Virus record (IMG/VR): IMGVR_UViG_3300044516_001618
Span: 1 to 42,270 of that record
Reading direction: 5' to 3' (one strand)
Origin: a virus
DNA length: 42,270 nucleotides
Below, piece by piece: positions 1-42,270 of this stretch (position 1 is the first letter of the stretch; every line of letters starts with the position of its first letter). The position numbers were made by a program, and so were the translations under genes. The notes under the pieces are model-generated. The model was not told where the DNA came from. It worked only from the letters and a program-made list of their open reading frames with translations, and ran no database searches.

Positions 1-913
1 AACAAGATAATAAGCCACTAACAGGATTTATTCCGTGTTCAAAAAGCAATTGAATGTTTTCTGTTGAAATAAATGGTGTGTGAGTCTTATTTTTAACATT
101 TTTAACACGAATGTTAATGCCAAGAATCTTGGTTTTTTTTGCACTAATTTTATATTCTATTTTCTTCATTGTCGATGTTTCTAATCGACACGAAGCATAG
201 AACGGCAAAGCATTACCACCACCAGCAGTTGTCGTTGGATTTCCATAAAGAACACCAATTTTTGAACGAGTCTGATTCAAAATGACAACAGTAGCATCAT
301 TCTTTTCCATAACTGTGTTCAATTTTCGGAATTCTCTAGAACAAATCTTAGCTCTTTCTCCGGGTTGCTCATGCCCACCAACGATGCGTTTGAAATCAGC
401 TTTCGAAGCGTTTTCTGGAAGATTAACTTCTCTAAGCTCTCTAGCCGATGGACTTACGCCAATGGAGTCATAAACAATAGCAATCGGACATTCTTTTCTT
501 TTTGATCGAACAAATTCAATGGATTTATACATCTTCAAAAAGACATCTTCCAATGCTTGTGGAGTATGTCTGACAATTTTATTCAAGTCGCAATGTGATG
601 CTCGTTGAATAAATTCTTTATTGGCAGAATTTTCACAATCTTCCAAAATTGCAATTCCACCAGAACGCTGGCAACCGAACAAAACATTTGTTCCAATCAA
701 AGATTTTGAACTAGATGAAGGACCATAAATTTCCGTAAGCTTACCGCCCGGAACTCCACCACCCATAAACTTTCCACTACAAATATAATTGATTGCCAAA
801 TTTCCACTATCCACAAAATATTTAACGCTATCAATTTCAGCAACAATATCTCCACCAGTTTCATTTGCTAAATCTTGAAAGAAATTATCTTCATCGACTT
901 TTTTACGAGCCAT
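1..913 (-). CDS. uvsX: UvsX/RecA-like recombinase (3' end beyond window)
   Basis: Strand-exchange recombinase that polymerises on ssDNA in phage recombination and recombination-dependent replication. I translated the minus strand from the ATG at 913; it stays open for 304 codons to the window edge, so the C-terminus is missing. The Walker A loop reads GPSSSSKS, lacking the usual glycine before lysine, as in T4 UvsX (GPSKSFKS) rather than bacterial RecA (GPESSGKT). An NQTRSKIG strand and the L2-region motif TTAGGGNALPFYASCRLE are RecA/UvsX hallmarks. A strong ribosome-binding site (AAAGGAGAT) precedes the ATG. It lies directly downstream of gp32, separated by a hairpin, and gp32 is its usual functional partner. 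Confidence 0.9.
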   Translation of the reverse strand, partial: MARKKVDEDNFFQDLANETGGDIVAEIDSVKYFVDSGNLAINYICSGKFMGGGVPGGKLTEIYGPSSSSKSLIGTNVLFGCQRSGGIAILEDCENSANKEFIQRASHCDLNKIVRHTPQALEDVFLKMYKSIEFVRSKRKECPIAIVYDSIGVSPSARELREVNLPENASKADFKRIVGGHEQPGERAKICSREFRKLNTVMEKNDATVVILNQTRSKIGVLYGNPTTTAGGGNALPFYASCRLETSTMKKIEYKISAKKTKILGINIRVKNVKNKTHTPFISTENIQLLFEHGINPVSGLLSC

Positions 914-947
914 AGTATCTCCTTTGTATATTATTTTAATATGATAA

Positions 948-979
948 AGCGTGAACACACCCATAGATGCGTTCACGCT
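948..979 (-). terminator. Hairpin between gp32 and uvsX
   Basis: Perfect 9-bp inverted repeat AGCGTGAAC / GTTCACGCT, extendable by three pairs (one G-U) to a 12-bp stem with an 8-nt loop. On the minus-strand transcript it sits between the gp32 stop and the uvsX ribosome-binding site. Only a short U-run follows (TTTATC), so it may be a leaky terminator, a stability or processing hairpin, or an attenuator giving more gp32 than UvsX. Function is inferred. Confidence 0.55.
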
Positions 980-991
980 AAAAGTGATTGT

Positions 992-1996
992 TTAGATTCC
1001 GTCAAGTTGCTTCAAGAAATCATCATCGGCAAGAGATTCATCTTCGCCAATAACACTCTTTGAAACCTTCTTGGATACAAGAACTTCTTCTCTGATGACA
1101 TCAGAGCCAGTTATTACAGATTCTGCAGATTTTGCAGCAGCTTGAACTGGTGACTTGCTATAAAACTCATCGAGTTCTCCAGCCGAATCACCTTCAACAA
1201 CCATACCTGTATGAACACGAAGACCATGCTTGATTTCTTCGGAAGTCTTCAGTTTTCTCAACGCAGACAAATCGTTAAGATTGCTGAACCAATTCTCCAG
1301 TTCTTCTGGTGTTCCAGCGGGAGATTCTTCTTCAAACTTTGAAAAATCATAGTTTGGATACTCTCTATTCCCACTTTTAACAACCTTCTTTACAAGCCTA
1401 AAATCACATCCTGTTTTTGGATGTGTGATATCTCCTAAAGATTTTTCACCTGCAGCTTCATCGCCAGTTATAGCTCTCATAATCTTGCTATGAACTTGCT
1501 TGCCACAAGAATAAATCTTAGGTCCAACATTAGCTGCTGTAGCTTTATTCTTCGGATCAACCTCTGAACGCACAATTACATTGTAATAATAGCGTTCTAT
1601 AGGTTTGAGTTCTCGTGCTTTATTCTGAAGGTTTTCCTGTTCTTTTCCAGAAAGACCTTCGGACTTCTGCCACAAGTCAGAATAGTACTTGCAAATAATA
1701 CATTCACCACGCCAAGATTCTACACCTTTTTCGTTTTTGGAAAGCTCTCTAGGGCAATGATAGGTTTTCTTTTGATTGGTCGTGGGATTTGTCAGCGTGT
1801 GGATTCTGGTCGCACAGTAGAGTCGCTGACCTTTCTTTCTTGGAAGAAATCGCATCATTACGAATCCATCCCGATCTGGCATCTTCACAAACTTTTGAAG
1901 GTACTCGTTGTCAAGACCTCCGCCGCTTTCTGAGCTAACTCGTTTAGCTTCTGCTTTGATTTCGTTAATGTCTAGTGGTTCGTAGTCAATTCCCAT
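992..1996 (-). CDS. gp32: gp32-like single-stranded DNA-binding protein
   Basis: Coats ssDNA at the replication fork and during recombination. At 334 residues it is slightly longer than T4 gp32 (301). Visible features: a central zinc-binding pattern with H80 and C81 followed by C99-x2-C102 (ECIICKYY), as in the gp32 core, surrounded by aromatic and basic residues expected to contact DNA. The acidic C-terminal tail (GEDESLADDDFLKQLDGI) matches the protein-interaction tail of the family. The start has a good ribosome-binding site (GAGGTGA, about 6 nt upstream). The leader carries a stable hairpin at 2030-2052. It lies upstream of uvsX in the same direction. Confidence 0.88.
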   Translation of the reverse strand: MGIDYEPLDINEIKAEAKRVSSESGGGLDNEYLQKFVKMPDRDGFVMMRFLPRKKGQRLYCATRIHTLTNPTTNQKKTYHCPRELSKNEKGVESWRGECIICKYYSDLWQKSEGLSGKEQENLQNKARELKPIERYYYNVIVRSEVDPKNKATAANVGPKIYSCGKQVHSKIMRAITGDEAAGEKSLGDITHPKTGCDFRLVKKVVKSGNREYPNYDFSKFEEESPAGTPEELENWFSNLNDLSALRKLKTSEEIKHGLRVHTGMVVEGDSAGELDEFYSKSPVQAAAKSAESVITGSDVIREEVLVSKKVSKSVIGEDESLADDDFLKQLDGI

Positions 1997-2029
1997 AGTT
2001 CACCTCGTAGTTAAAAAGTTAAGTAGTTT

Positions 2030-2052
2030 GGACAACGAACAACTCGTTGTCC
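2030..2052 (-). promoter_or_regulatory. gp32 leader hairpin (candidate autoregulatory operator)
   Basis: Perfect 9-bp stem GGACAACGA / TCGTTGTCC with a 5-nt loop, about 34 nt upstream of the gp32 start codon on the minus strand. It is followed by an A/U-rich single-stranded stretch running to the ribosome-binding site. T4 gp32 represses its own translation by binding a folded leader element plus adjacent unstructured A/U-rich RNA, and this layout matches in outline. That it acts this way here is inference. Confidence 0.45.
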
Positions 2053-2063
2053 GACTTCGTTTA

Positions 2064-2092
2064 TTAGTATCATTATCTAGAATTCATTGCAA
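2064..2092 (-). promoter_or_regulatory. Possible sigma70-type promoter for gp32
   Basis: On the minus strand, TTGCAA (2092-2087) and TACTAA (2069-2064) are separated by 17 bp and point at the gp32 leader. Each hexamer is an imperfect match to consensus. The gap between gp32 and the upstream gene (1997-2126) is otherwise AT-rich and holds only this and the leader hairpin. Confidence 0.3.
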
Positions 2093-2126
2093 GATTAATT
2101 TATAAAAAAAACTATTCTTTTAAAAA

Positions 2127-2540
2127 TTAAATATTGATGGGCGAATCTGGATTCTGCAATTTCTCTTCTGACTCAACAACTTCCTTGTGCATTGCTGCGA
2201 GTTTATCTTGCAAATTTCCGTGTCCTTTGGATTCCAAATCTCCATTGAGATCATCTCTGTTTTGTCGTTCTTTTAAAAATTCTTCCTCTAATGCTTTCAA
2301 GATTTGTTGATTTTTCAAAAGCTGCTCTTTAATTTTTGCGTCTCTATCTTCCATGGATTCATCTTTCTTTTTTATGTTGATAATAGGATTTTGTTTTGGC
2401 TGAACTAATTTTTCAAGCATATATTTCTTGGATTCTTCCTTGCGATCTTTGCGTATAGCTTCACGCCTTAGTAGAATTTTTGCTTTGGACTTCTTTTCTC
2501 GTTCTTTACGCTTTTTTGCAATCTTTTCTTCTTTCTTCAT
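2127..2540 (-). CDS. Hypothetical Lys/Glu-rich coiled-coil protein
   Basis: 137 residues, not recognised. The N-terminal half is extremely rich in Lys, Arg and Glu (start MKKEEKIAKKRKEREKK). A middle segment with heptad-like spacing (KEQLLKNQQILKALEEEFLK) suggests a long amphipathic helix or coiled coil, and the C-terminus is polar. I place the start at the second of two close ATGs because AGGA lies 5 nt upstream of it. The gene follows the preceding stop almost immediately and precedes gp32, so it is probably co-transcribed with replication genes. The charge pattern suggests nucleic-acid or protein binding, but nothing more specific can be said. Confidence 0.6.
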   Translation of the reverse strand: MKKEEKIAKKRKEREKKSKAKILLRREAIRKDRKEESKKYMLEKLVQPKQNPIINIKKKDESMEDRDAKIKEQLLKNQQILKALEEEFLKERQNRDDLNGDLESKGHGNLQDKLAAMHKEVVESEEKLQNPDSPINI

Positions 2541-2547
2541 GATCATC

Positions 2548-3273
2548 CTACTTTCTTAGGTTAGGCACATTATCAGCAACTGCTCCGCCCCAATAAAGGT
2601 TGCCATGTTCCCTTTGTTTTTGGGTTTCAGAAAAATTCAACTCATTATCCGCCAAAAGATTCACATTGCCGGGAACAAAAAACTTATCGCTTATTTTTAT
2701 TTCCCGATTAGTGTCATCAATAATTGTAAGTATCTCACCATGTATAGAACCAGTCTTTCCATAAACTGCATACTTTTTATCCACCGTAAGTCTATATCCC
2801 TTGTTCCTTACTTCGGTAATCATTTGTGGTTCTGGGAAAAACACCACATTGTCTACAATTCTTTTTCCTGACTGCCCACTTGCAGTTAATTCTTTTTTTG
2901 AATTTGCCAATTGTTCGTGGGGATAAAGAGTATTCTGCCCCTGCAATGGAACTACTGCGGTGCTTTTTTCTGGCTCTACTTCTTGTGTTATAAAATTTCC
3001 AGAAGTCTGATCAAATAAGAATTTTTTGTTCTTTATGACCACACCATTATCAGCTTCTCTAAAAGTAATTTTCTTTTTAGCGAGTTCAAATATTTCAACA
3101 CCAATAACAAAAATATCTCTTCTTGCCAATTGACCCATGACACTACTTGCTAATGTTTCTAGAGAAACATCTTCAAATGGATCTCCGACCTTTTTCTTTA
3201 AGGTTTTTGTTTCTTCTTTGTTGTAATTCCCATCCTGTTTTTCATGATAAGAATAAATAATTTCGTAGCCCAC
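2548..3273 (-). CDS. Conserved-looking hypothetical protein
   Basis: About 241 residues, family not identified. Upstream in-frame codons overlap the 3' end of the preceding gene, so I favour a GTG start at 3273 just after a GGGGG run; GTG at 3279 is also possible. The N-terminus (GYEIIYSYHEKQDG) is followed by a KKKVGDPFEDVSLETLAS segment and a beta-rich stretch (RDIFVIGVEIFELAKKKITF), suggesting a small alpha/beta domain. A polar linker of about 60 residues leads to a second beta-rich part (YRLTVDKKYAVYGKTG). No catalytic motif is evident. It lies between a methyltransferase-like gene and the charged protein upstream of gp32. Confidence 0.6.
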   Translation of the reverse strand: MGYEIIYSYHEKQDGNYNKEETKTLKKKVGDPFEDVSLETLASSVMGQLARRDIFVIGVEIFELAKKKITFREADNGVVIKNKKFLFDQTSGNFITQEVEPEKSTAVVPLQGQNTLYPHEQLANSKKELTASGQSGKRIVDNVVFFPEPQMITEVRNKGYRLTVDKKYAVYGKTGSIHGEILTIIDDTNREIKISDKFFVPGNVNLLADNELNFSETQKQREHGNLYWGGAVADNVPNLRK

Positions 3274-3301
3274 ACGCACCCCCAGTGAACTAAATAAGTA
3301 A

Positions 3302-3928
3302 CTACTTAAACAAAATACCAGTTCCATATCTTGTTTCAAAAAAATTTGGCTTTACACCAACACTATCAGCAAAAGCCAAATACGCTTGTTTCACAGGTTT
3401 TAGATCCAAAGCATTGTCAATAATAATACAGCCATCATCGGACAAATATTCCCATGAAACTTCAAGCATATAGAGAATATAATCATAATTTTTTTCTTCA
3501 TTTATAAAAATTGCATCCCATTTTCTCTTCCCGATTCTATCGTGGAAATCATCATTTTTCATATTGCCTGTGAAAAAATCGAAATCTTTTTTGTAAGACT
3601 GCCTAATATTATAAAAGCCCATACGATTAGAAAAGTAAACATTTTCATCGGTTTGATGAAAAGCAAGAAAATACTCTGTTTCTAAACAAGACATAAAAAA
3701 GCATTTCTCTAATAATCCCAAATTAAAACTCAAAGATAATACACTCTTTGGCTTTATAAATTTGCCAAGATGATAATAAAAAGGAACATAAAGCGGGTCG
3801 CTATATGAAGGACTTCTTCTAGAATTTTCATCAATTAATTTGCAATCTTGAAGGAGTATCTTGCCGTTTACAAGTTTCTTTCTCAATAACTCTTTAATTT
3901 CTTTTTGAATGATATCAAAATTAAGCAT
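3302..3928 (-). CDS. Class I SAM methyltransferase-like protein (degenerate motif I)
   Basis: 208 residues. The pattern resembles class I (Methyltransf_24-type) methyltransferases: a strand corresponding to motif I at about residues 60-77 (PKSVLSLSFNLGLLEKC), WDAIFINEEKNYDY at 137-150 matching the usual WDaIFIDG-H-Y, and LSDDGCIIIDN at 162-172. The glycine-rich SAM loop is not conserved (SLSFNLG), so SAM binding may be altered or lost. A TATAAT lies 6 nt upstream of the ATG, so the transcript may be almost leaderless. It is divergent from the UDP-galactopyranose mutase gene, with 31 bp between them. Substrate unknown. Confidence 0.5.
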   Translation of the reverse strand: MLNFDIIQKEIKELLRKKLVNGKILLQDCKLIDENSRRSPSYSDPLYVPFYYHLGKFIKPKSVLSLSFNLGLLEKCFFMSCLETEYFLAFHQTDENVYFSNRMGFYNIRQSYKKDFDFFTGNMKNDDFHDRIGKRKWDAIFINEEKNYDYILYMLEVSWEYLSDDGCIIIDNALDLKPVKQAYLAFADSVGVKPNFFETRYGTGILFK

Positions 3929-3959
3929 AGAATATTATAGCTTTAACCACGGATATATT

Positions 3960-5072
3960 ATGTACGACTTTATTATTGTTGGGTCTGGATTTTTTGGATC
4001 GACATTTGCAAGGAAGGTTACCGACCTTGGAAAAAAATGTTTAGTTCTAGATAAAAAGCCACACATTGCAGGGGCAGCACACGATATGCCTCAAGATGAT
4101 TACTATGTTTCATCTTATGGCGCACATGTATTTCACACACATAGCGAAGAGGTATGGGAATTTGCCAATAACTTTTCTGAATTTATTCCATTTATAAATA
4201 GACCGAAAGTTCTATCGAATGAAAAAATATATTCATTTCCAATCAATTTGATGACACTTCAACAACTTTGGGGAATAAAAACTCCAGCTGAAGCAAAAAA
4301 AATATTAGAAGAAAAAAAAATTCCATGCGAAAATCCAAGTAATTTTGAAGAATGGGCATTATCCATGGTTGGAGAAGAAATATATAAAAAATTCTTCTAT
4401 GGATATACAAAAAAACAATATATGCGAGAACCAAAAGAACTTCCAACATCAATAATTCAAAGACTTCCTATTCGACTTACATATGACGAAAATTATTTTA
4501 CTACGAAATTTCAAGGTATTCCAAAAAATGGATATACAAATCTAATTTATAATATGCTTGATGGTATTGATGTTGAGGTTGGTGTAGATTTTATAAAGCA
4601 AAAAGAAAAACTAATGCGTCTCGCAAAACAGATTGTCTATACAGGTCGAATAGATGAATTTTTTGATTTTGAATTTGGGAAACTTGAATACAACACCATG
4701 AAATTTGAGAAAAAAGAATTTATTGGAGATCAACAAGGAAATGCAGTTATAAATCATGTTGATGAATCGGTTCGATATCTTCGAAGCATAGAACATCGTC
4801 ACTTCTACAAACACGGAGAGTCTATCAAACATTATGCTGGTAAAAAAGAAGATTTCACTAGCGTAATAACCTACGACATTCCAGCAACATATGAAGAAAA
4901 TCCAGACCCATTATACCCAATTAGAAATAAAATAAATTCTGAAATTTATCAAAAATATTCATCAATAAAACCAAGCAATGTAACATTTGGTGGAAGATTG
5001 GGAGAATATAAATATTTGGACATGGATCAAAGTATGGCTTCTGCTCTTCAAAAAGCTAAATCTTTTGAATGA
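3960..5072 (+). CDS. glf: UDP-galactopyranose mutase
   Basis: FAD-dependent enzyme that interconverts UDP-galactopyranose and UDP-galactofuranose, the donor of galactofuranose for surface glycans. 370 residues, the usual length. Start chosen at MYDFIIVG because the dinucleotide-binding GSGFFGS follows directly; the in-frame upstream codons look non-native. LDKKPHIAGAAHD matches the family's second FAD motif, and YGAHVFHTH and YTKKQYMREP are characteristic Glf segments. The C-terminus (GGRLGEYKYLDMDQSMASAL) matches the terminal FAD-contact motif. It is an isolated plus-strand gene among minus-strand replication genes, so it looks like an acquired metabolic gene, probably for changing host or virion glycans. 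Confidence 0.92.
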   Translation: MYDFIIVGSGFFGSTFARKVTDLGKKCLVLDKKPHIAGAAHDMPQDDYYVSSYGAHVFHTHSEEVWEFANNFSEFIPFINRPKVLSNEKIYSFPINLMTLQQLWGIKTPAEAKKILEEKKIPCENPSNFEEWALSMVGEEIYKKFFYGYTKKQYMREPKELPTSIIQRLPIRLTYDENYFTTKFQGIPKNGYTNLIYNMLDGIDVEVGVDFIKQKEKLMRLAKQIVYTGRIDEFFDFEFGKLEYNTMKFEKKEFIGDQQGNAVINHVDESVRYLRSIEHRHFYKHGESIKHYAGKKEDFTSVITYDIPATYEENPDPLYPIRNKINSEIYQKYSSIKPSNVTFGGRLGEYKYLDMDQSMASALQKAKSFE

Positions 5073-5074
5073 AA

Positions 5075-5512
5075 TTATTCATGATCATATAGACACAACT
5101 CAACACCAGCTTCTTTGAACATTGTTCTGGAAATGTCACAGGAATCTTTCCATCTTTTCGCCAATTCTTCTGATAAGTTTGGTGCTATGCATCTTTTAAT
5201 TCCACTTTGAATGATTAGAGAGGCACAACCAGAACATGGCATAAATGGATATGTAACTATAGAACATCCATCCAAATTCCTTTGAGCAAATAAAATAGCA
5301 TTAGCCTCTGCGTGGACTACCATTTTATACTTTATATCTCGATCATCATATCTTTGAGGATCATCACAAACACCTTTTGGAAATCCATTGTAACCTATAG
5401 AAACTATTCTTTTGTCGGAATCAAAAATAACAGCACCAACTTTGGTTGATGGATCTTTGCTCCAAAGAGAAATGTGTTTAGCTAAATCTAAAAATCTAAT
5501 ATCCCAAATCAT
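5075..5512 (-). CDS. Deoxycytidylate (dCMP) deaminase
   Basis: Zinc enzyme converting dCMP to dUMP for dTTP synthesis during phage replication. 145 residues from the ATG at 5512, which overlaps the upstream stop codon (TAATG), indicating translational coupling. Catalytic motifs are complete: HAEANA (H67, proton-shuttle E69) and PCSGC (C93, C96). DPSTKVGAVI and GYNGFPKGV near the N-terminus are typical of dCMP deaminases. It converges on the glf gene with a 2-bp gap, leaving no room for a separate terminator. Confidence 0.92.
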   Translation of the reverse strand: MIWDIRFLDLAKHISLWSKDPSTKVGAVIFDSDKRIVSIGYNGFPKGVCDDPQRYDDRDIKYKMVVHAEANAILFAQRNLDGCSIVTYPFMPCSGCASLIIQSGIKRCIAPNLSEELAKRWKDSCDISRTMFKEAGVELCLYDHE

Positions 5513-6054
5513 TAAATTCCTTCGCAATCTTCAGCATCATAAGCCATTAAATTACTTGCAAATTCGTCTTGTGGCTGGCAATAATTAGTTTTATACAAAA
5601 AATGATACGCATCAAAGATTCCCTCGTCATCTCTAAAAAAATCTTTTTCTATAGATACAGCTTTAAATCCCATGCTCTTGAAAAAAAGATGGGCATGAAA
5701 TCTTTCTTCGGAAATATAAGAATTTATATAATTTCGTTTATCTTTTTCTTCTGGATTGCAAGATTCTGAGCCTAGCTTGTCAATCAATTGATCCACCATC
5801 GCTCTGGCATAACCACGCCTACGATAATTTGGATTTATTGCTATGTTGATAATATAAAATCCTTTAGGCATCAATTCGTACAAAATAAAGCCAACTATAT
5901 TATTATCAACTATAATTACCTTTCCAATGTTGCCCCTATTTTTCAAACAATCCAAGAAATCTTTATGACACCAAGGTTGAGAAAAAGAATCTTTTTCAAT
6001 TTCTACAACCAAATCAATATCATCTTTTATCATCCAACGAATATTATATTTCAT
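5512..6054 (-). CDS. GNAT-family N-acetyltransferase (RimI-like)
   Basis: 180 residues with a GNAT fold. The acetyl-CoA pyrophosphate-binding motif A is NIAINPNYRRRGYARAMVDQL (about residues 69-89), with the R/Q-x-x-G-x-A signature as RRRGYA. The N-terminus (DIDLVVEIEKDSFSQPW) closely resembles RimI, which acetylates the N-terminus of ribosomal protein S18. A 20-residue polar insertion follows motif A, and the C-terminus has an unusual acidic tail. The end is translationally coupled to dCMP deaminase. The phage substrate cannot be predicted. Confidence 0.82.
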   Translation of the reverse strand: MKYNIRWMIKDDIDLVVEIEKDSFSQPWCHKDFLDCLKNRGNIGKVIIVDNNIVGFILYELMPKGFYIINIAINPNYRRRGYARAMVDQLIDKLGSESCNPEEKDKRNYINSYISEERFHAHLFFKSMGFKAVSIEKDFFRDDEGIFDAYHFLYKTNYCQPQDEFASNLMAYDAEDCEGI

Positions 6055-6060
6055 CTACAT

Positions 6061-6552
6061 TCACCGTTTTAAAATGTCTTCGGCATTGCACAATCCATCA
6101 TTTCCATCTCTGCCTTCGTATATGTCCTTATTTAATTTGTCCAACTCCTTACGCAAAGTATGTCCACGATTTTGTGCATTATCATGATTTTTATCCCAAG
6201 CTTTTAAATACATTTTTAAAAATCCAACCGCAGATTTTCTTTCTATAACTTTTCCGAATAACTCAACACATTCCTGATTGCATTGAGATTTAGCCTTGCA
6301 ATAAGTGTCAGAGCCTCCTTGGTCTTTATTTGAAATGTATATTTCGTTATATTTAGTCTCATAGGCAAGTTCGGCTAGTGATAGTTCTTTATTTGCCATT
6401 TCAAGTTGTTTTCCGTAATAATCAATCCAAGCATATTCCTTATCCATATATTCGCTCAATGTAAATTCATTGAATTTCATATTATCTGGATCAAGAATTA
6501 TTTCTTTATTATTTACAATTACCTTAATCTTTTCGCTCGGTATTTCTGACAT
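6061..6552 (-). CDS. UvsY-like recombination mediator candidate
   Basis: 163 residues, mostly helical. The layout matches T4 UvsY: an N-terminal Trp-containing helix (YMDKEYAWIDYYGKQLEMA), a helix rich in Ala/Glu/Leu ending in a tyrosine-rich turn, a polar loop, and a C-terminal helix pair ending in YLKAWDKNHDNAQNRGHTL, which parallels the SRGFAIKHIQ end of T4 UvsY. UvsY loads UvsX onto gp32-coated ssDNA, and both partners are encoded nearby. The gene sits 2 bp downstream of the replicative helicase, with a good ribosome-binding site (GAGGA). The assignment rests on pattern and context, not on catalytic residues. Confidence 0.5.
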   Translation of the reverse strand: MSEIPSEKIKVIVNNKEIILDPDNMKFNEFTLSEYMDKEYAWIDYYGKQLEMANKELSLAELAYETKYNEIYISNKDQGGSDTYCKAKSQCNQECVELFGKVIERKSAVGFLKMYLKAWDKNHDNAQNRGHTLRKELDKLNKDIYEGRDGNDGLCNAEDILKR

Positions 6553-6554
6553 GT

Positions 6555-8075
6555 TTATTCCTCTGCATCTATGACGCTGTTTTTGGGTGATGTAACTTTC
6601 TTCTTCTTCTTATCAACAGAGTAAGTATCAAAAGCAATATCTTCGCTTCGTTGCATTTGAACCCTAGTTAGCCTTTCCTTGTAAGTATCCACACTAATCT
6701 CGTAAATGTCCAAAGTTCCCATCGAAAAATCAAAAGCCATCTTGAATGGGAATCTTGATTTTCCATTTCTATGTTTTATAACAAATCCACGACCAACCTC
6801 TGCATCTTTTTCAATAGTTTGTTGATTGATCGACCAGAATCCATCCAAAGGTTTAAACTGATCAAATGATGTTCCGATATTTGATTCATCAATATATTGC
6901 GATATTTCTAACTTTGCAGCGGTTTGATTTGGTTGCACACAAGTTAATGTGCAATGTTGTTTCTCGACACCAAAGCCACGCAAATCTCTCAATATTCTAT
7001 AAGCAGATTCATACTTTTTCACAGTTGGATCATCTTTCATTTCACCAACATAATCTATAATAATCAATGCTGGTTTCCATCCCATTGCCTCTAATCGTGA
7101 ACAATATCCACGAATTCCATTCACATCTATAGAACCACCCGGAAATTGCTTTAATATAAAAAGATTTTGATCATCTTTGTCTTTTCCAAATTCGGCAATA
7201 GTCTTTTTTATCTGTTCTTTTGATTCTCTTAAAAGATTAATATCTATCTTTGCAAATTGACTTGTAAATCTCTGAGCAATACCAACTTCATCCATTTCTA
7301 ATGTTATGTACAAAACTTTGTGACCAAGAAGAACATTTGCAACAGCAGCCTTTACTAGTGCCAAACTTTTTCCAGTTCCCGGCAAACCAATCCAAGCTGC
7401 AATCTGTCCGGGAAATAAGCCACCATTCGTCAAGGCATCATCGATGGAAGGAAAACCACTAGTGAATCTTTCCTTGCCTTGAAATTGATCTTCCATTCTT
7501 CTGAACATCTCTTCGATATTCAAAAAATACTCTAATCCCGGTTCGTAGTCCGTATCCACACTCATAGACTCACGCATTTTTTCATAAACATAAGACCATG
7601 TTTTTTCGTCTTCTGGTGCTTCCGACATCTTTTGCAAACATTCATGAAATGCTACTTTAATTGCTTGTACCCTTGCAAAATATGTAACTCTTTCCAAAAG
7701 ATATTCACGAGTGTCAATACCGGGAACATAGTAGTCATATAAGGCTTCAAGTTCAGAAATATAATACAATTGAACTGAATTATCTTTTTCTTTGAGGTGA
7801 TTTAAAAGCTCTTGCTTCAAAACAGCCATGTGAGGAGAAATTCTTTTTTCTTGAAAATAATTGAATAATATTTTTGTAATAGTGACATGAACTTCATTGC
7901 TGAAATAATGGGGCTTTAATTTGTCTATGCTTTGAATGAGCATAGTCTGATCCATCAACAACATTCCAAGAATTCTTCTTTGAAATGTATCATCCCATGC
8001 AAAATTTGTTTTTATATTATCTGGATCGGAAAAAGAATCGAATTTGGATTGTTCTTCTGGTGTCAACTCTCGCAT
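6555..8075 (-). CDS. dnaB: DnaB/gp41-type replicative DNA helicase
   Basis: Hexameric 5'-3' helicase that unwinds the replication fork. 506 residues from the second of two close ATGs, which is correctly spaced from a GGAG. The N-terminal DnaB-like helical domain (about 30-150) is followed by a RecA-like ATPase: ERFTSGFPSIDDALTNGG leading to Walker A GLPGTGKS (about 230-237), a conserved YITLEMD strand (about 257), and Walker B ALIIIDYVGEM (about 336-346). VIKHRNGKSRFPFKMAFDF near the C-terminus is typical of DnaB motif 4. The C-terminal 40 residues are a charged, Lys-rich tail. It is followed directly by the UvsY-like gene. Confidence 0.92.
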   Translation of the reverse strand: MRELTPEEQSKFDSFSDPDNIKTNFAWDDTFQRRILGMLLMDQTMLIQSIDKLKPHYFSNEVHVTITKILFNYFQEKRISPHMAVLKQELLNHLKEKDNSVQLYYISELEALYDYYVPGIDTREYLLERVTYFARVQAIKVAFHECLQKMSEAPEDEKTWSYVYEKMRESMSVDTDYEPGLEYFLNIEEMFRRMEDQFQGKERFTSGFPSIDDALTNGGLFPGQIAAWIGLPGTGKSLALVKAAVANVLLGHKVLYITLEMDEVGIAQRFTSQFAKIDINLLRESKEQIKKTIAEFGKDKDDQNLFILKQFPGGSIDVNGIRGYCSRLEAMGWKPALIIIDYVGEMKDDPTVKKYESAYRILRDLRGFGVEKQHCTLTCVQPNQTAAKLEISQYIDESNIGTSFDQFKPLDGFWSINQQTIEKDAEVGRGFVIKHRNGKSRFPFKMAFDFSMGTLDIYEISVDTYKERLTRVQMQRSEDIAFDTYSVDKKKKKVTSPKNSVIDAEE

Positions 8076-8123
8076 GTACATCTCCGTTTTTATTTGATTC
8101 CAGAGATTACCAAATTTTACAAT

Positions 8124-8972
8124 TTAAGTAAAGGTGCTTTTTGGTTTTAAAAGCGATAGTTTCATCTTCTTTTGCGGAGAAGATGTTCCTTCAATCAAAT
8201 CCTTGAATCTAAAATAGCCATCCATCCAATTTTGCGTCAAAGTGTGATAAATCAGACAATCTCCATAATAATTGTTTGTCTGCACATCTTGCTTTGTAAA
8301 ATATTTGTATTTTAAATTTTTATCAAGCACAAAAATCGAACAAGCAAGTTCTTCCCTTCCTTGTGGCGGTTCATTCTTATCAGAAGTAACTTGGTGCAAC
8401 CAATCACCCAATTCATGCGTTCTATCTTTGAGTGCAAGGCATAAATCAAAAACCTTTGTTGCATATTCTTTCAACAAACCTTTATTCCACAAAACCACAC
8501 CACTATTGAATGGTCGCATAGTCGTAGATTTATAGGTCATAGAATATCTTTCACCAAAACAATTCTTATCAGCAACAAAATCATACTCATCAAGCAAATT
8601 GAAAAGATGTGATATATCACCAAAGATAAAAGTGTCGGCATCCAACAACAATGTTTTTTCTTCAGATGCATTAACTAAAAACTTTCGTTGTGCGGAACAA
8701 TAACCTTTCTCCTGACCCATCTGAATGTCGTCTATTACTTTAACATTTACATTCAAACGATTACACAACTCCATAAATTCATTTGTGGTGATCTGTGGGA
8801 TTTTAGCGGCACATTGAAGCAGTCCGCCAATATTACGATTATTTTCGTTATTATCTTTGATGTAAAAAACATCGACTGGAATAGAAGGATTATGCTTACG
8901 CAAGGTTATTAGGCTGCACCTTGCCATAGAAAGATAAAACCAGAATTCATTTACAATATAAACTATTCGCAT
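8124..8972 (-). CDS. GT-A-fold glycosyltransferase (GT8-like)
   Basis: 282 residues. A metal-binding DxD motif is present as LLLDADTFIFGDIS (DAD at 111-113), followed by the acceptor-side FNSGVVLWNKG (155-165) typical of glycogenin/GT8-like enzymes. A C-terminal IYHTLTQNW provides a possible third metal-ligand histidine. It should transfer a sugar from a nucleotide donor; donor and acceptor are unknown. No membrane segment is seen, so it is probably cytoplasmic. There is no ribosome-binding site just before the ATG, but a long inverted repeat lies upstream (8986-9058). With glf and the TPR-glycosyltransferase at 39479 it suggests glycan modification. Confidence 0.75.
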   Translation of the reverse strand: MRIVYIVNEFWFYLSMARCSLITLRKHNPSIPVDVFYIKDNNENNRNIGGLLQCAAKIPQITTNEFMELCNRLNVNVKVIDDIQMGQEKGYCSAQRKFLVNASEEKTLLLDADTFIFGDISHLFNLLDEYDFVADKNCFGERYSMTYKSTTMRPFNSGVVLWNKGLLKEYATKVFDLCLALKDRTHELGDWLHQVTSDKNEPPQGREELACSIFVLDKNLKYKYFTKQDVQTNNYYGDCLIYHTLTQNWMDGYFRFKDLIEGTSSPQKKMKLSLLKPKSTFT

Positions 8973-8985
8973 GTTTTTATATTAT

Positions 8986-9058
8986 GGAGTGGGGGGTTAC
9001 AAAACTGGGCTTTTGAAATTATTATATATATTATCCCGGCAACCTAATACCCCACTCC
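8986..9058 (-). repeat. Long-range inverted repeat in intergenic leader
   Basis: Arms GGAGTGGGG (8986-8994) and CCCCACTCC (9050-9058) are perfectly complementary over 9 bp. A further GGTT (8995-8998) pairs with AACC (9041-9044) and a smaller GGGC/CCC pairing is possible inside. On the minus-strand transcript this would fold the whole leader between the sigma-like gene and the glycosyltransferase. It is G/C-rich against AT-rich surroundings, suggesting a functional RNA structure such as a leader or terminator-like element. Confidence 0.45.
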
Positions 9059-9073
9059 GTTGATTTATAATAG

Positions 9074-9649
9074 CTATTCGCCATTTAAATAATCATATTC
9101 AGAAAGAGAAACCTGACCCGATCTTATTGATTTCTCTCTTGTTATTTTTTTGCCCATACTTTTTTGCCCATTCCAAACAATTGCTTTGCAGTATGTGGAA
9201 AATTTTGTGTCTATTTTCAATCGTTCATTTCTATCTGGTCTAAATTTCTTTGGAACTACAGACTTCACAATCAAATCAAGCATGCGTTCCTGCTTGTATC
9301 CAAACTTCTGTCTGTTCGCACCATGCCTAGTTCTATTGCTCCACAAATCTTGAAGCTTCACTATTATCTTCTTCATGAAGCCATCAATATTGTGCTGATC
9401 TACAGAAGCCAAACACTTCTCAATATATATCTGTCTTTTATAATAAGATCCAGCACGAATGATTGACAATTGCAATTCTTGATTTATATCTTCAAAATCA
9501 TCAGTGTAATTATTTTTTGAATTTTTCTTTTGCAATTGATGTGCTGCGTAATAACAAAGCTTTCCAAAGCACTTAGTAAGATGATCATATTCCAATTGAG
9601 TTATCGGAAACGATTGGCAAATGTTTTTCGGATTCTTTTGATTTTTCAT
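9074..9649 (-). CDS. Sigma-factor-like protein (T4 gp55-type late sigma candidate)
   Basis: 191 residues, close to T4 gp55 (185). Residues 50-70 (DDFEDINQELQLSIIRAGSYY) resemble sigma70 region 2 (the D-L-x-Q-E-G-x-x-x-L-I-x-A-x-x-x-Y pattern), and 147-173 (DTKFSTYCKAIVWNGQKSMG) resemble the F-S-T-Y core of region 2.3-2.4. The two halves are separated by about 75 basic residues. Region 4 is absent, as in gp55. If correct, it would direct host RNA polymerase to late promoters, and TATAAATA-like sites occur in the window. The start overlaps the upstream polymerase gene by 65 bp, supported by an AGGA before the ATG. Assignment is by pattern only. Confidence 0.45.
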   Translation of the reverse strand: MKNQKNPKNICQSFPITQLEYDHLTKCFGKLCYYAAHQLQKKNSKNNYTDDFEDINQELQLSIIRAGSYYKRQIYIEKCLASVDQHNIDGFMKKIIVKLQDLWSNRTRHGANRQKFGYKQERMLDLIVKSVVPKKFRPDRNERLKIDTKFSTYCKAIVWNGQKSMGKKITREKSIRSGQVSLSEYDYLNGE

Positions 9650-10979
9650 TCTTAGTCCTATTTGGCAGTTTAATTGTTTTCATCTCAGTAATTTTTCTTC
9701 CAACAGAGCAAGAAATGCTCATGCTCAAATTTGGAAATAAATTACATTCTGAAACCAACGATTTATGGGAAGCCAAAATAACTTCTTTTAATTTTTCCCT
9801 GTTTGCATAAATCATATACCCGTCATGTACATTATAAGCTATTCTCCCAATACCATTCAAGGATTTGTAAAGACCAATCAATTGATACAAACAATAAATG
9901 GCAGAAGGAGACTGAACTGCAAAATTTCTAGCCCTATAAGACTTATCTTGAAAATGCCTTATTTTGCCACAATAATCCACAACTTTTTTATCGATTTCGG
10001 CTTTGTTCTGGTGATCTTCAATCCACTTGTAGGCTTTAAAAAATATATTTTTAATTCGGTCAACAATTGCTTCTGCGACTTTTATTGGTAATCCAAACTT
10101 CTCTGATATTCCATAAGCACTCATACCATAAAAGACAGGTAAAAATATTTTTTTACATAATGATCTTTTGTCTTCGGAATCACAAGGAGTTTTCAAAATT
10201 TTCTCATAAGCAACTCTGTAGATGTCTTCGCTATCACACAAACCATTTATTTCCTCATCACCAGACAACCAACCCAACATTTTAACTTCCATGCTTTTGT
10301 AATCCATATAAACAAATACGGAATCAAAATCCAAAGGCTTCAATAATTCACGCTGTTCTGGACTTATGACATGCGGAACGAATGATCTTGTGAGAGCCTT
10401 ATAGCAAAGCATTCTTCCATTTTCTTGACCAGTTATGTCATAAAAGGCATGTAGCTTTTCGGTTGTCAATATGCCAATCGTTTCTAGCGAAGGAACTACT
10501 TCCAAAGCTAAGGGAAGATGAACCGACTTATAAATCTTTTGTGTTTTAGACCAATTATCAGAAGACATGACCTTTTTCAATCTTCCCATGAATTCAATCA
10601 TGGTTTTTGGCTTTTCGAGCTTCGTATCTGTGTAGCTTTCCAAAATCTTAAGATCAATGAGTGTTCCCTTAAATTCAATAGTAATCCCATACATTCCCAA
10701 CAAAAACGAAGCTATGACTTTCCAGTTCCAAACAAGTATCTTTTTGCCTTCACAACACAAAGAATTAGAAAAAGCCTTGGAAAATATTCTTGCAGACCAA
10801 TCTCCATCCAAAGGTATCTCATGCGAACCAAAAGAAGAACAAATAAATATCGTGGCTTCTTTAGCCTTTTCTCTGCTCGTAAAGTCCAATACAGCATCCG
10901 TAGCTGAAAGGTAAACAGCCCCTGTTGCTGCATGATCATACAACAGCTTAACAATTTGACTAGGATGCATGGAACTCAT
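9585..10979 (-). CDS. Compact family-A DNA polymerase
   Basis: 464 residues, much shorter than T7 gp5 (704) or Klenow fragment (about 605). The polymerase domain is recognisable: motif A MDYKSMEVKMLGWLSGDEEI (D226, E231), motif B KRSLCKKIFLPVFYGMSAYG (R272, K276, Y289, G290), an RNFAVQSPSA segment (351-360) matching the conserved R-N-x-x-Q/P region, and motif C YNVHDGYMIYA, where the usual HDE is HDG (385-387). The N-terminal 200 residues are only weakly reminiscent of a 3'-5' exonuclease (TLIDLKILESYT) without a clear acidic triad, so proofreading may be lost. It is the most upstream gene of the leftward replication block. Confidence 0.85.
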   Translation of the reverse strand: MSSMHPSQIVKLLYDHAATGAVYLSATDAVLDFTSREKAKEATIFICSSFGSHEIPLDGDWSARIFSKAFSNSLCCEGKKILVWNWKVIASFLLGMYGITIEFKGTLIDLKILESYTDTKLEKPKTMIEFMGRLKKVMSSDNWSKTQKIYKSVHLPLALEVVPSLETIGILTTEKLHAFYDITGQENGRMLCYKALTRSFVPHVISPEQRELLKPLDFDSVFVYMDYKSMEVKMLGWLSGDEEINGLCDSEDIYRVAYEKILKTPCDSEDKRSLCKKIFLPVFYGMSAYGISEKFGLPIKVAEAIVDRIKNIFFKAYKWIEDHQNKAEIDKKVVDYCGKIRHFQDKSYRARNFAVQSPSAIYCLYQLIGLYKSLNGIGRIAYNVHDGYMIYANREKLKEVILASHKSLVSECNLFPNLSMSISCSVGRKITEMKTIKLPNRTKNEKSKESEKHLPIVSDNSIGI

Positions 10980-11154
10980 ACATAAAATCTACCATAGCTT
11001 GAACTTAAATCAATAGAGAAAAGTCGTAACAAAATATTTTTCTACTATTTTTATATCTTTATATTGTAAACCGAGTTGCCGACTTAGTTATCTTGCTGTT
11101 TAATGTATGAATTAAATGAAATTACATACATAATCAATTGAATTGTTTCTGTGT

Positions 11155-11490
11155 TTAAACATATCGTAATTCATTTGATTCAACTGATAACTCATAGTAT
11201 GAATTCTTATGAACATCATAAGATTCCTTGTGTTTTGAACAATTGATACCAATGAAGCCATATAACTCACAGTTGTTCCCATTTCTTGTCTGCAAAATGA
11301 GAGTCGGCTATTTTTGACACAACTGCGGAAGACTTGGCTTTTCGAGCATAACAATGGTTCTCGTTGCACCATTCGTGTTTTTCACTACAAAGACTTACCC
11401 GTCAGGGCTGCTCAAGTTTTTTTCACGGTAAGTTATCGTTGGGGTATCCTCAACAATTACCTAAAGGGGAAGAGTAAGCTTCCGTCTTAG
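11155..11490 (-). pseudogene. Broken Cys/His-rich reading frame (zinc-ribbon-like remnant?)
   Basis: On the minus strand, consecutive segments in different frames look protein-like. One ends VIVEDTPTITYREKNL. The next contains LCSEKHEWCNENHCYARK and stops after KKWEQL. The last runs from about 11300 to the stop at 11157-11155 and contains NNCELYGFIGINCSKHKESY, a spacing like the C-x-n-G-x-C-x-x-H-Y zinc ribbons of phage homing-endonuclease-type proteins. At least two frame changes would be needed to join them, so any gene here is inactivated. The same DNA forms hairpins, so the coding look could be coincidental. Confidence 0.3.
11353..11483. ncRNA. Candidate structured RNA (four hairpins)
   Basis: Stems on the plus strand: AATGGT/ACCATT (11353-11373); ACTTACC(C)GT/ACGGTAAGT (11393-11433, 9 bp with one bulge); GTTGGGG/CCTCAAC with a 3-nt loop (11438-11454, one G-U pair); GGAAG/CTTCC (11468-11483). 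The G-U pair becomes A-C on the other strand, favouring a plus-strand RNA. However, the nearest promoter-like octamer (11492-11499) points leftward. GC content is visibly above the flanks, as often seen for structured RNAs in AT-rich genomes. No match to a known RNA family could be recalled. Confidence 0.4.
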
Positions 11491-11491
11491 T

Positions 11492-11499
11492 TATTTATA
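11492..11499 (-). promoter_or_regulatory. T4-late-like promoter octamer TATAAATA
   Basis: The minus strand reads TATAAATA, identical to the T4 late promoter -10 element recognised by gp55-bound RNA polymerase. It points leftward into the hairpin region and the DNA polymerase gene. Chance occurrence in AT-rich DNA is possible; the gp55-like gene at 9074-9649 makes it more plausible. Confidence 0.35.
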
Positions 11500-11796
11500 G
11501 TTTCTATGACAAGTAGGATTATTATAATTTAGGTAAGATAAAATTGCAATCGATTATTTTGAAAAAATAATTTCATTTTCAATAATCATTTAAAAAACTA
11601 CGAATGTGATTAATCTAATTCTTGTTTTGATAAAAATGAAAGAATTTTTCCAATTACTTAAATGACGATTATCGTAATCAATGCTAACCAAAGTAATAAA
11701 ATAATTTCATTCATTTGTGATATGATACTTTAATCTAAGATAATTTTCAACTAGATAAAATGCCATCTTGAGAAATTTCATTTATAGGGTATGATA

Positions 11797-12486
11797 ATGA
11801 TCGATTTAAAAAAACTAGCTGAGAAATACAAGATGGATGAATTAGAAGTAAAAGCTTTGAAAGTATGTCAAATATGGATGGAAATGAGTAAAAAAATATT
11901 TCCAAGTTATAATCACAATAAATTTGGAAAAGGAGATCCAAGAAAAACTTTAATGTTTAAAGTTTGCTATAAGCTAATTCGTGAAACTTCTGGATTTATA
12001 GGAGATGACGATTATCCATTATATGTTCGAGCGCAATTAGATATATTGAAACATATAAGTTTAGATAAAGGTCATCCACTTATAGAAGTTAATTGTTTGG
12101 TTGGAGATAAAGCTTGGAAACGATGGAAATTATGGAAGAAGAAATATGATACCACTGTTCAAATTAGGTCAAAAACCGCTACAACTAAAGTTAACAATCC
12201 CAAAATCATTGAGGCTCTTAAAAAAACAAAAGAATTTTTTGACTTACATTTTGGAAATAAACCAACTTATGAAAAATTTAAAGAATTTGAAAAAGATGGA
12301 TCGTTATACCGATATGTTAATTTTGGTAAAATATCTCCGTACTATTTAGTTTTGTCTCCATACTTTGAAAAACTTTCTAAAGAATGTGTGATGCAAAAGA
12401 TGAATTTTGATATTCAACTATATAAGACTGGTATAGATGATACTACTTTAGAGCATTTTAAAAATTTATTCATATATGAATTTTAA
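11797..12486 (+). CDS. Hypothetical protein, 229 residues
   Basis: Not recognised. I chose the second of two ATGs because AGGG lies 7 nt upstream of it and only 1 nt from the first. The protein is basic and mostly helical: an N-terminal helical segment (DLKKLAEKYKMDELEVKAL), a middle with DDDYPLYVRAQLDILKH and a tryptophan/lysine cluster (DKAWKRWKLWKKKYD), then a C-terminal part containing KPTYEKFKEFEKDGSLYRY. No membrane segments, signal peptide or catalytic motif are visible. The Trp/Lys cluster would suit nucleic-acid binding, but this is a guess. The end overlaps the converging thioredoxin-like gene by 4 bp. Confidence 0.65.
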   Translation: MIDLKKLAEKYKMDELEVKALKVCQIWMEMSKKIFPSYNHNKFGKGDPRKTLMFKVCYKLIRETSGFIGDDDYPLYVRAQLDILKHISLDKGHPLIEVNCLVGDKAWKRWKLWKKKYDTTVQIRSKTATTKVNNPKIIEALKKTKEFFDLHFGNKPTYEKFKEFEKDGSLYRYVNFGKISPYYLVLSPYFEKLSKECVMQKMNFDIQLYKTGIDDTTLEHFKNLFIYEF

Positions 12487-12929
12487 TCAAGCCAAGATAT
12501 AAAATCACGAATATTCATATATCCTACTTTTCTTTTAATTTCATTTTCATTTTTATCCACAATAATTGTGCAAGGTATGGATTTAACTCCATATTTTCCT
12601 GCAGTACTTTGATTTTTATCAACATTTATTTTAACGATAATTGCATTATGAGATTCCACAGCACTAATTGACCTACTTGAAGTTAATGTATCATGCTCAA
12701 ATTTTTGACACCACACACACCAATTTGCTCCAAAAACAAGAATTATTGATTTGTTTTCTTTTTTTGCTGTTTTTTTCGCATTTTCATAAATGTCATCTTT
12801 TTGAATGACAACATCTTTAGATGTTTGATTTATAGATATATTTTCACTTTTATTTGAATTAGTGTTTCTTGTTAAGAATATCAAAGCAAGACATATAGAT
12901 GCTAAAAAAATATTGATTACATTTTTCAT
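12483..12929 (-). CDS. Exported thioredoxin-like protein
   Basis: 148 residues. A Lys-then-hydrophobic N-terminus (residues 4-20, INIFLASICLALIFL) forms a signal peptide or membrane anchor without a lipobox. The thioredoxin domain has VFGANWCVWCQKFEHDTL with the redox pair C71/C74 (CVWC) and the cis-proline loop SIPCTIIVD (P119). It is nearest in style to the soluble thiol:disulfide domain of DsbD or periplasmic thioredoxin-like (Thioredoxin_7) proteins, so it should reduce or isomerise disulfides outside the cytoplasm. Most phage thioredoxins are cytoplasmic; an exported one may act on envelope proteins. It lies 7 bp downstream of the next minus-strand gene. Confidence 0.8.
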   Translation of the reverse strand: MKNVINIFLASICLALIFLTRNTNSNKSENISINQTSKDVVIQKDDIYENAKKTAKKENKSIILVFGANWCVWCQKFEHDTLTSSRSISAVESHNAIIVKINVDKNQSTAGKYGVKSIPCTIIVDKNENEIKRKVGYMNIRDFISWLD

Positions 12930-12936
12930 TTGACTC

Positions 12937-13737
12937 CTAATATGTCATGAATATTCTAGATATAGATTCTACAATTTCTTTTGTATCTTGAGTCGGAGCA
13001 AAATATTCATCCCATTCAGATGGTTGAACTTTCCATGAATGTTGCCTTATTGTTGAATCTATATTGTATCCCCAACAACGAATTAATCCTTTTTTTTGAT
13101 TCCACGATAAGTCTATATTAAATTGTTCTGCTCTACCACCAGTAGGAGCTTCAACGCCATGTCCTCTAAATTCAAAAACATATTTGTGATAGTTTTCACT
13201 CTTCTTGTACATCCCAATTGGAAACATACAATAAGATGGAAATACCTTTCTTACATTGTTAAAAATTTTTAGAGATAATTTATCAAATCCTTCAAATTGA
13301 ACATTTGGAGAATCAATAAGCTGTTCATTTAAATTAACTAGATAATTGTGGATTTCAGAAGCATATATTTCTTCTCTTGTATTATGATATCCTTCATCCA
13401 AAGGAAATACTTTTTTGCAAATCCAAGCACTTTCACCAACAGCATCAATAACTTTTCTTCTAGCAATAATCTTGTAAGAACCCAAAGGAGTTAATTGTAA
13501 TTGCAATGCACCAGCTTCATCGCCCCATTCTATAAGGTTTTGAAATTTGGGGTTTGCTATATAATTTCCAATTTCTGGTGTAGAAAGTAATTCTGAAATA
13601 ATTTTGCTTGAACTAATAGTATTAATGGGCATATTGCCTTCAGATGGCTTAGTTCCACCAGCTGGTTTTTTTAATCTTTCACCAAATCCAAAGTCAGCCC
13701 ATTCTTTTAAGCTGATAAATTTTTTGAAGCTATACAT
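12937..13737 (-). CDS. Hypothetical protein with capsid-targeting-like N-terminus
   Basis: 266 residues from the ATG at 13737; longer in-frame versions would run into the divergent gene. Family not recognised. The first residues MYSFKKFISLKEW resemble the T4 capsid-targeting sequence (MKTYQEFIAEA), and LKE matches the (L/I)-x-E cleavage pattern of the T4 prohead protease. The remainder is a mixed alpha/beta protein with FEFRGHGVEAPTGG and RCWGYNIDSTIRQHSW segments and a Gly/Pro-rich linker at 20-35. No signal peptide. If the N-terminus is a real targeting signal, it would be packaged in the capsid and injected with the DNA. Confidence 0.6.
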   Translation of the reverse strand: MYSFKKFISLKEWADFGFGERLKKPAGGTKPSEGNMPINTISSSKIISELLSTPEIGNYIANPKFQNLIEWGDEAGALQLQLTPLGSYKIIARRKVIDAVGESAWICKKVFPLDEGYHNTREEIYASEIHNYLVNLNEQLIDSPNVQFEGFDKLSLKIFNNVRKVFPSYCMFPIGMYKKSENYHKYVFEFRGHGVEAPTGGRAEQFNIDLSWNQKKGLIRCWGYNIDSTIRQHSWKVQPSEWDEYFAPTQDTKEIVESISRIFMTY

Positions 13738-13767
13738 AATTATATATAGATTAACAAAAGGATAAAA

Positions 13768-14040
13768 ATGAAACGATTTAAAGTTTGGATTGAAGCAAAA
13801 CAAGAAAAATTAAAAGATTATTTAGATGTTGTTTTAAATTCTCTTAATTTAGACACAAAAAAAGGAGCATCTACGCCAATAGATTCTTTAAATCAACAAA
13901 ATCTAATGGCTAAATTAGAAAATTTGGAAGTTTATAAATTGTTGCCTACAAAAACAAAAGATTTGATTCGTAAAAAAATTGAAAGCGATAATAAAGGCAC
14001 AGTTCTTGATATTATAAAAACAATGGCTGGATATCAATAA
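13768..14040 (+). CDS. Small hypothetical protein with capsid-targeting-like N-terminus
   Basis: 90 residues, basic and helical, unknown family. Begins MKRFKVWIEAKQEKL, again the M-x-x-F-x-x-W/F-I pattern. The rest is two helical segments joined by a polar linker (KKGASTPIDSL). A ribosome-binding site (AAAGGA) precedes the ATG. It is divergent from the 12937-13737 gene with a 30-bp gap and overlaps the end of the following minus-strand gene by 7 bp. Confidence 0.6.
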   Translation: MKRFKVWIEAKQEKLKDYLDVVLNSLNLDTKKGASTPIDSLNQQNLMAKLENLEVYKLLPTKTKDLIRKKIESDNKGTVLDIIKTMAGYQ

Positions 14041-14798
14041 GATTGTGCAATAATATCAATTAACTTTCTATTAAACAATGTTCTTTTAGCTAAATCATTT
14101 TTCATGGGTGTCTCAGTTGTCAAATATGGAAAACCCATGTCGTGAATTCCATTTTCAATAGAACATTTGTGTTTAGGCTCTGATTCTATTCTTTGTTTTT
14201 TTGGATGAGATATCAAACCATTAATGCATTTATCGCCATGTATTTCTCCATCAAGTATGGGAAAATAAGACGATGCTTCTCTTACGCATTTATCCCAAAG
14301 AGGTTTTTTATCTTCGTCTGAGTAGTAAGAATAAAAACCATCTGTAGATTCATCTTCATGTAGTGTCCAGAATAAAGATGGCTTCATTTTCTTCGCCAAT
14401 TCTAGAATACTTTTAACTTCTGGTTGTTTTATACGATGACACATATCTCGATTCAAATCGTTCCCCTCATCAGTAAATCTGTTATTGGATATAAATCCAG
14501 TTGGATTTAGAATAGGAAAAAACTCAAGTGTTATATCTTTGGGAAATTTACCTCTTGATAAGTAATCGATAATTCCAGTGATTCCACCTATTTCATTACC
14601 ATGAATTCCACCGACTATAAAAATTGATTTTGATTTGTCGGGATTAATGGTGGCTCTGTATATTGGAAAATTATTTTCACAAAGAGTTACCAATTTAACT
14701 TTTGGAGTGCATCGAACAAGCCTAGAAACATAGGCATCATAACGATTCGAATCAGATTTAAAAAATTCTTTGAATTGCATATTTTTATTTATGAACAT
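14034..14798 (-). CDS. Aspartoacylase/M14-type zinc carboxypeptidase-like hydrolase
   Basis: Up to 254 residues. Zinc ligands of the M14/AstE-AspA fold are visible: GGIHGNE (H66, E69), NDLNRD with the substrate-binding arginine R118, and a third ligand in WTLHED (H147). YLTTETP near residue 229 offers the catalytic glutamate. Members hydrolyse N-acyl amino acids or C-terminal residues of peptides, including peptidoglycan cross-bridges. The start is uncertain: ATG at 14798 follows AAAGG closely, while ATG at 14780 gives MQFKEFFKS, again like a capsid-targeting peptide. No signal peptide. It could be cytoplasmic or virion-packaged. Confidence 0.75.
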   Translation of the reverse strand: MFINKNMQFKEFFKSDSNRYDAYVSRLVRCTPKVKLVTLCENNFPIYRATINPDKSKSIFIVGGIHGNEIGGITGIIDYLSRGKFPKDITLEFFPILNPTGFISNNRFTDEGNDLNRDMCHRIKQPEVKSILELAKKMKPSLFWTLHEDESTDGFYSYYSDEDKKPLWDKCVREASSYFPILDGEIHGDKCINGLISHPKKQRIESEPKHKCSIENGIHDMGFPYLTTETPMKNDLAKRTLFNRKLIDIIAQSY

Positions 14799-14816
14799 TT
14801 ACCTTTATAATTTAGC

Positions 14817-15092
14817 ATGCGAAGCAAAAAAAGCAAAAAACAGATAAAAAAACTTTCCGACAAGAGTTGTTATTTTTGTCGAGAAAGCGATTATGATCTT
14901 CTAGATGTGCATCGTATAATTGAAGGAAAAGATGGTGGAAAATACCATGAAATGAACACAATAACAGTTTGCTGTTTATGTCACAGAAAAATCCACTCAG
15001 GTAAAATTAAAGTTTTTAGAAAGTATACAACAACTTTAGGAAGAATTGTTCTTCATTTTGAAGATGAAAATGGCGAAGAAAAATTTGAATGA
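14817..15092 (+). CDS. Small HNH-type endonuclease-like protein
   Basis: 91 residues. A zinc site C18-x2-C21 pairs with C52/C53-x-C55. The HNH core is visible as LLDVHRI (H32), a central NTITVCCLCH and a terminal histidine H60 (RKIHSG). The N-terminus is a Lys-rich tail likely to bind DNA. HNH proteins of this size in phages are either nicking/homing endonucleases or terminase-associated nucleases; nothing here shows which. Only 18 bp separate it from the divergent hydrolase gene, and no ribosome-binding site is seen, so translation initiation is unusual. It converges with the next gene without a gap. Confidence 0.75.
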   Translation: MRSKKSKKQIKKLSDKSCYFCRESDYDLLDVHRIIEGKDGGKYHEMNTITVCCLCHRKIHSGKIKVFRKYTTTLGRIVLHFEDENGEEKFE

Positions 15093-15578
15093 TCATACTT
15101 CAAAAGGATTCAAATCTGAAATTTTAACATTATAACAGTCTGCTTTTACAGTGAAATTATTGTCTGGATCAAAATCTCCTTTTTTAAGAAATTTTGCTTT
15201 TTTATAATATTCATCTTTATCAAGCCATCCTAAGATGTAAGCTTTATGCCATGTATCATTACTGAATTCCAATCTAACAAATGCATATTTTGTGCATATT
15301 TGATGTGTGTTTAAAGCTGCAATAGAACATTCATAATGTGGTCTTGGTCTAGATGTGCATCTTTTGGTTTTTACATCCCAAAGTATGTTGTCTTCAATAA
15401 TGTCATAATCATAAGTGTTATTTATAATTCCTTTTATAACTTCATTTGCAACTTGCTCTCCAATAAAGCCAGCTATATTTCCCATCCCACTGGTAATAGA
15501 GTTTCTTATCTCTCCCATTTCCAATGATTTTTTTGTGGCACGAATGATCATTTCTTGAGTAATTTCTATTTCAATCAT
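15093..15578 (-). CDS. PD-(D/E)XK nuclease-like protein
   Basis: 161 residues. The arrangement fits the PD-(D/E)XK fold: E41 in a helix (GFIGEQVANEVIKG), an acidic turn (YDYDIIED), then ILWDVKTKR with D68-x-K70 as the catalytic strand, followed by RPRPHYECSI and a second helix. Such proteins occur in phages as Holliday-junction resolvases, recombination exonucleases or uncharacterised DNA-repair proteins. The start codon immediately follows the upstream stop (TGA-ATG), so it is translated with the upstream small gene and UvsW, consistent with a recombination role. Confidence 0.55.
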   Translation of the reverse strand: MIEIEITQEMIIRATKKSLEMGEIRNSITSGMGNIAGFIGEQVANEVIKGIINNTYDYDIIEDNILWDVKTKRCTSRPRPHYECSIAALNTHQICTKYAFVRLEFSNDTWHKAYILGWLDKDEYYKKAKFLKKGDFDPDNNFTVKADCYNVKISDLNPFEV

Positions 15579-15890
15579 TCATAAGTTCCTTAAGAAAAAT
15601 TTAATTTTATCATCATCTTTTGTTATTGTGTAGATTCTTTTCTTCGATGTTTCTGTCAAATACTGAAGCTTTTCTTTTTTAGAGCTTTTTGTTCTGCATT
15701 CTTTTAGTATTGGTTCCAATCCACATAAGAATATCCAAATTCTAAATGTACTTTCGTTCAATTTAGAAGAAATCAGTTTGTAAAATTTAGTCCAATTTAT
15801 TTTCAACGAAGCAAATATTTTCTTGTATCTTTCAGACATACATTCTATTTGTCTTTCGTAATATTCTTTTTCAAATTCTGGAATTATCAT
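15579..15890 (-). CDS. Small hypothetical protein between UvsW and nuclease
   Basis: 103 residues, basic, predicted helical, unknown. It contains aromatic-rich segments (INWTKFYKLISSKL and FRIWIFLCGLEP) and a Lys-rich middle (RTKSSKKEKLQYL). The ATG overlaps the UvsW stop by 4 bp (ATGA), and its own stop abuts the next start, so it sits in a coupled three-gene unit with the helicase and nuclease. An accessory role in recombination is suggested by position only. Confidence 0.6.
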   Translation of the reverse strand: MIIPEFEKEYYERQIECMSERYKKIFASLKINWTKFYKLISSKLNESTFRIWIFLCGLEPILKECRTKSSKKEKLQYLTETSKKRIYTITKDDDKIKFFLRNL

Positions 15891-17317
15891 ATATCTGTCG
15901 TTTCGTTGACCACAACATTGTGTCCTTGTTCTCGTAGAATTTTGATGCGTTTCTTGCTATGTTCTAACAAATATGGATTGATATTAAAAACAAAATCATA
16001 ATAATTTAGTTCTTCTTTATCTTTTGCAGTTCTCAACCCACGACCCATTCTTTGAATGATTTGATGATCTGCTTGACCACCTGCAGCATTTATAAGCGAA
16101 TGAATAAAAACATTAATACCAGTATTGAATATTTGTTGTGTCGCAATTGCAATCAAAGATTTTTTTGATTTTTGAAGCTGTTGAATTACTTCCTTCCTAG
16201 TGTCTGCATTATCTTTACCTTGAACCCATAACGAATTTGGAATCATCTTGTTTAGAATGTCTCCATGTGCAATTCGATCAACAAGAATCAATGTCCTTCC
16301 TTTGCATTTTTTGGCAAGTCTGGTAACTATGTCATTGAAATAAAAATTTTCTGCAATGCCTCTTGTGACTGCATCAAGATATATGTCGTAAGGAATACTT
16401 GGCTCATTGATAGGATAAAAATTGCAATTACTTGAAGATAAAATTCCTCTTTCTTGAAGTTGTGCCGTGGTAAGGACTCCATTGACAGATGATTTTATTT
16501 TCAATATAGGTCCAAAATATCCTTTCACTTGGTGTTTTTGAACTTTATCTTTTTCTCCAAATTTGAAAGGCGTTGCAGATATTGCAATTCTAACGCTCGT
16601 ACTTTTAAGTTTTTTGTATACATCTATTGGAGTTTTAGACATCATGTCATGTATTTCATCAACAATAAGAACTTTAAATCTACTTAAAGCTTTATCTATT
16701 TTTTTTACAGACATTACGCTGGCGACAGTTACTATGTTTGGCTCAATTACACCGCCCCACAATCTTCCAAGATTAGGAATATCCCATTTTTTTAATTCAG
16801 CGTAGTTTTGTTCTGCAAGACCTACACGATTTTGAAGAATTAATGTTGGTGTTTTTGGAGGCAATGATTTTAATATGCCCAAAAGAATTAAAGTCTTACC
16901 AGCCGAAGTAGGTGCGAATACAATTCCTCGTTTATGCTTTATGGCTTGGCTTATAAGTTCAACTTGATAATCATGAAGTTTTATTGGTTCAAGTCCTTTT
17001 GGTAGCCACTGATTGAGAAAATTTTCTTCAATTAAATTTTCTGAAAATTTAAATTCTGATCTATTATCTTGAATTTCATATTCAATATCGAAATGCTTCA
17101 GTGCAGCAGAAACTTCTGGAATAAGACCAGTCAAAAATCTTCCTGTTTCTTTTTTAAAAAATTCTGTGTAACCATCCCAAAGTCGCTGTTTATACAGTCT
17201 GCTATGAAAGTAGTTCCGTTCACGAAAACGCAGACAATCCCACAAAGTTTGTTTGATTTTATGATTGGTTGTTAAAAGTTGACAATAATCGTTATCAATC
17301 ACCAGCAAAGTGGTCAT
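15887..17317 (-). CDS. uvsW: UvsW-type SF2 DNA helicase
   Basis: ATP-dependent helicase that remodels branched DNA and R-loops and moves replication from origin- to recombination-dependent mode in T4. 476 residues from the ATG at 17317 (GGAG at good spacing; a TTG 12 nt earlier is less likely). An N-terminal small DNA-binding domain (1-100) is followed by the helicase motifs: Q-like LHDYQVELI (114-122), Walker A PTSAGKT (136-142), motif II DEIH (220-223), motif III SATP (247-250), motif VI QRMGRGLR (422-429). It heads a coupled unit with the two downstream genes. Confidence 0.9.
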   Translation of the reverse strand: MTTLLVIDNDYCQLLTTNHKIKQTLWDCLRFRERNYFHSRLYKQRLWDGYTEFFKKETGRFLTGLIPEVSAALKHFDIEYEIQDNRSEFKFSENLIEENFLNQWLPKGLEPIKLHDYQVELISQAIKHKRGIVFAPTSAGKTLILLGILKSLPPKTPTLILQNRVGLAEQNYAELKKWDIPNLGRLWGGVIEPNIVTVASVMSVKKIDKALSRFKVLIVDEIHDMMSKTPIDVYKKLKSTSVRIAISATPFKFGEKDKVQKHQVKGYFGPILKIKSSVNGVLTTAQLQERGILSSSNCNFYPINEPSIPYDIYLDAVTRGIAENFYFNDIVTRLAKKCKGRTLILVDRIAHGDILNKMIPNSLWVQGKDNADTRKEVIQQLQKSKKSLIAIATQQIFNTGINVFIHSLINAAGGQADHQIIQRMGRGLRTAKDKEELNYYDFVFNINPYLLEHSKKRIKILREQGHNVVVNETTDI

Positions 17318-17386
17318 ATTTGTCTCCAAAAAGATATTTTCTTATATTTAGTCAATTTATTCAATATCGTTTTTAAAAAAAGCTTC

Positions 17387-17393
17387 ATAAATA
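17387..17393 (+). promoter_or_regulatory. Late-promoter-like ATAAATA before structural block
   Basis: CATAAATA at 17386-17393 resembles the T4 late -10 element and lies 18 bp before the first structural gene, directly before its strong ribosome-binding site (AGGAGGAAG). Transcription from it would give a very short leader. The remaining 17318-17411 region is the divergent promoter space between uvsW and the structural genes. Confidence 0.3.
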
Positions 17394-17411
17394 TCCAAGG
17401 AGGAAGAAAAT

Positions 17412-17936
17412 ATGAGTGATGATTATACAATTTTAAATCCCGGCATAGGCGGGGATGTCATGGATGAAACAGCAGTATCTTATGATGCTGCTCCGCTTGT
17501 TAGAAAAAGACCTCGTGTTGTTGTGACTGGAGAAGGTGCCGATGATGTTGTCACCACAACAGGAACTTTGCCAAATGATGGAGACATTGGTTTAGTTGTT
17601 AGAGAAGCTAGGAAAGGGCAATCGACAAGTGCAAACAGTATACCAGTTGTAGTCGCTTCAGATCAAACAGTTGGAAGAAGCAATGTAATTGTATTTCAAG
17701 AAATTATTGGAACATCGGAAACGCAACTTTCAGATAACGCAATATCATTATCAGTAACAATAAAATCTATGGACTCTAATAATGGAGTTGTATATTTAGG
17801 AATTTTTGGTGTAACAAACTCTAATGGATTTGAATTAAGCGCTGGAGAAAGCATTTCGATTTCTATTGATAATACTAATAGATTGTATGCAATAGCGAGT
17901 TCAATTAACCAAAAACTTTGTATTATAGGTATATAA
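17412..17936 (+). CDS. Probable virion structural protein
   Basis: 174 residues. The N-terminal half is flexible and rich in Asp, Val and Thr (RPRVVVTGEGADDVVTTTG). The centre holds SANSIPVVVASDQ, a phrase common in tailed-phage neck, tail and fibre proteins. The C-terminal half is beta-rich (VYLGIFGVTNSNGFELSAGE), like a small jelly-roll or decoration domain. No catalytic motif or signal peptide. It carries the strongest ribosome-binding site of the region and leads the fibre genes, so it is probably an abundant late protein; the exact role (decoration, tail or fibre base) is unknown. Confidence 0.6.
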   Translation: MSDDYTILNPGIGGDVMDETAVSYDAAPLVRKRPRVVVTGEGADDVVTTTGTLPNDGDIGLVVREARKGQSTSANSIPVVVASDQTVGRSNVIVFQEIIGTSETQLSDNAISLSVTIKSMDSNNGVVYLGIFGVTNSNGFELSAGESISISIDNTNRLYAIASSINQKLCIIGI

Positions 17937-17940
17937 ATTA

Positions 17941-20158
<2,218 letters not shown>

Positions 20159-20231
20159 ATTTTTCACCGAACTACATATTTTCACCGATAACAAATTTAT
20201 TGTTTTGCTTACAGCCAATACATAGAGATAA

Positions 20232-22499
<2,268 letters not shown>

Positions 22500-22529
22500 T
22501 TTCAATTTGCTCTAATCAAGCAACCAAAA

Positions 22530-22564
22530 AATCTTTTGCTGTAAAAGGCAAAAGATTTTTTTTT
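22530..22564 (+). terminator. Rho-independent terminator after fibre 2
   Basis: Stem AATCTTTTGC (22530-22539) with GCAAAAGATT (22548-22557) and an 8-nt loop, followed by a run of nine T. A preceding A-run would also make it work on the opposite strand. It is the clearest intrinsic terminator in the window. Confidence 0.85.
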
Positions 22565-22566
22565 GA

Positions 22567-23723
<1,157 letters not shown>

Positions 23724-23724
<1 letters not shown>

Positions 23725-25055
23725 TGGGATTGAAAATACTAGGAAGCATGATTTTGAAAGGTCAGCTTAAAGCCTTTACTAGCTCTGGTACTACCACGAC
23801 TACAACTACTACGACAGCAGCACCTACAACTACGACTACAACTACAACTACAACTACAGCAGCACCTACAACCACGACTACAACTACTACGACAGCAGCA
23901 CCTACAACCACGACTACAACTACCACAACGACAGCAGCACCAAACACGATGATATTAAGTGTTAATTCGACACCAAGAGCTTTAGTTGGCGGTGGTGTGA
24001 CTTATGATCCAACATTCATAAATGCTGATTACAGACAATATTTTACATCTGTAAACAACAACCTTAACAATTGTATTTTAAACGGTTATCTCCCACTACA
24101 GAACACCTTGAATAGTTCTTATAGCTATACCGTTTCGAGCAAAGCATTACCGACATTCATTTTTGATTTTAGAATTCCAACAGTCATAACGAAATATAGA
24201 ATGTGGAATGGGTTCATGGCTAATATTGGAGTTTATCAAAATTATTCTGATTTAGGCAATCAAACTCCGCAAGCATGGTCATTGCAAGGCAGCAACGATG
24301 AAATAAGTTGGACAACAGTCGATACAAGAACTAGCCAAGCGATGTTGCCTTATGCCAGCACAAATGATCCAGCAACAAGCAGCTATTCGGAATTCGAGAT
24401 ATCATCACCCGCAGCTTATAAATCTTACAGACTTGTTCTCTCGGCAAGAGGTAGAACAGGTTGGAATTGTGGCAAGAGTGGTAATTGTAGTTATGACACT
24501 CAACTCGGAGAAGTACAATTGTGGGGATATGAAAGCCCAACAACACCATGTGCTTTGCATGGATATAATACCTTACTCCCTACTGTGAAATATCTAACAA
24601 GTTCTGGTGTGGTTACGAATACTGATCCATTCAGTTCCGCATTCAACATGAGAACTGTTCTAAACCTTACTGATAGTATAGCTGCATGGACTACTGCAAA
24701 AAACAACGCAAATGCTTTCTTTGTTGCTGCTGGATCTACGAAAGAGGGATATCTGGGATTTGATTACCCTATCACATTGACTTCATATAAACTTTGGAGT
24801 AGTAATGTGTTTGGTGCTATTCCTACTTATTCATTTAGAGTTTATGGTGCGAACACTTTTGGAACATGGACATTATTAGACACAAGAACACTCGCAACAG
24901 TTGGTTCTGCTGCTACTTTTACGATTGCTTCTCCAGCTTTATATTCTTACTACAGAATATCAATATTTGGTAGTTCGGCTACTGCGAGCCAGAAGTCTGG
25001 AGGTGGCTTCTATGGTCTAATAAGAGATATACAGCTACAAGGATATTTAACATAA
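23724..25055 (+). CDS. Poly-Thr-linker protein with two discoidin-like domains
   Basis: 443 residues from the ATG overlapping the upstream TAA; AAGGA is well placed. After a short N-terminus (MGLKILGSMILKGQLKAF), residues about 30-75 are four runs of 9-11 threonines punctuated by AAP, like a mucin linker. Two domains resembling F5/8 type C (discoidin) carbohydrate-binding modules follow. The first has PQAWSLQGSNDEISWTTVDT, YKSYRLVLS and LGEVQLWGYE; the second has YSFRVYGANTFGTWTLLDT, YSYYRISIFG and IRDIQLQGY. It probably displays glycan-binding domains on the virion. The Thr runs could be O-glycosylated or otherwise modified. Confidence 0.75.
23791..23940 (+). repeat. ACN microsatellite encoding Thr runs
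   Basis: Four blocks of repeated act/aca/acg codons separated by GCAGCACCT (Ala-Ala-Pro). Changes in triplet number keep the frame, so linker length can drift without inactivating the gene. Confidence 0.9.
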
Positions 25056-25064
25056 AGGTGAATT

Positions 25065-26330
25065 ATGCCGACTGAAAGAGCTTTAGTAGGAGGTGGAACA
25101 ACATACGACAACACGCAAGTGAGTTCGCAATACCGACCATACTATGAATTCACTACTAGCGATAATACCATATGGAATGTAGATATTATTAGTGCTAGTG
25201 CTTACAGTATAATTGATGGAACTGCAAAGAGTAATAGTTATGTAAACGATCTTTTTACTGGTGTCTTGCCATATCAAAATCCTTGGGATTCACATTATAA
25301 AAATGTCACCGAAGTAGCAACTGCAACCAAAAAAGCATATTTCAACTTTGGTCTTCCAGTAGTGATTACGAAATATAGAATGTACAATTCTTTTGGTGAA
25401 AATGTATATGGAATCACAAATTCTTATTATGGCACAGTTAGCACTAATATGGCTGACGAGACACCACAAGACTGGACTCTATCTGGTTCCAACGATCAAA
25501 TTAATTGGACAACAATTGACACAAGATCTTCGCAAAGTAGATTTCCTTATGCTACAGACAGGCTTGCGAAAAACTGCTCTTATTCGGAATATACCGTAAC
25601 TGGTGCATCTGCATACAAGATTTACAGACTGATAATCACAAAAGGTGGAAGGTCTACTCGTAACACTAAAAGCGGAGTTGTAGAACTAGTAAATGGTTTT
25701 CAAATAGGTGAAATCCAGCTATGGGGCTACGAAAGCCCAGAAACTTCTTGTGAGCTTCATGGTGGATATACTCTATTTCCAAGCCTTAAGTATTTAAATA
25801 GTTCTGGTACTATATTGACAGAAACCGCTGGCACAGCATTTAAGACTAGCTTTCCGAAGGCTTTTTCAGATTTTAGTATTAGATCAAGGAAAACTAACGA
25901 ACCATATCTGAATAGGATTGTACCTACCAACGGAACTAGTACTGTATCTCCATTTAAAGATTACTTTGAGGGTCAGTTTTTTGAAAGTAGTTGGGGTCCA
26001 TTTACGGCAGGAACAGGAGTAATAGCGGATACTGGTTATCTTGATTTTGGAGTGGCAGTAACAATAAGTTCTTACAATATGATTAATAGTAATGTTAATT
26101 CTGGTGCGTGGACTCTGTACGGAAGCAGTAACAATTCGACTTGGACATCAATAGATAATAGGACTGGAATATCGAACAACAATAGCTTGGTGAACTATGC
26201 TATATCCTCTCCCGCATCTTATAGATATTACAAAATGGAACTAAAAAACGGTGCGACATTTAGCAATAAAAGTGGTACTGGCTACACAATACAAGTTTAT
26301 GGTCTTCAATTTATGGGGATTATAACATGA
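25065..26330 (+). CDS. Discoidin-like adhesion protein (no Thr linker)
   Basis: 421 residues, paralogue of the preceding protein starting directly at the domain (MPTERALVGGGTTYDNTQVS aligns with PRALVGGGVTYDPTF). The first domain contains PQDWTLSGSNDQINWTTIDT, YKIYRLIITKGGR and IGEIQLWGYESPE; the second ends SYRYYKMELKNGATFS and YGLQFMGI. Tandem F5/8 type C-like domains bind carbohydrates or surface lipids in other systems. A good ribosome-binding site (AAAGGTGA) precedes it. The stop overlaps the next start (ATGA), coupling it to the first sulfotransferase-like gene. Confidence 0.7.
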   Translation: MPTERALVGGGTTYDNTQVSSQYRPYYEFTTSDNTIWNVDIISASAYSIIDGTAKSNSYVNDLFTGVLPYQNPWDSHYKNVTEVATATKKAYFNFGLPVVITKYRMYNSFGENVYGITNSYYGTVSTNMADETPQDWTLSGSNDQINWTTIDTRSSQSRFPYATDRLAKNCSYSEYTVTGASAYKIYRLIITKGGRSTRNTKSGVVELVNGFQIGEIQLWGYESPETSCELHGGYTLFPSLKYLNSSGTILTETAGTAFKTSFPKAFSDFSIRSRKTNEPYLNRIVPTNGTSTVSPFKDYFEGQFFESSWGPFTAGTGVIADTGYLDFGVAVTISSYNMINSNVNSGAWTLYGSSNNSTWTSIDNRTGISNNNSLVNYAISSPASYRYYKMELKNGATFSNKSGTGYTIQVYGLQFMGIIT

Positions 26331-26860
26331 GAGGCATTTGCTCTTTGATAAACAATAAGGCTTTAGCTTTAGTGACACGAAGTGGAAGTCATGCCTTGAT
26401 GAATTTAATGTTGCCTAAAGACCATGTTAAATTTAAACCAGAAGTTTTAAATGAACAACTTTGGCATCCAATCATGAACTTGCAAGGGCATGATTTAACA
26501 CTAGGTCTTCCAGAATGTGAAGTATGCTGCATGGTAAGAAACCCAATCGAAAGATTCAGAAGTGCATGTGCAAGACGAAACAAAACAGTAGAAGAAGGAT
26601 TGGTCGAAGATGAAGTTCATTTTTGGACTATGGAAAGCATGGGTCTTTTAAACGATAGAATAAAATATTTCCTTTTTCCAGAACAAATTGACGAATGTGC
26701 GAATTGGCTCGGACTTCAAACTCCAGTTCCTAAACTCAACGAAGAAAAAGATGAGAAAAAACCATCTTTAAACGATAATCAGATTAAATTGATCATTGAA
26801 AAATATCATAACGATAATGAATTGTACTTAAAAATAAAGGAAAACTATCATGGCAAATAA
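26327..26860 (+). CDS. Sulfotransferase-like protein A
   Basis: 177 residues. The N-terminal LALVTRSGSHALMNLM (TRSGS at 17-21) resembles the 5'-phosphosulfate loop of PAPS-dependent sulfotransferases, and CCMVRNPIERFRSACARR (about 67-84) resembles the 3'-phosphate motif (R-x-P-x-x-R-x-x-S). The family transfers sulfate from PAPS to hydroxyl or amino groups of glycans, tyrosines or small molecules. The protein is shorter than typical sulfotransferases (about 250-300), so it may be a minimal or specialised form. No membrane segment. It overlaps both neighbours (ATGA at 26327 and 11 bp at 26850). It is a close paralogue of protein B. Confidence 0.6.
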   Translation: MRGICSLINNKALALVTRSGSHALMNLMLPKDHVKFKPEVLNEQLWHPIMNLQGHDLTLGLPECEVCCMVRNPIERFRSACARRNKTVEEGLVEDEVHFWTMESMGLLNDRIKYFLFPEQIDECANWLGLQTPVPKLNEEKDEKKPSLNDNQIKLIIEKYHNDNELYLKIKENYHGK

Positions 26861-27377
26861 AGGTTTTATGTGGCATAAGGACAACATAGGTCTAGCTCTT
26901 GCTACAAGAAGCGGATCACAAGTAATATTCAAAGAATTGATTAAAAAAAATTATCCAGAAGCCAATTCTGATTTTGTGAATACTGAAACAGAATGGAAAC
27001 CCATCATAAATGTTCCAGAGGTCAAAGACTTGAGCATAACAGACTGTTTAAACTTAGGATTTGCCGTTATTGTCAGAGATCCAGTTGAAAGATTCAAAAA
27101 CTCATGTTTGAGATTGTCTTGTTCTGTTGAAGAAGGCTTGAACAATCTTGACAACATACATTTCATGTCATTGAAAAAGATGGGAATTTTAGATTGTGTT
27201 AATGCTAAATATTTCCCTTATTCTGATAAGGGATTAAATGATTGCTGCACATATCTTGGATTAGATGTGACTGTTACTTTACCTGAAGATGGAGATATGC
27301 CAACTTTAAGCCAAGAGCAGATAGATCTCATCAAGCAAGCATATTCATATGATTGTGAGGCTTTCAGCAAGCTATGA
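26850..27377 (+). CDS. Sulfotransferase-like protein B
   Basis: 175 residues, similar in length and order of motifs to protein A: LALATRSGSQVIFKEL (TRSGS 19-23), AVIVRDPVERFKNSC (about 72-86), then a VEEGL motif shared by both and a C-terminal helical part (TLSQEQIDLIKQAYSYD). The lysine usual in the phosphosulfate loop is replaced in both A and B, so catalysis is not assured. It overlaps gene A by 11 bp and the next gene by 4 bp (ATGA), so the set is translated as a unit. The pair probably arose by tandem duplication. Confidence 0.6.
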   Translation: MANKGFMWHKDNIGLALATRSGSQVIFKELIKKNYPEANSDFVNTETEWKPIINVPEVKDLSITDCLNLGFAVIVRDPVERFKNSCLRLSCSVEEGLNNLDNIHFMSLKKMGILDCVNAKYFPYSDKGLNDCCTYLGLDVTVTLPEDGDMPTLSQEQIDLIKQAYSYDCEAFSKL

Positions 27378-27871
27378 AAGTATTTGGCATAGGACTAACC
27401 AGAACTGGAACTACTTCTTTAACTGAAGCATTGAAAGTTCTTGGTTATTCAGCTATTCATTGCCCAATGTCTTATAAAGAAATAGACAGTTTTGATGCAA
27501 GCACAGATACAGCGGTTGCTGCAAGGTTCGAATTTTTAGATTTATTGTATCCAGAATCTAAATTCATACTAACAACCAGAGATATAGATTCTTGGATAGA
27601 AAGTGCTGCTTCTCTTCATAGATCCAGCACAGATCCTGTTTGGCAATTAGAAACTCGATTCATGTTATGGAAGTCTTTCATTTTTGATAAAGATAAATTC
27701 ATTGAAGGGTATCACAGACATCATTCGAAAGTTTCAGAGTATTTCAAAAACAGACAAGATGATCTTTTGATTCTAGATTTAAAAGAAGATGAAAAATTCG
27801 ATAAACTATGCGATTTCTTAAAAAAGAAAACGCCATATATAGATTATCCACACTTAAACAAAAGGCAGTAA
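27374..27871 (+). CDS. Sulfotransferase family protein C
   Basis: 165 residues, a different branch of the family (Sulfotransfer_4-like): GIGLTRTGTTSLTEALKVLG (residues 5-24) is the classic 5'-phosphosulfate loop and FILTTRDIDSWIESAAS (64-80) the 3'-phosphate motif. PAPS must come from the host, since no APS kinase is in the window. It is coupled to protein B by ATGA and followed by a 2OG-Fe(II) oxygenase. Three consecutive sulfotransferase-like genes between fibre genes suggest modification of virion fibres or host surface glycans. Confidence 0.75.
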   Translation: MKVFGIGLTRTGTTSLTEALKVLGYSAIHCPMSYKEIDSFDASTDTAVAARFEFLDLLYPESKFILTTRDIDSWIESAASLHRSSTDPVWQLETRFMLWKSFIFDKDKFIEGYHRHHSKVSEYFKNRQDDLLILDLKEDEKFDKLCDFLKKKTPYIDYPHLNKRQ

Positions 27872-27873
27872 AA

Positions 27874-28431
27874 ATGATAGAAAAAGATGAAAATGTAATG
27901 ATTATAAGAAACTTTATCAATTCTGAAGAAATTCAAATACTAAAAGATTGGACTGCAAAAGCTGTTGCTGAAGGTCAATTCGTAGATGGTATTACTGGAG
28001 ATTGGGATAAGAAAGAATTCAGCACAACAAAAAAAAGGCTCACAAACAGAATGAGTCAAAATATAAACTATCCAGAACTAGTTAAAACCTTGCAAGATCG
28101 AATCCGTCAAGTGGTTCCATTGGTAGGAATTTCTCCAGTCATAGAAGGACATGGAAAAGACGGTGTTGTGGTTAGCGTGACTTACAACGATGGAGATGTT
28201 TACAGACACAAAGATCCAAGTGTTGGTGAAGGACTAGTTGGATTGAGATGTAATATTCTGTCTAGTAAAGCTGAAAGTGGTGGATCTATTCATGTCGAAG
28301 ATAAAACCTATGACTTAAATGAAGGCGACATGATGTGTTACTTGGTAACTGAACTTTATCATAGTGTGGATGTTTGCCATGGAAACACACCAAGAACTCT
28401 TTTTATGTTCGGATTTGCCATAAAACCTTAA
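27874..28431 (+). CDS. 2OG-Fe(II) oxygenase, prolyl-4-hydroxylase-like
   Basis: 185 residues from ATG 27874 (preceded by AAAGG); upstream in-frame codons overlap the previous gene and look non-native. The double-stranded beta-helix ligands are visible: H112-x-D114 (VYRHKDPS), H163 (ELYHSVDVCHG) and R174 (TPRTLFMFGF) for 2-oxoglutarate. The pattern is closest to small prolyl-4-hydroxylases. It lies between collagen-like fibre genes, and collagen hydroxylation is the best-known role of the family, but the fibre triplets are Gly-X-Thr with very few prolines, so the substrate might be another residue or protein. Confidence 0.78.
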   Translation: MIEKDENVMIIRNFINSEEIQILKDWTAKAVAEGQFVDGITGDWDKKEFSTTKKRLTNRMSQNINYPELVKTLQDRIRQVVPLVGISPVIEGHGKDGVVVSVTYNDGDVYRHKDPSVGEGLVGLRCNILSSKAESGGSIHVEDKTYDLNEGDMMCYLVTELYHSVDVCHGNTPRTLFMFGFAIKP

Positions 28432-28446
28432 AATCATTGCAAATAA

Positions 28447-31862
<3,416 letters not shown>

Positions 31863-31863
<1 letters not shown>

Positions 31864-33029
31864 TGCCTTTCATTTCTGGTCCTGATGGCGACCTCAAAAC
31901 CGCTTTCGTTTCTGACGCTTTTCTTCTCGACCAATTCGTGGGAAACACACTGTTTACTTGGGGAAGAAATTCTTATGGTAATTTAGGAGATAACACAATT
32001 GTAAGCAAGTCAAATCCAGTACAAACAGTGGCTGGTGGTATAAACTGGAAACAAGTTAGTGGATGTTCTAACAATTCCGCTGCAATAAAGACAGATGGCA
32101 CTTTATGGGTTTGGGGAGATAATGTTACAAATGGTCAACTTGGAGATAATACTGTTGTACGAAAAAGTTCACCAATTCAAACAATAGCATTTGGAACAAA
32201 TTGGAAGTCCGTTTCTTGTGGTAGTGTGATTACAACAGCAATAAAGACAGATGGAACTTTGTGGTGTTGGGGTTCTAATACAAATGGTGGTTTAGGCGAC
32301 AATACAATTGTAAAAAAATCTTCGCCAGTTCAAACGATTGCTTTTGGAATAAATTGGAAACAAGTATCTTGTGGTTACGCTTATACGGCATGTATAAAGA
32401 CAGATGGAACACTTTGGTGTTGGGGACTTAATTCATCTGGTCAGTTGGGTGACAATTCTGCAACGAAAAGAAGTTCGCCAGTTCAAACAATAGCACTTGG
32501 AAAAAATTGGAAGCAAGTTGCTTGTGGAGGCTCTAATACAGCAGCAATAAAGACAGATGGAACACTTTGGTGTTGGGGATATAATACATTTGGATCATTA
32601 GGAGATAATACAAATACAAATAGATCATCGCCAATTCAAACAATAACATATGGAACAAATTGGAAAAGTGTTTCTTGTGGAGTTTATCACACAGCAGCAA
32701 TAAAAACAGATGGTACTTTATGGACTTGGGGATATAATTTTTATGGTGAACTTGGTGACAATACAACGACACAAAGAACTTCACCTGTTCAAACAATTAC
32801 TTTTGATACAAATTGGAAACAAGTTTCTTGTGGTAATGGGGTTACAGCAGCAATAAAGACAGATGGAACACTTTGGTCATGGGGTAATAATGATAATGGA
32901 CAATTAGGCAATCAAAGCTCAGTAACTAGAAGATCATCACCAGTACAAACAACAGCATATGGAACAAATTGGAAACAAGTTGCTTGTGGTTATTATCACA
33001 CAGTAGCAGTAACGAACGGAGATATATAA
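31863..33029 (+). CDS. RCC1-repeat propeller protein 1
   Basis: 388 residues: a 30-residue N-terminal tag (MPFISGPDGDLKTAFVSDAF) followed by seven repeats of about 50 residues, LFTWGRNSYGNLGDNT to LWSWGNNDNGQLGNQSS, each ending [22 protein letters not shown]. The N-terminal strand and C-terminal HTVAVTNGDI would close a seven-bladed ring, as in RCC1. The core is invariant while residues in the W-G-x-N and T-x-x-K/R loops vary between blades, as expected for binding loops. It is coupled to the large fibre by TAATG with AAGGAGG. Probably a tail-tip or receptor-binding protein. Confidence 0.82.
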
Positions 33030-33032
33030 AAC

Positions 33033-33698
33033 ATGTACGCAATAATAAGCAACGGAAATATAATTCAGACTTTATTGAAATGGAATCCAAGGATGATCAG
33101 TTCAATTCTCCAAGAGGAGCTTGAGCTAGACATCAAGGTTCATTTCCCAGACGAAGCAAATGTTCCATGGACTATAAACGAAGAAACAAAGATATTCCAA
33201 GTAAGGGAAATAAAACCAGAATACAACCCAAAGATAGAGGAATTGACTGGACCTAACTGGGAAATAACAGAAGACCTTGCAATAGCAAACTATGAAGTTA
33301 AACCTCTTATACTACAAATAGCAAAAGCTAATTTGATACAACAACTATCTTCAGAAAGAAGATCAAGGGAAATAAAAGACATAAAGATAACCCTTAAAGG
33401 ACAGGAAGTAACAGTAAGCACAGACAGGGAAAGTCGTGCTGTATATGCGTCAAAAATATTGTCTATAGGCGAACTCACGGCATATTGGAAATTCCCTGAA
33501 ACTTGGATGGAAATTACGAAGTCTGACTTGGAAATAATCATCTCAGAAATAGACAAGGTTGTTCAAGCTGCTTTCGATTGGGAATTCGCAAAATTAAACG
33601 AAATAGAAAACGCAGCAGATCATATTTCTGTTGATACTATAATAATGAAAGAAGTAGTGCCTGATCCCATCATGCCTACACCTACACCAGAAGGATAA
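33033..33698 (+). CDS. DUF4376-like tail-fibre accessory protein
   Basis: 221 residues. N-terminal domain with NVPWTINEETKIFQVREIKP, then a helical middle (QIAKANLIQQLSSERRSREI), a short beta part with VSTDRESRAVYASKILSIG, WKFPETWMEITKSDLEII and a long C-terminal helix, the order seen in DUF4376 proteins of phage fibre loci (R..., tD.xs, W.., lT..el). The C-terminus is Pro-rich. Such proteins are fibre components or assembly helpers. It starts 3 bp after RCC1 protein 1 and ends just before RCC1 protein 2. Confidence 0.6.
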   Translation: MYAIISNGNIIQTLLKWNPRMISSILQEELELDIKVHFPDEANVPWTINEETKIFQVREIKPEYNPKIEELTGPNWEITEDLAIANYEVKPLILQIAKANLIQQLSSERRSREIKDIKITLKGQEVTVSTDRESRAVYASKILSIGELTAYWKFPETWMEITKSDLEIIISEIDKVVQAAFDWEFAKLNEIENAADHISVDTIIMKEVVPDPIMPTPTPEG

Positions 33699-33699
33699 T

Positions 33700-34905
33700 A
33701 TGGCAGTTACAGGAAGCATCACAACTAGATTCATAGATGAGAAAGGACTAGATCTTGGAAAGACCTTGATCGAGAAGGACTACCTCATCTCCGTATACCC
33801 AAATATTGTAAATCAAATGGATACTCCCATGCTGATGACTTGGGGAAGAAACACTTATGGTCAATTAGGCGATAACACACAGACTTCAAGATCATCACCA
33901 GTCCAAACAATTACTTATGGTGCAAATTGGAAAAGTGTTGCTTGTGGGTATTCTACACTTGCAATAAAAACAGACGGAGCCTTATGGTGTTGGGGAGATA
34001 ATAGCAGTGGACAATTAGGCGACAATACAATTGTAAAAAGATCATCTCCAGTGCAAACAGTTGCAGGTGGAACAAACTGGAAAAGTGTGTCTTCTGGATC
34101 GTACCATTGTGCAGCGACAAAGACTGATGGAACTTTGTGGAATTGGGGCAGAAATACAAGCGGACAGCTTGGTGACAATACAAGTACAAATAGATCTTCA
34201 CCAGTTCAAACGATTGCATTTGGCACAAATTGGAAACAAGTTTCTGCTGGATATAGATCTACAACAGCAGCAATAAAAAATGATGGAACACTTTGGACTT
34301 GGGGCGGAAATTCTTATGGTCAATTAGGGGACAATACAAGTGTAAATAAATCTTCACCTGTTCAAACGGTAACCAGAGGAACAAATTGGAAACAAGTGGC
34401 TTGTGGAAGTTACAATGTAGCAGCGATCAAGACAGATGGAACTTTGTGGACTTGGGGGTATAACAATTCTGGTGGCTTAGGCGACAATACAACTACAAAT
34501 AGATCATCACCAATTCAAACGATTGCATATGGTACAAACTGGAAACAAGTAGCTTCTGGCTATCAAAATACAGCAGCAATAAAGACTGATGGCACATTAT
34601 GGTGTTGGGGTTCTAATACAAATGGTCAATTAGGTGACAACACAACTGTTGATAAATCATCACCTGTTCAAACAATTTGTGGCGGAACTGACTGGAAATC
34701 CGTTTCTTGTGGAGAAAAATTTACCGCAGCAATAAAGAACAATGGAACTTTGTGGACTTGGGGAAGAAATTTTTTTGGTCAACTTGGCGACAACTCATCG
34801 GCAAGCAGATCATCACCTGTGCAGACTATTTTATATGGACAAAACTGGAAAAGTGTTTCTTGCGGATCAGTAAATACAGCAGCAATAAAGGACGGTGATT
34901 TTTGA
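33700..34905 (+). CDS. RCC1-repeat propeller protein 2
   Basis: 401 residues with a different N-terminal tag (MAVTGSITTRFIDEKGLDLG, about 45 residues) and seven repeats from [16 protein letters not shown] to LWTWGRNFFGQLGDNSS. The core consensus is the same as in the neighbours, with changes concentrated in loops (RNTYG, DNSSG, RNTSG, GNSYG, YNNSG, SNTNG, RNFFG). It ends SVNTAAIKDGDF, closing the ring. The end overlaps the next start (TTGA). Confidence 0.82.
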   Translation: MAVTGSITTRFIDEKGLDLGKTLIEKDYLISVYPNIVNQMDTPMLMTWGRNTYGQLGDNTQTSRSSPVQTITYGANWKSVACGYSTLAIKTDGALWCWGDNSSGQLGDNTIVKRSSPVQTVAGGTNWKSVSSGSYHCAATKTDGTLWNWGRNTSGQLGDNTSTNRSSPVQTIAFGTNWKQVSAGYRSTTAAIKNDGTLWTWGGNSYGQLGDNTSVNKSSPVQTVTRGTNWKQVACGSYNVAAIKTDGTLWTWGYNNSGGLGDNTTTNRSSPIQTIAYGTNWKQVASGYQNTAAIKTDGTLWCWGSNTNGQLGDNTTVDKSSPVQTICGGTDWKSVSCGEKFTAAIKNNGTLWTWGRNFFGQLGDNSSASRSSPVQTILYGQNWKSVSCGSVNTAAIKDGDF

Positions 34906-35405
34906 TAATACAGATAGAAAATTTCTACAACACGCAAAATCTATATGAAGTGGTAAAAGACCTCCAGTTCAAGGAGAACACTTACGGAGAAGAAATCGTA
35001 GACTTCAACCTAGTTCCAGAAAACCTGCACAAAGTCTTTGGCGAAATCCTCAATCAAGAAATTACCATTACGAAAGAATCTGGAATACTCAGAAAACCAT
35101 TCGAGAACATCCACTTCGAAAGTTTCAACCAGAACAGCCTTTGGGTCTGCATAATCCCACTTGAGAAAACTACATTCAAATTGCATAGACACAAGGAAAA
35201 GAACTACTCCAATGTAATGCAAGTACAGGAAGAACTACAAGTATTCATAAAGGAAAACTGCTTCAATAAAGAAAATTGGAATGACTCAGCCACATTTGAA
35301 CTTAACGCTGGCGACATGGTCATGTTTAAACCTTTTTTGTGGCACTCAATTTCTAAGAATCTTGTGAAGGTTTTCTATCTGGAGGCAAATGTCAACACCA
35401 TTTAG
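34902..35405 (+). CDS. Cupin/2OG-oxygenase-like double-stranded beta-helix protein
   Basis: 167 residues from a TTG that overlaps the upstream TGA; a GGTGA lies just upstream. N-terminal IENFYNTQNLYEVVKDLQF is typical of small phage 2OG-oxygenase-like proteins. Beta-helix strands include NSLWVCIIPLEKTTFKLHRH (H95, H97), and ELNAGDMVMFKPFLWHSISK supplies H148. An obvious H-x-D is missing, so metal binding or activity is uncertain. It sits between two RCC1 genes and overlaps the second by 17 bp. Its 3' end is partly duplicated at 36864-36893. Confidence 0.5.
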   Translation: MIIQIENFYNTQNLYEVVKDLQFKENTYGEEIVDFNLVPENLHKVFGEILNQEITITKESGILRKPFENIHFESFNQNSLWVCIIPLEKTTFKLHRHKEKNYSNVMQVQEELQVFIKENCFNKENWNDSATFELNAGDMVMFKPFLWHSISKNLVKVFYLEANVNTI

Positions 35406-36849
35406 ATTCAATAATGCTGATAATACGACAGTAGATTTCGAAGACTATTATGTTCGTGCGGATTACTTCAGAAGCGGGAATCTGTGGTCTTGGGGGTATA
35501 ACAATTCTGGTCAATTAGGCGACAATACAACCGCAAATAAATCATCACCAGTTCAAACAATTACAGGTGGAACAAATTGGAAACAGGTTGCTGTTGGGGG
35601 TAGCATGACAGCATGTATAAAGACAGACGGAACATTATGGTGTTGGGGATATAATTATGAAGGTCAAATTGGCGATAACACAACAGTAAAGAAATCATCA
35701 CCAGTACAGACTATTGCTGGCGGAACAAATTGGAAAAGTGTTACTTGTGGATCGTACCATTGTGCAGCGATAAAGACAGATGGAACATTATGGGGTTGGG
35801 GATCTAATAATTCTGGACAATTGGCAGTGTGGGGTGGAGGCAGTCCTGCCTCTGCTGGTTATGCTGGCACAAGTCCAGTTACCGTTTCTGGTTCTAGAAA
35901 CGGTACTGTTGCTACATTTCTTACATCTAACACTACTGGAGTGTCTGTAGGCATGAATGTGTATACATCCACAGGCGCCGCACTATGGACTACCGTAACT
36001 GCGATAAATACAAATGTCAGCATAACTTTTGATACAAATAATCAATACTCAAGAGAGACATGGACTGGAACGGTAAGTCTTGGAGTTGGTGCGATAAAGC
36101 CTTCTGCTGCAATTTTAGATTTCACAAACAATAGATCATCACCAGTACAGACGGTTGCCTTTGGAACAAATTGGAAACAAGTTTCTTGTGGACAATCTCA
36201 CACAGCAGCGATAAAAACAGATGGTACTTTGTGGTGCTGGGGTTATGGTGGCTTAGGTGGCTTAGGCGACAATTCGATAACAAATAGATCATCACCAGTG
36301 CAAACTGTTGCTTTCGGAACAAACTGGATGCAAGTTTCTGTCGGATCTAATTACACGACATGTATAAAGACAGATGGCACACTTTGGACTTGGGGATCGA
36401 ATGCGACTTATGGTCAGCTTGGCGACAATACAGTTGCACCAAAAAGCTCACCTGTTCAGACGGTTGCCTTTGGAACAAATTGGAAACAAGTTTCCGCTGG
36501 CAATGGAACAACGACATGTATAAAGACAGATGGTACTTTGTGGTGCTGGGGTTATGGTGGAACTGGTCTATTAGGCGACAATACAAACGCAAATAAATCA
36601 TCACCAGTTCAAACAGTTACAGGTGGAAATAATTGGAAGCAAGTTTCTTGCTTTAATTATACGACAGCAATAAAAACCGATGGAACGCTTTGGTGTTGGG
36701 GAGGTAATTCAGATGGTGGATTAGGTGACAACACTACAACAACAAGATCATCGCCAGTTCAAACTATAATGTATGGCACTAACTGGAATCAAGTATCTGG
36801 CGGTTTTTATCAAGCAGCAGCGATACAATACCAAGATGACTATCAATAG
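35389..36849 (+). CDS. RCC1-repeat propeller protein 3 with inserted domain
   Basis: 486 residues. The N-terminal tag MSTPFRFNNADNTTVDFEDY is shared with protein 4. Seven repeats from [16 protein letters not shown] to LWCWGGNSDGGLGDNT, but blade 3 (LWGWGSNNSGQL) is interrupted by about 100 residues (about 146-247; DNA 35824-36130) of a beta-rich, Gly/Ser/Thr-rich segment (SPVTVSGSRNGTVATFLTS) before the blade resumes with NNRSSPVQT. The insertion replaces the GDNT loop, so it would project from the ring surface. Blade 5 shares a 41-bp exact DNA match with the large fibre. The ribosome-binding site (GGAGG) lies inside the upstream gene. Confidence 0.82.
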   Translation: MSTPFRFNNADNTTVDFEDYYVRADYFRSGNLWSWGYNNSGQLGDNTTANKSSPVQTITGGTNWKQVAVGGSMTACIKTDGTLWCWGYNYEGQIGDNTTVKKSSPVQTIAGGTNWKSVTCGSYHCAAIKTDGTLWGWGSNNSGQLAVWGGGSPASAGYAGTSPVTVSGSRNGTVATFLTSNTTGVSVGMNVYTSTGAALWTTVTAINTNVSITFDTNNQYSRETWTGTVSLGVGAIKPSAAILDFTNNRSSPVQTVAFGTNWKQVSCGQSHTAAIKTDGTLWCWGYGGLGGLGDNSITNRSSPVQTVAFGTNWMQVSVGSNYTTCIKTDGTLWTWGSNATYGQLGDNTVAPKSSPVQTVAFGTNWKQVSAGNGTTTCIKTDGTLWCWGYGGTGLLGDNTNANKSSPVQTVTGGNNWKQVSCFNYTTAIKTDGTLWCWGGNSDGGLGDNTTTTRSSPVQTIMYGTNWNQVSGGFYQAAAIQYQDDYQ

Positions 36850-36874
36850 GGAATGTGGAGATTGCAATTTTTAA
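36836..36874 (+). pseudogene. Truncated 5' vestige of the YkgJ-like gene
   Basis: ATG at 36836 overlapping the end of RCC1 protein 3 encodes MTINRECGDCN and then stops after one more codon. DNA 36833-36868 is identical to the beginning of the intact YkgJ-like gene at 38370, including the overlap with the preceding RCC1 gene. Identity ends at CAATTT, where the sequence switches to another gene's 3' end. Confidence 0.8.
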
Positions 36875-36893
36875 GAATATTGTGAAGGTTTTA
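36864..36893 (+). repeat. Duplicated 3' fragment of the cupin/2OG-like gene
   Basis: CAATTTTTAAGAATATTGTG and the following AAGGTTTT match 35348-35375 (within the cupin/2OG-like gene) with only two differences. It adjoins the YkgJ vestige through a shared CAATTT, indicating a deletion or recombination at microhomology. Confidence 0.75.
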
Positions 36894-36907
36894 TAAGGGA
36901 AATCAAC

Positions 36908-37102
36908 TTAACCATTCCAATATTTGACTGGAATTAGTCTTTTGGGAAAATGTTTCAAGTCTATGGCAATACGATGGTGTCCATCCGTTAAAGTTTGATT
37001 TTCATCCTTATCAACATGAATTTCAATCGGAGTCTTAATTCCATCTTTTAAAATATTATCAAGTAAACCTGTTTTTTTGGCATTATCATATTTAAAATCC
37101 AA
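36908..37102 (-). CDS. ParB-like nuclease-domain protein (short, possibly truncated)
   Basis: 64 residues from a TTG; no ribosome-binding site is visible, and in-frame codons extend only about 14 residues further before a stop. The core matches ParB/sulfiredoxin-like domains: ILKDGIKTPIEIHVD, TLTDGHHRIAIDL (the DGHHR signature) and LIPVKYWNG. These small domains occur as phage DNA-binding, nicking or ATPase/kinase-like proteins. It is the only minus-strand gene within the fibre array and sits in the recombination scar, so it looks like an insertion or a remnant. Following DNA (37103-37200) is very AT-rich. Confidence 0.55.
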   Translation of the reverse strand: MDFKYDNAKKTGLLDNILKDGIKTPIEIHVDKDENQTLTDGHHRIAIDLKHFPKRLIPVKYWNG

Positions 37103-37210
37103 CAGATTTTTGTCATCAGCAAAATCAAATAATTATTTATCATAAAAATATCAAAAAAAAATTTAAAATAATCTAATATATATTAAATTATTTTTTATTT
37201 TTGGAGGCAC

Positions 37211-38383
37211 ATGTCAACACCATTTAGATTCAAGAATGCCGATAATACGACAGTAGATTTCGAAGACTATTATGTTCGTGCTGATTACTTCAGAAGCGGG
37301 AATCTGTGGTTGTGGGGAGCTAATTTTTATGGTTTTGGCGACAATACAACTGCTGCAAAATCATCACCAGTTCAAACAATTGCTAGGGGATCAAACTGGA
37401 AACAAGTTGCTTGCGGTCAGTTTTACACAGCAGCGATTAAGACAGATGGCACTTTGTGGACTTCTGGCGACAATACTCAAGGTGGCTTAGGCGATAATAC
37501 ACTTGTAAACAAAATATCGCCAGTTCAAACGGTTGCTGGAGGAACAAACTGGAAACAAGTTTCTGGTGGACAGCAGCACACTGCTGCAATAAAAACTGAT
37601 GGTACATTGTGGACTTGGGGCTTGAATGGAAATGGACAGTTAGGCGATAATACAATAACAAAAAAAAGTTCACCAGTTCAAACGGTTGCGTTTGGCACAA
37701 ATTGGAAAAGTGTTGCTTGTGGACTTTATCATACAGTAGCATTAAAGACAGATGGAACTTTGTGGGTGTGGGGAATCAATTATAAAGGTGTCTTGGGAGA
37801 AAATTCGGAAACAAGTAGATCATCTCCAATTCAAACTATTGCTTTTGGAACAAATTGGAAAAATATTGCTTGTGGTGCGTACTATTCTATTGCAATAAAA
37901 GAAGACGGTACTTTATGGACTTGGGGCCATAATAGTTTTGGTCAATTAGGAGATAATACAACAGCAAGTAAATCATCACCAGTTCAGACTATTGCAGGCG
38001 GAATAAATTGGAAAATTGCTGCTAATGGTGGTCGTCATGCAGCAGTAATAAAGACAGATGGAACTTTGTGGACTTGGGGATGGAACGGTTATGGACAATT
38101 AGGAGACAACACAAGAACAGGTAGAAGTTCTCCCGTTCAAACAATTACTTTTGGCACAAACTGGAAACAAGTTTCTAATGGATATATGCACACATCAGCT
38201 ACAAAGACGGATGGCACTTTGTGGACTTGGGGAAGAAACAACAGTGGTCAACTTGGCGATAATACAATTATAAACAGATCATCGCCAGTTCAAACGGTTG
38301 CTGGAGGAACAAACTGGAACCAAGTTTCTGGCGGTGGCGGATACACAACAGCAGCGATACAATACCAAGATGACTATCAATAG
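37211..38383 (+). CDS. RCC1-repeat propeller protein 4
   Basis: 390 residues, same N-terminal tag as protein 3 (MSTPFRFKNADNTTVDFEDY), with near-identical DNA including the GGAGGCA ribosome-binding site. Seven repeats from LWLWGANFYGFGDNT (one residue shorter) to [16 protein letters not shown]; blade 2 has LWTSGDN in place of W-G and blade 4 has GENSE in place of GDNT, so some blades are drifting. Its C-terminus (TTAAIQYQDDYQ) is the same as in protein 3, so both ends were duplicated together. Confidence 0.82.
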   Translation: MSTPFRFKNADNTTVDFEDYYVRADYFRSGNLWLWGANFYGFGDNTTAAKSSPVQTIARGSNWKQVACGQFYTAAIKTDGTLWTSGDNTQGGLGDNTLVNKISPVQTVAGGTNWKQVSGGQQHTAAIKTDGTLWTWGLNGNGQLGDNTITKKSSPVQTVAFGTNWKSVACGLYHTVALKTDGTLWVWGINYKGVLGENSETSRSSPIQTIAFGTNWKNIACGAYYSIAIKEDGTLWTWGHNSFGQLGDNTTASKSSPVQTIAGGINWKIAANGGRHAAVIKTDGTLWTWGWNGYGQLGDNTRTGRSSPVQTITFGTNWKQVSNGYMHTSATKTDGTLWTWGRNNSGQLGDNTIINRSSPVQTVAGGTNWNQVSGGGGYTTAAIQYQDDYQ

Positions 38384-38777
38384 GGAATGTGGAGATTGCA
38401 ATGCATGTTGCATCTGGCTAAAAGGCGAATCCTACAGCCACGAATTTGGCGGAGGAAAACCATGCCATTTCCTCAAAGGAAATTGCTCCATATACGAAAC
38501 CAGACCAGAAGTATGCAAAACCTACCAGTGTGCTTGGCTACAAGGTCTTTTCTCCGAAAACCTCAAACCAGAAAAATCAAAAGTCATCATATCAGTCGAA
38601 AAATGGAGCAAAGGTCAATATCTCAGAGCTATCGAAATGGGTAAAAAAATGGATGATAATGTCCTTATAGAAATCCAAACATTCTGCCAAAAACACAACT
38701 GCCCAGCAATAATCCAATATGACGGCAAAATCTTCATAAATGGACCAGATGAATTCATAAAAGAAAAAACCACATAA
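38370..38777 (+). CDS. YkgJ-like Cys-cluster protein
   Basis: 135 residues from the ATG that overlaps RCC1 protein 4 by 14 bp. The cysteine pattern CGDCNACC ... PCHFLKGNCSIYETRPEVCK ... YQC is that of YkgJ-family (UPF0153) proteins, which are thought to bind a zinc or iron-sulfur cluster and often accompany modification enzymes. The C-terminal half (KVIISVEKWSKGQYLRAIEM) lacks motifs. A truncated copy of the gene start follows RCC1 protein 3. Function in a phage is unknown; its place after an RCC1 gene suggests a role in fibre modification. Confidence 0.68.
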   Translation: MTINRECGDCNACCIWLKGESYSHEFGGGKPCHFLKGNCSIYETRPEVCKTYQCAWLQGLFSENLKPEKSKVIISVEKWSKGQYLRAIEMGKKMDDNVLIEIQTFCQKHNCPAIIQYDGKIFINGPDEFIKEKTT

Positions 38778-38845
38778 TCCATATCTCAGTCTGGCGAACA
38801 TATAGACGCAAATCCAATCCATATCTCAGTCTGCCTAACATATAA
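38776..38845 (+). repeat. Two direct repeats with 40-bp period
   Basis: AATCCATATCTCAGTCTG begins at 38776 and again at 38816; each copy continues to AACATATA with three mismatches near the middle. They lie in the 155-bp gap before the methyltransferase gene. They could be protein-binding sites or a duplication scar. A TATAAT occurs downstream at 38878-38883. Confidence 0.7.
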
Positions 38846-38877
38846 AAACAAATTTGCCAAAATCAACCCTCCTATCT

Positions 38878-38883
38878 TATAAT
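38878..38883 (+). promoter_or_regulatory. Possible sigma70 -10 element
   Basis: TATAAT 50 bp before the methyltransferase start, with a poor TTTGCC about 19 bp upstream as -35. It would drive the last four genes of the window. Weak evidence. Confidence 0.3.
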
Positions 38884-38932
38884 AATAACAAGGACAATTA
38901 CGAAAGAATTAGTCATTACAAAAAGGACAAAT

Positions 38933-39475
38933 ATGAAGATCAATATTGGCGGTGGACTAAAAAGATTTGAGGGATTCGTAAATGTAGACGCAGATCCAAA
39001 CACCAAACCAGAATACCTCCACAACCTAGAAACAGAAAAACTTCCATTCGAAGACAGCACAGTAGAGGAAGTAAAAGCACACCACATACTAGAACATATT
39101 CATGATTTGGGTCATGTCATAAAAGAAATATATCGAGTATGCAAAAATGGTGCAGTAGTTGATATTGCTTTCCCGCACCACTTTGCAAGAAACTTCTTCG
39201 GGGATTACACCCACTGTCGTGCTTTGACCGTAGAAATGTTCAAGCAATTCAGTAAGAAATACTGCCTTTGGCATCAAGAAACTTATGGAAGTTCAAGTGG
39301 ACATGCCATCACTCACCAAATTGACATGGAAGTTTTAGATTACAACTATTCAATCCATGCAGACTATGCAAAACTTGAAGCTGAAGGCAAATATGAGGAA
39401 ATCGCAAGATATGCAGAACACCTTGTAAATGTTTATCAAGATGTTTTTATCAAATTAATAGTTATAAAGGAATAA
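38933..39475 (+). CDS. Class I SAM-dependent methyltransferase
   Basis: 180 residues, Methyltransf_11-like. Motif I is INIGGGLKRFEGFVNVDADP (glycine loop at 4-9, acidic D19), followed by LPFEDSTVEEVKAHHILEHI, typical of small-molecule or sugar methyltransferases (D.v...h.leHi), and a post-motif strand GAVVDIAFPHHF. Good ribosome-binding site (AAGGA). It probably methylates a sugar or an amino acid; substrate not determined. It directly precedes the TPR-glycosyltransferase gene, so the two may act on the same glycan. Confidence 0.82.
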   Translation: MKINIGGGLKRFEGFVNVDADPNTKPEYLHNLETEKLPFEDSTVEEVKAHHILEHIHDLGHVIKEIYRVCKNGAVVDIAFPHHFARNFFGDYTHCRALTVEMFKQFSKKYCLWHQETYGSSSGHAITHQIDMEVLDYNYSIHADYAKLEAEGKYEEIARYAEHLVNVYQDVFIKLIVIKE

Positions 39476-39478
39476 CAC

Positions 39479-40900
39479 ATGAAAAAAGAAGAAAATGTTG
39501 GTGTTAATGATCTTGAGCCATTTATCATGACACTCAAAAATCTAGGTGCAAAAAACCTTGCCAAACAAGTACTTGATGTGTTTGCCAAAAACGCTTTCTC
39601 GTTTGAGCAACAAGATAATATCAGTAAATGCTATTTCAAGTTGCAACATTATGAAGAAGCTATAAAGCATGGTGAAAAGGCACTTGTAAACGCACACAGC
39701 CCACAACTGATGTATGTGACTAGGTTCAATCTAATAAATCTTTATAATCACAACAACGAACCCGAAAAGGCATTGACCTACATCAATGCTAATGAAAAGC
39801 TGATTCCGATGGATTATGATTTGCAACTGGAAAAAGCATATGCTCTATTCCTTTCAAACAGGAAAACAGAAGCTGAAGAAATATTGCACTATGTCCTTGC
39901 AAATTATAAAGAACTTCCAGAAGAAACTGCACTCAAAATCAAATTCAATCTTGGCACATATTATCTTTACAGAGATAAATTCCAAGAAGGATTGAGACAT
40001 TTCATACTGGACGGAGCAAAGATGAGATTGTGGAACTGCGAGACAATTTTCTCAAGGAACAAGAAGTTAAATCTTCCTTTCTGGGAAGGTTCTCCAGATG
40101 TTAAAAATTTGGTTATTTACGCAGAAGCGGGAAGCGGAGACGAGATCATCAACATAAGGTTCATGAAGCATCTCAAGGAAAGAGGAATCAACGCTTATTG
40201 GTATGCAGTTTGGCACAAGGAAGAATGGAAAAACGAAAGGAAGGGACTTCTTGAGATATTCAAAAATAGTGGATTCCCTGTGGTTACGAATCTGGAGGAT
40301 CTAAAAGATGTGCCAGACCTAAAATGGACATATTCAATGCACCTTCCCATCTATCTGAATCTTGACTATAAAGACCTATGGGAGAAGCCCTACATTTCGT
40401 CTTCTAAGGAATACGATGATAAGTGCAAGTTAGATGGAAAGTCGCCAAAAATAGGCATCAGGTGGCAGGGTTGTCCTGCTTATGATCACGACTTGCACAG
40501 AAGTTTCAAAGTAAAAGATTTATATGAAGTATTAAAAGATGTGGATGGAACATTCTACAGCTTGCAGAGAGACAATGGGCTTGAGGAAATCGATGATTTC
40601 CCTAATTTGATTGACCTGTCCGAAAAGATGGATTCGTTCCAAGAGACTTTGGGATTCATTCAAAGTCTCGATTTCGTGATTACGAGTTGCACAAGCATCG
40701 CTCATCTTTGTGCCGCAAGCGGAAAGGAAGTGTTCGTAATGGTTCCGATTTCCGCTTATTATGTTTGGAGTCACAGTGGCGATAAATCTCCTTGGTATGG
40801 CGACAATGTGACACTTTTACGACAAGAAAAACCAAGATGTTGGAAAGCTCCATTGGAGAAATTGAGGAAGATATTGGTCGGGAAAGGGCTTTTGAAATGA
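39479..40900 (+). CDS. TPR protein with GT-B glycosyltransferase domain
   Basis: 473 residues. Residues about 15-190 form TPR-like helical repeats (CYFKLQHYEEAIKHGEKAL, FNLINLYNHNNEPEKALTYI). The second half resembles GT9/GT41-type glycosyltransferases: LVIYAEAGSGDEI (about 212), KIGIRWQGCPAYDHDLHRSF (about 325), TFYSLQRDNG and SLDFVITSCTSIAHLCAASG (about 395-415), the nucleotide-sugar-binding end of heptosyltransferase and O-GlcNAc-transferase-like enzymes. TPR plus GT suggests glycosylation of a protein, perhaps the Thr-rich fibres; this is inference. The stop overlaps the next start (ATGA). Confidence 0.75.
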   Translation: MKKEENVGVNDLEPFIMTLKNLGAKNLAKQVLDVFAKNAFSFEQQDNISKCYFKLQHYEEAIKHGEKALVNAHSPQLMYVTRFNLINLYNHNNEPEKALTYINANEKLIPMDYDLQLEKAYALFLSNRKTEAEEILHYVLANYKELPEETALKIKFNLGTYYLYRDKFQEGLRHFILDGAKMRLWNCETIFSRNKKLNLPFWEGSPDVKNLVIYAEAGSGDEIINIRFMKHLKERGINAYWYAVWHKEEWKNERKGLLEIFKNSGFPVVTNLEDLKDVPDLKWTYSMHLPIYLNLDYKDLWEKPYISSSKEYDDKCKLDGKSPKIGIRWQGCPAYDHDLHRSFKVKDLYEVLKDVDGTFYSLQRDNGLEEIDDFPNLIDLSEKMDSFQETLGFIQSLDFVITSCTSIAHLCAASGKEVFVMVPISAYYVWSHSGDKSPWYGDNVTLLRQEKPRCWKAPLEKLRKILVGKGLLK

Positions 40901-41100
40901 GGATCATGAGGGATTTCTATTACGAGTTCATGCGTGATATTAGTTCATTTTTCAATTGGCTTTGTCGTGAGCTTGATGCTTTAATGAAAAACGGTTATTA
41001 TATTTTGTTCTTGATATCGGCAATGATCTTTCTTTTGCAGTTCGGTGTTCCTTTGATTGTTGAATATTTCGTGGAGAATAATGATGACGAAGAACGATGA
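40897..41100 (+). CDS. Small single-pass membrane protein
   Basis: 67 residues from the ATG overlapping the upstream stop (ATGA). A hydrophilic helical N-terminus (MRIMRDFYYEFMRDISSFF) precedes one transmembrane segment (YYILFLISAMIFLLQFGVPL) and an acidic tail. Size and topology would suit a holin-like or superinfection-exclusion protein, but nothing decides this. It overlaps the start of the next gene. Confidence 0.6.
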   Translation: MRIMRDFYYEFMRDISSFFNWLCRELDALMKNGYYILFLISAMIFLLQFGVPLIVEYFVENNDDEER

Positions 41101-42270
41101 AGATCCAATGTATGTCTCAGTAGAAATGAATCTTTATTCGTTCCACATCTATAAGATTGTACTTTATGGACTTGAACATCACCCTGCTAGTCAGCAAGGA
41201 AGAATGCGTCTTACGAAAATAGAGTCCATAGATAGTAGTAAGATTTCCGAAGAAAAAATTGTTGTCAAGGCATGTTCTGAGATGACGGAACCTGCATCTG
41301 TAGTCTCGATAGATTTGTCGATGAAGCAATTTAATAGAATTATTTGGGGTGGATTCCAACGATATTTTGGTCCATCTGTTTATACGGTTGCATGTGTAGG
41401 TGTGTCTCATCTTGTCGATTCAATTCTTTCTTCGTATGTCTTGAAAGTAACTTTTAGGGGCGAATTAGACAAAACAGACGAAGAAAAATGTTCCTCACAC
41501 ATGCTCGAACTAGCTGATCCCGAATTGTTCCATCAAAATCAAAAAGATAGAGAAAACAAACTGCATGCGGAATTGGCTAAATTCAAGGGAGATGAGGCAT
41601 CATCACGAAACGAATTTCGTGATGATATCAAAGAGAGACATATCGGCAAGGAATGGGATGAATGGGATTCAGAAGGAACTTCACACATAAAGGGGGAAGC
41701 TGCCAACACAAAGGGGGAAGCTGCCAACACAAAGGGGGAAGCTACCAACATAAAGGGGGAAGCTACCAATGCAAAGGGTGCAATTGGAGTAGTTGGACAT
41801 CTCGGAAAAGAAGGTGAGGCTGGAAAAAGCCCACAGCAATATATAGTTGAACTCGAAAGGTCTATACTTGACGATAGCGAATGCAATCTTGAGATTCAAA
41901 AACATCAAAAAGAATACATCGAAGAACTTAAAAGGATTATTGACACCACTAATAATTATAATATTGAGCTTCAATCATATCATGGTTTACTGGAGATGCT
42001 AGTCGAGCGATACGAAAAAGCGATATTAGAGCATAAAAAAGAAATGACACAGCATTGGAAGAATCTTGGAATTGATGAAGTTCAGATACCAGATTTGGAC
42101 ATGAACAAAAAGCTGTGGTCAGAAATTTATAACCCAGAAATTGTAAGGTCACAAACTGTGACCAAAGAGCTACAAAAAGAAAATGCAGATTTAAAAGTCA
42201 AATTGAAAATGGCGTTGGAATTGCTTTCTGTTAGGGAACAAATGTTGGTCAATTTAGAAGAAAGTAGTAT
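41081..42270 (+). CDS. Coiled-coil protein with heptapeptide repeats (3' end beyond window)
   Basis: I translated from ATG 41081 (GGAG 5 nt upstream); it is open for 396 codons to the window edge. The N-terminal about 170 residues form a mixed domain (YVSVEMNLYSFHIYKIVLYG, FNRIIWGGFQRYFG). A charged segment follows, then four tandem KGEA-(A/T)-N-x heptapeptides (DNA 41689-41772). The remainder is a long coiled coil (KSPQQYIVELERSILDDSE to LKVKLKMALELL). No catalytic motif. It overlaps the membrane-protein gene by 20 bp. Possibly a structural or tape-like scaffold, function unknown. Confidence 0.65.
   Translation, partial: MMTKNDEDPMYVSVEMNLYSFHIYKIVLYGLEHHPASQQGRMRLTKIESIDSSKISEEKIVVKACSEMTEPASVVSIDLSMKQFNRIIWGGFQRYFGPSVYTVACVGVSHLVDSILSSYVLKVTFRGELDKTDEEKCSSHMLELADPELFHQNQKDRENKLHAELAKFKGDEASSRNEFRDDIKERHIGKEWDEWDSEGTSHIKGEAANTKGEAANTKGEATNIKGEATNAKGAIGVVGHLGKEGEAGKSPQQYIVELERSILDDSECNLEIQKHQKEYIEELKRIIDTTNNYNIELQSYHGLLEMLVERYEKAILEHKKEMTQHWKNLGIDEVQIPDLDMNKKLWSEIYNPEIVRSQTVTKELQKENADLKVKLKMALELLSVREQMLVNLEESS
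41689..41772 (+). repeat. Four 21-bp tandem repeats
   Basis: Unit AAAGGGGGAAGCTGCCAACAC repeated four times with few differences, encoding KGEAANT/KGEATNx inside the coiled-coil gene. In-frame copy-number change is possible. Confidence 0.9.

Follow-up and report, generated by a model that had tools for sequence, protein, structure and literature searches.

Four consecutive genes of a virus genome are reasonably likely to form a mobile adhesin-modification cassette acting on a short hairpin in the discoidin-like adhesins encoded upstream of them. The window, that is the whole stretch of DNA analysed (42,270 nucleotides, one strand), is IMG/VR virus record IMGVR_UViG_3300044516_001618, positions 1 to 42,270. 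A 2OG-Fe(II) oxygenase gene (OX) and an A/B-type sulfotransferase gene make up a conserved core, which follows adhesin genes of unrelated kinds in 17 non-redundant loci of uncultivated phages, and in 16 of the 17 the cassette-adjacent adhesin carries the hairpin C-x-K-x-[GS]-C.

Organization and spread of the cassette

All four reading frames lie on the + strand within 26327-28431. They are given here together with the upstream adhesins and their loops.

DISC0, 23691..25055, + strand: T/A/P-linker and two discoidin-like domains; proposed substrate
CGKSGNC, 24468..24488, + strand: motif in the first domain of DISC0
SQKSGGG, 24987..25007, + strand: second domain of DISC0; Cys lost, K-S-G kept
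DISC1, 25065..26330, + strand: two discoidin-like domains, directly upstream of ST_A; proposed substrate
NTKSGV, 25662..25679, + strand: first domain of DISC1; Cys lost, K-S-G kept
SNKSGTG, 26262..26282, + strand: second domain of DISC1; Cys lost, K-S-G kept
ST_A, 26327..26860, + strand: 177 aa; core cassette gene of a phage short-sulfotransferase family related to Sulfotransfer_2
ST_B, 26850..27377, + strand: 175 aa; paralogue of ST_A (34% identity); optional
ST_C, 27374..27871, + strand: 165 aa; Sulfotransfer_4 (PF17784) enzyme; optional
OX, 27874..28431, + strand: 2OG-Fe(II) oxygenase of predicted PHD/P4H fold; core cassette gene

The DISC1 stop and the ST_A start share 4 nt (ATGA), ST_A and ST_B overlap by 11 nt and ST_B and ST_C by 4 nt, in agreement with the original prediction of four consecutive genes, three of them with overlapping starts, between discoidin-like and collagen-like neighbours, both of which are present. 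The OX start that it implied (27808) was too early; the start of the relatives corresponds to ATG 27874, 2 nt past the ST_C stop, and was adopted here. In each of the four genes, divergence between the window and the related locus L049 is far greater at third codon positions (0.39-0.53) than at second positions (0.06-0.22), implying genuine genes with selection acting on their proteins.

The composition of the cassette varies. Neither ST_C nor a second A/B copy is a constant member, and hence the four genes do not represent one fixed pathway. In nearly all loci, whether found through OX or independently through an A/B sulfotransferase, the two genes adjoin and mostly overlap, and relatives of ST_B adjoin OX in L049, L083, L084, L085 and L143. 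Between the window and L049 the amino-acid difference is 17-19% for ST_A and OX vs 53% for the adhesins, and the different adhesin scaffolds are interspersed across the OX tree. As judged from these associations, the cassette appears to pass between viruses with the hairpin of whichever adhesin adjoins it.

Predicted enzymes of the cassette

The assignment of two paralogous short sulfotransferases, a third of another branch and a 2OG-Fe(II) oxygenase held up throughout. ST_A contains the conserved motifs TRSGSH, resembling a 5' phosphosulfate loop, and VRNPIERFRS, resembling a 3' phosphate site; RSGS and VRNPxERF are near-invariant in the A/B family, and ST_A has 119 relatives in viral contigs. 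ST_A and ST_B of the window gave no direct Pfam match, and a close relative matched Sulfotransfer_2 (PF03567) below the cut-off (E 4.7e-4, 20.8 bits vs 22 bits). Foldseek searches with the AlphaFold model of ST_A (pLDDT 84) returned sulfotransferases as the leading PDB matches, including heparan sulfate sulfotransferases; the match to 3rnl had a probability of 0.98 and an E of 4e-3 with a TM of only 0.37. The modelled fold together with the 5' and 3' PAPS-site motifs points to a PAPS sulfotransferase fold for ST_A and ST_B. ST_C matches Sulfotransfer_4 well above the curated cut-off (E 1.9e-28, 100 bits vs 22.8) and its solved relatives with an E of 7.6e-9, and its close relatives (60% identity or more) occur only beside OX.

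In OX, H114-x-D116...H165...R176 is invariant across 17 sequences, and the model (pLDDT 89) matches PHD/P4H-type 2OG oxygenases with an E of about 1e-7 (1.2e-7). The iron triad, the Arg and the predicted fold are those of a member of the 2OG-Fe(II) oxygenase superfamily. Pfam, NCBIfam and PHROG gave no match to a P4H family, so that OX is not placed among the P4H enzymes by sequence; a profile search of PDB sequences returned no solved lysyl hydroxylase (PLOD or L230), and OX had no sequence-level match to known protein hydroxylases. A WelO5-type halogenase, suggested by a weak Pfam match (0.003, below cut-off), was rejected, as OX has HKD (HxD) and not HxG.

Among 50,697 records of named phages there were no relatives of ST_A, ST_C, the sulfotransferases that occur without OX, DISC1 or the LamG-like adhesins, and the sole match to OX was remote (a protein of the T4-like cyanophage S-SCSM1, 28% identity). 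A genome scan with ST_A found three remote relatives, of which two immediately follow fibre-like genes; the scan with OX found none.

Genes for A/B-type sulfotransferases also follow adhesin genes where OX is absent, and thus sulfate may go onto a residue other than hydroxylysine; in loop 1 of the discoidin domains a nearby Tyr is common. For one clade of these OX-less enzymes the partner domain contains L-x-K-x-G-x-Y (13 copies in 5.6 kaa, with a background of 1.1 per 10 kaa). This pattern is suggestive of a target motif, which we do not claim because the partner domains are homologous. The other clade sits behind a glycine-rich C-terminal domain.

A lysine hairpin that tracks the cassette

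The hairpin motif was counted 34 times, in 22 adhesins, where composition shuffles predict 0.02; the count was made in the very loci in which the motif was discovered and after it had been widened twice (x at position 4; G/S at position 5). It is confined to one or two genes beside the cassette and absent from the other genes of these loci; a whole-contig scan at the DNA level gave extra matches outside the locus, and of three that were translated none was in frame. Every C-x-x-x-G-(0-2)-C in the cassette-adjacent genes has Lys at position 3. Five unrelated scaffolds bear the motif, namely discoidin, LamG-like EGFENYSS proteins, the L052 protein (three copies), an fn3+LamG_3 protein in L083 and the MSLPKTQWRY protein. 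The exceptional locus, L085, has K-x-G where its homologue in L084 has CDKVGC. In the L056 adhesin the hairpins are intact, as CNKSGC and CDKGGC.

The lysine is retained where the cysteines are not. Three of the four loops in the window are without cysteines yet keep K-S-G, both loops of DISC1 in L047 lack Cys and keep Lys, and six DISC1 proteins share K215, G217 and K420 without exception. The cysteines were rejected as required partners, being absent from these window loops and from L085, as was the motif serine as a target, since many copies have G, N, D, Y, V or T in its place.

The motif was found in none of 34 genes directly upstream of OX-less sulfotransferase genes (Fisher p 2e-12 for OX loci vs OX-less loci, uncorrected for kinship). 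L177, a 144-kb contig, encodes a homologous DISC0-DISC1 pair with no OX or ST_A anywhere on it, and the lysine is lost in all four loops; only two such cassette-free cases with discoidin adhesins were seen, and these were near-identical copies. LamG-like homologues in L161-L164 have neither Cys nor Lys at the aligned loop. L164 counts against coupling of motif and cassette, as the LamG-like adhesin next to its remote OX (E 5e-42) is without the motif. With controls that are few and on possibly incomplete contigs, presence of the motif in partner adhesins and its loss from homologues without the enzyme are consistent with sequon-directed modification of the adhesin.

Proposed mechanism, alternatives and known systems

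We propose that, in the infected cell, the discoidin-like adhesins of the immediately preceding genes would be hydroxylated by OX at the invariant Lys of their short exposed hairpins (C-x-K-x-[GS]-C, or K-S-G without Cys). The A and B enzymes, here with ST_C, would then transfer sulfate from host PAPS onto the new hydroxyl or a neighbouring residue. The virion would thus display small sulfated loops on its host-binding proteins, and these probably tune receptor binding.

The original prediction was of hydroxylation plus sulfation directed at the phage's own fibres or at host glycans. Self-modification of fibre-locus proteins best fits the comparative data, and the Gly-X-Thr fibres themselves are not supported as the substrate. 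Collagen-like genes flank the cassette in the window and in L047, and collagen lysyl hydroxylation by a virus is known in mimivirus (PMC5802723). Against this, a Gly-x-x run of at least 8 units is absent from 12 of the 17 cassette loci within up to 10 kb on either side, a span often shortened by contig ends; long near-pure Gly-X-Thr runs occur only in the window and its closest relative, and the collagen-like repeats of the window, 1,119 aa altogether, have in total four Pro and one Lys. Co-occurrence in related phages, proposed as a check, is strong with hairpin-bearing adhesins and fails for collagen-like fibres, which makes collagen-like repeats a most improbable target. A host glycan or small molecule as the substrate (as in surface sulfation that would block superinfection), with the hairpin serving as a binding loop for the modified receptor, is unlikely but deserves more weight. 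Most known Sulfotransfer_2 enzymes sulfate glycans, the fold matches noted above agree with such a role, and discoidin and LamG-like domains are of glycan-binding types. The same hexapeptide, however, recurs on the five scaffolds in up to three copies per protein, although a ligand-binding loop would hardly hold one short linear pattern across folds; the hairpin follows OX rather than the sulfotransferase, and the cassette genes sit in the structural locus and overlap the adhesin gene.

The two Cys flanking the motif Lys raise a further option, that sulfate is a leaving group and the activated lysine carbon is attacked by a hairpin Cys thiol or Lys amine to give a thioether cross-link or ring. 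Ring-forming chemistry of this kind is known, and a PDB entry title names sulfation-assisted ring formation (LGS1). A Cys cross-link is impossible at least in the Cys-less loops of the window and L047, and we rate this outcome as very unlikely. Hardly more probable is that these adhesins simply favour the hairpin as a stable disulfide turn and that hitch-hiking links it to the cassette. Adjacent fibre-locus genes are often exchanged together and x-K-x-G turns are common in hairpins, but unrelated scaffolds share this hairpin, the same scaffolds lose it without the cassette, and K with G outlasts both Cys, the opposite of what a structural disulfide turn predicts.

Returning to the modified-adhesin model, we tentatively extend it to a new protein modification, in which phage-encoded, sequon-directed hydroxylation followed by sulfation of a K-x-G hairpin might yield O-sulfo-hydroxylysine or a sulfate-activated cross-link, with the cassette swapped between unrelated receptor-binding scaffolds. 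The same tentative proposal includes a large unannotated phage family of adhesin-dedicated mini-sulfotransferases, in which every subfamily would go with a single adhesin C-terminal domain. Phage receptor-binding proteins are usually treated as products of sequence alone; if the model is true, there is a chemical side to host range that escapes both sequence-based prediction and work with recombinant adhesins. The 2OG oxygenases of phages, connected until now with nitrogen sensing or DNA repair, gain a specific candidate substrate, the hairpin is a short tag and possible peptide substrate for enzyme assays, and a widespread unannotated sulfotransferase family is named.

No literature precedent was found for phage-encoded hydroxylation plus sulfation, as had been supposed. 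Mimivirus L230 is a 2OG-Fe(II) collagen lysyl hydroxylase and glycosyltransferase reported to glycosylate the resulting hydroxylysine, and in its assay peptide, ETGLKGII, a G comes directly after the K (PMC5802723, PMC9546862). It resembles OX as a virus-encoded 2OG-Fe(II) hydroxylase, with Lys the proposed target of OX, but has amoeba hosts, a collagen target and a glycosyl second step, whereas the cassette would act on an adhesin-hairpin Lys and add sulfate. The 2OG-Fe(II) oxygenases of T4-like cyanophages, tied to 2OG/nitrogen signalling or AlkB-like DNA repair in two papers that mention no sulfotransferase (PMC3037559, PMC2984593), share the superfamily of OX but are remote and lie outside such a cassette. 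OX resembles HIF prolyl hydroxylase and P4H (PHD2, 6t8m, 4j25) in modelled fold, HxD...H and Arg, and differs in lacking a sequence match and in its candidate target, a Lys in a motif without Pro. ST_C shares RTGT and TTRD motifs with the schistosome oxamniquine-activating sulfotransferase 6b4x (Sulfotransfer_4), but is a shorter (165 aa), OX-linked phage gene product. ST_A and ST_B share VRNPxERF and the C-terminal L..Y..D..LY..L pattern with the heparan/chondroitin O-sulfotransferases of Sulfotransfer_2, from which they differ in being about 165-177 aa, under the Pfam cut-off, phage-specific and always behind adhesin genes.

Cassette genes and their products

The four ORFs of the original prediction are genuine and closely packed:

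26327-26860 (+), ST_A, short sulfotransferase; its start codon lies on the stop of the discoidin-like adhesin gene DISC1
26850-27377 (+), ST_B, short sulfotransferase, next after ST_A
27374-27871 (+), ST_C, a Sulfotransfer_4 member by profile match, after ST_B
27874-28431 (+), OX, 2OG-Fe(II) oxygenase, last of the four, after ST_C

Divergence from the related locus L049 was 2-7x greater at third than at second codon positions in every one of the four genes. An OX start at 27808, as first proposed, is not backed by relatives. Judged by its replication genes (SSB, a DnaB-type helicase, a UvsW-like helicase and a polymerase piece), the contig looks T4-like; its named relatives are distant only. 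An ORF at 9585-10979 (-) aligns with phage DNA polymerase profiles over a C-terminal portion only, and the polymerase may be split or fragmented. The fibre locus also encodes four RCC1-repeat proteins (28510-31863, 31863-33029, 33700-34905 and 35389-36849), the first being a collagen-like and RCC1 fibre with a C-terminal Peptidase_S74 chaperone domain.

OX has a PHD/P4H-type fold (structure comparison of the model, E 1.2e-7, TM 0.62) and its HxD...H...R set is invariant, while a profile search of PDB sequences found no solved hydroxylase with sequence similarity to it. Pfam profiles gave no match for ST_A or ST_B of the window; a close relative matches Sulfotransfer_2 (E 4.7e-4), and the broader family, counted at 119 viral-contig relatives, keeps RSGS[HY] and VR[ND]P[VI]ERF. 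The first structure matches of the predicted ST_A model include 3rnl, heparan sulfate N-sulfotransferase and SULT enzymes, at weak scores (E 4e-3, TM 0.37).

Separate searches with ST_A and OX returned nearly identical contig sets, in most of which the two genes adjoin and overlap. ST_A and OX are separated by ST_B and ST_C in the window, L047 and L049; L083, L084, L085 and L143 have other gene orders, with B-type genes, and ST_C is also present in L085 and L143. Close relatives of ST_C were found only beside OX. ST_A and OX share 71-97% identity across loci whose adhesins are either unrelated or different over half their residues. Adhesin types are intermixed on the OX tree, so adhesin and cassette have been paired more than once. 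The LamG-like adhesins of L060 and L062 are flanked by two oxygenases, since an additional, remote 2OG oxygenase (L060 1245-1772, L062 7949-8608) is encoded immediately upstream of each.

A hairpin in cassette-adjacent adhesins

The adhesins beside the cassette have no fold in common; what they share is a C-x-K-x-[GS]-C hairpin, with 0-2 additional residues allowed ahead of the last Cys. We counted 34 copies in 22 adhesins, against a mean of 0.02 and a maximum of 1 in 2000 composition shuffles. Some of the data counted in its support had served to define the motif, which was recognised in 11 loci as C-x-K-[SG]-[GS]-C before being widened. Within cassette loci it is confined to the gene or pair of genes next to the cassette, and none of 62 genes at the first or second place upstream of OX-less sulfotransferase genes has it. 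The Fisher value for its association with OX (p 2e-12) overstates certainty because the loci are not independent draws. In L060, L062 and L084, too, the motif gene is directly upstream of ST_A or OX. L083 did not match the first pattern; its adhesin gene immediately before OX encodes CDKTSC. The L084 adhesin has CDKVGC, and its homologue in L085 has S-GKGGS at the equivalent variable loop. In L048, L050 and L055 a second copy lies within an insertion unique to these three.

The window itself holds one complete copy:

24468-24488, CGKSGNC, sole complete motif of the upstream discoidin-like adhesin DISC0

The three other loops, one in DISC0 (24987-25007) and two in DISC1 (25662-25679 and 26262-26282), have lost the Cys and kept K-S-G, and K215, G217 and K420 are invariant among six aligned DISC1 proteins. 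Hence these sequences point to the Lys as the residue that matters, with the disulfide accessory.

Natural controls, homologous adhesins from phages without the cassette, are few. Where OX is present, the LamG-like family loop reads C[GD]K[SNG]GC; its counterpart in L161-L164 is N/S-x-G-R-T-G. The homologous DISC0-DISC1 pair of L176/L177 has lost the Lys in all four loops, and neither OX nor ST_A was found on the 144-kb L177 contig, although contigs may be incomplete.

Sulfotransferases without OX

Sulfotransferase-like genes of 160-175 aa that occur without OX (L064-L082, L086-L123) make up a large unannotated family, located directly behind adhesin or fibre genes of many unrelated phages. 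Members of one clade nearly always follow a glycine-rich (PF21722-like) C-terminal domain that ends in GAVVLYFT; those of another follow a domain with L-x-K-x-G-x-Y. Near LamG-like adhesins in L162/L163/L164 (about 4.1-11.9 kb) and L051 (about 13.3-18.4 kb), the genes encode a PKSGTTYLC sulfotransferase, glycosyltransferase-like proteins and radical SAM proteins (SCNLSC-GCSHFSN), among others, and may represent another type of adhesin-modification set. Remote ST_A relatives on bacterial contigs (L182 939-1505, Pirellulaceae MAG; L183 7818-8717, Puniceicoccaceae MAG) immediately follow a collagen-like or tail-fibre-like gene; the surroundings resemble tail regions of prophages.

Proposed mechanism and known systems

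On the evidence, all of it comparative, the most likely sequence would be hydroxylation of the hairpin Lys by OX in the reducing cytosol, transfer of sulfate from host PAPS by an A/B sulfotransferase to the new hydroxyl or a neighbour, and, after release, disulfide closure of the loop where Cys remain. ST_C may add further sulfate. The hairpin as probable substrate is the firmer half of this scheme; the sulfate may go on the hydroxylated Lys or on another residue, since OX-less A/B relatives are also behind adhesins.

We found no paper on phage sulfotransferases modifying virions in a literature search that covered few subscription papers. Earlier work ties the 2OG oxygenases of cyanophages to nitrogen sensing or DNA repair (PMC3037559, PMC2984593). 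The nearest idea to the proposed chemistry is mimivirus L230, a viral 2OG enzyme that hydroxylates Lys and is reported to add sugar to the product (PMC5802723).
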